From assembly GCF_026745355.1 (NCBI RefSeq), contig NC_079206.1, positions 14,741,389 through 14,805,388 on the forward strand: DNA of 64,000 nt. The letters are read 5' to 3'. This DNA is from Beta vulgaris subsp. vulgaris. Its lineage: Eukaryota; Streptophyta; Magnoliopsida; Caryophyllales; Amaranthaceae. This document shows, piece by piece, positions 1 to 64,000 of the stretch; positions within the stretch are counted from its first letter, which is position 1, and the number at the start of each line of letters is the position of its first letter. The notes under the pieces are model-generated. The model saw nothing but the letters and a program-made list of their open reading frames with translations, was not told where the DNA came from and did not search any database. A program made the position numbers and the translations under genes.

Positions 1-1174
1 TCTGAAAATTCTTTTCACAACATGAAGGTGAGTAGTACGAGGAGCATGCATAAACTGAGACACCATATTAACAGCATAAGCAATATCAGGACGAGTCATA
101 GTTAAGTACTGCAATGCACCAACCATACTACGATAATCTGTGGGATCAGCAAGAAGTTCTCCATCAAGCAGAGACAATGTTACTCTAGAGACAACAGAGT
201 GGTAACTGGTTTAAAGTATGAAGATGGAATTTACATAGTAAATCAGAGACATACTTATGTTGAGACAAAAATAAACCAGAGGGAGTACGCACAACCTGCA
301 CACCTAAGAAATAATGAAGATCCCCTAAATCCTTCATAGCAAACTGAGAAGAAAGAACATAAATGAATTTGGCAACAAGAGGAGGACTACTACCAGTAAG
401 GACAATGTCATCACCATATAAGAGAAGAATAATGAGATGACCACTATATTTCAGAGTAAACATAGAAGTCACAACTGTGCACTTGAAACCAATAGATAAA
501 AGGAAGTTGCTAAACCGAGAAAACCAAGCTCAGGAGCTTGTTTCAAACCATAAATGGACTTACGAAGACGACAAATATGAGTAGGTTTAGATGAATGAAT
601 AAAACCAGGAGGTTGACGCATATAAACCTCTTCATTGAGAAAACCCTGAAGAAATGCATTTTTGACATCTAACTGACGAATAGACCATTTAAGAGAAACA
701 ACAATAGTGAGCACCAAACGAACAGTAGTAGCTAGGTTTAACAACAGGACTAAAGGTTTCAAAGTAATCAATACCTGCCTGCTGGTGCTTGCCAAAAACC
801 ACAAGTCTGGCTTTGAACCGCTCCACAGAACCATCAGAATGATATTTGATCCTGTAAACCCACTTACAACCAAGTAAATTCTTATCATAGTTGCAAGGTA
901 CCAACTCCCATGTGTCATTTTTAATTAAAGCATTATATTCATCTAACATAGCTTGACGCCAACGTGAGTCTTTAGAAGCTTGTTTAAAATTAGTAGGTTC
1001 AGACTCTACAATTTCAGTGTTTAAGTTCATTAAGACACGAGGCTTAGACACACCATCTTTAAGGCGAGTAACCATAGGATGTTTATTAGAAATAATGGGA
1101 GAGAGGAGATCAGGGGAAGACGAGATGGGAGAGGCCGAAGCAGGCGAGGCTGTCGCAGGGGACGGACTCGGCAC
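1..1174 (-). pseudogene. copia reverse transcriptase region (broken, partial)
   Basis: Three overlapping minus-strand frames give one copia RT. The first is the N-terminal part with WRQAMLDEYNAL and WELVP (about 1100-900). The second is the [10 protein letters not shown] palm motif with YMRQPPGF and IYGLKQ (about 690-530). The third is the catalytic box with LGDLHYFLG (about 430-300). The catalytic box reads YGDD where plant copia elements usually have YVDD. The last bases correspond to the connection toward RNase H. At least two frameshifts separate these blocks. Its role in an intact element is to copy genomic RNA to DNA. Confidence 0.9.
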
Positions 1175-2532
1175 AGACGCGGGAGATGGGGGGGACGGCC
1201 CAGCGAGGCGTGTCTCAGCAGGGGTCGAGGCAAGAGACGCGGCCTGGCGATGGCTGGACGCCCAGCAGCCGAGATCGAAGGGCCGGGAGTGACGGGAGGA
1301 GAGCCAGCTGTGGCTGGGTTCTTGACACTAGCCGACGCGGGGGACGGGGAGACCACGACAGGCGAGAGAAAAGACTGAGCAGCAGAGCTGCGGGCGAGAG
1401 GGGCAGACAACACTGGTGGAGGCACAGACACCAAGGGACGGGCGACGTTAGTAACAGGCCAGTCAGCAGATAAGACACTAGGAGACGTGTAAGGCTCATG
1501 AGACGCAGGACCAACCAAAGCACGATACGGAAATTTATGTTCATGAAAAAGAACATGACGACTAGTGTAGACTTTCTTGGTAGTAGGATCAAAACAGCGA
1601 TACCCTTTATATTCCAATGCATATCCAATAAAAACACAGGTTTTCGATTTAGGTTGCAGTTTGTGATTTTTAGAATCCAGAAATTAAGGAAAGCATTCAC
1701 AACCAAATGTTTTCAAAAAATGGTAGGAAGGTGGACGATGAAATAATTTTTCAAAAGGAGAAACACCCCCTAAAACCGAGCTGGGTAATCTATTGATAGT
1801 GTAAGTGGCAGTATAGATGCATCAACCCAAAATTCCGCAGGAAAGTCAGAATGAATAATCATAGTACGAGCCATTTCAATGATATGACGATGTTTGCGTT
1901 CTGCAACACCGTTTTGAGCTGGAGTGTGGGACAAGATTTTTGAAAATTATACCATTGTTAGAAAAATGTTGAAGAAGAGGAGAATTGTCAAATTCCCTTC
2001 CTCCATCACTTTGAAATATTTTAATTTTGCAATTAAAAAGATTTTCAACCATCTTTTGAAACATAAGGAATTTAGAATAAACTTCCGATTTTCGACGTAA
2101 TAGATAAATCCAAGAATAGCGTGAAAAATCATCAACAAACACAACATAATATCGAAATAATTGATTTGACAAAACAGGAGATTGCCAAAGATCACTATGA
2201 ATTTTATATAATGGATATGTAGAAAGATGTTCAACAGAATCAAAAGGTAAACGATGTATCTTTCCTAGCTTACAACCGACACAGTCATCATGAAATTTAG
2301 AGGTACATGTGATATATTTATTGGAACATAATTTTCCTATAATGCTAGAAGATGTATGACCTAGGCGAGCATGCCACACGTCACCCGACTCTTTAATGGC
2401 TAGGAAAGCAGGAACTGAAGGCTCAGAAGGGACAATGTTGGGCTGTAGAGGGTAGACACCTTGTTTACTGGTTCCCTGAAGCAGAACTTCCCCCGTGATC
2501 TGGTCCTTAACGTAAACATATTTTTTTATCAA
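1175..2532 (-). pseudogene. copia integrase and Pro/Ser-rich linker (broken)
   Basis: The minus frame from 2532 reads a gag-pre-integrase block (WHARLGHTSS) and a zinc-binding HHCC region (CVGCKLGKIHRLPF). It continues into the integrase core with FVDDFSRYSWIY (first Asp) and FQSDGGREF (second Asp). A frameshift near 1930 precedes the NGVAERKHRH stretch that carries the catalytic Glu. A further frame from 1617 gives the copia integrase C-terminal motif YKGYRCFDP, then a GC-rich linker of mostly Pro, Ser, Arg and Leu leading to RT. The breaks make this non-functional as written. Confidence 0.88.
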
Positions 2533-4282
2533 AACTCACAACACAATCATTTTCATGACACAACTTGTTAACTGATAATAAATTATGTTTTAAACTCGGG
2601 ACATGACAGACAGATGATAAACGGAGGGGACGACTTGTAGTTTTTAAAGTTAATTGTCCAGTACTTTTAATTGGGAGTAAGGTACCATTTCCAACTACAA
2701 CAGAACTAGACCCAGTATAAGGAGTTTTAATAGAGAACGTACCATCCTGAGGAGTCATGTGAGAAGCAGCTCCCGAATCCGAGTACCAGACTGAGTCATT
2801 AGCTTCACCCCCAACAGACAGTGCAGCTAAGGCTCGAGTGACACTTTCTGAGGAGGAGGGAACAAAGCTATGATTGAAACGCTGGGGACAGTAGGCAGCT
2901 TGGTGACCTGGAAACCAACACAAACCACATGTATAGGAAGTAGGGGTAGAGGTAACATTGTTACTAGGTGATGAATTACTCCCTGCAGACGACAAATTAT
3001 TAGTAATAGAATCTAGGCAAGGCATACTATAAGATGACAAGTCAGAAAATTTACTTATACCATTTGATCGTCCCCGATTACCATTATTGTTGTTGTTGTT
3101 TCCTCCAGGGCCACGATTATTATTATTTCCACCATTATTATTCCGAGCATTGTTGCCCCCACGAGTATTATTACCACCTCTGTTTCTGTTATTCCTTCCC
3201 CGATTTCTCCCTCCAGAATTATTCTGGGAGGAGGAATTTGAACCAGTACCAGTAGATTTAACGGCAAGTAATGCATGATGGGATGAGGGATCAGATGCAT
3301 CCTTAGAATTGAGCAATCGTTGTTCATGCAGTAGCAACTTGGGACGCAAATCATCAAAACTAATTGGGAATGGATAATGCAGAAGGGTAGTAACTATATG
3401 AGCGTACTCAGAATCACGATCCAATCCAAACAGGGTATACTGCACTAAATCCTGGTTCGACACAGGACATTGAATAGCAGCAAGGGAATCAGCAATCACC
3501 TTAATCTCACGTAAATACCCATCCATCGTCTGGGAAGCAGTCTTTTTAAGACGAGTTAGTCTTCCCTTTAATTCCATTGATCTGGCCATACTAGCATGCA
3601 TAAATCGAGATTGTAATCTAGTCCAAATTTCGACAGAGGTAGACAAATCATGTACATCCACAAAAACATCCCTAGATAAGGTGGCAAAAATCCAAGATTT
3701 GATTTGTTGATCCACACGTAAATATTCATAAAATTGAGGATTAGAAACAGGTATGCCATGATCATCAATAACAGTCGCAGGAGGAATAGAAATAGTGCCT
3801 TCAACCATACCAAATAATTGATGCGAAAGAATTAAACAAGTAATTTGGGTTTTCCACAATAAATAATCTTCAGGAGAAGAAAGAGTAATTGTTACCAAAT
3901 TGTTGAGATTAGGGGCAGAGATCTGTGGGAGGGCAAAAAGGGAAGCCGAATGAGAGGAGGAAAACATGGGCATGGCGGAGAAGTGGGGTCCGACGGAGGT
4001 GGCCGAAAATCCGGGCGAGAACCGAGGGGTAGTCCGTGAGGAGGACGGAGTAGAGGATCCCGGAAGCACCGACAATGAGACGCCGGGACCGAAGCTCGAA
4101 AACCCAGCAGTCGAGGAGGGCTGCGGGAAAGATTGCAAAAAAGGCTGGCCGGCATATAGAGCGGTGGTGGCCGGTGTTCCGAATAGCGGCGCCGATGAGA
4201 TGATCGGGGTGGCAGGAGAGTAGGCCTACGGTGGCTGCGTGTGAGCAGTAGCAGGGGAGGAAGTCTGAGAAGGAAACTCCAT
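2507..4282 (-). pseudogene. copia gag and aspartic protease
   Basis: The natural start is the ATG at 4282 (MEFPSQTSS). Codon 19 is TAG, after which the frame is open for over 540 codons to 2507. It contains a UBN2-type gag core (WTRLQSRFMHASMARSMELK), an Asn/Gly/Arg-rich low-complexity stretch (about 3250-3060), a CCHC zinc knuckle (CGLCWFPGHQAAYC, CX2CX4HX4C), and a retropepsin site WYSDSGAASHMT. The frame ends in the gag-pre-integrase region (LLSVNKLC), where a frameshift leads to the integrase frame. It would package element RNA and process the polyprotein; the early stop and the frameshift argue against function. Confidence 0.9.
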
Positions 4283-4390
4283 GGCCAGGTTCGTGAAAGA
4301 AAGAAAAAAATTCCGGTGAAAACAAATTTCGGTGGTTTTTTTTTTTTTTTTCTTTTCCTTTTTTTTGTGTTTTTCTTTTAGGAAAACCTA

Positions 4391-4404
4391 GGCTCTTGAT
4401 ACCA
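4391..4404 (-). promoter_or_regulatory. primer binding site of the minus-strand copia
   Basis: Read on the minus strand this is TGGTATCAAGAGCC, directly after the LTR end ...TTGTACA. It matches the 3' end of plant initiator-Met tRNA (complement TGGTATCAGAGCC) with one extra A. Confidence 0.85.
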
Positions 4405-4547
4405 TGTACAAGTGTGGGAATAATTGTGTGTTAACCTGTTGTAGGTTAACCTGGCATTCAATATATATAGTGTTTATATTACAGACCTATGACTAGTAAA
4501 GTACCATTCTACCCTTTACAATATAATATTATCCAATAACCACCACA
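4405..4547 (-). repeat. putative 5' LTR of the copia element
   Basis: One end is fixed by the adjacent primer site (plus-strand TGTACAAG at 4405). The other end is inferred from a TG..CA boundary (plus-strand CCACCACA ending at 4547); the partner LTR is outside the window, so the length (about 143 bp) is unconfirmed. It contains a TATA-like run and a perfect 8-bp inverted repeat, GTTAACCT (4430-4437) and AGGTTAAC (4443-4450), around a 5-base loop. Confidence 0.6.
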
Positions 4548-4555
4548 TACGAACC

Positions 4556-4922
4556 TGTTAAAGGTTAATCTAGAAAAATCTAGATGTGCAATGAAAAATA
4601 TAGTGTAAAGTGTAAAATAATCAAGTGATGATGTTTCTAGAAATATCTTGTAAAAATCAAGATATTAGACAAATAAAGAAAAATCTAGAAACTAGTATAC
4701 AACAACTATAAATATGTTGTGTGCATGAGTTAAATGGGAGCCAAACAAGTGAGCTCTACACAAGATATTAGGAAAGGTAGAAACAAAGGGTTTTATCAAG
4801 GTGAATGAGAGACATGAGCTCTCACAAACACACCTGTATAGTTAATATCAATGAAAATACAATTTTATGATACTATTCGGGTCCATCAAAACATCCGTGT
4901 GCACCACATATTCTATATATCA
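4556..4922 (+). repeat. 5' LTR of the small copia-like element
   Basis: It begins TGTTAAAGG and ends TATATATCA directly before the primer site. It aligns to the LTR at 13408 over most of its length, sharing for example AAAAATCTAGAAACTAG and ACTATAAATATGTTGTG. The TATA box (about 4708-4716) is flanked by ACAAC and GTTGT, which could pair across it. A second shared stretch is AAGATATTAGGAAAGGTAG. Confidence 0.88.
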
Positions 4923-4936
4923 TGGTATCAGAGCCG
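4923..4936 (+). promoter_or_regulatory. primer binding site (initiator-Met tRNA)
   Basis: TGGTATCAGAGCCG follows the LTR end directly. Its first 13 bases are the complement of the 3' end of plant initiator-Met tRNA, the usual copia primer. Confidence 0.9.
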
Positions 4937-5212
4937 CAAAAGTGATTACAAAGAAGATCGAAGGCCCGAGAGATGGAAATCAAGCTTGTAAGAAGAGACT
5001 TGGATGACACAATCAAGGTAAGTATCTTATAAAAAATTTCAAAGAAGATAATTCAAAAGGTATAGAGATGAAATAAAAGAGTTTTAAGAGAAGACAAAAA
5101 TAGAAGATATATTTGGAAATTAAAATATGATGATGGAGAAAAAAAAAAGGATGAGATAACTTTTGAGAAATGTTGAAGATTAGAATATAGGATAAGTTGG
5201 ATGGTTGATGAC
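4937..5212 (+). other. 5' internal part of the small copia-like element
   Basis: No gag frame is present. A short ATG frame at about 4974 (MEIKLVRRDLDDTIK) runs into AAGGTAAGT, a good splice-donor match, and stops soon after. The rest is purine-rich. The stretch ends GTTGATGAC at 5204-5212, which is the left arm of the first stem-loop of the array that continues at 12814. Confidence 0.6.
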
Positions 5213-6587
5213 TGATAAGTCATTTTTATATATAGTTTTTAGGTGCATTTAGGTTGCATTTTAGAGCATTTAGTTTCATATTTAGGTTCATTGTTGCATT
5301 ATATTCTTAAGTTATGCTTTTCTATTCCTATTCGGTATGTTTTCTTGTTTTTGATGAATTTCAGGCATTGATAACGTATTTTGAGTATGATTAGCTAAGT
5401 TTGAGGATTAGGAGCACTTGGAAAGAAGCTACAATGCATAAGGATCGTATGGATATGTCATAGTACGAGTTTGAGCAAAAACGAAGCGGAAAATCATTAG
5501 AAGAAATGTGAAAAAAGAGTCATGTCTACTCTTCTGATCATAACTTTTGATGTACTTCTTAAAATCGAGTAATTCCAGCTGATTTGGAAACTAGACTTGA
5601 AGAGCTTTCCAACGATAGGTGGCACGCCCCGAGGAGACTTCTAGTCAAGGAGTTATGCTTTCCGGAAGATTACACTGTTTCTGCTGGAATCTGCCACGCG
5701 TACGCGCAGATGACTAATCCGCCTATTAATGATTTAATTAAGACTTTCCTTATCTTGTAAATTACTTTCCTAGTCATATTAGGTTAAAAGATATTATTTA
5801 GATAGGTTTTTATTCTTTTTCTCTCTCCTCTCCCCTTTTCACGTTATTTTATTATTTTTCTTAGTTTAGTTTTCTCTTCCTCTTTTTCTCTCTAGTTTCT
5901 AGTTGTAAATCATAGTTTTTGTTCTTCTTCATTAATCTATGATTTTTATTAGTTTCTTTTCTTCTTGATTTCTTTGATTATGCTTTTCTTGGTAGATTTA
6001 GATTTCATTCTTTATTTCATGATAGAGTAGTTTTTATTTCTAGGGTTTGGGAATCCATGTTTATATGTTATGATTTGATTTATATTTATTCATGGTTTGA
6101 TTAATTATTGATTTCTCTAATTGATTAGTGTTTTATTGTTAATCTTGCAATCTGATCACTTGTCTGATTAAATATTGTTAATATCGAGTTATAGATCGAG
6201 AGATAGTACTCTTTAGAGGCTTACCTACAATTAGCAAATCTGATTATGTTGAGCGACCGTACTAGCATATGTTGATTTGAGAGCGTTAATGTCTGACCAA
6301 GGATTAACCTGTGCTCTAGATATCTGATTGATTGAACTATTGATGGTATTTTGATAGATTATAGTTATAAACATGGTGAACCATTACCCTAGATCCTTTT
6401 TAGTTTGATTTTCTTTATTTATTAGTTTAGAACCTTAATTCACATACTTCTGATCTTGTTTAGTTTCTCTATACCTTATAAACTAGATTAAACGACCATC
6501 TCTCTGTGGATTCGACCCTACTTACCCTACTACATTGTTAGAAGGTTTTGCAGGAATTATTTTTGACGGGTGTACGACAACCTATCA
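5213..6587 (+). repeat. 5' LTR of the young element (1375 bp)
   Basis: It is bounded by the ATGAC target duplication on the left and the Asp primer site on the right. It matches 11468-12813 nearly base for base. Differences are a few substitutions plus many single-base losses in the 3' copy. Confidence 0.95.
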
Positions 6588-6592
6588 AATTT

Positions 6593-6610
6593 TGGCGCCG
6601 TTGCCGGGGA
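6593..6610 (+). promoter_or_regulatory. primer binding site (Asp tRNA)
   Basis: TGGCGCCGTTGCCGGGGA is an exact 18-base complement of the 3' end of plant tRNA-Asp including CCA. It starts five bases after the LTR. Confidence 0.92.
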
Positions 6611-6735
6611 GACGGTATAGTTTTATTTAGTTTTTATTGTTGGTGAAATTAAACTGTGTATATATTTATTTATATTTTTTTCTTTCTTTTTGTGATTTTT
6701 TTTTTGTTTTTTTCTTCTCTGTTTTAGTGTGTTGT

Positions 6736-7719
6736 ATGGAGTCGTATAATCATAGTTCAGATGGGGATGTTTTTTCTAATTATCAAGGGCAATATGATTA
6801 TTCTGGGTATTATAATGCTAATGATTATGTTTATGATGCATCATATGATTGTCAAAATTTACAAAATCTGTGCATGAATTCTTATGAATATTCTCATGAC
6901 CCTAATGAGTCTTATGTGCCTGATTATACCCAATGTTATCAACCTGAAGAGAATAATTATTTTCAACTTGAAACATCAGAGCGTCATGAACTTTTTAATA
7001 TGATGAAAGAGTATATTGCTAAACAACATGAAGATTTAAATGAATTAGCTAATGATTACCAAAACATAGCGAAATCTATTGAATTTCTTGTTGTGCAGCA
7101 ATCTACTAACCAACAGGTGATACTTGATGATACTGATATTAGTGTTGAGAATTATAATTCGGAAGAGAAAGGTATTGATTTGACTCACGATAATTTGGTA
7201 GAAGGTAAGGGTGTAATTGGTAGAGTTGGTAGTTTGTGTCTCTCTGTTGACGAATCTATAGTTGAAAGTGAAGTGTCTGACACTTTTACGATAAACTTTT
7301 CATCTGCATATGAGTCTAAAGTTGAGAGTGAAATAGTGCATGAGTCTTTGTCGGCTCCATCTGATACTGTTTTTGAATCTCATGTTCCATTCTCTCAAAA
7401 ACTTGGCATTATTCCTCCATTTCCTATATTATATCCTCCATCGTTTCTTCTTTCTCCTCTTTTGAATGACTCACATAATAACATAAATAATGTACATTTA
7501 GTTTCTTTTCCTTCTTTTGAGTCATGTAAAAAGACTAACGATTTTTATTTTTCTTCTTCTTGTAAATATAATTTTTCCTTTGATTTTTCTTTTTGTAGTT
7601 TTAGTAATTATTTAGTACTAATTTTTTTCATTTTCGCTTTTCACTCTTATATAATATGCTCTGAGATGTCTGCAGGAACATATGATAAGCTTCTTAGAAC
7701 ATTGAACTATTATGAGTGA
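6736..7719 (+). CDS. orphan ORF of the young LTR element, unknown function
   Basis: The start is taken at ATG 6736 (MESYNHSSDGD), because the open frame upstream is only T-rich leader. The protein is 327 aa. The N-terminal 80 residues are rich in Tyr, Asn and Asp (repeated YDYSGYYNANDY-like runs). The middle is a predicted helical segment around LFNMMKEYIAKQHEDLNELA. An acidic part repeats VESEV/VESEI. Near the C-terminus is a hydrophobic stretch (about residues 285-312, LVLIFFIFAFHSYII) that could span a membrane. It sits in the gag position right after the primer site but shows no gag core, zinc knuckle or protease. I do not recognise it; an env-like or element-specific accessory role is only a guess. 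Confidence 0.7.
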   Translation: MESYNHSSDGDVFSNYQGQYDYSGYYNANDYVYDASYDCQNLQNLCMNSYEYSHDPNESYVPDYTQCYQPEENNYFQLETSERHELFNMMKEYIAKQHEDLNELANDYQNIAKSIEFLVVQQSTNQQVILDDTDISVENYNSEEKGIDLTHDNLVEGKGVIGRVGSLCLSVDESIVESEVSDTFTINFSSAYESKVESEIVHESLSAPSDTVFESHVPFSQKLGIIPPFPILYPPSFLLSPLLNDSHNNINNVHLVSFPSFESCKKTNDFYFSSSCKYNFSFDFSFCSFSNYLVLIFFIFAFHSYIICSEMSAGTYDKLLRTLNYYE

Positions 7720-10700
7720 TCTACTAATCTTGAAAAGTCATGCAAGACATTAAAGTGCGCTTCTCGGGAGGCAACCCGAACATTAACTTATTTTCTCTTT
7801 TCTTTTCTTTACTTTTTATTACGATTTTTGTCTTTGTTTCTTCCTTTTTGAGTGATTTTGCTGACTTTAGGGTGTTTTGATTTTTTTTTTTTTTGTAGGT
7901 GGAACGAGTTTAAAAAAAAAAAAAAAAAAAAAACGAACGAACGAAGAAGAAAGCGACAGGAATTCGCCCACGCCATTCTTGTTTCTCAGGCACCATCTCC
8001 CAATACCTTCTCACGCATCCTTACTTCACTCCATCGCTGACCATCACAGAAAACCGGAGCACCAACATCATCGGCGCACCATCATCACCCGTCGCCGGCG
8101 TCAGTCCGCGCGCACTCCTCTCCCTCCGCGCCTTCTTCTTCTCCCTCTTACCGCACCACTCACCGACAACCAACACCGCGCACTACCACCGGATTATCGC
8201 CGGCATCCAAACCATCCGTCCATCACCAGGCCCCCTCGCACTCCTCTTGAGCCCACACCAGCCGGCCTCCTGATCGCCTCCCATACGCCGCTAGTTGCCA
8301 CCCATCCCACCACCGAACCACCATCAACCTGCGCACCACCATTATCACAGCTTCCGTCTTGTTCGCACCCCAGCCAACCTTCCCCCTGTTTTCTTCTCTC
8401 TCTTCGTTTCTTTAACATGGTTGATAAACGCAGCCTCACTTTACTAACGCAACCTTAAAAAAATCCCAAAAAATCCTTATTATCATATTCTTTCTAAAAA
8501 AACCCTTTCTCTCTCTAAAAATATTCTCTCCTCCTCTCTAACTGTTAGATATAAAAAAAAAACTTCATTGAAGATCTACAAATTTTAATTTGATATTCAA
8601 TGGACCATAATTTTGACCCAATCGAATTTCAATCTGATGTAAGTTGTGAATTTTTTTTCGTAATTATGATTCAAGTTGTGAATTTTTTTTTCATAATTAT
8701 GATTCGTAATGCATGATTAGTCTGTTTCGTGTAGACTTACATGAAACAGTAACAACTACTTCATCCAAGTTATATGAAATAGGATAAACCATTTCATCCT
8801 AGTTATATGAAACAGTATTATTAATTTTGTTCAATTCACATGAAGCAGTAAGAGCTATTCCATTCAATTATACAACAAGCCAATTTATGTCATACTAGTT
8901 TTTGGCTAATTATACAACAAATGCAAGTATACAAACTGTTATAGATGGCGTTTGCTTGCAAAATCATACACCAATGCTTTACGCCATATATTTCATTAGG
9001 AAACCGATGATACACCTCGCCTCATTCATACAGTTGGTACAATAATTCCACTCATCATTATTTGATTTTGTGATGGGCCCATAACTAACAGGATTATAAC
9101 CAAAAAAGTAGAAGTATTTAATCAACACTTTGATCTCCACATCAATTTATCAAGATCTTTCTTGAAACCTAAATTAATTTTAGAATGGAACAGCAATAAC
9201 AGTTACCAGTAAAACAATTACCAAGATCAAACGCAAGGCTTCGTCTATTACCCCCTCAGAAGAAATGTATGGAGAAAGAGAGAGAACTGAGAATTATGGA
9301 GAGATGAGAGAGAATTATGAAAAATGGAAATCTCCCCAATTTGTTCAAATCTATGAAAATCTAAAGAGGAAAGTGAGGTTAAAATCTATGAAAATCTGAA
9401 GAGGACGAAGAGGAAGATGGAGAGAGTAGTTAGAGAGAGAAATGAGTTTTGAGGCAAAGGGTATTTTAGATATTTTGTAGGGTTGTATTAGTAAAGTGAG
9501 GTTGTATTTAGCAACCCCCTTCTTTAATCTGTTTCTTTTATTTTTCTTCTTTTTCTTTTCTGTTTCCTTTCTTTCTTTTCTTTTTTTTTTTTTTTTTTCT
9601 TCTCGAATTCTTATTATCTTTAGCTTACTTTTCTGTTTCATTATTTTTAATTTCATTTTTCATTTTTTTATCGATATTTGTTGTAGGTTTCTCTCACATA
9701 GGCCCTAAATTGCTTCAAGCTAGCTTTGGCGAAGAATTATGACATGATCATTGAGCATATTTGACTCTTCTCCTCAATTAATTGGGTAGTAAGCATTTAT
9801 TTTCACTTGAACATGTTATTGATGTTCGTTTTGAATTTTCGCTTGAATTTTTGTTTTGATGCCATCTTGTTGAGAATTCTTTTTGAGCACACTACTTGAA
9901 TTATTGAATTGTCGGGATTTGTGTGTGGTTTTTGTGGTGTTGTGATTCTGGGTGGGTGATTTTAGTGTTGGATGATTGTCGGGGTTGGTTTTGGTTCCTT
10001 CTCTAATCTGGTTTATGCAGTGAGGACACTGCAAATTCTAGCTTGGGGGAGGAATATTCTATCTTTTATTGCTTTTTAGTGTAGATTTCATTGCTTTCAT
10101 AGGATGTTGCACGGTTTGTACTGCTTATTAGGAGTGGGAGTTTACGTGTAACCAAAAAAATTGTACTGCTTTCTTAGTTGCATTAACATATTTCATCTCA
10201 TTTTAGTTGCATCTATGGGACTACTGCTAAGACTTTTTGAGAACCTTGTTGATATTTTACTACATTTGTTAAGTGTCACTCATCTTGTTCATGATACTTC
10301 ATAGCACGATTGTTTCGCAACTGATTGTTTGTGGTAAGATTGTGGATCTCTCTCTGACTCGATTTAACATTACTATGCAGACACCTTAACCTAAGTGAGC
10401 TTTTGTGCCGATAAACTGACGTATCTGTGTCAGTTATGTTCTTTCATGTGTGATTAGTTCCTCGTTGTTGCATTGATCTTGACTTTGACTTGGTACTCCT
10501 TGATATTTGATAGTGCATATATTTTGATATGATTGAGGCGTTTCATTTGATGATCTTAGCTCCAGAGTTATTTTTATTTTCATATTATCCTTCCTCTAGC
10601 CGCGCTGAGCCTTTTCTGACTTTGTTTGATTGATACCTACATTACAAGCCATTGGCCTCATTTGATTCTTGTCCCAAGCCTAGCTTGGGGGAGCGAGTAT

Positions 10701-11452
10701 TAGTTTTGGTTTGGTTTGTATTGAATTGAAGTGCTCTATTTGTGGTTAGAAGGATGAAAAATATGTTTAGTGAGCTTTGAAATTGAATTGAAATAAAAAA
10801 AAAAAAAAAAAAAGTGAAAAATGAAATGAAAAAAAAAGAAAAGAAAAAGAGTTGTGAATAAAGTGAAATAAAAAGGGTTATGATTGAATTTCTTGAGTGA
10901 AAAAGGTTGTTGATTATATTTGGAGATTGTTGGTTGTTGCACGAGTTGTGATTTCTTGGTCATGTTTTCAGTTATATGATGCTCCCCCTTCTTGGTTTTT
11001 CCACCACAATTCCCAAATTATTTCCATACCTTTAACCTCAGCCCATTACAACCCTTAAAAGTCCTCTTGATCATTATGTATTGATTGTTGAGTATTAAGT
11101 GAGTCAAAAAGTCAAAGTTAAAGAGTATTTGCTTCATCTGAGTCGATTGTTTAGGTTGAGAGTCATTTTTAACCCTTAAACACATGAGAGATTTGAGTGC
11201 ACATAACTATAGTGAGGTCTGTCAGGTTTGTTAAATCCAGCTTGGGGAGATGGTTTGTGGTTGATTGGAGAGTCGATTGCGATACATGACATGCTATGCG
11301 GCTTTGTTCGAGCTTGTTTCGATGCTTGGCTTATGTAGTGATTATATCTCTTGTGTTTTCAATTGAGTGTTTAGCCCTGTTGTAGTCCTATATTGTAGGT
11401 TGTCTAACTTTTCCGATGTCTATGTCTTATTGCTTGAGGACAAGCAATGGTT
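7720..11452 (+). other. non-coding interior of the young LTR element
   Basis: No retroviral-type domain is visible in any frame. Notable content: the CTCGGGAGGCAACCCGA motif near 7762-7778, often seen in such derivatives; a GC-rich, Pro/His/Arg-coding stretch at about 7940-8450 that looks like a captured host gene fragment; a four-unit tandem repeat at 8741; poly-A and poly-T runs near 7912, 9585 and 10798; and three purine-tract-like copies of AGCTTGGGGGAG before the real one (10038, 10681, 11238). The frames through the homopolymer runs are low-complexity and not credible genes. Confidence 0.6.
8741..8871 (+). repeat. 33-bp tandem repeat, four units
   Basis: Units start at 8741, 8774, 8807 and 8840. 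Each opens with ATGAAACAG or a close variant and ends with CATCCAAGTTAT or a variant; the last unit is 32 bases. The units are diverged. Confidence 0.75.
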
Positions 11453-11467
11453 TAGCTTGGGGGAGTT
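11453..11467 (+). promoter_or_regulatory. polypurine tract of the young element
   Basis: TAGCTTGGGGGAG immediately precedes the 3' LTR at 11468, the position where plus-strand DNA synthesis is primed. Confidence 0.85.
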
Positions 11468-12813
11468 TGATAAGTCATTTTATATATAGTTTTTAGGTGC
11501 ATTTAGGTTGCATTTTAGAGCATTTAGTTTCATATTTAGGTTCATTGTTGCATTATATTCTTAAGTTATGCTTTTCTATTCCTATTCGGTATGTTTTCTT
11601 GTTTTTGATGAATTTCAGGCATTGATAACGTATTTGGAGTATGATTAGCTAAGCTTGAGGATTAGGAGCACTTGGAAAGAAGCTACAATGCATAAGGATC
11701 GTATGGATATGTCATAGTACGAGTTTGAGCAAAAACGAAGCGGAAAATCATTAGAAGAAATGTGAAAAAGAGTCATGTCTACTCTTCTGATCATAACTTT
11801 TGATGTACTTCTTAAAATCGAGTAATTCCAGCTGATTTGGAAACTAGACTTGAAGAGCTTTCCAACGATAGGTGGCACGCCCCGAGGAGACTTCTAGTCA
11901 AGGAGTTATGCTTTCGGAAGATTGCACTGTTTCTGCTGGAATCTGCCACGCGTACGCGGATCACTAATCCGCCTATTAATGATTTATTTAAGACTTTCCT
12001 TATCTTGTAAATTACTTTCCTAGTCATATTAGGTTAAATATTATTTAGATAGAGTTTTATTCTTTTTCTCTCTCCTCCTCCCCTTTCACGTTATTTTATT
12101 ATTCTAGTTTAGTTTTCTCTTCCTCTTTTTCTCTCTAGTTTTAGTTGTAAACCTAGTTTTTTCTTCTTCATTAATCATGATTTTATTAGTTTCTTTCTCT
12201 TGATTTCTTTGATTATCTTTTCTTGTAGATTTAGATTTCATTCTTTATTTCATGATAGAGTAGTTTTTATTTCTAGGGTTTGGGAATCCATGTTTATATG
12301 TTATGATTTGATTTATATTTATTCATGGTTTGATTAATTATTGATTTCTCTAATTGATTAGTGTTTTATTGTTAATCTTGCAATCTGATCATTGTCTGAT
12401 TAAATATTGTTAATATCGAGTATAGATCGAGAGATAGTACTCTTTAGAGGCTTACCTACAATTAGCAAATCTGATTATGTTGAGCGACCGTACTAGCATA
12501 TGTTGATTTGAGAGCTTAATTCTGACCAAGGATTAACCTGTGCTCTAGATATCTGATTGATTGAACTATTGATGTATTTTGATAGATTATAGTTATAAAC
12601 ATGGTGAACCATTACCCTAGATCCTTTTTAGTTTGATTTTCTTTATTTATTAGTTTAGAACTTAATTCACATATTCTGATCTTGTTTAGTTTCTCTATAC
12701 CTTATAAACTAGATTAAACGACCATCTCTCTGTGGATTCGACCCTACTTACCCTACTACATTGTTAGAAGGTTTTGCAGGAATTATTTTTGACGGGTGTA
12801 CGACAGCCTATCA
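11468..12813 (+). repeat. 3' LTR of the young element (1346 bp)
   Basis: It starts TGATAAG after the purine tract and ends CCTATCA before the target duplicate ATGAC. It is 29 bases shorter than the 5' LTR, mostly through scattered one-base losses (for example in T and A runs near 11480 and 11765) rather than one block. Confidence 0.95.
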
Positions 12814-13341
12814 ATGACATGAACATCAACAAATGAAATTAACATTGGAAGAAAAGGAAAGATTAAAAAAAATAACGGAGAATATTGGTGACAAGAGCAC
12901 CAATAATTGGGAAAAAGAAGAAAAAGCAAAGTGAAAAGAAAAAGGAGAAGAAGAAAAAAAAAGTTCAAGAGAAAGATTTTGGAGTTTGCTAATGACATGG
13001 GCATTAGTAGAGATGATTGGTGACATGAGCATCAATGAAAGAATGAAATTGCATAAAGACATGTGAAGAAGAAAAATGAAAATGTTCAGATAGGGGGAGT
13101 AAGTTGGTAACATGGGTACCAACACAAAACATTAAAGATCAAGAAAATGTGATGAAGAAACAAAGGTATGATGGTTGGTAACAAGGGTACCACCACAAAA
13201 AAGTGATAATCAACAATATGGAAAGAAGAAAATGGAAGATCAAGGTGTTTGGTGACCTAGGCACCAACGAGGACGAGGATGAAAACGAGAAGAACATCTC
13301 AAGAATCAAGTTTGGAGATAGTTGATGACAAGTGTATCAAC
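12814..13341 (+). other. array of eight stem-loops with compensating arms
   Basis: This is purine-rich internal DNA of the small copia-like element. Eight short dyads share a 7-base loop. Loop positions and sequences: 12819-12823 (ACATGAA, left arm at 5204-5210 before the insertion), 12891 ACAAGAG, 12995 ACATGGG, 13023 ACATGAG, 13110 ACATGGG, 13181 ACAAGGG, 13255 ACCTAGG, 13328 ACAAGTG. Arms: GTTGATG/CATCAAC, ATTGGTG/CACCAAT, GCTAATG/CATTAGT, ATTGGTG/CATCAAT, GTTGGTA/TACCAAC, GTTGGTA/TACCACC, TTGGTG/CACCAA, GTTGATG/TATCAAC. Only two of about 56 pairs are mismatched, and three are G-U with G in the left arm. Copies are often about 71-75 bases apart. No protein frame explains it. Confidence 0.85.
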
Positions 13342-13407
13342 AAGACTTTGAAGATACCTTTGGAAAAAGCATGATGAAGTACAAGAATTTTCAAGATTAA
13401 AGGGGAG

Positions 13408-13659
13408 TGTTAGAGATTAATCTAGAAAATTCTAAATGTTTGATGAAAAATGTGAGAAAAATATCTATTGTGTATCTAGAAGTATCTTGTGAAAAATTTA
13501 AGATATTTGTACTTGAAAGAAAAATCTAGAAACTAGGATACAACAACTATAAATATGTTGTGCACATGAGTTAAATGGGAGACAAACAAGTGAGCTACAC
13601 ACAAGATATTAGGAAAGGTAGAAACAAAGGGTTCTACCAAGGTGAATGAGAGACATGAG
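13408..13659 (+). repeat. 3' LTR of the small copia-like element, truncated
   Basis: It starts TGTTAGAG after the purine tract. Similarity to the 5' LTR stops at GAGACATGAG (13659); the expected final 110 or so bases, including the CA end, are missing. Confidence 0.85.
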
Positions 13660-14689
13660 GTGGATCACCTCAGATTTTTTTTTGGTTGATGCGGCTTGCT
13701 CGTGCTGACTGTGCGTGGTTTAGTTGATGGTGTGCATGGCCTCGGTGGTGGTTGTGGGGATGGAGGTGGTCGTTGTGGAAAAGAAAAGGAAAAAAAAAGA
13801 AGAGGGTAAAAGTTGGAAAACATTGGTGAGATCGGAGTGATTTTAATATAGGTGGCAAATGGGTCGGGTCATAATCAGGGTCAACTTTGTGTTCGGGTTA
13901 TGTTCGGATCGCGTCCGTTCGAGTACAATGCCATCTCGGGTCCATAAGTTTTTGGATCATGTCGGGCGGGTTAAACCGAGTTTTCAATCTCACAAATTAA
14001 TAAAACACATATAAAACTAATGAGAGTAAGTTATATAATTAATGGATAGTGGCTAAATCATACACTTTCTCCGTTCTTTTTTACATGTTACACTTTCTAT
14101 TTCAGGAAATTTTAAATTAGATGTTACACTTTTATTTTGGGTAATAACTTCTCTCTATCTCTAATCTGTCACATGTTCACATGAGACTCTTTTGTTTTCT
14201 TTCTCTCTATCTCTCTCCTCTCCAAAAATTACATAGGATTCCGTGATCTGAAAAGTGTAACATTTAAAAAAACGAAGGAAATATATTATTTCATGACAGT
14301 TTTTTCCTTAATTTTGTTTGAAAAAGAAACTAATATGACAACTTTTCGGGTCGGATTCGTGTCATCATTATCGTGTCGAGCCACTTTCGAGTCGGGTAGA
14401 TTCGGGGTGGATCGTGTTTGGGTCTAGTTTACTTTCGGGTCAGGTCGTGTTATTCGGGTTTCAAATCTATTTCGGGTGGGAAATGGGTTTCAAGTCAGGT
14501 CAACAAGTACGTGCCTATTTTGTGGACTATAATCTTAAGTAATTTTGATGCGATGTTTAACAATCTCCTAACACATAATAGCGGAGTCCAGATAGAGCCA
14601 ATTCAATCGGACCTATTGCCATTCGTAGCCCAAGGCCCCATGCCCTAAATTCGAGAAAACCACACCCCCCCTCTTTTCTTCATCCCTCA
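13660..14689. repeat. CGGGTC-rich degenerate repeat interrupted by a MITE
   Basis: No gene is seen. 13850-13990 and 14340-14500 are full of short variants of TCGGGT, GGGTCGGGTC and TTCGGATC, and they flank a MITE at 14062. The two parts look like one dispersed repeat opened by the MITE. The open frames here are low-complexity. 14550-14689 is unremarkable and leads into the DRB gene leader. Confidence 0.5.
14062..14281. mobile_element. Stowaway-like MITE
   Basis: Inverted ends: the left begins CACTTTCTCCGTTC followed by TTACATGTTACACTTT. The right, reversed, reads TTTCCTTCGTTTTTTTAA then ATGTTACACTTTT. TA lies on both sides. No coding capacity. The CTCCGTTC-type ends and the TA target point to the Tc1/mariner Stowaway class. 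Confidence 0.7.
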
Positions 14690-15377
14690 AACGAAAGAGC
14701 AAAAGGCATAAAAGCTACATCTTTTCTTAATCGGACCCGTGCTCTTGCTCTGGCTTGTGGAGTGACAATTTGAGCTTTTCAACTTCATCTTCCTCTTCAT
14801 CTTCTTCTTTCTACCTTCACTCTTACAGGTTATTAGCTTTCTCTCTCCTCCCTTACCCTCATTACAGAGATGGAGAAGACTCTGATTTTTTTAATTATTT
14901 TCTACTTTAATCTTGTTTAATAATTAAGTGATTATTGTGGATTTATTTTTACAATTATGTACTTGTTTTGGGTTCGAGCTATAATTTTTGTTGTGCTGAT
15001 TTTAGAATTTGTTTTGTTTTGTTTTGTATTAGAATTACGGGGTATTGTTTTATAATTTTTGGATGATTGATGGTTCTGAGATATGCAAGTACATTTATGT
15101 AAGATGTAGGGGTATTGGGTAGGACGAAACCAAGTCATCACCTAGCAATATTTCCTTAACAATGGTGGAAAAGGCTGTAGGTTATACATGTAATTACGGG
15201 ACCTGTACTTTGCATACATGTTTAGAGAGTCCAGACTCCAGTGACCAGTGAGACTTCATCTTCAAAGTCTCCTTGTGCGCCTGTTTGTATGCGATTAAAC
15301 CTGATGACAGATGACCAATTCTCCACTCTTATATAAAATGATCAGGTAGCGGAAGCATTTTCATTTGATCTAAGGGA
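14690..15377 (+). other. probable 5' leader and leader intron of the DRB gene
   Basis: A CT-rich leader ends CTTACAG before GTTATT at 14829. The acceptor could be GATCAG at 15345, leaving a short leader to ATG 15378. The region between holds no credible frame. The exon limits are inferred from splice motifs only. Confidence 0.45.
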
Positions 15378-18300
15378 ATGGAATCAACTCAAGTAAATGT
15401 CTCTAATGGGTTTGAGGATGTTGGTCATCAATTGATTAGAGCGTCGGCAGCTGCTGGACCCCCTGCTGTACCGAGTTTTGATTTCTCTACTGACGTAGTG
15501 GTAGCGTCCTCTGAGAACAATAAGCAAAGTAATCTTGGGGATCAGCATTTGCAAGCCTCTTCGATGCATCCGGGTACTATTTGTGACACCAGGGTGCAAA
15601 TTCCATCATCTACTCCTGGTAAATTTCTGGTTGGAACTTTAGTCTATCACTCGTTTCTATAGTTTTATCTGGAAATACCTACTTGTATGCTGAATGTGCT
15701 GTTGAGTACAATTTGTAAGATTTGATTTAAATATATCAACTATCAAGTAATTAGTTCTGCTAACCTCCAAGGTCCAAATAATATTTAAGTTTTGATTAAA
15801 GTATTCTAAGAGGGTGTTTGGTATGGAAATTTTTGATGTAGGATACGGATTCAAATAAGTATTTCCATTTCTAATTGTTTGGTATGAGTGTTAAGTAACA
15901 AATACCGTTTCCAAGGGGAAACATATCCCCCCATTTGTTACCCTTATCAAACTAGTGGAAACAAATTACGTTTCCTTCCTCAATCATAATCCTCTCAATA
16001 GTTTCCATTCCACTAAGATACCAAACAACAATTAAAGGTAACGGTTATTATTTCCATTTCCCCTCCTTATCCAAATCCTTTCCATTCCGTTTATGTTTTC
16101 CATACCAAACTCTCTAAGTTATGGTTAAGTTATGCTTGGCTATTGGCTAGCCTCCAAAGTCTAATCATATTGCCTTGATTGGTAGGGTACTAAGGCTATG
16201 TATAGTTCACCTGAAATTTTCTGATCTGAACTTATCTGATCTGATCTGAACTTATTTTTTCTGATCTGATCTGAACTTATTTTTTCTGATTACAAGATCT
16301 TATCTTTTAGATTTTGCTCAATATATAAGAAAAAAATATAGTCATGTGGGGTCTTGTTTGATTCGTCTCAATGAGTACTTTATTAATATTCAATTATTAT
16401 AATTTTTACTAATATGTAATGAAAGATATAATGATTTTTAAATATAAACATGATCTGAACTGATCTGATCTGAACTTATTTTTTCTGATCTGATCTGATT
16501 AGATCTGAAATAAGCAATAATAAGGTGAACTGAACATAGCCTAAGTATTCATTTCTTTTGGACTTGTTTTACTTGTTTGGTTTCAGCTCCCGCATGTGTA
16601 GCGAAATCTTGCCACCACTTAGGTACCTTGATTTTCTTTGCTTCTTTAAACAGAGATATTGCTCTACAACTGCTGTAAAAAAAAAGGCTCGTTTTGCTCT
16701 ATTAAGCTTGTCAAATCTTTTAGTTTTGATATATATATGTTCCAATCAGTTGAGTGCAGGCTATTAGCTCTGTGAACTCTATGGAGATGACATTTTTCTC
16801 TATAAACTGTATTAATAGAACAGTATTTTACAATTTAGTTTTCAAGTGTTCTCCTTATATTTACGGTGCAACACTTTTCAAAGATGAAAGTTAGGATGAA
16901 TGAATGTTTGATAGCCTCATATCAAATTTTTGTTGTTGCTTGAAGTAGGTGTCTCAAATTGTTATGTATTCAAGAGTCGGCTACAGGAATATGCACAAAA
17001 AGTTGGGCTTGCGACACCTGTGTATGAGACAATCAAAGAAGGCCCGTCACACGAGCCTTCTTTCAGGTCGGCTGTGATGGTAGGTGGTGCCAGATACGAA
17101 TCACTGTCTGGCTTTTTCAATCGTAAGGCAGCTGAGCAATCAGCAGCTGAAGTTGCACTAATGGAACTATCTAAAAGTGGGGATAAGAATGATTCCATTG
17201 CTGTGCCTGTGGTAAGTGAGTTAAATCACCAATTGAAGCAAACTGAACTTTTACCCAATGAGTTTGGGTGGATATTCATCCCATTTCTTCTGATATTTTG
17301 GATCAGAAGGTTCAGAGATTATTTTTTATAACTTAAAATGTTTGAGGAAAATTTGGAGGACATCACTTCTAAAATTCTAAATAATGTAGATCTTTCGTTT
17401 GGGAAACATATTCAGCAAGTAATTCTTTAACACAAAACAATCTCAAGCTGTCAAGCATATCTCGGCTGTTCCTTCAATCTCAAATTGAAACCTTCCATCT
17501 AACTTGTAAAGTGTACAAGTCTGTTGTTGCAATTACTGCAGTCTGCAGTCTGCAGTATAGATTTATTAATTTTATTTCATTTCTGACACGAGCTCTATAT
17601 AACTGTCTTTCTCACTCCAATTTTCTTGCCAGCATCAGACCGGTTTATGCAAGAATTTGCTTCAGGAATATGCACAGAAAATGAATTATGCTATTCCTAC
17701 ATACATATGCCGAAAGGATGACAGTCCAGGTAGAACAGCCCACTTTTCTTGTACGGTCGAGATAGGGGCGATTCAGTACATTGGTGCTGCAGCTAGAACT
17801 AAAAAAGAAGCTGAGATCAAAGCTGCAAGGACTGCCCTGCTGGCGATTAGGTCACTTGGAACTGCTGGAGCTCAGAATCTTGATGGTAAACCTCAATATA
17901 CAGTTGTCCCTGGCAAAAGAAAGATGCCAGAGACAGCTCCTTTACAAGTGGACACTGTAAAAGTGAAGAAGCCAAAGAAGCCCCGATTTAAGAAGAAGCG
18001 ACTTAACCGGTTGCAACCTTGTGATTCAGGTCATCAAACCGAAGCTGGGATTACGGGTTTATCTGTACTAAAACCTGACTATTTGGTAAGTTTGGATCAG
18101 GATAATGTACTCTTAAAGAATGACCAACTTAATAAAGAAGTATCTCTTATCGAAGTTCTCTGTGGTCCTGAAGTTGGTGTAGTTGATTCCAGTCAAACTC
18201 AAGTGACTACTAGTTGTCAACCTTATACTGCAGAATCTGAGGCACCATTAGCAAATGCAAGTAGAAATCATGACGTTGGTGGCATCATTCTTATGACAAA

Positions 18301-18526
18301 TGCTCCAAACTCTGTGCAGTCAGACATGTTACTTCCAGATTCTTCCATTGTTCAGGAGGAGTCGGCAGTAGTTCCAGGTAAAAACCATGCGCGTGAAGAA
18401 AACAATGATGAGGGTGTTGGCAAAGTCACCCCTGTAATTAGTCAGGATGATCCAGCAACTGGAGTGGCAGATAAAGATCACATGGGGGGAGAAAATAATG
18501 TGTGCACAAACTTACCATATGAATGA
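15378..18526 (+). CDS. double-stranded RNA-binding protein (DRB family), two dsRBDs
   Basis: Coding exons 15378-15618, 16949-17211 and 17633-18526 join in frame with GT-AG borders and give 465 aa. Residues 1-80 are an unrecognised Ser/Ala-rich leader. dsRBD 1 is at about 87-155 (FKSRLQEYAQKVGLATPVY, ending NRKAAEQSAAEVALMEL) and dsRBD 2 at about 174-240 (LLQEYAQKMNYAIPTY, ending KKEAEIKAARTALL). A basic run at about 278-294 (KKPKKPRFKKKRLNR) is a likely nuclear signal. The tail is long, acidic and disordered. DRB proteins of this build assist Dicer-like enzymes in making small RNAs; which DRB this is cannot be settled here. The 80-residue extension before dsRBD 1 is longer than in DRB1/2/4, so the true start could be inside exon 2. 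Confidence 0.92.
15811..16112. mobile_element. MITE in DRB intron 1
   Basis: The ends AGGGTGTTTGGTATGGAAA and TTTCCATACCAAACTCT are inverted repeats. CTAAG stands on both sides (15806-15810 and 16114-16118). The interior is A/T-rich with repeated TTTCCATT blocks. The superfamily is uncertain (hAT- or Harbinger-like). Confidence 0.65.
16194..16541. mobile_element. Tourist-like MITE in DRB intron 1
   Basis: The ends are GGCTATGTATAGTTCACCT and, reversed from the right, GGCTATGTTCAGTTCACCT. The target duplication is TAA (16191-16193 and 16542-16544), as for PIF/Harbinger elements. The interior repeats TCTGATCTGAACTTATTTT several times on both flanks. Confidence 0.8.
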
Positions 18527-20437
18527 GCACAAAGAACAGTAAGTTTTCTGAAAGGATCATAATTAGAGCGGAGTAAAAAATGGAAAGCAATAATCCATTT
18601 CATTCGATCTAATCGGTGTCAATCTGTAAGGATGGTGGCACCAGATTAGTGCTTGTTTGCCGGGGTTCAACAAGTCTGAAAAATATATCAACACATGCAT
18701 ATGCTAAAGAGTTTAGGGAACAGGAAAGTGACTAATCTAGTGCATTGGTTTAATTTAATGCCCGAGTGTAGTGTGTAAACTGAACTTGATGCTGGTTCTT
18801 GTAGACTGTAGTTGCCAGCTGAGGCATCATAGTATCCGGGTGCTACTAATCCAAGGCTATACTTCTATCTTACGTGTTTTTGTCCTCTTGGTTTATTTTG
18901 TTATCATTTATTAATATTACGCCCCCTACCCTCTCTGAAAATAATGCTAAGACTTCTTTTTTCATCTGTCTCATAATAATATTCGACTTTCTATTGCGTG
19001 TATTACTTCATGGTTTTGTGCGGATTCTTGAAATAACGTATTAACAGGACTGTTATATTAGTTTAGACTGGTTCGATATAGGTAGCACATATGGGGCACT
19101 GCAGCTCAATTGTTCGAGCTCATAATCGAACCCCAGATCTACCTCTACGGAGATGAAGACAGATCTAGTGATTCGTCAATGCAGTGGTTGCTCATTAATT
19201 GAAGGGGTGGGAGAAGCTAACCTCTCTGTTTTATATGGTTTTAACATTGAAAAGCTTCTCCTTGCATTTATTTTTAGAACGTTGCATCATCTGAGAAATA
19301 GCCTACTTTTATGGGCTTCCGTATTTCTGCCGACATTATTACTTGTATGTAGGGTACTTATAATTACTAAGATGTGGACTGGAGAACAAAACAGCTAATT
19401 ATTTGTATACGTTTTGCCATTATGGCTTCGTTTGGTAGGGCGTAAAATATTTTTAGTGTAAAATGATTTTCATGGAAAACAATTTACAATGGAAAACACA
19501 ATTCCAAATTTAGTTTTCCGTTTGTTTGGTTCGATGTAAAAAAATGATGAAATGAAAGGAAAATGAAAGGGAAAGTAAGGAGGTAGTGAGAGAGTGTACA
19601 GAGAAAGAAGGAAAATAGTTTTCCCTTCATTTTGAAAGAAAAATAGTTTTCATCCTTGAGAGAGTAATTTTACCCAAGGGAAAATGGTTTTACACTCTTT
19701 TGCCAACCAAACAATGTAAAACTGAAAATAGAGGAAAACAGTTTTCCGGGAAAACGTTTTCACCTACCAAACGGAGCCAATATATTGCCGAAGCAAAGGA
19801 GTTTTCCTTTTTCTCAACATGAATATCTGATGGTTCATTAATTCATTTATTGGAGCTAAAAATCCATATTCCACAAACTTTTGAACCATAATGAACTATA
19901 TTTTTCACGGAAGACTGCTTTAAAATGACTTTGAAAAAGCAAATGAGTAATCTTTTGATGGTTATATGAAGTAGGAGATAATTCCATTGTAAGGAGATAG
20001 TATGTTCTATTTGAATTTTTATCTGTATATTTAAGTTATTTTTTTGCTTAATTATTCATTTGGAGTTCTTACTATGCTTATTTGGAGCCTGGAGGTTACA
20101 CATAAATAAACAGTAATCTTACGTGTATCAGTACATGATATACCCGATTGTATGATGAATGCAGTCTTATCTACTCAGATATTTAAACTTTGATTTTCTT
20201 CGCTTCTTCTCAATTTCTCCGTCTTTCTATATTTAAATTGTGATATACGTATATTACTAATCAAAACTATCATTTATGCATTAGAAAATATGTTTGGAAT
20301 ATAAACCCATCTTCTCCCATTCTTGGATATGTATTAATTTACAAAAAAAAAAACTATCTATTTCTTTTGGAAAGCAGAGATAATCCGCTTTGTATAAGAA
20401 GATATGCTTGGAATATAAACCATTTATTTAACGACCA
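18527..20437. other. DRB 3' end and intergenic spacer
   Basis: 18527 to about 18900 is the likely 3' untranslated region and downstream flank. 19060-19150 contains TTCGATATAGG and AATCGAACCCC, which could pair, but I cannot make it a tRNA or SINE. A MITE lies at 19424. The remaining DNA is AT-rich without credible frames. Confidence 0.5.
19424..19778. mobile_element. MITE with GGCTTCGTTTGGTAGG ends
   Basis: The left end GGCTTCGTTTGGTAGGGCG and right end CCTACCAAACGGAGCC are imperfect inverted repeats. The interior is rich in GGAAAAC/GTTTTCC blocks that can also pair. No clear target duplication, no coding capacity. Confidence 0.65.
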
Positions 20438-20648
20438 TCTATACAAATATATTAAAAGGCTTGCATAAACAAGAAATTGTGCCACGTGGCGTTCTTGTGT
20501 AGTATAAGGTTTGATCACGCAACCTCAAGTACATATACTAAAGTCTTAACTACTGGACTAAATCGTATTTAGTTTTATTATCATAAAGTATTATATTAAT
20601 CAGTGAAATTTTTTGTTACCCGGAACATAACCCGGACCTAATAACTCG
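20438..20648 (+). mobile_element. mini-Helitron 1 (non-autonomous, 211 bp)
   Basis: It starts A|TCTATACAAATATATTAAAAGG and ends ACCCGGAACATAACCCGG... AACTCG|T. The 5' TC, insertion between A and T, and a GC-rich 3' end before CTRR are Helitron features; the last four bases are CTCG, a variant. It is closely related in both ends and interior (CCACGTGGC) to the copies at 23531 and 29573. Confidence 0.65.
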
Positions 20649-20734
20649 TTATTGTTTAAAAATCAGTTTAATAATCATCCTAGAAATAACAGAAAAGGAA
20701 AAAAAAATATAGGCACCGTCAGAAGTCGAAACTC

Positions 20735-21912
20735 GATACACTTTAAAGTTCAGACCGCTAATCTCACTCACTTGACACTTAACAGTTCACACTCGACACT
20801 CCTACTTGTTGTAAGCCACTAGCACATATTATCACTTCATAAATCACACTCATTACTCCCACTTTCACTTTCATCATAATATCTGTTGTTCTGTATATTT
20901 CTCACTTCACACTTAAGATCTGCTCCAATCACCATTGATAAAGCCTCTGCATTTTCAGGTAGAGATCACTAAATCTTGAATCTTTTTTCTTTTGCAAAAT
21001 TTTCTTGCTTTAAAAACTCTTTTTTTCTTTTTTTCTTTTTTCTTTGATGTGATCTCAATGTTTCTGCATTTACCCAGATTGAAGATTTAGTTGCCCATGT
21101 TTTTAAATCTTTGAAATCTAAGGTTATGCACTTTGGATTGTTTGCTTCTCCTTTTTGATGCAATTTCAAATGTATTAAATCTAGAAAGGAAAAATATTAG
21201 GTGGGTTTTAACTATTTTTTAGATTTGTGATTTTCAATGAAATATATATTGGCCGAAAATGTACGCTTAACATGAAATTTGTTACATTTCTTATATTTCC
21301 GTTATAAAGATCATGCCTTTTATTTCTGCGTATTAGAGCTTTAACAATCAAGGACAAATCTAGCTAACTTTTAAGAAGTGATTAGACTTCTATCTCTGCA
21401 CATTTTTGCATCTGCATGCTTCATAATTTAGATTTTAAAGTGGGCTCTTTGATAGTAATTTCTTTCATCTTTTTTTTTGTGGGTGAGCATCAGATATCAG
21501 TGTACCAATATTAATCTGTGTAATTATTGTTTGTGCACAAATATTCAGTATGGGTGTGGATCCAGGTCTTTTGTCTAATTTGAAGTGGCCAAATGCCTTA
21601 ATTTGTCCCAATTTTTTGGTTGATTTTAGTTCAAATGAATAGTTTGAATTGAATAAATATCAAGCTGACTGTATTATCATACATCTTCCTAGCTCTCTAA
21701 GATTTACACAAGAGAGCTTGGCCTATATCTTCTAATATGAGATTTTATTTTTTCCTCTTAATAAAATTTGATAAGGAGAAAAAGAATTTGACAGCTTTCT
21801 GATGTACTTTGTATGTATTAGCATATATTATGCTGAATTCTGTTTGTAACTCATTGCTGATGGATGTTACCTTGTGAGTTTATTCAGAGTATTGAGAGTC
21901 CAGCTTGCCATC
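20735..21912 (+). other. 5' leader and leader intron of the methyltransferase gene
   Basis: A CT-rich leader exon probably ends at 20958 (TTTTCAG before GTAGAG). The next exon starts at 21888 after TTTATTCAG and reaches the ATG at 21913. This is inferred from splice motifs. The intron has no credible frame. Confidence 0.5.
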
Positions 21913-24900
21913 ATGACCCCTAAACATGGTGGTAGATCCCGAGGCTCTATGTCAATATTTATTGTGCTCGGACTTTGCTGTTTCTGTTACTTACTTGGAT
22001 CTTGGCAAAAGAGTGGCTTTGGAAAGGGGGATAGTATAGCCATGAGAGTGTCGAAGGTTGCCGAGTTGGCAGATTGTGATGTAAAGACGGATTTGGATTT
22101 TGAGCCTCACCACAAGTTTGTTGGGACTTTTGAATCTCGTGAGGTGATTGTTAAGAAGTATAAGGCATGTGATGTCAAATATAAAGATTATACCCCTTGC
22201 CAGGAACAGGACCGAGCAATGAAATTCCCGAGGGAAAATATGATCTACAGAGAGAGACATTGCCCACCGCAAGAGGAAAAGTTGCGGTGTCTTATTCCAG
22301 CTCCTGTAGGATACACAACACCGTTCCCATGGCCAAAAAGTCGAGATTATGCATACTATGCTAATGTGCCTTATAAGCATCTGACTGTTGAGAAGGCTGG
22401 CCAACACTGGGTAGAATATGAAGGCAATGTGCTCAAGTTTCCAGGTGGTGGGACTATGTTTCCTCAAGGTGCTGATGCTTATATTGATGAGCTTGCCAGT
22501 GTGATACCAATTAAGGATGGTACCATTAGAACAGCTATAGATACTGGCTGTGGGGTATGTCATCCTCCCTATCACCCCCTACCCTTATCTTTTCATTCTT
22601 TTCTCATTCTAAATCGTGCTTCATTCTTCTCCTTTTTCTCGTATGTGATCTCAAGTCATGCCTAGTGATTCTTTAACTCCATTGAAGAATTTGAAAATGC
22701 ACTTGATTTCACATAGGAACAGTTGATCTATTGTGCTCTTTTGATTTGAATAATTTATTTTCTGATCCATGGTATGGAAAGGTCCTCTTTTTGGGGTAGT
22801 TGTCTGTTTTAGTTACCGGGATTTGAGCTTTTATGTTTCATGTGTCCATTTACCATAATATATTATCAAAACATTATACAGGTGTATGTCAATTTGTCAG
22901 TTAAAGTTCCCTAACGGGTTTGGTAGGCAGTAGCCAGTACTATATTACGGTAATATTCATTACCATACTAATAAAATCTCATTCCTAGACATGTTATTCT
23001 CTTTACAAATTTCCATTTCCACGCTATTGTCAATATAGCTTTGAAGTGGTGACGAAATTATTGCGGTTACCACCATTTATTACCATCGACCAAGTGGGCC
23101 ATGGAAGTAGTAGTGATTGGCTTTTAGTGAACTTAACCCCCTCCTTTTCTGTACCAACACTCATATGATCAGGTTGTCATTTCCTAATGGTAATTTATTT
23201 TTGAATGCTTGGAGTTCTTATGAAATCTTGTAGAGTTGTGTTCAATGTGTCACATTTAATGTACGTATTCTACATCACTTTCATCAAGATCTTTTTTTTT
23301 AAACATTTATGCCCTAATTAATAGATATTCTAACATTTCCCCTCACAAGTGTATTCATATTTTTACCTTCCGAAAAGGTCATGTTGTCCTCACAGGAATT
23401 CCAACACAAGGCAAATACCCCTTCTTTCGGCAATTAATTATGTTAGGATTTGTGCTTCAAGAGGATCCTTGTATTTTTCCCATATAGCATTTTAAATGTG
23501 TTAATTTGACCCACCTTTTGGAACTCATAATTAGTTATTAGACCCACACTATACCCTTGGTAAGGAAAATTCTCATTTATTAATATTGTACTTTTAAATG
23601 ATAACACTAAATATCACGTGGTCTAGTAATTAAGACTTTAGTTTATGAACTTGAGGTCACTAGATCAAAGCCTATACTATGCAATTTTTTTTCCGTGTAC
23701 ATGGATTACATGAAGTAAAACACTCTTAAGCAGAGCGCCACGTGGCATCGTTTCTTGTTTAGGAACGCCTTTTAATAGATTTATATAGATGGGTGAGGAT
23801 CTTCAGCATGTGAGATAGTTTCAACCACAACCACTTACAAAGGAGGTTTCATCTTAAAATTAATTGATTATCAGAGAGGTAACTCCGCAATAAAGTGGTT
23901 TGTCTATGGGACAACTCATATGGGTTTCTAATGGGATTCCAACACTAATATATGTGATGTTTGGTTTAGGGCGTGTTCTTTTCATTTAACTTCACATATA
24001 ATAATCTACCAGAATTTTTAGGACTTAACTGAACTTATTGTAATTTTGAATTGAACTTTGCTAGCTCTTTTTGGAACTTACTTTTATGAAGATGATGACT
24101 GGTTGTAGAGATAGTGCATTATTAGTCTTGTGATAGTTCAGCGACATACTTTATTTTTGTGTGATAAATTTTCGAGTGGTCTTAAAAATCAAATTAATTT
24201 TTCACCTTGTCCAAATTAGAGGGTAATTCTCCTACTTTAGCATATTGCGTATTGGATTCCCATATCATTTGTGGTTCCATGACATCCAGAAACTCTTAAA
24301 TGGCTCTCCAACTTGTTGGTAACTGCATTATAGCCCTAGGCATTGGAAAAAAGGTAAATAGTTATCAGTGTAGATGTTCAACTTCCACAAATTCTTTATG
24401 CAATTATCAGCAATTATTTATCGGGTTCATATTAAAAAACGTAGCTCTGATTTTAGAGCTTCATCTAAAGAAGAGAAAGAACCTGTACTTGGGGATCCCC
24501 CCCCCCCCCCCCCAACAACTGAACATGAGCAATTTCACCTATTACTCGTAAAGGAGATAAGTTTGATTCTATACAATGAATTTCTTGTCAAAAAAAATTG
24601 TATTAGGATTATTTGATACCCCTTTGATCTAAATTCCTCATGAGGTAATTATTGCATAGTGTTTTACATTTGCAACCTATATAATATGTTAACCATGGTT
24701 TAAACCAGGCCAATTAACTAATATTTATTGCCAGGTTGCAAGCTGGGGTGCATATATGCTGAAGAGAAATGTATTGGCAATGTCATTTGCACCACGAGAC
24801 AATCACGAAGCTCAAGTGCAGTTTGCATTGGAGAGAGGAGTACCAGCAGTAATTGGTGTGCTTGGAAGTATAAGTCTTCCATATCCATCAAGGGCCTTTG

Positions 24901-27900
24901 ATATGGCTCAATGTTCCAGATGTTTAATACCATGGGGTACAGATGGTAAGAATTGTTATTCTACTCTATGTGTCTCATTTAGAAAGCACAAAATGGCAGA
25001 CTTAAAATCTTGAAACGGTATTTCAAGGCAATATAATGCTCATGCCAGGACAGCAATAGATTGCTTAAAGAATTGTTGTGTTTGAACTATGAATCAGTAA
25101 GAGGATTGTGACTTGGGAATTTGTGTCCTTGGCATCTCAAAAACAACCAAATACAACTATACACAGATATGGCTAAAAAAAACGAACATCTTGGATTCAC
25201 TGATGTTTGAACGGTTCCTAAATGTTCAGTAATTTCACTGTTAAATATCTTGTTTGACCTTTCTGATACGAGCTCTTGCATGCAGATGGAACTTCTCTGA
25301 TGGAAGTAGACCGTGTTCTAAGACCTGGTGGTTATTGGGTTTTGTCTGGTCCTCCATACAACTGGAAGACATATCATAAAGTATGGAAGCGGACACCGGA
25401 GGACTGCAAAGCGGAGCAGAGAAAAATTGAAGAGCGGGCAGAGCAACTATGCTGGGAGAAGAAGTATGAGAAGGGAGATATTGCTATATTTAGAAAAAAG
25501 ATCAATGCTGAATCCTGCAAAAGGAAGCCACAGAACTTTTGTGAGACACAAGATCCTGATGACGTCTGGTTAGTTACTTTTTTCTTTTAAAAATCAAAAT
25601 TCTTGTGGTATGGCTGTTAGAAGCTAGACGTGTAGCATGTCCGATTCTAGACAATTGATTGACGGTCAATTATAAGCTATCGAGAAGTGATTCTTTATAT
25701 ATCTGCTACCTAATTGTCTTAAGTCTCTAATGAAGAATCAAATATAGTCATAAAACGCTCTGGGATTGGAGTCAACTCGTTTCAATTTTGTGGATAGTTG
25801 GTCTTTTTTTTTTAATCTAATTCGAAGAGTCCTAAGTGTCGTAGACTCGTATCATATCTTGAGTTTTGAGAGTTGGTAACTGGTAATTAGGGTTAACATG
25901 AAGGGTTTTGCACATATCAAAATTAATCAAAGGAAGCTATATTTGGTAAATTATGCATCTCATATGTTTTGGTAAATCTGCATCTCATATATTTGGTAAA
26001 TTAGCTCAAGGGCCCTTCATATCTTAAATTTATGATTGTGTAGTTAGAGATTCTTCATCCGTTCAGTAATACAATCGGTGTAATTTGAACCAGCAATGTG
26101 ACGATTCTTCTCTAGATGGGGGCGGTGGCAGTCCAGTGGGCACAGAAAAAAATATTTAGTGGGTTAATAGAACATTATTGGGATTTGGGGTCAATTGGTA
26201 ATTTTTAAGTGTAACTGAATATTTCTCAAAATTTTAGTAGCAAACTTTACAAAAGAAAAAAAAACATATTTCTAACTGGGGTCAAATGACTCCACAATTC
26301 ACAGCGTAGATCCACCCCTAAATTTATTAGGAGTCTATATATTTAAATGATCTTATGTACACAAATTATTATATTAGGCGGTCTAATTTTAGCATAAAAT
26401 TAGACGAACTTAATACATAATTTTTCTAATAAGCCCATTATATTTCACTCTAACTCAACACTATCCTAGTCATCCTTCTCTTCTCCTTCCCTTTTTTTCT
26501 TGATTATCGAACTACAACAAATTATTTTAAAAAAATAACTCGGTAGTTTTACCGAGCTGATTAAACTAGTCACTGAATGGATTAAACTAGTCACTGAATG
26601 GATTAAAAATGTCATTATTGAATAGATTAAACTGGCCACGAAATAGATTAACCTGGTCACGAAATAGATTAAACTAGTCAATATATTGAAAAAAGTGATA
26701 TGTTATCCTTTTAATATTGGGCTTGGACCGTGCCTAATTTTAAGTTAAAATTAGGCGGTCTCTTACAAGACCAACTGTCTTATGTAACTCAAAAGTATCG
26801 CTAATGCAGGTATAAGAAAATGGAAACTTGTGTGACACCTTTCCCTGAGGTTTCTAGCTCAAGTGAGGTAGCTGGCGGAAAATTGGAGAAGTTCCCCGCC
26901 AGGCTTTTTGCAACACCTCCCCGAATTGCCAAGGGTTTAGTTACAGGGGTCACTGAGGAATCATATCAGGAAGACAATGCTAAGTGGAAGAAGCATGTCA
27001 AAGCTTACAAAAGCCTCAATAGATTGGTTGGATCAGCCAGGTACCGCAACATAATGGACATGAATGCAGGCCTTGGTGGCTTTGCTGCAGCAATTGACTC
27101 GCCCAAAGTATGGGTGATGAACGTTGTGCCTAATATTGCCGACAACACTTTAGGGGCAATATATGAAAGAGGTCTTATTGGCATATATCATGACTGGTAT
27201 GTAACTGAAATCTGTTAATGTTGTGCCCGTATATAATTTGTCGCACCCAACCTGCTTAACTCATGTGAAATGGACCCATCTAATTACTAGATCTCTTTCA
27301 CTCCCTCTCTTCATATCCTATGTGATGTCATGTGATGGCATGTGGGGTTGTACACTAACTCTCTCTTTCAATCAACATTTATTCTTACACCATCTAACAA
27401 CAAAGACAACCTCCCCCCTACCGTTACCCTCATTATGTGTGCCCAAGCTTTATTGAAGCTTTGTTTGTGGACAAAGGGAGTATCTTTTCTTTTCATTTTT
27501 ATGGGGTGGATAATGTGGCTGGAAGCTGGAAATTAATGTGCAAAAATTTAACTATCAATTGATTGAATATGTAAATTATCTTTTCTTCCAGGTGTGAAGG
27601 ATTCTCTACATACCCAAGGACGTATGATCTAATTCATGCTAATCATCTGTTCAGCATGTACCAAGATAAGTAAGTTTCTTCTCTATACAAAAACATTTTG
27701 GTTGCTCTTCATAGTTTTAAACTCCTTATAACCATGGACTATTAGTAATTACGGTCGTTTGGTAGTCGGTGATAAATGTTGGTAATGGAAATAAGTTTTA
27801 AGTGTAATGCTACAAGAGAAGGACCTTAAAATCTCCATGGGGGGCCAATTTCAATCTCCAAGTTTGTGTTTTTTTCCTTTTGGGGAAGCACTCTCACCCT

Positions 27901-28532
27901 TAAGCTTGTGTATTTTTCTCCAAGGAGAAGCAATTTTCATTACCACTTTTTACCATCTACAAGGTGGTATTGGATGGGAATGAAAATTTGAGAATAAAAA
28001 TGGACACTTTAGGATGAATTGGCATTATTGCATTACCATGAGAATGAACAATGATTTTCTTCACAAATTTACATACAAATTCATTTCAATTACCACCATT
28101 TATGACCAACTACCAAACGGTTCGTTAGGGTATTTCTCTTATAAGAACCCTAATCTCTTTTTTCTCAAGTTGATCATAATTCTAGTTGCCTCTATGATTG
28201 TATAGTATATGAGTCATATCCAATGATTAGCAAGTCTAGGGAAACATCTTTCTTTACCTACTCTAATTCACTTAACATGGACAAAATTGTGTAGGTGTGA
28301 GTATGAAGACATACTTCTGGAAATGGACAGGATCCTACGTCCAGAAGGTGTCGTCATCTTCAGAGATGCAGTTGATCCTCTAATTAAGGTTAAGCAAATA
28401 GCTCGGGGAATGCGGTGGGATCTGAAGTTGGTTGACCATGAAGATGGGCCTTTTGTTCCTGAGAAGATACTTATAGCGGTTAAACAGTATTGGGTTGCGG
28501 GTGAAATGAATAGTACATCGAGCAACCGGTGA
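21913..28532 (+). CDS. probable methyltransferase, PMT14/PMT2 group (DUF248), Golgi type II membrane protein
   Basis: Six coding exons: 21913-22554, 24735-24945, 25286-25568, 26810-27196, 27592-27669 and 28295-28532. They join in frame with GT-AG borders into 612 aa, normal for the family. Residues 13-31 form a signal anchor ([18 protein letters not shown]) followed by the family stem [14 protein letters not shown]. The SAM-binding motif I is DTGCGVASWGAY (about 210-221), split by intron 1. Other hallmarks are [72 protein letters not shown] and EGVVIFRD. Such enzymes are thought to methylate pectin or other wall polysaccharides in the Golgi lumen. All hallmark motifs are present, so it looks functional. 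The start is the only Met before the anchor. Confidence 0.97.
23531..23789 (-). mobile_element. mini-Helitron 2, minus strand, in methyltransferase intron 1
   Basis: Read on the minus strand it starts A|TCTATATAAATCTATTAAAAGG at 23789 and ends AACTAA|T at 23531. The interior shares ACAAGAAACGATGCCACGTGG with copies at 20438 and 29573. Confidence 0.65.
24497..24514 (+). repeat. C homopolymer of 18 in intron 1
   Basis: An unbroken run of C after GGGGAT. Such runs are hard to sequence, so the length is uncertain. Confidence 0.8.
26559..26680 (+). repeat. minisatellite of about 21 bp in intron 3
   Basis: About six diverged copies of GATTAAACTAGTCACTGAATG, with GATTAAACTGGCCACGAAATA as a variant. 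The open minus-strand frame over it is only a by-product of the repeat. Confidence 0.75.
27751..28122. mobile_element. MITE in methyltransferase intron 5
   Basis: Long imperfect inverted ends of about 35 bases: the left carries CGTTTGGTAGTCGGTGATAA then ATGTTGGTAAT; the right, reversed, carries CGTTTGGTAGTTGGTCATAA then ATGGTGGTAAT. No coding capacity. It is related to the degenerate block in intron 1. Confidence 0.7.
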
Positions 28533-30439
28533 TCCTTGAAAAGAACCAAATGATAACATCCGGATTACAGAGGCCATCGAGGGAGAACAAGAAAAGGTGA
28601 TGAAGATGTTGAGTTCTTAGTCACTGACAAAGATGAAGGTGAAAGTTAAGGTATTTTTGTTAAATTATTTGAAGTTATAGGTTAATCCACTATCCTATAG
28701 GTGAAATTAGTATTCTAGGTGGAGAAGTTGTATTTTTGTGGGAAAGGCATGGTTGTAAAGAGTATGTATGACCTTAACATTATGTGAGATCTTATTCTTA
28801 CATATTATCAGGTTGGAGAAATGCAAAAATCCACTTGAAATACAACATTGATTTAACAATGTGAGATACAATTGGAAAATGATAGTGCCACAATAATTTG
28901 TTTTTTTGGCCATGATATTGCATAATTGTATGAGCCCACTAATGTAGTGTCTCTCTCAAATCTCAACCTTCTCCCTTTTTCTTTTACTTTTGTTGTCAAT
29001 TTGTTTGGTTCTTTTGCATTATGGCTTAGAATTCAACTTTGAAGAATCTATTCCAAGATAACACTCAAGTCTCTGCAGATTTGTAAAGAGCGTCATTCTA
29101 AAATTTGATGGATTTGACCTTTGCATGGCACAAACCTTTTCCACCACCCTCAATGATTTCATTTTGGAAGGTAAGTTTGTTTGCTGTGTTAACAACTCGT
29201 GAAATCGTACTCTAAAAACTTACCAAATGTGGCATATGAGGTCAAAATAATTAATAAAGCCCTTCAAAATACAATACTTCTCCCGTTTTGTTTGAAATGG
29301 AACGTTTGTTTTTTCATACAACCCAACGCGCTTCTTTAATCATTAATATCGATATATTAATTTGATAGTATGGATCGAGACGAATCTAACAAGATCTCAC
29401 TTGATTATGTTTTTCTTTATATAATAACGATAAATTGGAGTTAAAATTGATCAATGAATAGTGTTATTTCACCCAATGTTTCATTTAAAACAGAATGGAG
29501 GAAGTATTACATTGTCTCTTTCAAGATGGTTTTTGCCCCCTCACATGCAAGCTTCTCTCATGATGGAACAAATCTATACTAATATATTAAAAAAGGCATT
29601 CCTAAACAAGAAACGATGCCTGATGCCTTCGTTTATACTTTTTACGCCATGTAATCAACATACATTAAAAAAATAGATAATGTATTAGGTAAGATTCAAT
29701 CTCGTGATCACAAGCATATATATACTAATGTCTTAATCACTAAACCAAGTGATACTTGATATAATTACCCAGGGCATAGCTCGGAACTGAGAACTAGTTT
29801 TATCTCTATAAACCGACACACCAGTATCACTAGAACTGGCTAAAGCAATCTGTAAATGCATTGCAAATGAAAGAATGTACACAATTTTGAACGCGAATGT
29901 GCCGGGGAATCGACAAATAATGCTAACTTTGCTGTTTCCAGAATTCAAATTAAAATGTATTCATAGAGTTTCAACTTTCAAGGGATCCAAGTGATGTGCG
30001 TTGAACCCTTTATATGTTTGCACTTGTGAGTCATCCTACATCGCTGAAGATTAGAAACAGATTCTCTATTTCTCTTCACTAGGCTTATATGTGGTCAAAT
30101 TCTTTTCCGATGGAAGCCTAAGCGCTTGAACATCAAAGATTTACCAATGCAAATCAATTTCTAGTCGTTGATACCATTGAAGATTTCTAGTAGAAAATAG
30201 ATTTACTAAGGCTGAAAAATATTTTCAATTCTAGAAGAAGGATGGATGCCACATATTCTACCCTTTTTCTTTCCTTCCTCTACCTTCCATTTTATTCTTC
30301 ATTTTCCTCTAATTTTTTATGTAAGGAACCAAATAAAGCAGGAAAACCAATACACTATCATGTTTTATCTTAAAAATTATCTCGCGTTAAAAATGTTTTC
30401 TCTTCAACTAAACGAAACCCTAATACAAAGTATGCTCGT
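28533..30439. other. methyltransferase 3' flank and spacer
   Basis: 28533 to about 28950 is the likely 3' untranslated region. The rest is AT-rich spacer with one mini-Helitron at 29573. A frame on the minus strand at 29733-29948 overlaps the Helitron end and has no recognisable homology. Confidence 0.5.
29573..29797 (+). mobile_element. mini-Helitron 3 (225 bp)
   Basis: It starts A|TCTATACTAATATATTAAAA and ends CCCAGGGCATAGCTCGG... AACTAG|T, a canonical CTAG end. The interior shares CTAAACAAGAAACGATGCC with mini-Helitron 2. Confidence 0.7.
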
Positions 30440-31005
30440 TATAAGGGATGTGAACGGGTCAGACTTGGGCCGAATCATGCATAATCTGACTCCGATCGTA
30501 CAAGAATTCAGATTTTAAATCGGAGTCCGATTCTGACACCCGACTCCGAAAATCCGAATCCGACCCGATTTAAAATCCGCACATCCAACTTTGATTCCGA
30601 TCCGACTTAAAATCCGAAAATCCGACTCCGAACCCGTTCCGACTTATTTTTCTGCCCATTTTTTATAATAGAATTTCTATAATACAATAATCTAATCATT
30701 ACAAGTTATTCTTATAATCATATGGAAATCTTATATAGTACAAATAATCTAAATATTACTATTATTTTTTAACATCATTTCTTGAATAGGAAAATCCTAT
30801 ATAATACAATTAGCTGAAAGTCGAAGTCAGGTTATACATAAATAACACATTAACATAAGTAAGAAAAAAAGATTGATTGACTCAAAGTCGGAGTCGGAGT
30901 CGGATGTCGGATTATTTTGTGAGATACCGACTCCGACCCTCCTCCGACTCTGAGTCGGTCTTTTTAAATGGAGTCGGAGTCGACTCGAATTTTTTTTCTT
31001 CGGAT
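30440..31005. repeat. TCCGAC-rich inverted repeat
   Basis: 30480-30660 is a degenerate array of TCCGACTCCGA, AATCCGAATCCGAC and similar. 30885-30985 holds its complement (GTCGGAGTCGGAGTCGG). The two could fold into a long imperfect hairpin around an AT-rich middle. No coding capacity. It resembles the CGGGTC-rich repeat near 13860 in style but not in motif. Confidence 0.55.
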
Positions 31006-31570
31006 CCCTACTCGTTAGATTGTCCTAGCGAGTTCAATTAAAAGCATAAGGTTGAACTTTCAACTTCTTTTCCCATTTGATGAGGGTAAGAGGTTTTTCA
31101 GTTTGTTGGAATATGTCACTTACCTTCTACAATTCTACTCCTATTTATCTAATAATGGACTGGGTTGTTTGATTACATTTATGAGCCTCAATTTTGACTT
31201 AGATGTCGGTTCCAAGCAATGGTCGAGTATAGTAGACTAATAAGTACTTATATTGAAGGCACTCCTTGTCTCCTTCCTTTTTAAGTAAGTGAATTTCAAT
31301 GTAGGTAAGATGGGAGCAAACTTTTTAGTCCTGAAACTAGAAAGTTGAAATTTTGACATTAAAATTTGTTTCTGCTAAAAACTTTGGGATGCTCGTTGTA
31401 GGTCTGGATTCGGCCATCCGGGCTTCAAAAAATACTCGCCAATAAACACCAGGCCTCAGATGCTCAAAATAAGTACTGAAATCCATGTAGTTTAGAGATA
31501 ATGTGGAGTATGAGAGAGTGTGTGTGATAGTGTTCTCATAAGGTCACTATTAGAGTAACATTATGTAAAC
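31006..31570. other. spacer, unassigned
   Basis: No gene or clear repeat is seen. This DNA abuts the broken end of the glutathione peroxidase exon 2, so whatever removed the rest of that gene has its edge here. Confidence 0.4.
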
Positions 31571-32963
31571 AACATTGACGATTAACAGCACCTTCCCTTT
31601 GTACGTGCTAAGATCAACATCATTTCCACGTGCATCCTGCAAATTGTCACTGAGCATGTCAACTCCAGAAATTTATAAGCAATTATTGCAAATAACCATT
31701 CTTTCTTCCCTTTTAAAAATAATGGCAAATTCATGACATATAGTGAAGGATAAAACAATTTTTTTAAAAAAATTAAAGGAACACAAGCCTGCTTGTGTAT
31801 CTATTAACCTAAACATGCAATGTAACAAGAACAGACTCTTTTTATCAACAATGCCAACATGTAAGTTATCATGACACCATTCTAATTAAAGAAGGGCAGA
31901 CTAATTCGCCAGGATGAAACCTAACAATTAGAGAGCATTGGTTAAACATTTTTGGACTCCAACAAACTGAACCAATTACCTTTCCGAATTGCCTCTTGTT
32001 TGGTTCAACCCCTCCTAAATCCATTACCATTACTTTGTAGTAGTGGACTCCCTTTAATTGTTACCTTCCTTTCTTCTCAAATAATAAAATCCATTTATTA
32101 GTGGTAATAGTTACCGTTCCTATTCAAATCCATGGCTTGAACCAAACACCCGATACAGATTACAATTATTATTTATTACCATTTCCCTCCTTTAATTTTT
32201 AATTTCATTCCCTTTCCATTCCATGGCTTGAACCAAACAAGTTCTTAGCATTACCTAAATGAAAAAAAATAATGTATTAAATAAATCAACAAATAAGAAA
32301 GAATAGTAAAGGAAGATGGGAGAAAAAACCATCACCAATCTCCTCAATTTTACACCCAGAACACCATCAACTACAGTACTACACAATAATAACTCTCCAA
32401 TTGAAGTTTCATGAAACAAAATTATCAAAACCTAAAAAAAGGAAAAAAATTCCACTAACAACCCAGTAAACATGAGATTGAAAACCGATTACAAACAGAA
32501 AGCCAACATCATAAAAACTGCGACTAACTTTGAGAAAATTAGAAGCTTATCGCACAAAAATTAATTTCCAACCTAAAAGAAGTATTACTTGTAATTGCTG
32601 CAAAACTGGAGCTTGTAAGTTGTAAGAGCTACTCCATATGAGATTAAAAGCAATTACAAATAGAAGAGTGAATTAGGCGGAAAAAAGTGATTCTCAGATA
32701 AGTATAACGAACCTTGACAACGAAGTCGTACACTGATTTGGATTGAGCAGAGATTGACTTCCATCGAGTGTTGTAGCGTAATCGTTGATAAAAGGGGTAT
32801 TGACCAGATACCCCAGAAGACAAATTATGGAAATTTATGAAAGATCTCAAATGGTTGGCTCTGGAAGTGATGATAAGTGATTACTTGAAGCAAACGGAAG
32901 GACATAAATGGCTATGGATCTGTGTCTGAAAAGAGAGAAAACGGAAGATGAAGAATGAAGCAT
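31571..32963 (-). pseudogene. GPX: truncated glutathione peroxidase (phospholipid-hydroperoxide type)
   Basis: Two minus-strand exons are recognisable. Exon 1 ends at 32713 with SAQSKSVYDFVVK before GT. Exon 2 starts at 31636 after an AG acceptor and reads [20 protein letters not shown] then NV, the hallmark of plant GPX. The match stops at 31571, before the ASQCG that carries the catalytic Cys, and the frame then terminates. No downstream GPX exons are found to the left. Exon 1 upstream reads MLHSSSSVFSLFRHRS, like an organelle transit peptide, then shifts frame to reach the exon end. A TATA-like TATAAATA lies at 32993-32986, only 23 bases before ATG 32963, so the start is uncertain. The catalytic domain is missing; this is a remnant. 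Confidence 0.82.
31995..32241. mobile_element. MITE in the GPX remnant intron
   Basis: The ends CTTGTTTGGTTCAA and TTGAACCAAACAAG are perfect 14-base inverted repeats. The interior repeats CCATGGCTTGAACCAAAC at about 32131. No obvious target duplication. Confidence 0.65.
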
Positions 32964-33016
32964 GGATTTGAATTTATGAGGCAGATATTTATACTACGAA
33001 CTACGAAGTAATATAA

Positions 33017-33060
33017 TCTATAGTATTATCTAAAGCAGAAGACAAAAGCTGACGTGTCAA
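33017..33060 (+). other. candidate Helitron 5' terminus
   Basis: A|TCTATAGTATTATCTAAAGC followed by AGAAGACAAAAGCTGACGTG resembles the 5' ends of plant Helitrons (TCTATACTAT...AAAGC). It lies where AT content rises sharply and the A/B/C/D gene cluster begins. No matching CTRR end with a GC-rich hairpin is seen before the window ends. Confidence 0.4.
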
Positions 33061-33659
33061 GCTCACATTAACCGAGCAATTCTAGAGCTCCTCACAATTA
33101 AAACCTCAATGAGAGTGTCCACGTGGCAATAGTGAAAATTTTGGCCGAAAATTATATGAAAAATGCAAAGGATTTCGGAAATTGATTGATTCATTTTTTA
33201 AATTAGGCAATTAATATCATGATCTCATAAGAGATTTCCGGAAATCAAGGATATTCCAAACATATAGTATTGTGATTGAGAGTTATATATGGGTACAATT
33301 TCGTAATTCAAAATTCCGAATTCCCATTAGTGTTGGCCGAATTTTTTTTTTGCCATATTGGGTTATTTCGAATATTTTCTAATCAACTAAATACGGGAAG
33401 TAATTTAAATTATCAATCAATCTTAATTATTGCCTCGATTAATGGTAATTGTCAATCAATTAGTTAATTTAAATTGATACTTTTCGAAATTATATTACTA
33501 ATCAATCAATCAATAGTTATTCTGATTGTCAATCAACCATAATTAGCTTGATAACGTATTTTCAAAAAAATAAAAAAAACGGTAGATTTTTTAGTATAAA
33601 TAGTGTCGTTTTCTCTTCAAACATCCCAACTCAATTTCGGACTTTCAATTTGCATGTTG
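33061..33659 (+). promoter_or_regulatory. upstream region and promoter of gene A1
   Basis: AT-rich. It holds TTGGCCGAA twice (33139-33153 within TTTTGGCCGAAAATT, and 33333-33341), many TCAATCAA repeats, and a TATA box TATAAATAG at 33595-33603, 57 bases before the A1 start codon. Confidence 0.55.
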
Positions 33660-34082
33660 ATGTCAACTTCTTTCCCTACTTATACATCAATATTATGTTC
33701 TCCTCCAAATATAATAGAAACCGAAAATCCATCAAAAAAATGGCCCGCTAAAGTTGAATATTCGAATTTCTTAGATGTTGAATCTATGGTTTTAACACTC
33801 TTCCGTGGAGGCCATCTTTATTTCCACAATGTGTCCAGTATGTTTACATATGATTTTAATAAAAGCAATGAAGTTTGGGCTTATGTTGAAGACGTTTGGA
33901 CAACAATACATGGTTATCGTCCATATTTTGATTATTCGAATATGATGTTATATGCTCTACAATGCATTCCATCAAGAGCTTACAAGATTGATGATGACTA
34001 TTTTAAAGATTGTGATTTAAACAACATGGAATGTTGTGGCGTTAACAACAATGTATTAGTTGATTATCTATCAATTGATTAA
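33660..34082 (+). CDS. family A protein, copy 1 (unknown function)
   Basis: 140 aa, no intron. ATG 33660 (MSTSFPTYTS) is chosen because it aligns with the start of copy 2, and both lie 64-65 bases after the start of a TATAAATAG box. An in-frame ATG two codons upstream is possible. The core reads WPAKVEYSNFLDVESMVLTL, FRGGHLYFHNVSSMFTY, NEVWAYVEDVWTT, GYRPYFDYSNMM, LQCIPSRAYKIDDDYF and LVDYL. There is no signal peptide, no membrane segment and no known motif. I do not recognise the family. Conservation of the frame across three diverged copies supports real coding. Confidence 0.7.
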   Translation: MSTSFPTYTSILCSPPNIIETENPSKKWPAKVEYSNFLDVESMVLTLFRGGHLYFHNVSSMFTYDFNKSNEVWAYVEDVWTTIHGYRPYFDYSNMMLYALQCIPSRAYKIDDDYFKDCDLNNMECCGVNNNVLVDYLSID

Positions 34083-35013
<931 letters not shown>

Positions 35014-36291
35014 ATGAAGAGAAAATCCGAAAACAAGAAGAACTCATCTGCAATGAGAAAAAAGTCTCAATGTAGGCGCAATATTTTTAAAGTTTACCTA
35101 TTGAGATAACAATTAATATTCTTGGATGTGTTGCTTCACAAGTACCATTCAGTTTGATGTGTTGCAAATTAAGGTATTTCTAAATAATAACATATTTTTT
35201 TAATGTGTTAGTTAATGTGAAAACGTACTTAATGGTTATCTATTGTTTTATCAGTTGTAAGATTCTGAATACACTATCAAAGGATGAACATGTGATGAAG
35301 AAAGTTTACGTTGAATTTTTAATTAATGGTGGAGAGTTGGTGAATAGTAATGCCAAGTTATTTTTCTCGAAATGCCTTGAAGTGAAAAATCCTGCTGCAC
35401 TGGTTCGTGTTGGATTAGTAAGTCACTTTATTGTATATATATCTTTATTTAGTTAATTTCATATTAATGTTACATTATGATATAACGTTTATAATATTAA
35501 TAGATAAAAGATCAATATTTAATTTCATATTAATAACATTGTTTGTTAAAAGTTTTTATTAATTATTTGGCGAATTAAAATTAAAAATAAATTAAATTTA
35601 AAAATCAAAACGTTTGTGGAACGTTTTTATCATTTTTGTTTACGAATTAAAATTAAAATAAATTAATTTTAAAAATCAATTCGTTTGTTAAAATTTTTTA
35701 TTATCTATTTTACGAATGACAATTAAAATAAATTACATATTTATTATCTATTCGTTTGTTAAAAGCATATAAACTGATGCACAATTTAAATAAAATTCGT
35801 TTGCTTATTAATTATATGTTTTAATATTGTTAAAATAAACTTTTTATTTCCTTTATGTTTTTATGCAGATCCAAATTTTTGAAGAAAAAGAATACGCCAC
35901 TGGATTTTGGACTTTGATCGAGGCCACCAAAGTTGGAGACACTATGGCATGTTACTTGCTAGGCCTAATTTGGCTATCATCAAATTACCCGAATTATATA
36001 AAGCTTGGTCATGATAAGCTAAAAAAAACACTTTCGAGACTAAATATGGCGAATATTATTGAATGTAGAGATATCTTAAAAAAAATGTTACGGACGATAA
36101 GGATTAGACACAACGAGAATTTTGCAAAGAACCACCATTTGTTTGTCAAAACAACAATAAGGATCATATGAAGGCAACATGTGGGTATACATGATTACTA
36201 TAATGTTGCTAATGCTTATAGTAGATTGAAGTGTTATGATTGCAAGTGTGATAGAGAAGTTAGATTTTTCTTCACTATCTTGAAGGGTTGA
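35014..36291 (+). pseudogene. At2g35280-like F-box gene, copy C1, frameshifted
   Basis: Same three-exon structure as C2: 35014-35173, 35255-35417 and 35869-36291. Exon 1 starts MKRKSENKKNSS but shifts frame before the F-box stretch LPIEITINILGCVASQ; exon 1 ends CCKLR. Exon 2 is intact (CKILNTLSKDEHVMKKVYV, ending ALVRVGL). Exon 3 opens IQIFEEKEYATGFWTLIEAT and keeps YLLGLIWLSS and IIECRDILKKML, then loses frame before the conserved end CYDCKCDREVRFFF. Family members are predicted SKP1-binding subunits of SCF ubiquitin ligases. At least two indels break this copy, unless they are assembly errors. Confidence 0.8.
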
Positions 36292-37042
36292 AAAACATTT
36301 ATTGCTTTATATAATTTTTATTAATCAATGTTGTCATTTTTAATAATTATGAATAAAATCTTATATCCAATACTGTCTACTTTTATATTATCTATATTTT
36401 TTTTGTCTGATTAATGTTATTAGTATTTTATTTTATATAATATTTTTTGATATAGTTGGAAGACACTCAATATTATTTTGAGTTATCAATATAATAAAAT
36501 AATTGGCTATGTGGTGATTTTAGAATTCTTAAATATTTTCGGTTTTTTGGCCGAAAATTATGGGTGATTGAGGTACTTAATGTTGATTTGCTTAAATTGT
36601 GGAATAAAAAAAGGCAAGTTTGGATTCTAAAATCTCCAATTATGATATTTATTGTCCGAAATTTTTTTTCGATTTTTTTTCTCTAATGCTAAAAATTCTA
36701 TAAGGGAAGGGGGATCAATGGTGTATTTTTAGAAATTTTTTCGAATTCTAAAATCTCCAACTATCTTGAAGTTCGAATTTTTTTTCTAATGCTTATAGTA
36801 GATTGAAGTGTCATGTACATACTTTTTTTCCTATATACTTTATATATGGTAATGAAATCAAATTATCAATCAAGGATGATTTATAGTTAATTGTCAATCA
36901 ACCTTAATTTCGGCCTATCAACTATTGAATTTTTTAAAAATGCCGAGATTAGTTACATTATACATAGCTCCCTTTAAGTATAAATAGGACCGAATTTTCA
37001 TTCATGAATACAATAATTTGTTGTGTTTCAACAATTAGTATC
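36292..37042 (+). promoter_or_regulatory. spacer and promoter of gene A2
   Basis: AT-rich. TTTTGGCCGAAAATTA (about 36545-36560) repeats a motif seen upstream of A1. TTCGGCCTATCA occurs at about 36909. The TATA box TATAAATAG is at 36979-36987. An ATG at 37004 is only 25 bases after the TATA start and is probably not used. Confidence 0.5.
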
Positions 37043-37498
37043 ATGCCAACTTCCTCCTCTGCCTCAAAACCAATACAATGTCCTCCACAAAATATTTTAA
37101 AATCTCATATTCGAAAGGAAAAATGGCCCACTAAAATTGACTATTCTAATTTTCTTGATGTGAAATCTATGGTTTTAACACTATTTCGTGGAGGGCGTTT
37201 ATATTTCCACGATGTGTCGAGTATGTTCACTTATCATATCAATAGAAGCAACGAAGTTTGGGCTTATGTTGAAGATGTCAATACAACAATAGATGGTTAT
37301 CGTCCATATTTTGATTTTTGGAATATGATGATTTATGATCTACAATGCCATCCTCCTAGGGCTTACAAAGTTGATGATGACTATTTTGAAGACATTGATT
37401 TAAACAGTACGGATTGTAGTCGTATCAGTAATAAAGTTTTACTCGATTATATTTGTAATGAAACGACTCATGTAGAGTTGAACAATAGTAATTTTTAG
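37043..37498 (+). CDS. family A protein, copy 2 (unknown function)
   Basis: 151 aa from ATG 37043 (MPTSSSASKPIQ), single exon. It is clearly paralogous to A1: WPTKIDYSNFLDVKSMVLTL, FRGGRLYFHDVSSMFTYH, NEVWAYVEDVNTT, GYRPYFDFWNMM and LQCHPPRAYKVDDDYFED. The C-terminal tail differs. TATAAATAG begins 64 bases upstream of the ATG, as in A1. No recognised domain. Confidence 0.72.
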   Translation: MPTSSSASKPIQCPPQNILKSHIRKEKWPTKIDYSNFLDVKSMVLTLFRGGRLYFHDVSSMFTYHINRSNEVWAYVEDVNTTIDGYRPYFDFWNMMIYDLQCHPPRAYKVDDDYFEDIDLNSTDCSRISNKVLLDYICNETTHVELNNSNF

Positions 37499-37856
37499 TG
37501 TTGTTTTATATTGTTTTGATTTTTATTATGTTTAATGTCTTAATTGTGTCGAATTATGAAATTATAATAAAGTAATGGTGTATTATTTAATACTTTTTCA
37601 CCTTTGACTATGTTATTTGTTGGTCTAAAGTCAATACCTATCAAGGTACCTATCATAGTTAATTGCATTGCCTTACTTGCAATAAATGAAACCTAGAAAA
37701 CCGGTTCTACTTGGCCTATATAAAGATCTATTTGGTATTTCTATGTTCATCCCATCACCTCCCAAAAAACGATTTCTTTCATTCTTCAAAAAACTCCTTA
37801 TTTCATTTTACATTTCATTAGTTATAAGTATAAGATATAGAAATTATCATCTTATA

Positions 37857-38114
37857 ATGGATCCAAAATGTCTCAAAGATGTGAAAGAAGTTACCAATGT
37901 TATGTTGGAATTCTTGGACCAGTGGTCCATGGTTGATGATAAACTAACTACATGTCTTCAAAATTTAAATAAAATTCAAGAAGAAGAAGAAGAATCAAGT
38001 GAGAATGCTATGGGTTATATTGCTATGATAATCGGATTTCGTAATGAGATTGAACTTGCTACCAAAGAAGCAAAATGCACCGTTGAGTATTTGGATTCTC
38101 TTATTAATAAGTGA
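37857..38114 (+). CDS. family B small protein, copy 1 (unknown function)
   Basis: 85 aa from ATG 37857 (MDPKCLKDVKEV), single exon; this Met aligns with MDPK in copies 2 and 3. The protein is mostly predicted helix, with an acidic linker (QEEEEESSE) and the family signature MGY..MI..FRN.IELA..EA, then EYLDSLINK. The promoter has TTGGCC directly before TATATAAA (37711-37724). No signal peptide, membrane segment or recognised domain. The helix-acidic loop-helix pattern could suit a small coiled-coil adaptor, which is only a guess. Confidence 0.68.
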   Translation: MDPKCLKDVKEVTNVMLEFLDQWSMVDDKLTTCLQNLNKIQEEEEESSENAMGYIAMIIGFRNEIELATKEAKCTVEYLDSLINK

Positions 38115-40206
38115 AAAATTAATGAAGAAGTATTTGGTAGGTAATACTAAATTATCTAGCAAATAATATTAACCTATGTTTGTATTATTCGTAGTTGTTT
38201 AGAATATTAGTTTCGTATTTTCAATGTCTAAGTTATTAAGTGCAATTAGTTTTTATGATATATTTTAGTTCGGTTATGTTAAAATGTTTTGTATTATTCG
38301 TAGTTGTTTAGAATGTATGTTTTTTATTTTCAATGTTCTAATCTATTTAGGTGCAATGAGTTTTATGATAATATATATATTAATTTATTATATATTATTT
38401 CGTGTATAATATGCATATCATAAATTGTTATAATATAAGTAGTTACTTACTAATCACTCTTTTTCATAAAAAATATATATATATATATATAGTTGTTTTC
38501 TTTTTGTTTTCGGATTTTCATTGATTATTAACTTATGGTGAAAACCATGAGATTATGTATTGAATAACATAGCTACTATCCTTTCTAATCTCATATTTTT
38601 ATTTGAAGTTACTAATTTTATTATTGTAGCACTTATGTATTATTTGTCATTTTCAACTTTGACTCCAATTGGTCAATGATAATAAATGACATACCAACTT
38701 ATATCAAACATTTATTATATGTTCCTCAATATTTCGTTTTTATAATTACAAATGAGGTTTATTTTTTAAAGAATATATATATTTTTATATATATGAAGAT
38801 CCGAAAATAATTGAGAGACATAACATATTTCCTTAATAAATAATGTTGCTTCCAACATATTCAATGCAAAAAAAAAAAAAAGTTGTAGTCAAATCTAGCT
38901 AATGTGTACTTCATGCAACAATATCATTTTCAATTTTGACCACACTTTGTCAATCCTTATCAATTCATATCTACTTCCACCAATATGTAATAAATTGCCT
39001 TAATCATAATAATTCGGCCAACCTATTATAAATAAGGTAAATTTGCTAATTTTGTTAGCTAAACATCTCCTAAAAATTACCACTTAACCTTTTCGTTTAA
39101 TATGTAAAATATCATTCTATATTATTTAAATTTTGAATTAATTAAATTATATAATCATGTTCAATTTCATAACATCTATGAAACTTATTCCTAATATGAA
39201 TAAACGAATATTTTTTGGATTGACTAAATCATACTTGATTTCAATGGAAAAAATCAATTATTCTAATTCAAACTTTAATTAATTTAAGTATTTAATCATG
39301 TTCAATTTCTAACATATATAAAATCATTCCTAAATAGATAACGTGATTTTGGGGATTGACTAATTTAAATTTAATATGGAAAGTATTTTGAAGTATAATG
39401 TTTGTTTACGGAAAATATCAATTAATATTCTTTAAACTTTGAATTACTTAAATTATATAATCAAGTTCAATTTCATAACATATATCAAAATCATTCCTAA
39501 TTAGATAACGTGATTTTGGGGATTGACTCCATTTATGTTATGAACGAAATTATTGTGTATTCTCATATAGATTCGGTTATGTTAGAATGTTTTGTATTAT
39601 TCGTAGTTATTTATAATGTTTGTTTTTTTTTATTTATGTTTAATCTATTTAGGTGCAATGAGTATTTATGATAATATATATATTATTCGATTATAATTAT
39701 TTCGTGTATAATATGCATATTATAAATTGTTATAATATAAGTAGTTACTTACTAATCACGTTTTTTCATAAAAATATATATATATATATAGTTGCTTTCT
39801 TTTTTTTTCGGATTTTGGATTGATTATTAAATTATGGTGAAAATCATAAAATTCGTTTAATATTAAAAATATAAATTAATGTTAATTGATATAAGATTTA
39901 TTAATTAATCGAGTTCAATCTCACAACATATAAAAAAACGTTTTTTAGGATATTTCTCATGGTTGGATTATATTATTAGTCCATGCAATACATTAAATTA
40001 TGAATTACCAACCAATGCATGCAAAACATTAAATATGAACTACCACCTAATGCATGCAATTCATTAAATGATGTTTTCATGCCTATAAAATGCATAATAC
40101 TAAACCGGTTTTTTGCACAACCACACTAAACAAAAACAACAAGTTCAAAAAATTGTCTAATATTGGTAGCCATCTACTTTTTGAAAAAACGGAATTACTC
40201 TATTAG
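38115..40206 (+). repeat. duplicated non-coding block with an orphan family B promoter
   Basis: Part of a tandem duplication. 38269-38490 recurs at 39573-39795, and 38551 to about 39567 recurs at 40484 to about 41507. The second block contains a complete promoter module, TTCGGCCAACC (39013-39023) and TATAAATAA (39027-39035), like that of B3, but no family B frame follows. Other content is AT-rich. B2's own TATA (TATAAAA) is at 40084-40090. Confidence 0.65.
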
Positions 40207-40452
40207 ATGGATCCTAAAATTGCTGAACATGTCAATGATATTAATGATGCTATGATGGAATTATTTGAAGCATGGTCTGCCATTGATGAGCAGATTGCAA
40301 ATTCTCTAAAAGCACTAGAGAAATTAGAAGAAGAAGATCTGGAAACCATGGGTTATGTTGGTATGATTATCTCCTTTCGTAATAAGATTGAACTTGCAAC
40401 AACAGAAGCAAGGAGAACAGTTCAGTATTTGGATGATCTAATAAATCAGTAA
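40207..40452 (+). CDS. family B small protein, copy 2 (unknown function)
   Basis: 81 aa, single exon: MDPKIAEHVNDINDAMMEL, FEAWSAIDEQIANSLKALEK, LEEEDLETMGYVGMIISFRN, KIELATTEARRTVQYLDDL. It has the full family signature ETMGY..MI.SFRN.IELA..EA. Its promoter lacks the TTGGCC module seen before B1, B3 and B4. Function unknown. Confidence 0.68.
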   Translation: MDPKIAEHVNDINDAMMELFEAWSAIDEQIANSLKALEKLEEEDLETMGYVGMIISFRNKIELATTEARRTVQYLDDLINQ

Positions 40453-41643
40453 TGTAATCAAAGGTGTTGGGATAAAAAAATTAGATTATGTATTGAATAA
40501 CATAGCTACTATCCTTTCTAATCTCATATTTTTATTTGAAGTTACTAATTTTATTATTCTAGCACTGATGTATTAGTTGTCATTTTCAACTTTGACTCCA
40601 ATTGGTCAATGATTATAAATGTCATACCAACTTATATCAAACATTCATTATATGTTCCTCAATATTTCGTTTTTTAGAATTACTAATGAGGTTTTTTTAA
40701 AGAATATATATAAGTATATATATATATGAAGATCCGAAAATTATTGAGGGACATAACATATTTCCTTAATAACTAATGTTGCTTCCAACATATTCAATTA
40801 AAAAAAAAAAAGGTTTTAGTCAAATCTAACTAATGTGTACTTCATGCAACAATGTCATTTTCAATTTTGACCACACTTTGTCAATCCTTATCAATTCATA
40901 TCTACTTCCACCAATATGTAATAAATTGCCTTAATCATAATAATTCGGCCAACCTATTATAAATAAGGTAAATTTGCTAATTTTTTACCTAAACATCTCC
41001 TAAAAATTACCACTTAACCTATTCGTTTAATATGGAAAATATCATTCTATATTATTTAAATTTTGAATTACTTAAATTATATAATCATGTTCAATTTCAT
41101 AACATCTATCAAATCATTCCTAATATGAATAAACGAATATTTTTTAGATTGACTAAATCATACTTTCGTTTTCAATGGAAAAAATCAATTATTCTAATTC
41201 AAACTTTAATTAATTTAAGTATTTAATCATGTTCAATTTCATAACATATATAAAAATCATTCCTAAATAGATAGCGTGATTTTGGGGATTGACTAACTTT
41301 AAATTTAATATGGAAAGTATTTTGAAGTATAATCTTTGTTTCATACGAAAAATATCAATTAATATTATTTAAACTTTGAATTACTTAAATTATATAATCA
41401 AGTTCAATTTCATAACATATATCAAAATCATTCCTAATTAGATAACGTAATTTTGGGGATTTACTCCATTTATGTTATGAACGAAATTATTTTGTACTCT
41501 CATATACGTTTAATATGGAAAACATTAATTAATCGTATTAATTATGTAAGGTTTTCTATAACTAAGCTTATTATTTTTATTCCACCTTACACACTATAAA
41601 AATTATATTATTTTAAAAACGTGTACATTCATTTTGTAATAGT
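40453..41643 (+). repeat. second copy of the duplicated block, with orphan promoter
   Basis: 40484 to about 41507 repeats 38551 to about 39567 with few differences. It includes TTCGGCCAACC at 40944-40954 and TATAAATAA at 40958-40966, again without a family B gene after it. 41508-41643 is the A3 promoter, with CTATAAAAATT near 41595. Confidence 0.65.
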
Positions 41644-42036
41644 ATGATGAATGACTATTTTTCTTTAGACTCACCTTTTTCACCAAAAGTTAAGACTTGG
41701 CATCCAAAAGTTGAACATTCTAATTTTTTTGATCATCAAGGTATGTTACTAACAATGTTTCGTTCCGGTGATATTAAATCTTATAAAGTTGGCAAGAATG
41801 TTACGAATCCTGAAGGGTTGTATTCAGATGATTGGAATATGACGGAGTATGTGTTCTCTACAATCAGAGATTCTAGGATTTATATTGATCTAGAATATAT
41901 GATACTACATTTCCTTCATTGCAATCCTCCACGAGCTCATTACGTATGTCGATATCCAATTGAAGAAATCAACATGAACGATGGTGGTGTAATACCAACT
42001 TCAAGAAGCATATTGTTGGATTATTTATCAAATTAA
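41644..42036 (+). CDS. family A protein, copy 3 (divergent)
   Basis: 130 aa, single exon, starting MMNDYFSLDSPFSPK. It aligns with A1 and A2 through WHPKVEHSNFFDHQGMLLTM, FRSGD, then a divergent middle, IYIDLEYMILHFLHCNPPRA and a final SILLDYLSN. The shared features are W.PK.E.SNF.D...ML.FR.G and C.PPRA. Function unknown. Confidence 0.68.
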   Translation: MMNDYFSLDSPFSPKVKTWHPKVEHSNFFDHQGMLLTMFRSGDIKSYKVGKNVTNPEGLYSDDWNMTEYVFSTIRDSRIYIDLEYMILHFLHCNPPRAHYVCRYPIEEINMNDGGVIPTSRSILLDYLSN

Positions 42037-42497
42037 AGTGTAGTTGAATTTTGTTTTTTACGTTGTATTATCTTTAATTACGTAATATTTTTCATCTAAA
42101 TTTCAATGGAATAAGAAGTTAGGTTTATGTTTCTATTTATGTTTTACTACATTTATATTAGTTGTCATTATAAAATTTGACTCCAATTGGTCAATGCTTA
42201 TACATGTCATACCAACTTATAACAAACATTTATTATATGTCACTCAACAAATTCGTTTTTTATGAGGCTTTTTTTTTAAAAAAAATATATAATTATATAT
42301 ATATATATGAATATCCGAAAAAAATTATGTAATTGTTCCTTAGTAATAACTTTTCCTTCCAACTTATTCAATGCAAATATACATAATGTGTAGTTCATGC
42401 AATAATGTCATTTTCAATTTTGACCACACTTGGTCAATCCTTATCAATTCATATCTACTTCCACCAACATGTATTAAATTGCCATAAGCCATGAATT
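42037..42497 (+). other. spacer, third partial copy of the duplicated block
   Basis: CTCCAATTGGTCAATGCTTA and CATACCAACTTATAACAAAC match the blocks at about 38660 and 40590 in diverged form. A small TA run lies near 42290. No gene. Confidence 0.5.
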
Positions 42498-42520
42498 TCG
42501 GCCAACCCCACTATAAATAA
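42498..42520 (+). promoter_or_regulatory. B3 promoter module: TTCGGCCAACC plus TATA box
   Basis: TTCGGCCAACC (42498-42508) is three bases before TATAAATAA (42512-42520), 102 bases before the B3 ATG. The same pair occurs at 39013, 40944 and, with the motif reversed as GTTGGCCGAA, at 47001. Confidence 0.55.
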
Positions 42521-42613
42521 GGTAAGTTTGAAATTTTGTTACTTATACATTTCCTAAAAATTACCATTTCACCTATTATTATCAAACTTTTCCAATTTAA
42601 CCACATCATACTA

Positions 42614-42871
42614 ATGGATCCTAAAATAGCTAAGCATATAGTAGAAGTTATGGAGGCTACTTTCCAATTCTTAGAGTATTGGTCGACAATTGATCAAAAA
42701 CTTTCTAATGCAGTTTATAAATTACGTAAATTAGAAGAGTATGAAGGGATGGAAACAATGAGTTATATGAGGCAAATTACATATTTTCGCAACCAAATTG
42801 AACTTGCTTCTCAAGAAGCAAGGAGTATTGTTGAATATTATCGTGATGAATTGGAGAGAGGTGATGATTGA
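42614..42871 (+). CDS. family B small protein, copy 3 (unknown function)
   Basis: 85 aa from ATG 42614 (MDPKIAKHIVEVMEATFQF), single exon. It keeps LEYWSTIDQKLSNAV, an acidic link and the signature ETMSYMRQITYFRNQIELAS followed by QEARSIVEYY. Three frame-conserved copies plus a fourth broken one support coding. Function unknown. Confidence 0.68.
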   Translation: MDPKIAKHIVEVMEATFQFLEYWSTIDQKLSNAVYKLRKLEEYEGMETMSYMRQITYFRNQIELASQEARSIVEYYRDELERGDD

Positions 42872-43460
42872 AGTTGGTGTTTTACAATCTATGATTAATT
42901 AAGAGTTTGATATCTCTAATGTAGTCATTTTCATCATTTGTAGTTGGTTTTTATGTTAGTTGTGTGTTATGTTTTATTTGATTATGTATTTTGTTATGAG
43001 TTAAAGGATGCACTAGATTTGTTCTTAGACTACCTTATTGTATCTTTCTTACCATCAATGTAAAATATGTTTCCAAGTTTAAATTTATTGTTCTTATACT
43101 ACTTGACAATTACGAATTTTTACTATATATGATTAAATATTTATTAACAAATATTGTTATTTATTTAATGACAATTTAAGTCATTTATGATATGAAAATA
43201 TAAATTTTTACACATTAAACGGATTTATTTATGAAATATGTATATCACGATTTTATGAATAATTAAATAAACACTTCATATTATAAGTTTGTTCGTTTAT
43301 TATTTGTTGTTTGATTTATCCATGAAAAAATTGCACTATTTTGTATGACAATTTGTTATTATCAATCTAAACACTTCATATACGATTTGATTGTCGTTAT
43401 CCTAATATATCAATCAAATAAGATTGGTTTTAGAGATTCATTCCACGAAATACTTCATTG

Positions 43461-43533
<73 letters not shown>

Positions 43534-43645
43534 ATATTATATATAAATAATATATATAATACAATATAAACAAACATCAATCATTAATCTTTATACTTTG
43601 TTCAACTTTAATAATACGTTTTGTTCGAACCTCATATAAACAATT
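42872..43645. other. spacer with TA microsatellite upstream of D1
   Basis: AT-rich, no gene. A TA microsatellite with short ATA interruptions covers about 43461-43565, some 80 bases before the D1 start codon. Confidence 0.55.
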
Positions 43646-45139
43646 ATGAGTCTTTTCATTACAAGTAAGAATGATTATTCTTCAAAGATCAATATATTAC
43701 GCTTGGATACAATATACGATAACACAGTCGAAAAGGTTAATCATATAGTAGGTAATATATAAACTTTTTTATTCTTTTTATAAAGTATTATAAAATTTTT
43801 GTTATTAAATTGTCTTTTCATTTCGTTTTAGATATATTTGGAATTATCGTTTCATTTCGCGTACGAGAGTTAATAGTTATGGATGAAAGGTATTGTATTT
43901 ATATTTGCATTAAGTCTTATATATGTTATATATTAGTTTGAAATGTATTCTATATAATTCCTCTTTGTACATATTGTTCAGTTATATAGCTATGAAGATC
44001 AAACTTACTACTCAATTAATTGAAGAACATGAAAGTATAGATGAACCTATTTGTATTATAGGATGTGCCTTAGCCGTACGAAATGATGGAGGTATTATAT
44101 TTATATTAATTTTTTATTATTTATCATGTAGATCCTAATGTTGCTCTTCTGTTGTTAAGGTGTTTACTTGCACAGTACAGATATTTCGAATATTTATGTT
44201 CGACCCCGTACAAAAAAAGCATCTAAGTTGATAAAATGGTAACATCTTACTTATTAATTCATAATAATTGCAAAAAACGTATTTCAAATAAAGCTAATTG
44301 TGTTTCGGAAATTTGAAATTTAATTAATTCCAACGTACAGGTTTAAAAACAACCGTTATGCGCAAGAAAAATATAAGTTCATACGTCATTGCCCTTTACC
44401 TATTACACGTACTCTACTTATAGCAAATGCAACCCGTTCATCGATATTTAATTTCATGAATATTATCCATGTAAGTTTTTCCTTTAGTGCTTACTTATTT
44501 ATTTCTATCATTTTATAGTTTATTATGTCTCTTAATTGTATTTTAATGTAATATGTAGGACAAACCAATTAGGGTTATTGGGAATATAGTTGATATCAAT
44601 ATGGGAAGTTTCAAGTTGTTGAATAAATGTAACTTATCATTTATCGTCACAATTTATGATGCAACTGGAACTATGTGCATTGAACTAAGTGATAATCAAA
44701 TCGAGTTCGTATTTAAGACAAGTTTATCTATCATAATCCGGTATTTAATAGAGGTATGTCTACCTTTATTGGTTAATTGTTCATTTTACATGTTCGTTTT
44801 ATTTTAATTATGTAATTAACGTAATCTATATTATATACAGGGTTATGATATGATATTACTTCGTTCAAATTTACTATCCCGTATAACAATGAAGTACGTA
44901 TTTATTATTCAATCAAATATTGCTTACATGAACATGGGGTTGAAGGTGCATGTTGTTAGAGATATTACCTACGTGCGATGGTCAGAGGAATGTGCTTATT
45001 TGTTCAAGTAAAATTTTTACTTATGTTATAATTATATATTCTTTTTAATTATAATAATAATTATTATTATTAAATTTATTGACTATTATTATTGACTACA
45101 TTTATATTTCTTTTTTGTAGGTCTCTATACAAATATTAA
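43646..45139 (+). CDS. RPA70-like OB-fold protein, copy D1 (287 aa)
   Basis: Eight exons join in frame with GT-AG borders: 43646-43751, 43832-43889, 43982-44091, 44160-44238, 44341-44470, 44559-44753, 44841-45007 and 45121-45139. The run VDIFGIIVSFRVRELIV to LHSTDISNIYVRPRTKKASK and LIKWF follows the layout of RPA70 DNA-binding domain B (D(V)IGIVVSV ... ST.L.INP...A..L..WF). A second OB-like stretch is PIRVIGNIVDINMGSF to LSFIVTIYDATGTMCIEL. RPA70 proteins bind single-stranded DNA; plant Helitrons often carry RPA-like genes. Eight exons with matching phases argue strongly for a real gene. The family call rests on pattern rather than on key residues. Confidence 0.68.
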
Positions 45140-45447
45140 TTGTCAGAGCACTACTATTCAAATAGTCATAATTTATGTGGTTCGAAAAATAAAAGTCGAA
45201 ATAGATGTATTATGAATATTTGAAATTTTATTATTTCCAATATAAATTGTAATAATATTTTAATAAATATAGAGCATTTGGAAACGTTTCCTTCAAATTG
45301 TTTGATATAGTATTGATCGAGATTCTTTAACTATATTGACATGTATATGCTTACCTTAATATATAATCCGTATCTCTTTATATATGGAAGTTTTTTTGAA
45401 TTTTATTGTATTCATGACAATGGAAAGTTGTTTGAATTAAGTATTAA

Positions 45448-45535
<88 letters not shown>

Positions 45536-45578
45536 GATAAAATCCTCTGTTAAAGGATCCAATTCGTTCAAAAGAAAA
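45140..45578. repeat. spacer with TA microsatellite upstream of C2
   Basis: A nearly perfect TA microsatellite spans about 45448-45532 and ends 46 bases before the C2 start codon. The rest is AT-rich without a gene. Confidence 0.65.
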
Positions 45579-46645
45579 ATGTCGAGTTTAAAACTTAATT
45601 TTTTCAACCGTTTGCCTAATGAAATAACAATCAACATTCTTGGACGCGTTGCTTCTCAACAGCCATTTGATTTGTTCTGTTGCAAATTAAGGTATTGTAA
45701 ATTTGATTGTTTATAAACTATATTATTAATTATATATTCTAATTATATTTTTTGTTTTACCTTTTCAATAGTTGCAAGATTCTAAAGACCCTTTCAGATG
45801 ATGACTCTGTCATGAAAAAGGTTGCTATTGAAACAATAATTGATCGTATTTGGATGGTTAATAGTAATGCTAAGATTTTCTTTGGAAGATGCCTAGAGTG
45901 CAAAAATCCTGATGCCCTAACTCGATATGGCTTGGTAAGTTAATTTATATTAAAGTTATGGATTATAAATAGAAAATAATATATGAAATCTAAAAATATT
46001 AATTTAATACATATTATAAAATGTTTCAATTTGTTTTTTTTAGGCGATAAAATGTTTATATTAATTATGTTGAATGAGTGTGCACAAATTTAACACCATG
46101 TAAATATTCATATTAAAACCATATAATGTTTCACGTGTGTTTATTGCTATTTATTAAATTAAAACGTATATATTAAATTAAAACTTAATGTTGTTTATAT
46201 GTTCCTTATATTTATTTTGCAGGTACAAATTTATACCCATAATAATTACAATAATGGATTGTGTAGTTTGATTGAAGCTACAAAAGTTGGACATGCTATG
46301 TCATCATATTTGCTCGGATTAATTTGGCTATCTTCTAAATCCGGAGATGATATAGAGAATGGCCACTATATTTTGACAACACTACTTAAACAACTAACGA
46401 TGGAGTCAATTATAAAGTGTAGAGAGATATTTAAGAGAATGTTAAAGACTATTTGGATAAGAAATAGATCGAATATGTCAGACAAGCCACCCTTGGTTTG
46501 TAAGACCAATGAAAATCAGCATATGAGAGGCAAGATGTGGGATATAGAAGATGTCTATTATGTTCCTAATGGTTATGATACATTGGACTGTTATAATTGT
46601 AAGTGTGATCGAGAAGTTCGATTTTTCTACAGTGTTATGAAATAG
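45579..46645 (+). CDS. At2g35280-like F-box protein, copy C2 (intact, 232 aa)
   Basis: Exons 45579-45691, 45772-45934 and 46223-46645 join in frame. The F-box is N-terminal (NRLPNEITINILGRVASQ, CCKLSCKILKTLS). The middle (SNAKIFFGRCLECKNPDALT) and the Sel1-like helical part (LIEATKVGHAMSSYLLGLIW) are typical of At2g35280-like proteins. A Cys-rich end reads DCYNCKCDREVRFF; the CxxCxCxRE pattern is kept in all four copies here. The expected role is substrate receptor in an SCF ubiquitin ligase via SKP1. The exon 2 length (163 bases) is identical in C1, C2 and C3. No defects seen. Confidence 0.88.
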
Positions 46646-47000
46646 AATATCGTAATTTATGGATTATTCTTATGTATTATCAGTGACTACTTTTCGATGG
46701 AATAAATTATATGAATAATACTACTTTTGTAGCTATTAATTTATTGTTACATTTTCTACATTATTTCGAGTTATTTTATTAATATTAATGTTCATACGTT
46801 ATTATTTAAGCAATTGGATGTTGGGTGAAAAAACAATAAACTTTTTATTTGCATTGTTATTATTATGTTCAACCACCAATACTTACATAAAATAAATGTA
46901 TAAAATAAAACAATAAATTGTGTCATTTTCTCTCAACCATATACTTTATGATGCAACAATGTATTCAATGTGAACAACTAACATATTAGTGTTTGAATGA

Positions 47001-47028
47001 GTTGGCCGAAATTTTTGTCTATAAATAA
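47001..47028 (+). promoter_or_regulatory. B4 promoter module: GTTGGCCGAA plus TATA box
   Basis: GTTGGCCGAA (47001-47010) precedes TATAAATAA (47020-47028), 112 bases before the B4 ATG. It is the reverse complement of the TTCGGCCAAC motif in front of B3. Confidence 0.55.
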
Positions 47029-47131
47029 CCCCATTAACATATTTCTTTTACTTACCTTCAATACTTTGTTTTAATATCTTATTATAATATCTATCTTATG
47101 TTATTGTTTTCTTCTTTTTTTTTTATTCTCT

Positions 47132-47376
47132 ATGGATTCAAGAGTTCAAACAGAATTGAAGAATTATGTTGAAGCAACAAATTATTTTTAGAAACATTTT
47201 CAAGTTATGAAGAGAAGATTATAGATATAGCAACAAAGTTAGATGATTTACATTGCAAAGGTCATGAAACTATGGGTTATATGGCTCAAATCATGCATGC
47301 ACGTAACCAATTTGTTCTTGCACGTGAAGTTTCAGATGAAGTGATTAGTGGTATAGAAGCATCTTTGAATGATTAG
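47132..47376 (+). pseudogene. family B small protein, copy 4, single-base frameshift
   Basis: It starts MDSRVQTELKNYVEATNYF and then meets TAG. A second frame continues LETFSSYEEKIIDIATKLDD and has the family signature ETMGYMAQIMHARNQFVLAR followed by EVSDEVISG. The change of frame lies in a run of five T (about 47190); one more T would restore one frame of 81 codons, the family length. It is either a very recent null copy or an assembly error. It has the family promoter module. Confidence 0.7.
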
Positions 47377-48415
47377 GAAGATTTATCTATATATTATTAT
47401 ATATTATTAACATTTTGTCTTTTAATATTATCCTATTTTTAGAACATGTTAAAAAAATAGGAATTATGTTCGGCATGTATTTGTCTGTTTTTTTTAATTA
47501 ATAAAGTATATTTTATCATGTGTTGGTTTTGATGAATAAACATTAGCTATATAATTGCATTTTCGTATTTGTTCAAATTAAATTGTGAATAAATGCAAAA
47601 TTAACAAAAAAGACATTAAGACCAATACTTTAGGTTTTTTGTTTTTTTAAAAAAAATAAAAAATTACGTAGAGATAATATATTTGAAAAAAATACAACTA
47701 TTACATTTTATAGCATATATAAATAGTATGTAATTCCATATATGTATAGATTTGGTTATTAAAAAAAATGTTGTTACATTTTATATAAATATAAAATTAT
47801 TATATTAATTGGACCATGTTTATTCACAAAAAATTATATTTATTGGAGCAGACGCGATCTTTATATCTTCTCCATATTGTTTCTATAATTAAACATATTG
47901 TTTCCATATTTTGATATCTTTAATTGTGTGATATACATGTATACCAATTGATAATTTCCGAAATTGATATGAGAGTAACGTTTATTTTTATTTATATGGA
48001 AATTGTAAAATGTTGTCATTCTAAATAATGTACTCCCTTAATTAAACTCATCAACCGAAATCATGTCAATCAATAAATATGGTAATTTCAATTAGTTGTT
48101 TTGTTTAATATAATAGCCCTTTATATCTATATATATCTTAACATAAAACAAATCATTCCTAAATAATCGTGATCATATATGTCTAATTCGATTTTGAAAT
48201 CTTTGAATATATCAATACCTATTTCAATTGAACATATATTTGACAATATAATTATATTATTTAATAACGAATATAATTTTATTTTTAATTCCATATATAT
48301 GTTATATCTCAATGTGATAGCTTGCTTATAAAAACACATCCTACACACCTATTAACGTGTACAATTAATACACGTTTATATTTGAGTGTTTTATCCCCCT
48401 TAGAACTAACTTATA
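47377..48415. other. AT-rich spacer between B4 and D2
   Basis: No gene or repeat boundary is recognised. There are A and T runs and short AT repeats only. A minus-strand frame at 48127-48348 has no support. Confidence 0.5.
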
Positions 48416-50580
48416 ATGGCTTCTGGAATACAAAATGAAAAGAAAATTGTGGCTATTAGTGAAATAGGGAAGGGGATGAAATTATGCACTATTGAGGTTC
48501 GAATTATTAGGGTTTGGGAGAGGCCTAATTTCAAAAATCAACTTGAAACTGAAAGTATTGAAATGGTCTTGATGGATTCAGAGGTAATGTCACTACATGA
48601 GATTATTTTTTAATTTCATATATTTTATAAATAATATGGTATACTTAATATTTATTTATTTTATTAATAGGGAAGTAAGATTCAAGCTAGCTGTCGAAAA
48701 GGCCTAATATTGCAATTTATGCCAAAAATTAAGGAGGGGAATTTAGACAATTCTCCAATTTCTTAGTTCGTGAAAATGGTGCTATGGAAAAGTCAACGAC
48801 ACACAATTGTGTATTATCTCTTAATTACGGATCACGCATAGAGGAATGTCGAGTTCTTGATATTCCAAAATTTGGATTTACATTTGCTAAATTTGAAGAT
48901 ATTATATCAAAGCGGTTACCGGACACGTATTATATTGGTAATATTTATATAAACAAAAATTTAAAATTAATATTAACATATTATTGTTTATTTATAAGTG
49001 ATTCAGTTTATTATGGTCTATAATAAATTAATATATTCATTGTAGAGTTTGATTTATAAAGCTTTTATATGATTTAATAGATATCATTGGACAACTGACG
49101 GGGTACAGTGGAATAACGGAAACTACTAAATCCCGAATGATGACTATTGAGTTGGTTGATACATGGTAAGTTATATGGTAAACAATTTAATTGCTATTTA
49201 AATAATAATATTTTAAATAATACGTTGTACATATATGTATTAATATATATTGTTATTTGTATGGATTATATGTTTAGTAATACAAGCTTGAATTGTGTGC
49301 TTTGGACTACCCATGCTGACGAGATGACTCAATTTCTCAAAACCGAAGGAAGTGATGGTGTTATTATTGTCATCATGCAGTTCGGGAAAATAGCTAGCTT
49401 TCATGGTTTGTTTAAATTTTATCTATTTATTTTATTTTGCATTTCTCTATATATTAATATGTATTAAATTAATTATATTATGTTACGTTTGGAAATATAA
49501 TTATTTTTTTAGGAGAGATACGTGTTTGCACTTCCCGATATGCTTCAAGATTGTTCATTAATGACGATATTCCTGAAATTAGTAACTTCAAGAATAGGTT
49601 GGATTTCGCTTTTATATTTATATATTTTTTTTAATATTCATGTTTTTAAATGTTATATTTATATTGCTATTTTAATATATATTATAATAATTATGTAGCT
49701 TTCCTTCAAGTGGTGAACAAAAGAGTGGACAATTGACACAATTATCTAATGACACAAATGACTTTCTAAAGGAGGAATCAATCAAGGATATATCTGATCT
49801 ACTTGAGATGAATAAGGTTATTTAATGTTAACTTTTTCTATATCTTTTTATAAGTTTATTTACTACAATATTATGAAGCTGATAAAAAATGTATCCTTAT
49901 ATTTGTTTATTATAGGCTGGAATATGTGTTAGCTTGGCAACTATTGAAGATATTGATATTCAATATAGTTGGTACTATGATGCTTGCAAAAGATGTAATA
50001 GTGGATTGGTTAGAGAAGGAGATGTAACTCGATGTAGGAAGGACAATCATGTTGTCAAATCAACCGTCCCAAGGTAGTATGTACTTACATAATTAAATAA
50101 ATAATTTGTATTAGTTTTGTAATAAACGAAAATAATAATATAAAATTTTACAACACTCATTGTTATATATTTAATATAATAGGTTAAGATCAAGTTCATC
50201 GTATCAGACAAGACTGCCGATGCTTCGTTCTTAATGTTTGATAAAGAAGTATGCAAGTTAGTTGGTAAGACGGCCAAAGAGATACTAGACTTGCAAGACA
50301 AGGTTATTATGAATTACTTTAATTCATTAACAGCTTTTTAAAATTGTATTTAATTCAATTAATTATTAAATTTACTTATCTATACTATTACATTATTTAT
50401 CTTAAGGATGCTGAAGAAACAACATTTCCCGATGATTTCAAGTTTTTGCTTGGTAAAAGATTTTTGTTTAAAGTTAAGGTTCCAGATAACAGCATAGATG
50501 AGAATTCTACCTACACCGTTGTAAGCACAACTAATGAGCAAAGTGTGATTGACAAGTGGATGACTTTACATAAAGATTGA
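48416..50580 (+). CDS. RPA70-like single-stranded DNA-binding protein, copy D2 (two 1-base frame breaks)
   Basis: Nine exons: 48416-48583, 48671-48937, 49081-49165, 49278-49405, 49513-49597, 49699-49816, 49916-50073, 50183-50302 and 50407-50580. They give about 434 aa if two single-base losses are ignored (G run near 48739; start of exon 8). OB-fold A (DUF223-like): ISEIGKGMKLCTIEVRIIRV, WERPNF, EMVLMDSEGSKIQAS. OB-fold B: DIIGQLTGYSGI, CVLWTTHADEMTQFL, FGKIASFHG, FINDDIPEISNFKN. C-terminal domain: WYYDACKRCNSGL with a C2CH-like zinc site, DKTADASFLMFDKEV and LGKRFLFKVKVP. This is the plant RPA1-like layout. One or two further exons up to about 50990 are possible. Confidence 0.82.
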
Positions 50581-51849
50581 GGTAATTACAACATGAATCC
50601 AATTATTAGAATAATTAAATTGAATGAATATTTAATAAGGTATATTCTTATATTAATTTTGTTGTTTACGTATTTTCTTTTTCATAGCATGACTTATATA
50701 TGAAGAAGCAAAATGAGGCGGAAAATGTCAAAGATGGTGGAGAAGAGAAGGTATGCTTAAATTCAAATACGAATTTTTTTATGAATATAGTTTTTAATTA
50801 TAATATTTAAATAATGTTTGTTATTTTCTTTTTTCATATCCTTCTATAATTACTCAATAAACGTTTCATTTTATAATGTGCAACTTTTACTAACATATTA
50901 ATTTCGAACTTATAGGAATCTATAAATTCTGATAATCGAGTGAATCATCGGCTTCTCAAATAACACCACAAAACGATTTATCAAGTTGGAAAAAATGGAG
51001 AGAATGATAATGACAAGTCTCCACTTGAAATGCAAGAATCTACTACAAGAAGCTTAAGGCCATTGAAGAGTAGTTTTTGAGACTATTTCGTAGTAGTTAA
51101 AGAATAAAATCCTGGATTTTTGGATTATGTATTTCAAACTTTTTTTCAATAATTGCTCCGTTCATAAAGACCTATATTATTGTGGTTGTTTTTAAAACAC
51201 TTTATGATATTTCATATTGTGGTTTACTTGGATGCTATATTCATATTTTTTTTTCAATAATTGCTAGGTTCATATATTGATTACTTATTATGTATGCGAA
51301 AACATAATCACTTTAGATATATAATGTAAATAATAATTTTGATATATAATTTGTACAAGTTTGATAGTTTTATATAGAATTATAGGATATGATTACTATT
51401 AATTGAATAAGATTATTTAAATAAACGATTATGTGATATATGTTTTATTGATTTGTACTAAATGAAATAAGGGGAAAATATGAATCAATCTATACTATAA
51501 AGCAACATTTAACTACCAAAAATATTATTGGTTATCCGAATTTCATTGTAAATTATATAAAGATAATACTTTCCTTAAAAAAGTTATTAGAATAAGTTTA
51601 ATTTTGGTTAAAAATTTACGTTTAAGGAATTAACTATAAGTACATATACTTATATTCTATTAGATCATATATTATTATCAAATATTTTTAGGAAAGTATA
51701 TATTTTTTCGAATATTCATTATTCCGAAAATCTATACACCAAAATCGTGACCAATATATTTCGTGTTATATATACATAAGTTCATTTCACAATTTAATAG
51801 ATTCAAAATTACCAAATCACTTTAGTTAAAACAAAAAACTCATTATATT
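50581..51849 (+). other. D2 tail, spacer and candidate Helitron 5' end at 51489
   Basis: 50689-50990 may hold extra D2 exons (for example HDLYMKKQNEAENVKDGGEE after an AG acceptor). At 51489, A|TCTATACTATAAAGCAACAT looks like a plant Helitron 5' end. The rest is AT-rich. C3 follows at 51850, and the Helitron Rep/helicase gene lies further on in the same direction. Confidence 0.45.
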
Positions 51850-52724
51850 ATGAAACGTAAGTTAGTAAAAAAATGTATACTAAAATGTCTTCCCCAAGAA
51901 GTTATTATAGATATAATTTCACGTCTTGGAGCTATTTCTATTGCTGATTTATTTAGGTGCAAGATAAGGTACGTTATATGTTTAGCAATTGATTGAGATT
52001 TTGTAAATTACATTATATAATCTATATAATTATTATTATTTATTTCTAAATGTAGTTGCAAGACACTTAATGATATTTGTGACGATGAAAAAGTTCTACA
52101 AAAACTATCTATTGAAAGCTTGCTAGACTTATCGTGGGATTACATTGATAAGATTGATGATTTGTTTGCACGATGTTTGGAGTGTAACAATTTTGAGGCT
52201 ATTCTACGAGTTGGAATGGTAACTGTTTTTTGATAATTAATTTAACATCAGTTAAGTTATTGTATATATTATGTTGATAATTAATATTTTATTAATTCTT
52301 CCAGGTACAATATTTTACTCAAATGAAGATTAAAGAGGGTATTGCAAGTTTTAAAAAAGCATCAAATGAAGGCTATTTAGTTGCAACCTATTTATTGGGC
52401 CTAATAAATCTATGCAGTGAAGATGTGAATTCTAAGGAAGTTGGTTTTTTAATGATACCAGATACACTAATTAAGATGGGATTGGAAGGGATTGTCGAAT
52501 GTAGGAAGAAAATTCGCTATCATTTTTCTACAATATGGATAGAAAATAAAATCACTATTCAATCAGATTTATTTGTATGCTATAACAATATAAAATGTGA
52601 GGTGAAAAGGAACCTTTGGGAAGGTGCTAATTCCTTTTATATAGTTTCATATGAACCTATAATACTATGTAACGCTTGCAAATGTAATCGTGAACTTTTA
52701 TTCTTCCTATCGTTTATGTCATAA
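51850..52724 (+). CDS. At2g35280-like F-box protein, copy C3 (intact, 233 aa)
   Basis: Exons 51850-51968, 52056-52218 and 52305-52724 join in frame. The F-box is KCLPQEVIIDIISRLGAISI with DLFRCKIS and CKTLNDIC after the first intron. The middle is LFARCLECNNFEAILRVGM and the Sel1-like stretch FKKASNEGYLVATYLLGLIN. The end is CNACKCNRELLFFLSFMS. Similarity to C2 is clear but distant, and to C4 close, so C3/C4 form a subgroup. Predicted SCF substrate receptor. It sits about 360 bases after the candidate Helitron terminus. Confidence 0.87.
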
Positions 52725-53245
52725 TAATATGTAGATATAGATTTTTTAATAAAGTTTTTTATTATATTGTTTACGCATTGTATCCATATCTCTCATCAAT
52801 AATAACGTAACTTTCAATTAAATTTATTAGTTAAAAAAATTCTAAATAGTTTAATATTTGATTTGATTAGTATCCGATTTTTTTTTCTTTTTCTAAAACA
52901 AGTAGGTAAATGTAAAAAAATATCTGTCAATTCCAATTGCCTTTTTCAAATTGATTTCGAATAAGTCATATATTTAGTTAACATAAGTATAATTGCACAT
53001 TTTTAAAATTTCACATATGTTATGATATATTTTATATAGAAAATATCAAGATTCACAAATCAAATCTTATGACAATTTATTTATTGCATAAAATATTGTG
53101 TAGTATACGTTTGATAAGATTTCGTGCATAGCATATATATAATGTCTTCTCGATTGCTAAATGTGTTGTACTTAAAATAAATTATTTATACAACTTATAT
53201 GATTTATAATTTTATTAAGCCAAACAGTATAAACTAATTCTTAGT
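52725..53245. other. spacer between C3 and C4
   Basis: AT-rich DNA, nothing recognised. Confidence 0.5.
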
Positions 53246-54184
53246 ATGAAGTTTGATAATATATGTATAATGGAACGGCTTCCCACAGAAATCGTTGTTG
53301 ATATTATTTCACGTGTTGGAGCTAATTCTATCAGAGATTTATTTAGGTGCAAATTAAGGTATGAACGATGAACAACTAATTATTCATACGTTTCTATAAT
53401 ATCATTTATAAATAATGTGTTAAGATAATCATTTTTTTGATATAGTTGCAAGACACTCAATGTTATTTGTGAAGATACAAAGTTCTACAAAAGTTATCAA
53501 TAGAAAGCTTGCTAAGATTATCTTGGGATTACATAGATAAGATGGATTTCATATTTACACGATGTTTAGAGTGCAACAACGTTGAGGCTATTGTTCGAGT
53601 TGGAATGGTAATTTTTCTACAAGAAGTTATTCATAATATTTATAAATTTATAGGTCTTTACATTCACATTATAAAGTGTATGTTATTTAATTTTTTTCTT
53701 CAAGTATACTTTATATTGGTTTATTCATATATCTATATGTTTTTTTTATAGGCATACTTTTTTACTGATTTGAGGATAGAAGATGGTATTTCATTTTTCG
53801 AGAAAGCATCAAATGAAGGATATTTAGTTGCAACTTATTTGTTGGGACTTATATATCTTTGTAGTCAAGAAGCGAGTTACAAGGAAGTTGGTTTCAAAAT
53901 GATACCAAGTACGTTGATGAAATGGATTTGAAGGAGATTGTAGAATGTAGGAAGAAAATCCTTCTAATTTTTCGGGAGTATGGATAAAAAATAAGATGTC
54001 TCTTGAATCAGGATTTTATTTATGTGATAGAGAACAAGCATGTAAGCTGGATAGAAATCTTTTTGAAGATCATGAATGTTACTACGAAGTTTCAGATGAT
54101 CATAGAATATTATGTGATTCTTGCAAGTGTAATCGAGAACTTATGTTCTTTTTATCATTTATGTATTATAATATAATGATTTAA
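53246..54184 (+). pseudogene. At2g35280-like F-box gene, copy C4, frameshifted
   Basis: Exons 53246-53358, 53446-53607 and 53752-54184 match C3. The F-box is intact (MERLPTEIVVDIISRVGANS, DLFRCKL). Exon 2 is 162 bases instead of 163 and loses frame after CKTLNVICEDTKF. Exon 3 is intact through FEKASNEGYLVATYLLGLIY and EVGFKMIPSTLMK, then shifts twice before the conserved end CDSCKCNRELMFFLSFM. At least three single-base indels are present. Recent decay or unpolished sequence. Confidence 0.8.
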
Positions 54185-54760
54185 TGCATTTAAAATTTGT
54201 GTCTCGAAAATTTATTATACCGGAAATATGTTTGTTATTATAAACGTTTTTTCATAGTTTACTCTCACGCCTTATTTCAATATAACTTAGACTAATCATA
54301 AAATAATTATTAAAGTCGACTAATATAATATATTGAGGACTAAATTCAATTATTTCAACGTTAATATATAAATACGTTAGTAGTATTGTATATTTAATAA
54401 AGGTTAAAATTTTAAATGGTGTGTATTAACAGGAAGTATGTCTAATTTAAGGTAATGTTATCTTATAATATCTGTTATGATTCTAAGGTTGACAAAAAAA
54501 AAATTAAAAGGTTGCATAAACCTTCCATATATATTACATGATAATTTAACCTAATCTTAGCTAGGTAATATTTGATAACTAAAATTAAGGCTAAAATCAG
54601 ATTGAAATATTTGCCAACTATACGTAGATATGTATTCCTATTACATAATATATATTTTATATGTATATCAATTTTCATAGTTTATAATTTTATTCAAATA
54701 ATACATTAAGATATACTATGATTATTTATTTTAGCATTTCAATTCATTCACCAATTCGAA
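54185..54760. other. spacer before the Helitron gene
   Basis: AT-rich. No gene, no recognised repeat. Confidence 0.5.
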
Positions 54761-56423
54761 ATGAATAATGAAAATGATGATCCAAGTGCATCAAATCAAT
54801 ACGTCATGTTAAGAAGGGAAGGGGTTCGAAAGAATGCATATCATACAGGTATGTATTCATCAAACCGTTTATAGTTAGGTTTTATATATGAATATATGAT
54901 ATTCCATTCTTCCCAATAAATACAATATAACTAATTATTAGATTACAATTAAACTATAAACAAATTACAATAACTAATTATTACATTTAACATTTCACGA
55001 TATTGATGGAATATCAAATATTTCTTATAAAAACTAATTATAAACGGTTTAGTAATCATTTTTTGAAGCAAAGAAAAATAATATATAAATAGTATAATAT
55101 ATAAGTATTAGGATTCTCACCTAAATTCTTCATATATTTGTGCGATGTGTTGTAAGTTGGCTGATTATACGAATGTTATTCGAATGCATATCCACATGAA
55201 AACAACAAAACAAATAAAATATTATTATTTCAATACAATATTATATTTAAGACTATTAATTACAATTGATGAAGTTTTAAACTTTCAGGAATATCAAACA
55301 TGTCTAATGTATATGTATTTTATTCCATGGCAATATGTTCCTTTATTAATTATACAAGTATTGCTTCTACTAAATTCTATTTTTGATTAGCAGACTTACT
55401 CGAAATCCAATCCCATACTTTGTCGCCAAGAGTAACAGAGGATTTTACAAGTCAACGCTCTCATTTAAGCGATATTTCAAATGGTAAGATATTTATCATT
55501 ATTTATAACTTAAATTTCATCATTTTTCTAATGTTTATAGTTGTGACATATTTGATAATTTTAAAATACATAGTTGTGACAAGTTTTGAAACACAAGTGC
55601 AATCAAATGACAATCCATATTCACCAATTATATATGGAATTGGCAATACGCAAAGAGAGAAGTACAAATTAGCAAGGGAAAACAGGAAATCTATATTACA
55701 TAAAAAGCGTAACAAGAATCATAACATGTTACATGGTATGTATTGTTCATTGTATTTGTCTATACATATTTCCTTCTAATATATGATTTAATATTTTTGG
55801 TTATGTGAAATATAACATTTTTTTGATGTTTTGCAGATAATGTTAGTCAAGAACAACAACTAGATTTGCATTCTCAAAGAAGTCACATAAGTTGTATTAC
55901 TCAAAGAACTCCTTTATGCGACATATCTAATGGTATTTCTATTCCATAATATTCCCATTATAATGTTAAAATAGTTAAAAGCTCATGAATGTAGTTATTT
56001 TTTGTACTACTCTATATGTAATTATATATGACATAAAATATGTTTAGTAATAATAGATGTCATATTTGTTTGTGTATTAGTTTTTTGAAAACTAAAAGAG
56101 ACAACATTTGATATGATATCACTAAATACAACATTCTACGGTTATAAGTTTAAATAATATTAGGACTTTATTTATTATTTTCATTATGTTGAAGATAACA
56201 TTTTAATTTTAAAGAAATATTAACATGCAATCTAAATACTCAATACATTTGTAATAATAACCAATAATATTAATAATTATAACGAAAAAATTATGTAATC
56301 ATAACGAAAAAATTATTTGGTACACATAAACGAAAAAAAAATGTTTAAATTAACAAAAATAATTGTTTCTTACCTTAATTTTCAATAAACATTAACATGC
56401 AATCTAACTACTCAATCATATTT

Positions 56424-57405
56424 TTATTAATAAGAGTAATATGAATTATTATAATTAAAAAAAATTAAATTATAGATTTATCATGTATACTATCATCGGA
56501 AGACAAAAATTATAAACGAAATAATTTTGTCACTTAATATTACACTTTTTTACTTATATTCACCGATTATTCATGATAATTTTTACATGCAAATCAAATT
56601 TCGAATATTCATTATTGTATTCATTCATATTTTTATAAGCAAAAGCAAAAAAAATATAAAACTACATATCCACATAACATATATCATATTAACAAAAACG
56701 AAAAAAAAAAGAATATTAAAACTTACCAAAAAACTTTAATTTCCATCTTGAATATGTTGAGATGATGACATGCAACTATATTTTGCAAGTATTTCGCCCA
56801 TAACTAATCAACATTTGAGAAATTCCCCAAATAAAACTTTGAAAAAATGAAATATGAAGAATTTCTATATTATTTTCTACCGAGACATTTTGAACCAAAA
56901 AAATCTGATTTTTTTTTGTGTTTTCATGTTTTTATTAATAACCAGTAATATGAATTATTATAATTAAAGAAAAATTAAATTTTAGATTTATCATATATAC
57001 TATTGGAAGAAAAAAAATATAAACGAAATTATTTTGTCACTTACTATTAAACTTTTTTAACTTAAATTACCATTATTCATCATAAACTTTACATGCAAAT
57101 AAAATTTGAATATATAAAGATTGTATTTATTCATATTTTATAAAGCAAAATCAAAAAAATATAAAACAACATATCCACATAGCTATACCATATAAACAAA
57201 AAACGAAAAAAAAGAAAAATAAAACTTACCAAAAATCTTTAATTTCCATATTGAATATGTTGAGATGATGACATGCAACTATATTTTGCAAGTAATTCGC
57301 CCATAACTAATCAACATTTGAGAAATTCCCATATTAAAAATTTGAAAAAATGGGAATATGTAGAATTTCCATATTATTTCCTACCGAGACATTTCGAAGC
57401 AAAAA
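56424..57405. repeat. two-copy tandem repeat of about 505 bp in a Helitron intron
   Basis: 56424-56900 and 56931-57405 align over their lengths, with shared blocks such as GATGATGACATGCAACTATA, CGCCCATAACTAATCAACAT and TTCTACCGAGACATTT or its variant. On the minus strand both copies keep a 21-codon frame beginning MGE and ending QDGN or QYGN; this may be chance. Confidence 0.75.
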
Positions 57406-57885
57406 TCGTGAGAAATGAAGAAAGTTTTTTGGTGTTGATTTTGTGTATTTGAGTTTGAGAATAGAAAATTTGTAGAACAAAATCGTGAGAAATGAAGTAA
57501 GTTTTTTGGAAATTTTTTGAGTAGATGAAGATATTTGTAAAGAAGTATAGAGAGAAGTTGAGAGATAGAGAAATGAAGTAATGGAAATATTGTTGTAATA
57601 AATGAAGTTAATATGCAATGCATGTGAATCATCATAAATATAATAAGAAAGGTTGCTTATAAATGTTGTCTTGACTGAAGTATAATCACTACATGTTAGC
57701 TTATAATTTGATATTTCGTACATAGTCAAACGGTATGTTACTAATGTTATTCTATGTTTTTAAAATAAAACAAATAATATATAGGTTAATTTAATGAAAG
57801 CAGTCTATTTTAATGTAAAAAAACATGGATTTTAAAAAGAATTTATATGTAAACATTTTATCTTTAACCCTCTCAATATTAATTT

Positions 57886-58415
57886 GGGATATTCCATTTG
57901 GTACCATTGTACTTTTGGCTTTTCCATTTGGTACCACTATTTTTCAAATATTCTACATGGTACCACTATAATTTGAATTTATTCTCTATTGTAGCATTCA
58001 ACTAAGTAAAGTGTTAATTTAAGTTAGAATAGGCTAGAGTTCGATTTACATGTTTTAATTTGCGTTAAGGTTTTAGTAATTGTTTTAGTCGTTAAGGTCA
58101 AAGTTGAGGTCATATTTGACAATAAAAAGACATAGAATATTATGATCATTTTTATGAAAATTTTGACTGAAAAATAGAGCTTTAAGGGTTAAAACGACAC
58201 CCTAAAATCTTAATTTATTAAATTTTTGCAACTGCCAATAGAAACATGCAAACTCAAACAAAATCGTATTCTTATTCAACTTAACTAACAATTTACTTAA
58301 AAAATGGTATGATAAAGAATAATATTAAATTAGAGTGGTATCATGTGGAAGTTTAAAATAACAGTGGTACCAAATGGAAAAGCCAAAAATTCAATGGTAC
58401 CAAATGGAATATCCC
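57886..58415. mobile_element. MITE with long ends containing repeated GGTACC
   Basis: The left end is GGGATATTCCATTTGGTACC and the right end GGTACCAAATGGAATATCCC. The inverted similarity extends about 60 bases (GGCTTTTCCATTTGGTACCA and its complement). Flanks are TTAATTT and TTAATTC, a possible imperfect target duplication. No coding capacity. Confidence 0.75.
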
Positions 58416-59841
58416 TTAATTCATTTGTGATACTATGATTACTTATGATATAGTCATAATAAAATATTATTATTCTAAATTTAATCAATTAGTATATTAA
58501 CAAATTATATTTTGTTTTGGCTTTCATTTGGCAATTATATTGTCATTATATAAATTCACTTTTTGTATTGTATTGTTTTTGTTTGTTTGCAGTATCCTCA
58601 AGATCTCTAAATCAATTTGTATCAAAACAAATTGAACAACGATGTGCAAGGCAAAAAAGAAAACTAATATTATCGCAAAGACGTGAAAAAGTTTCGGCCA
58701 ATTTAGGGACGCAACAATCCGTATTTAATTCCAATGTTTTTTGTCGTTCATTGAACGGTATAGATGTGTTATGGAGGCTATTATTATACAAAATATTATC
58801 GTATGTTAAATATAAACTATATTTTATCTTTTGTATTATATTCAGATGGATCCGTTGTTAATTCACCGTCAATAAGCACAATATTTAATGATTCAAGTAT
58901 TATTTGTACTACTCCATTGGGGCGTATAGGTAAATATATAATAAATTCCCTTTATATGGTAATTAAATTTGAATGTTGATATTAAGATAATTAATATACA
59001 AATTTTTATTTTTCTAGATTTGCAATCAATCATCTTCTAAGTCGTCTTTTGAGGAACCGCTAAACACAGTTATTTCTAACAATAATCCTACCAGCATTGT
59101 TATTAACGGTATACGCTTTACATACATTCCGATATGTAATTATTATTATTTATATTAAACGATTAAATAAAATTAAAATGCAAAATCTAATGAAGATATT
59201 TATTTGACATTTACTTTAGCCACACAATCTCCTTCTGATATTGCCAGAAGCAATAAAAAGCAGATTATGTTAGAAAAAAGAGCTCGAGGTATGCATTCTG
59301 TACTATTCAATGAATTGATTGTATTCTATAATTACATCGATTTTTTTTTATATTAACTAAAACAGAATAATTAATAGGCAGCTCTATGATTTCTGGAGAC
59401 ATGTTGGAATTGGCACAATCTCATAGTGATGTTAGATCTAAGAGACGTGTGGTTCGAAGTTCAAATATCCTTAAATCAGTTACACGGAGAATTATAAATG
59501 GTATTAATTTATTACTTACTTATTAAATACAAGTATCTAATATTTGAAGTACTTTTAACATCGTATCTAAAATGCATTGTTTTTTATGACTGTTATATAA
59601 AGATGAAAATATTGAATCAAGTTCTCATGACCAATCAAATACTACCGTTCAAGATGATTGTGTTACAGAAGACGATAGTGACAACGACGTCAATTATATG
59701 GATATCGTTACAGGTTGGCATATAATTTGTAATAACTATTGCATATCATGCGAAATGTCGTACTTATTATTATGATTTATTGTGTTGTCTTCTTAATTAT
59801 GTTTATGTCTCATATTTATTACTGAATTTGTTTTTTCACAG

Positions 59842-62649
59842 AGAGCTACTCAGATTTAGGAGACCCAACACATGTATGTGAGTTTTGTGGCGCGGAAAGT
59901 TCAATGAGAGAGCTAACAAGAAATCCAAAAACATCAAGCCAAAGTTTTCGTTGTGTTGCATGCAAGGGAAGGTTCAGCTACCTCTGCTAAAACATCCACC
60001 TCAAATTATTTATGATCTATTGAAGAAGAAACATAATAGAAGCAACCATTTTCTTGAAAATATAAGAGGATATAATATGATGTATTCGTTTACATCAATG
60101 GGTGGAAGGATTATTGCACCTACATCTAAAGGTCGAGGTCCATATAATTACAAAATTGGTGGTCAAAATCATCACTTAATAGGTACTTTATTGCCTGCTG
60201 ATGGTGCACGACCAAAGTTTTCTCAGCTGTACATATATGATACTGAGGATGAAATAAAGAACAGGAAAACAGCTGCAAGGTACAACATAGTAAATGGATT
60301 TAAGTATCATTGTAACTTTAATTGTTTAATTTATATATTCCTTTTCAAATCCTAACTTATTATTCATTATGTCTTACCAGTACATCAAACCCAGACAAGT
60401 TTGAAGATCGCTTAGTTGCAGAATTACAAGATATGTTAGATCATAATAACCCTTTAGCTCATAATTTCATAATGGCTAGGGATAGGTTTGCATTTAACAC
60501 GTGTGAGAATTTGAAATTAAAACTTATCGGCAAAAGAGAGTCTGATGGCAGAACTTATAATTTGCCAACAACATCAGAAGTAGCTGCACTTATCGTAGGA
60601 GATATTGATAGTGCCGACAAAAGAGATATAATTATCGAAACAAAGGGTGGAAAGCTACAACAAATTTTCGAACTTCATCCTTCTTACCTCGCTATGCAAT
60701 ATCCACTATTATTTCCATACGGAGAAGATGGATTTAGAACAGATATTATGCACAGGGATAAGACTCCATCAGACGGTTCAACAGGAAAGAGGTTTAAACT
60801 CACAATGCGTGAGTTTTTTGCATACAGAATACAAGACCGAGCTCTGGAGGCGGCAACAATACTATTATCTCGAAGGTTGTTACAACAATTCATAGTTGAT
60901 GCTTACACAATGATTGAAGCTGAAAGGTTGTCTTTTCTTAGACACAACCAACAAAGCTTGAGAGCTGCTAATGTCAAGAATTTAAGAGGTGCTGTCGAGA
61001 GAGGTGAAACCGAGGATCTTCGACTGGAAGTCGTATAGTATTGCCATCTTCCTTCACAGGAGGACATAGTTATATGAGAGAAAACTATCAAGATGCGATG
61101 GCTATTTGCAGATGGTATGGTTATCCAGATTTATTCATAACATTTACGTGTAATCCTAAGTGGCCTGAGATTACTAGATTTGTAAAAAAAAGAGGCCTAA
61201 GGCCAGAGGATAGGCCAGACATCATATGTCGAGTTTTTAAGATGAAACTAGACCAGTTGGTGAAAGATCTGAAAGATGGCAAAATATTTGGCAGGGTTAG
61301 GGCTGGTATGTTAGACATCGTCCTTATTTATATTATTATTTTTATTATATGTTATTTTTAATTGGATTGCTATCGTTATATCTTTTATTTAACTTGAATA
61401 TCAAAACTAATTTTGTTGTCTGCTTATTTTGGTCTATACAGTTGAATTCCAAAAGCGTGGTTTGCCGCACGCTCATATTTTGTTGTTCATGCATCAGGGA
61501 GACAAATACCCTGTTGCTTCAGATATTGATAAGATTATTTGTGCTGAGTTGCCTGATAAATCTGAAGATCCAGAACTATATCAAGCAGTAAGCGAGTACA
61601 TGATGCACGGTCCATGTGGCTCAGCAAATACAAATGCTCCGTGTATGATTGACAAGCAATGCAGTAAGCATTTTCCCAAGAGGTTTAATGAGGCAACTAA
61701 GGTAGATGATGAAGGATATCCAGTGTACAGACGAAGAGATAATGGATCTACAGTTGAGAAGAGTGGGTTCACCTTGATAATCGGTATGTTGTCCCATATA
61801 ATGCTGAATTGCTTCGTAAATATCAAGGACACATAAACGTTGAATGGTGTAATCAATCTAGATCAATTAAATATTTGTTCAAATATATAAACAAGGGATA
61901 TGATAGGGTTACGGCTGCGGCTTATCAAGATAAACAGAAAGAAGGTGAAGGTAAAGAAATAGATGAAATAAAGATGTACTATGATTGCCGATATATTTCG
62001 GCGTGTGAAGCAATTTGGAGGATTTTTGGATTCAACATACATTATCGAACCCCTGCTGTTGAAAGATTAAGTTTTCATCTACCGGGAGACAAACCGTTTT
62101 GTTTAACGACCATGCGGATGTGGAATCCGTACTAGACAGACCTCATATTGACAATACGAAATTCCTAGCTTGGATGCAATGTAACCAAAAATATGAAGAA
62201 GCTAGGGAGCTTACTTATGTGGAGTTCCCTACAAAATTTGTTTGGAAACAGGCACAGAGAGAGTGGACCCCAAGATCTAGAGGTGTCACAATAGGACGAA
62301 TCTACCATGTCTCACCTGGATCTGGAGAGAAGTTCTACCTTAGAACTTTATTAAATTTTGTAAAAGGCGCGACATGCTACGAAGACATTAGAACGGTTGA
62401 TGGTGTAGTGTATCCTACATTCAAGGAAGCTTGCTATGCAAGGGGTTTACTTGATGATGACAAGGAATATGTCGATGCAATAACAGAAGCAAGTTTTAGA
62501 GAATCAGGGTATTATCTAAGACATTTGTTCTCTATGTTACTATTATCTGGTAGCATGTCGAAGCCGGAGGAAGTTTGGCATAAGACATGGCAGTTATTAT
62601 CTGATGACATACTTTACAAGCAGCGTTGTCTTCAAAAAAATAAAGGTAA
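59842..62649 (+). pseudogene. Helitron Rep (HUH nuclease) region
   Basis: Exons about 59842-60279, 60381-61305 and 61442-62649. In order: HVCEFCGA, a frame slip, then KPKFSLCCMQGKVQLP (zinc-finger-like lead); YSFTSMGGR, GTLLPADGARPKFSQLYIYD; the Helitron-like N block (HPSYLAMQYPLLFPYGEDGF); FITFTCNPKWPEI; the HUH motif in KRGLPHAHILLFMH (CAC 61468, CAT 61474); and the double-Tyr region KYLFKYINKGYD. These make the rolling-circle nuclease that nicks and joins Helitron DNA. Frames slip at about 59897, 61014, 61766 and 62095, each by the equivalent of one lost base, with no in-frame stop from substitution. Confidence 0.93.
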
Positions 62650-62739
62650 ATAACTACGAAAATATTTTTTAGTCAAAAACCATACTTTTTAGCAATTTGC
62701 ATTCTTAATATAGGTTACTGTTTTGTTTGTATGTTTCAC

Positions 62740-64000
62740 AGACCTGCATTTAACCGATGATCAAATCGAATCTTTTGCATTGGCTGAGATTGAAACCATG
62801 CTCCAAAGTAATGGTAGCAGCTTCGTAGATTCAGTGAAATGCCTTTTCCTGATGAACTAATCATGTTTGAAGGACAAAACAAGCTTATAGCAGATGAGCT
62901 TTCATATAACATTGAGGAAATGACCGTGGAACACGACAAATTGTATAAAGGTTTAACTGATGAGCAGTCGATGATTTATCGAGAAGTATTGGATGCTGTC
63001 TCGAGTGAAGAAGGAGGTCTATTTTTCGTTTACGGCTATGGAGGGACGGGTAAAACATATGTTTGGAAAACATTATGTGCTGCAATAAGAAAAAAGGGCG
63101 AAATCGTATTGCCAGTAGCTTCGAGTGGAATTGCTTCTCTCCTCCTTCCACGTGGAAGAACAGCTCATTCTAGATTTGGTATCCCTTTGAATGTAAATGA
63201 AAATTCTACTTGCGCCGGAATTCGCCCTGGGTCGGAGTTAGCTGATCTTCTCATCAAGACAAAACTTATCATTTGGGATGAAGCTCCGATGATGCATAAG
63301 TATTGTTTTGAAGCACTTGATAGAAGTTTGAGGGACATAATGAGGTCTGTTGATAGGGATAACTTGCATCGACCATTTGGAGGTAAAGTGGTAGTATTCG
63401 GAGGTGATCTCAGGCAGATATTACCAGTTGCACCAAAGGGAAGTAGGCAGGATATCGTGTTCGCCACCGTTAATTCGTCTTACTTATGGGATTCGTGTAA
63501 GGTCCTTACACTTACTCGCAATATGAGATTACAATCAAGTTCCTCAAAATCTTCTGTTGATGAATTGCGAGAATTCTCAGAGTGGATACTAAGCGTTGGA
63601 GATGGAAATGCTGGCGGTCCTAATGATGGTGAAGCCGTCGTCGAGATTGCAAAAGATATCCTTATAGATCCCGGGGCCGATCCGATTTTAGCAATTGTTG
63701 AAAGCACGTATCCAGACCTACATGAACATATTTGGGAAGCAAAATATTTCCAAGAAAGAGCTATTTTGGCCCCATCAAATGAGATAGTGGAGATTGTAAA
63801 TGATAATGTTCTATCTACTATTCCAGGAGAAGAGAAAGTCTATTTGAGTTCGGATGCTATAAGCAAAGAGGAAGGAAACGTTGGAGTCCACGAAATATAC
63901 TCCACTGAATTCCTCAATACAATTAAATGCTCTGGTCTCCCAAATCATAGCATACGATTAAATGTTGGTGCGCCCGTTATGCTTCTACGTAATNCACGAG
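62740..64000 (+). pseudogene. Helitron PIF1-like helicase region, runs off the right edge
   Basis: It continues the Rep gene after an intron ending CACAG (62741). It has a one-base slip near 62822, then an open frame to the window end. Motifs: Walker A GYGGTGKT (63034-63057), a Q-like lead TDEQSMIYREVLDAV, IIWDEAPM (63268 on, Walker B), FGGDLRQILPV, LTRNMR and RAILAPSNE. The PIF1/RRM3 type of helicase is fused to Rep in Helitrons and unwinds the transferred strand. The final part and the element's 3' end are outside the window; one base near 63993 is N. Confidence 0.93.

Follow-up and report, generated by a model that had tools for sequence, protein, structure and literature searches.

Same-Loop Hairpin Arrays in Non-Coding and Gag-Only LTR Elements of Sugar Beet: A Putative Multi-Site RNA Recognition Signal

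The Host Element and Its Nested Insertion

The window, by which we mean the whole stretch of DNA analyzed, spans 64,000 nucleotides of Beta vulgaris subsp. vulgaris (NC_079206.1, positions 14,741,389 to 14,805,388 of the forward strand). It holds an array of hairpins in a short non-coding copia-type LTR element, directly upstream of the polypurine tract (PPT). The parts of this host element, and of a second element nested within it, are listed below in window coordinates.

4556..4922, plus strand: 5′ LTR of the host (outer) copia-type element, TGTTAAAG...TATCA, followed by the primer binding site (PBS) TGGTATCAGAGC at 4923
4923..4937, plus strand: PBS, TGGTATCAGAGCCGC
5208..5212, plus strand: left ATGAC of the target-site duplication that flanks the nested element
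5213..12813, no strand assigned: nested LTR element of 7601 bp, with LTRs of about 1.35 kb and ends TGATAAG...CCTATCA (direct repeats, duplication)
12814..12818, plus strand: right ATGAC of the target-site duplication that flanks the nested element
13384..13433, plus strand: long stem with most of the PPT in its loop (arms 13384-13400 and 13417-13433, 17 nt, 94% complementary)
13399..13407, plus strand: PPT, AAAGGGGAG
13408..13659, plus strand: 3′ LTR, cut off right behind the loop of the LTR hairpin

The host element has the organization of an LTR retrotransposon, with TG...CA LTRs, a PBS behind the 5′ LTR, and a PPT ahead of the 3′ LTR; complete LTR pairs come from other copies, the 3′ LTR of the window copy being truncated. 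A 170-nt stretch of the 5′ LTR is 89% alike to 13490-13659. The copia assignment is based on the PBS, which we take to be of the initiator-Met tRNA type, and on relatives with Pfam Retrotran_gag_2, not on coding sequence of the window element itself. Leaving out the nested element, the internal region measures about 880 bp (about 290 + 590 nt), and no sense-strand ORF of 90 codons was found in it in the window copy. The nested element sits within the first hairpin, H1, with an ATGAC duplication on either side, so its insertion split that hairpin.

The long stem at 13384-13433 pairs sequence upstream of the PPT with the start of U3. Among six copies examined, similar stems occur in L061, L083, L085, and L086 and not in L062. 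An inverted repeat around the PPT is also described for Sireviruses in the excerpt of PMC2829016. According to the same excerpt, most of their repeated motifs have a conserved CGG-CCG core, in contrast to the variable arms and near-constant loop of the beet hairpins.

Three further observations concern the surroundings of the array. A 362-residue ORF lies at 6631-7719 inside the nested element. Remains of another copia element occupy 185-4225 on the minus strand, with gag-, integrase-, and RT-like ORFs assigned by eye, and end near 4556. In the leader of the host element, about 40 nt past an ATG, AAGGTAAGT at 5015-5023 resembles a splice donor; BARE1 of barley makes a Gag-only RNA by splicing, as stated in the excerpt of PMC3735527.

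The Hairpins of the Window Copy

All hairpins of the window copy lie on the plus strand:

5204..5210, plus strand: H1, left arm GTTGATG, parted from the right arm by the nested element
12817..12830, plus strand: H1, loop ACATGAA and right arm CATCAAC
12883..12905, plus strand: H2, TATTGGTG-ACAAGAG-CACCAATA
12987..13009, plus strand: H3, TGCTAATG-ACATGGG-CATTAGTA, seventh pair G-U
13016..13036, plus strand: H4, ATTGGTG-ACATGAG-CATCAAT, third pair G-U
13103..13123, plus strand: H5, GTTGGTA-ACATGGG-TACCAAC
13174..13194, plus strand: H6, GTTGGTA-ACAAGGG-TACCACC, sixth pair a U-C mismatch
13249..13267, plus strand: H7, TTGGTG-ACCTAGG-CACCAA
13321..13341, plus strand: H8, GTTGATG-ACAAGTG-TATCAAC, loop-closing pair G-U
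4806..4824, plus strand: LTR hairpin, TGAGAG-ACATGAG-CTCTCA, the array loop on unrelated arms

A preliminary description of this DNA, made from the sequence alone, had claimed eight dyads with complementary arms of 6-8 bases and loops that, with few exceptions, have the form ACAWGRG. Seven of them stand as intact units with a 7-base loop at 12883-13341, and the eighth, which comes first in the array, is split by the nested element. The start given for the array, 12814, is the first base of the ATGAC duplication, and H1 is perfect only across the insertion: its rejoined flanks read GTTGATG-ACATGAA-CATCAAC, a perfect seven-pair hairpin. The arm length holds with two reservations, as H6 has five unbroken pairs only, with its U-C outside them, and H7 has T-C at the seventh pair. 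The loop fits ACAWGRG exactly in five of the eight, and the loops of H1 (ACATGAA), H7 (ACCTAGG), and H8 (ACAAGTG) deviate. Changes on both sides of the first, third, fourth, sixth, and seventh pairs can be read from the sequence just as had been reported, and the three wobble pairs (H3, H4, and H8) all have G in the left arm and T in the right.

The units share a core, TTGRTG, and one repeat, D3, extends over 58 nt at 79%. Between H7 and H8, the window (13299-13315) and many copies (L002-L028) show a weaker dyad, TTTCAAG-AATCAAG-TTTGGAG, three of whose pairs are G-U; it was left out of the array count because its 7-base loop differs.

The LTR hairpin at 4806..4824 has a predicted pairing of 0.97 in the context of the 5′ leader. 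It lies downstream of a TATA-like box in the window and should therefore be part of the transcript. Other non-coding subfamilies place the unchanged loop on the arms TGTGAG/CTCACA or GGTGAG/CTCACC. An LTR hairpin that combines the array loop with unrelated arms in non-coding subfamilies is newly reported here.

Chance Expectation and Predicted Folding

The 588-nt array (12820-13407) contains seven dyads that combine a 7-base loop with arms of 6 or longer, against a mean of 1.05 and a maximum of 7 in 1000 dinucleotide shuffles. Among these seven, one (13002-13022) overlaps and is off pattern, and H6 is not counted. Given that the shuffles also reach 7 and that one of the dyads is off pattern, the dyad count alone is no more than suggestive. 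When only ACAWGRG loops on arms of at least 5 were counted, the array contained five hairpins, compared with a shuffle mean of 0.003 and a maximum of 1. Throughout the 64-kb window, this exact combination occurs six times on the plus strand, always within the host element, and not once on the minus strand.

Predicted folding lends the array mixed support. Relative to its own shuffles, the array folds with z -3.00 on the plus strand and z -3.56 on the minus strand; the minus strand thus does at least as well, which counts against reading the array as RNA. In the window copy, the plus strand is better: predicted pairing is 0.97, 0.92, 0.91, 0.94, 0.66, 0.03, and 0.75, against 0.97, 0.30, 0.05, 0.84, 0.22, 0.12, and 0.37 on the minus strand. 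In the array context of L086, the youngest copy found, plus-strand predicted pairing stays below 0.13 for three of the eight hairpins, again counting against the RNA reading, and the mean over all eight is 0.57 on the plus strand and 0.72 on the minus strand. The minimum-energy fold suggests a C2-G7 pair within the loop.

Covariation Across Genomic Copies

One search of the sugar beet genome, in which 40 of 320 candidates were scored, yielded 67 matches, and a search with the LTR and leader, with 40 of 252 scored, yielded 46. The array is fully or partly present in 36 genomic copies, of which we aligned 35; L005 was set aside as a segmental duplicate of L003 with common flanks. One or more hairpins are lost in L023-L025, L027, and L028. 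Among 27 other copies with sequence at H1, the stem is perfect in 18, has one changed pair in six and two changed pairs in two, and contains a one-base gap in one. A 21-letter hairpin pattern with at most 2 mismatches matches 620 genome sites, compared with 8 for the reversed pattern. In L022, a long GAA repeat enlarges the spacer between H2 and H3, and the hairpins keep their place.

Over 58 pairs in the 35 aligned copies, 95.8% of 1824 cells are standard pairs. The number of pairs changed on both sides is 10, against a shuffle mean of 3.6 (1 of 500 shuffles as high), and the number of cells so changed is 26, against 4.8 (0 of 500 as high). When the partner was slid by 1-3 columns, both-sided changes numbered 0-5 pairs and 0-7 cells, and 28-61% of cells were paired. 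Both-sided changes therefore exceed the shuffled and the slid controls, the usual mark of a structured RNA, with the proviso that both controls leave the relatedness of the copies in and that independent compensations are few, since the hairpin units have a common core. Compensation is visible in L021 and L026, where H1 GTTGATG/CATCAAC is aligned with GTTAGTG/CACTAAC and H2 TATTGGTG/CACCAATA with TGCTAATG/CATTAGCA. The closing pair of H6 is A-U in 29 copies, G-C in 4, and G-U in 1. One other feature of H6 counts against RNA structure, namely a single pair mismatched in 26 of 34 cells.

The kinds of imperfect pairs carry information on the strand. Non-Watson-Crick states common to at least two copies comprise 13 G-U and 3 A-C (binomial p 0.021), whereas those unique to one copy, which we take as post-insertion decay because dead copies decay without selection, comprise 15 of each; a Fisher comparison of shared with unique states gives p 0.058. 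An excess of G-U among shared states together with an even split among unique ones is as expected if pairing in plus-strand RNA was selected before insertion. The claim that RNA structure is maintained in the transcript of the element is supported by the 10 both-changed pairs and by this excess of shared G-U states.

In 29 copies, deviation from the majority base is 4.0% in arms, 6.1% in spacers, and 6.2% in loops; taken base by base, the rate in arms is 0.5-0.6 times that in spacers for all four bases. Loops vary like spacers and so, within these 29 copies taken alone, give no support for loop constraint; a CpG in the H7 loop and post-insertion decay may contribute to the loop variation.

Two outcomes had been named in the preliminary description as speaking against RNA structure: arms that vary without compensation, and dyads that prove to be one recently duplicated unit. 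The arms as a whole do not behave in the former way, yet 76 of the 1824 cells are unpaired (26 of them at the one H6 pair) against 26 changed on both sides. Such uncompensated changes are expected because the copies are dead. As to the latter, the dyads are probably old paralogues rather than the product of a single recent duplication, with the reservation that they share the TTGRTG core.

A Survey Starting from the Loop

To free the result from selection by arms, we collected every exact ACAWGRG on both strands of 215,282 bp of merged sugar beet DNA. Arms of at least 5 flank 202 of the 307 sites. Control motifs gave far fewer: 1 of 76 for the reversed motif, 0 of 76 for the complement, and 0 of 54, 0 of 98, 0 of 53, and 3 of 127 for scrambles. 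Near-variant motifs also serve as loops with arms of at least 5 (34 of 211, 11 of 27, and 16 of 72). Reading the 307 sites on the opposite strand still gives 164 with such arms, so the strand signal depends on a modest G-U excess.

Units picked by their loop, from clusters in which at least two neighbors had arms, supplied 97 distinct arm pairs. At positions 1-6, 86.6% of pairs are standard, compared with 64.6% when right arms were re-dealt (maximum 69.9% in 2000 re-deals), and these positions contain 44 G-U and 20 A-C. Among 288 perfect dyads in hairpin clusters, 206 have a 7-base loop, with the composition A.99, C.93, A.98, T.71/A.25 (and C in 3%), G.88, A.72/G.24, and G.84; the clusters are defined partly by the loop, and these frequencies are therefore not independent.

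Gag-Only and gag-pol Relatives

L061 (= L065) is an LTR element in which a broken copia-type gag is followed by the hairpin array and then a PPT. Its first gag piece matches Pfam Retrotran_gag_2 (E 1e-22); its second scores below cut-off for the Pfam zinc knuckle, which counts against assigning the loop to Gag. A genome search with the first gag piece had 150 scored of 3699 candidates. Elements carrying gag, without pol, ahead of the array are L061 (= L065), L066-L070, and L080. The PPT pattern matched in L061/L065, L066, L067, and L070 and did not match in L068, L069, or L080. Where the ORF reaches its end (L066-L069 and L080), the gag stop lies 2 to 34 nt ahead of the first hairpin. Two CCHC motifs are present in the ORFs of L067, L068, L069, and L080 and one in L066, and none was matched in L070. 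With a 301-residue gag ORF, an LTR pair, and no pol, L067 qualifies as a TR-GAG element; the gag ORF is broken in several other gag-only relatives, and the window element, lacking gag, does not qualify. Among 100 listed sites of the 21-letter pattern (of 620), and with 52 of the 150 gag hits entered, 10 sites lie 760-974 bp past a gag-hit start. The suggestion that the array replaces coding sequence is borne out in part: in the gag-only relatives, it starts directly behind the gag stop, where pol would be.

Other relatives provide a contrast. In a second gag-only clade (L074-L077 and L079; 48-56% identity), no array was found within the stretches read, which counts against the Gag reading. Its L074-L077 members have ORFs of 284-305 residues ending in ...LF or ...IF, with repeats suggesting an LTR soon past the stop, and a single CCHC-like motif falls within the final 60 residues, its first C being lost in L076. 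Nor was an array found in the 5′ and 3′ parts read of three gag-pol relatives (L071/L072, L073/L082, and L078/L081; 53-54%). A complete gag-pol partner carrying the array was thus sought in those parts of three of many gag-pol copies and was not among them. The array placed directly after the gag stop in gag-only (TR-GAG) relatives, together with a second gag-only clade and three gag-pol relatives without it in the stretches read, is newly reported.

Amaranthus (about 305 residues, 74% identity) and, in shorter forms, quinoa (278 and 286 residues, 73% and 66% identity) have Gag ORFs with the same terminal residues, so the packaging system proposed below may be old in Amaranthaceae. In sugar beet, LTR pairs at 20 loci tested are 84-100% alike, and elements with LTRs 97-100% alike retain the array. 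The LTRs of L086 are identical over 485 bp, implying recent movement of at least one copy; its eight array hairpins have core stems of 5-9 pairs without mismatch, three of them with a G-U pair.

A Putative Signal Read by Gag

A near-constant loop on a free stem, present in many copies, placed after gag, and restricted, among the loci read, to one gag clade and its non-coding companions, argues for a multi-site protein signal, and most economically for one read by Gag. We accordingly regard the array as a putative multi-site RNA recognition signal, most likely for the Gag of gag-only elements and yielding selective packaging, a reading to which we give about an even chance. Each hairpin would display a 7-base loop, A-C-A-N-G-R-G, on a stem of 5-9 pairs whose sequence is largely free, with the stem acting mainly as a holder. 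A protein would bind the loops, several copies per RNA molecule; its likeliest identity is the Gag of the gag-only relatives, with two CCHC zinc-knuckle motifs, and many Gag molecules on one RNA could lead to selective packaging. The wholly non-coding elements, with the array and an extra LTR hairpin, would then be parasites of this Gag, and RT and integrase would be supplied by a third, complete element. The packaging or protein-binding role put forward at the outset is consistent with these findings.

Retroviral proteins offer a partial precedent, in that NC zinc knuckles bind exposed guanosines of hairpin loops according to the excerpt of PMC7599994, and the array loop has two near-constant G. 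The same excerpt reports for HIV-1 that replacing the NC-binding GGAG loop of a psi hairpin hardly altered packaging, which counts against the proposal. A further point against Gag is that the LTR hairpin was not found in the gag-only elements examined. More tentatively, and with the odds somewhat against it, we suggest a modular packaging code in which gag-only and non-coding elements have in common about 5-10 same-loop hairpins read by Gag, creating layered parasites (non-coding on gag donor on enzyme donor).

Alternative Readings

The structural evidence from the loop-first survey, covariation, and G-U bias would serve equally well if the hairpins were RNA sites for a host RNA-binding protein, acting in export, stability, localization, or translation control, instead of for Gag. 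Retention of the array in wholly non-coding elements, and its position after gag in a would-be 3′ untranslated region, also suit a host protein. A general host factor would not explain why the three gag-pol relatives and the second gag-only clade lack the array at the loci read, and to date the array accompanies a single Gag clade; we consider such a host protein unlikely, though well worth keeping in mind. It is improbable that the loops act by kissing, with the self-complementary CAUG of the commonest loops dimerizing or compacting the RNA. Position 4 is indeed T in 71% of the 206 perfect dyads, and the excerpt of PMC5454406 describes Ty1 RNA dimerization modeled with kissing loops. Position 4 is, however, A in 25% and C in 3%, loops that are not self-complementary (ACAAGRG in H2 and H6, and ACACGAG) occupy particular hairpins in many copies, and the conserved A1 and G7 fall outside CAUG.

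That the dyads are functionless, short, decaying remnants spread by tandem duplication or template switching is very improbable. Their TTGRTG core and the 58-nt D3 repeat at 79% would be explained, as would the tandem copies in which whole elements occur; against this, stems covary and, base by base, vary 0.5-0.6 times as much as spacers, the loop also sits on the unrelated LTR arms, and the array persists in elements with LTRs 97-100% alike. Least probable of all is action as DNA, through palindromic transcription-factor sites or cruciforms. The palindromic repeated motifs of Sirevirus LTRs are taken as likely transcription activators in the excerpt of PMC2829016, and the minus strand of the array pairs well too. 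A DNA site would not call for variable arms around a near-constant asymmetric loop, and the mismatches that copies have in common take the G-U form, in preference to A-C, on the transcript strand; in addition, the LTR hairpin of the window lies downstream of the TATA-like box, and listed hairpins are oriented as the element. Having weighed the kissing-loop, duplication, and DNA-site readings, we set all three below a signal read by Gag.

Relation to Known Systems

Both kinds of element, the non-coding LTR element and TR-GAG, are known, while the RNA array is undescribed as far as we searched the literature; those searches turned up no LTR element with a same-loop hairpin array. None of 4227 Rfam covariance models matches in the window, and at a loose threshold the best hit to the array (E 0.61) reaches 16.6 bits, where the gathering score is 50, and is not credible. 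TRIMs are elements with very short LTRs and a short internal region. Across our copies, LTRs measure about 345-500 bp and the internal region about 500-890 bp, to be set against the size limits of the TRIM definition. The TRIMs and LARD of beet in BeetRepeats (60 TRIMs, one LARD; PMC11603912) are likewise non-autonomous LTR elements, and their description, in the excerpt and compared by text alone, names no hairpin array. Like L061 (= L065) and L066-L070, TR-GAGs have LTRs, a PBS, a PPT, and a single gag region. They are able to transpose, and the excerpt of their description makes no mention of a hairpin array, the words "hairpin" and "stem" being absent from it (PMC8704663); the window element differs in lacking even gag.

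A functional likeness is the BARE1/BARE2 pair of barley, in which gag-less BARE2 is packaged in BARE1-Gag particles and dimerization and packaging signals are conserved (excerpt of PMC3735527), although binding, packaging, and parasitism in the beet elements are our inference. The same excerpt describes no same-loop hairpin array, and BARE2 may still encode the rest of the ORF. The coat protein of STNV binds stem-loops during assembly, is loop-specific, and is indifferent to the stem (excerpt of PMC3593212). STNV differs in being a virus with a true coat protein and another loop (ACAA), and we claim no homology. The same applies to the virus MS2, whose dispersed packaging stem-loops are likewise reported to be bound by coat protein during assembly.

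To our knowledge, how non-coding LTR elements in plants are chosen for packaging by the Gag of another element is poorly known. Little is known of packaged RNA outside BARE, as the excerpt of PMC3735527 notes. With the present array, a defined, repeated, and testable RNA motif occurs in one genome together with its candidate reader, the roughly 300-residue Gag that has two knuckle motifs. The same genome provides natural controls, in that some gag-only elements carry the array and others, like the gag-pol elements, lack it in the stretches read. Should Gag bind the loop, plant retroelements would have their own equivalent of the dispersed packaging signals known from small RNA viruses.

Elements of these kinds also form series in the genome. 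At C12:27640474-27660536 (L079), gag elements follow one another at about 1.45-kb spacing, without the hairpin array in the pieces read. A gag element series at C6:13807554-13816029 (L080) has about 1.6-kb spacing and the hairpin array in the pieces read. At C2:34673860-34714759 (a range that includes L063), non-coding hairpin elements stand head to tail over about 41 kb, at about 1.3-kb spacing where listed. Elsewhere in the window, the gene at 17603-18526 matches a Beta vulgaris protein (100% over 97%).
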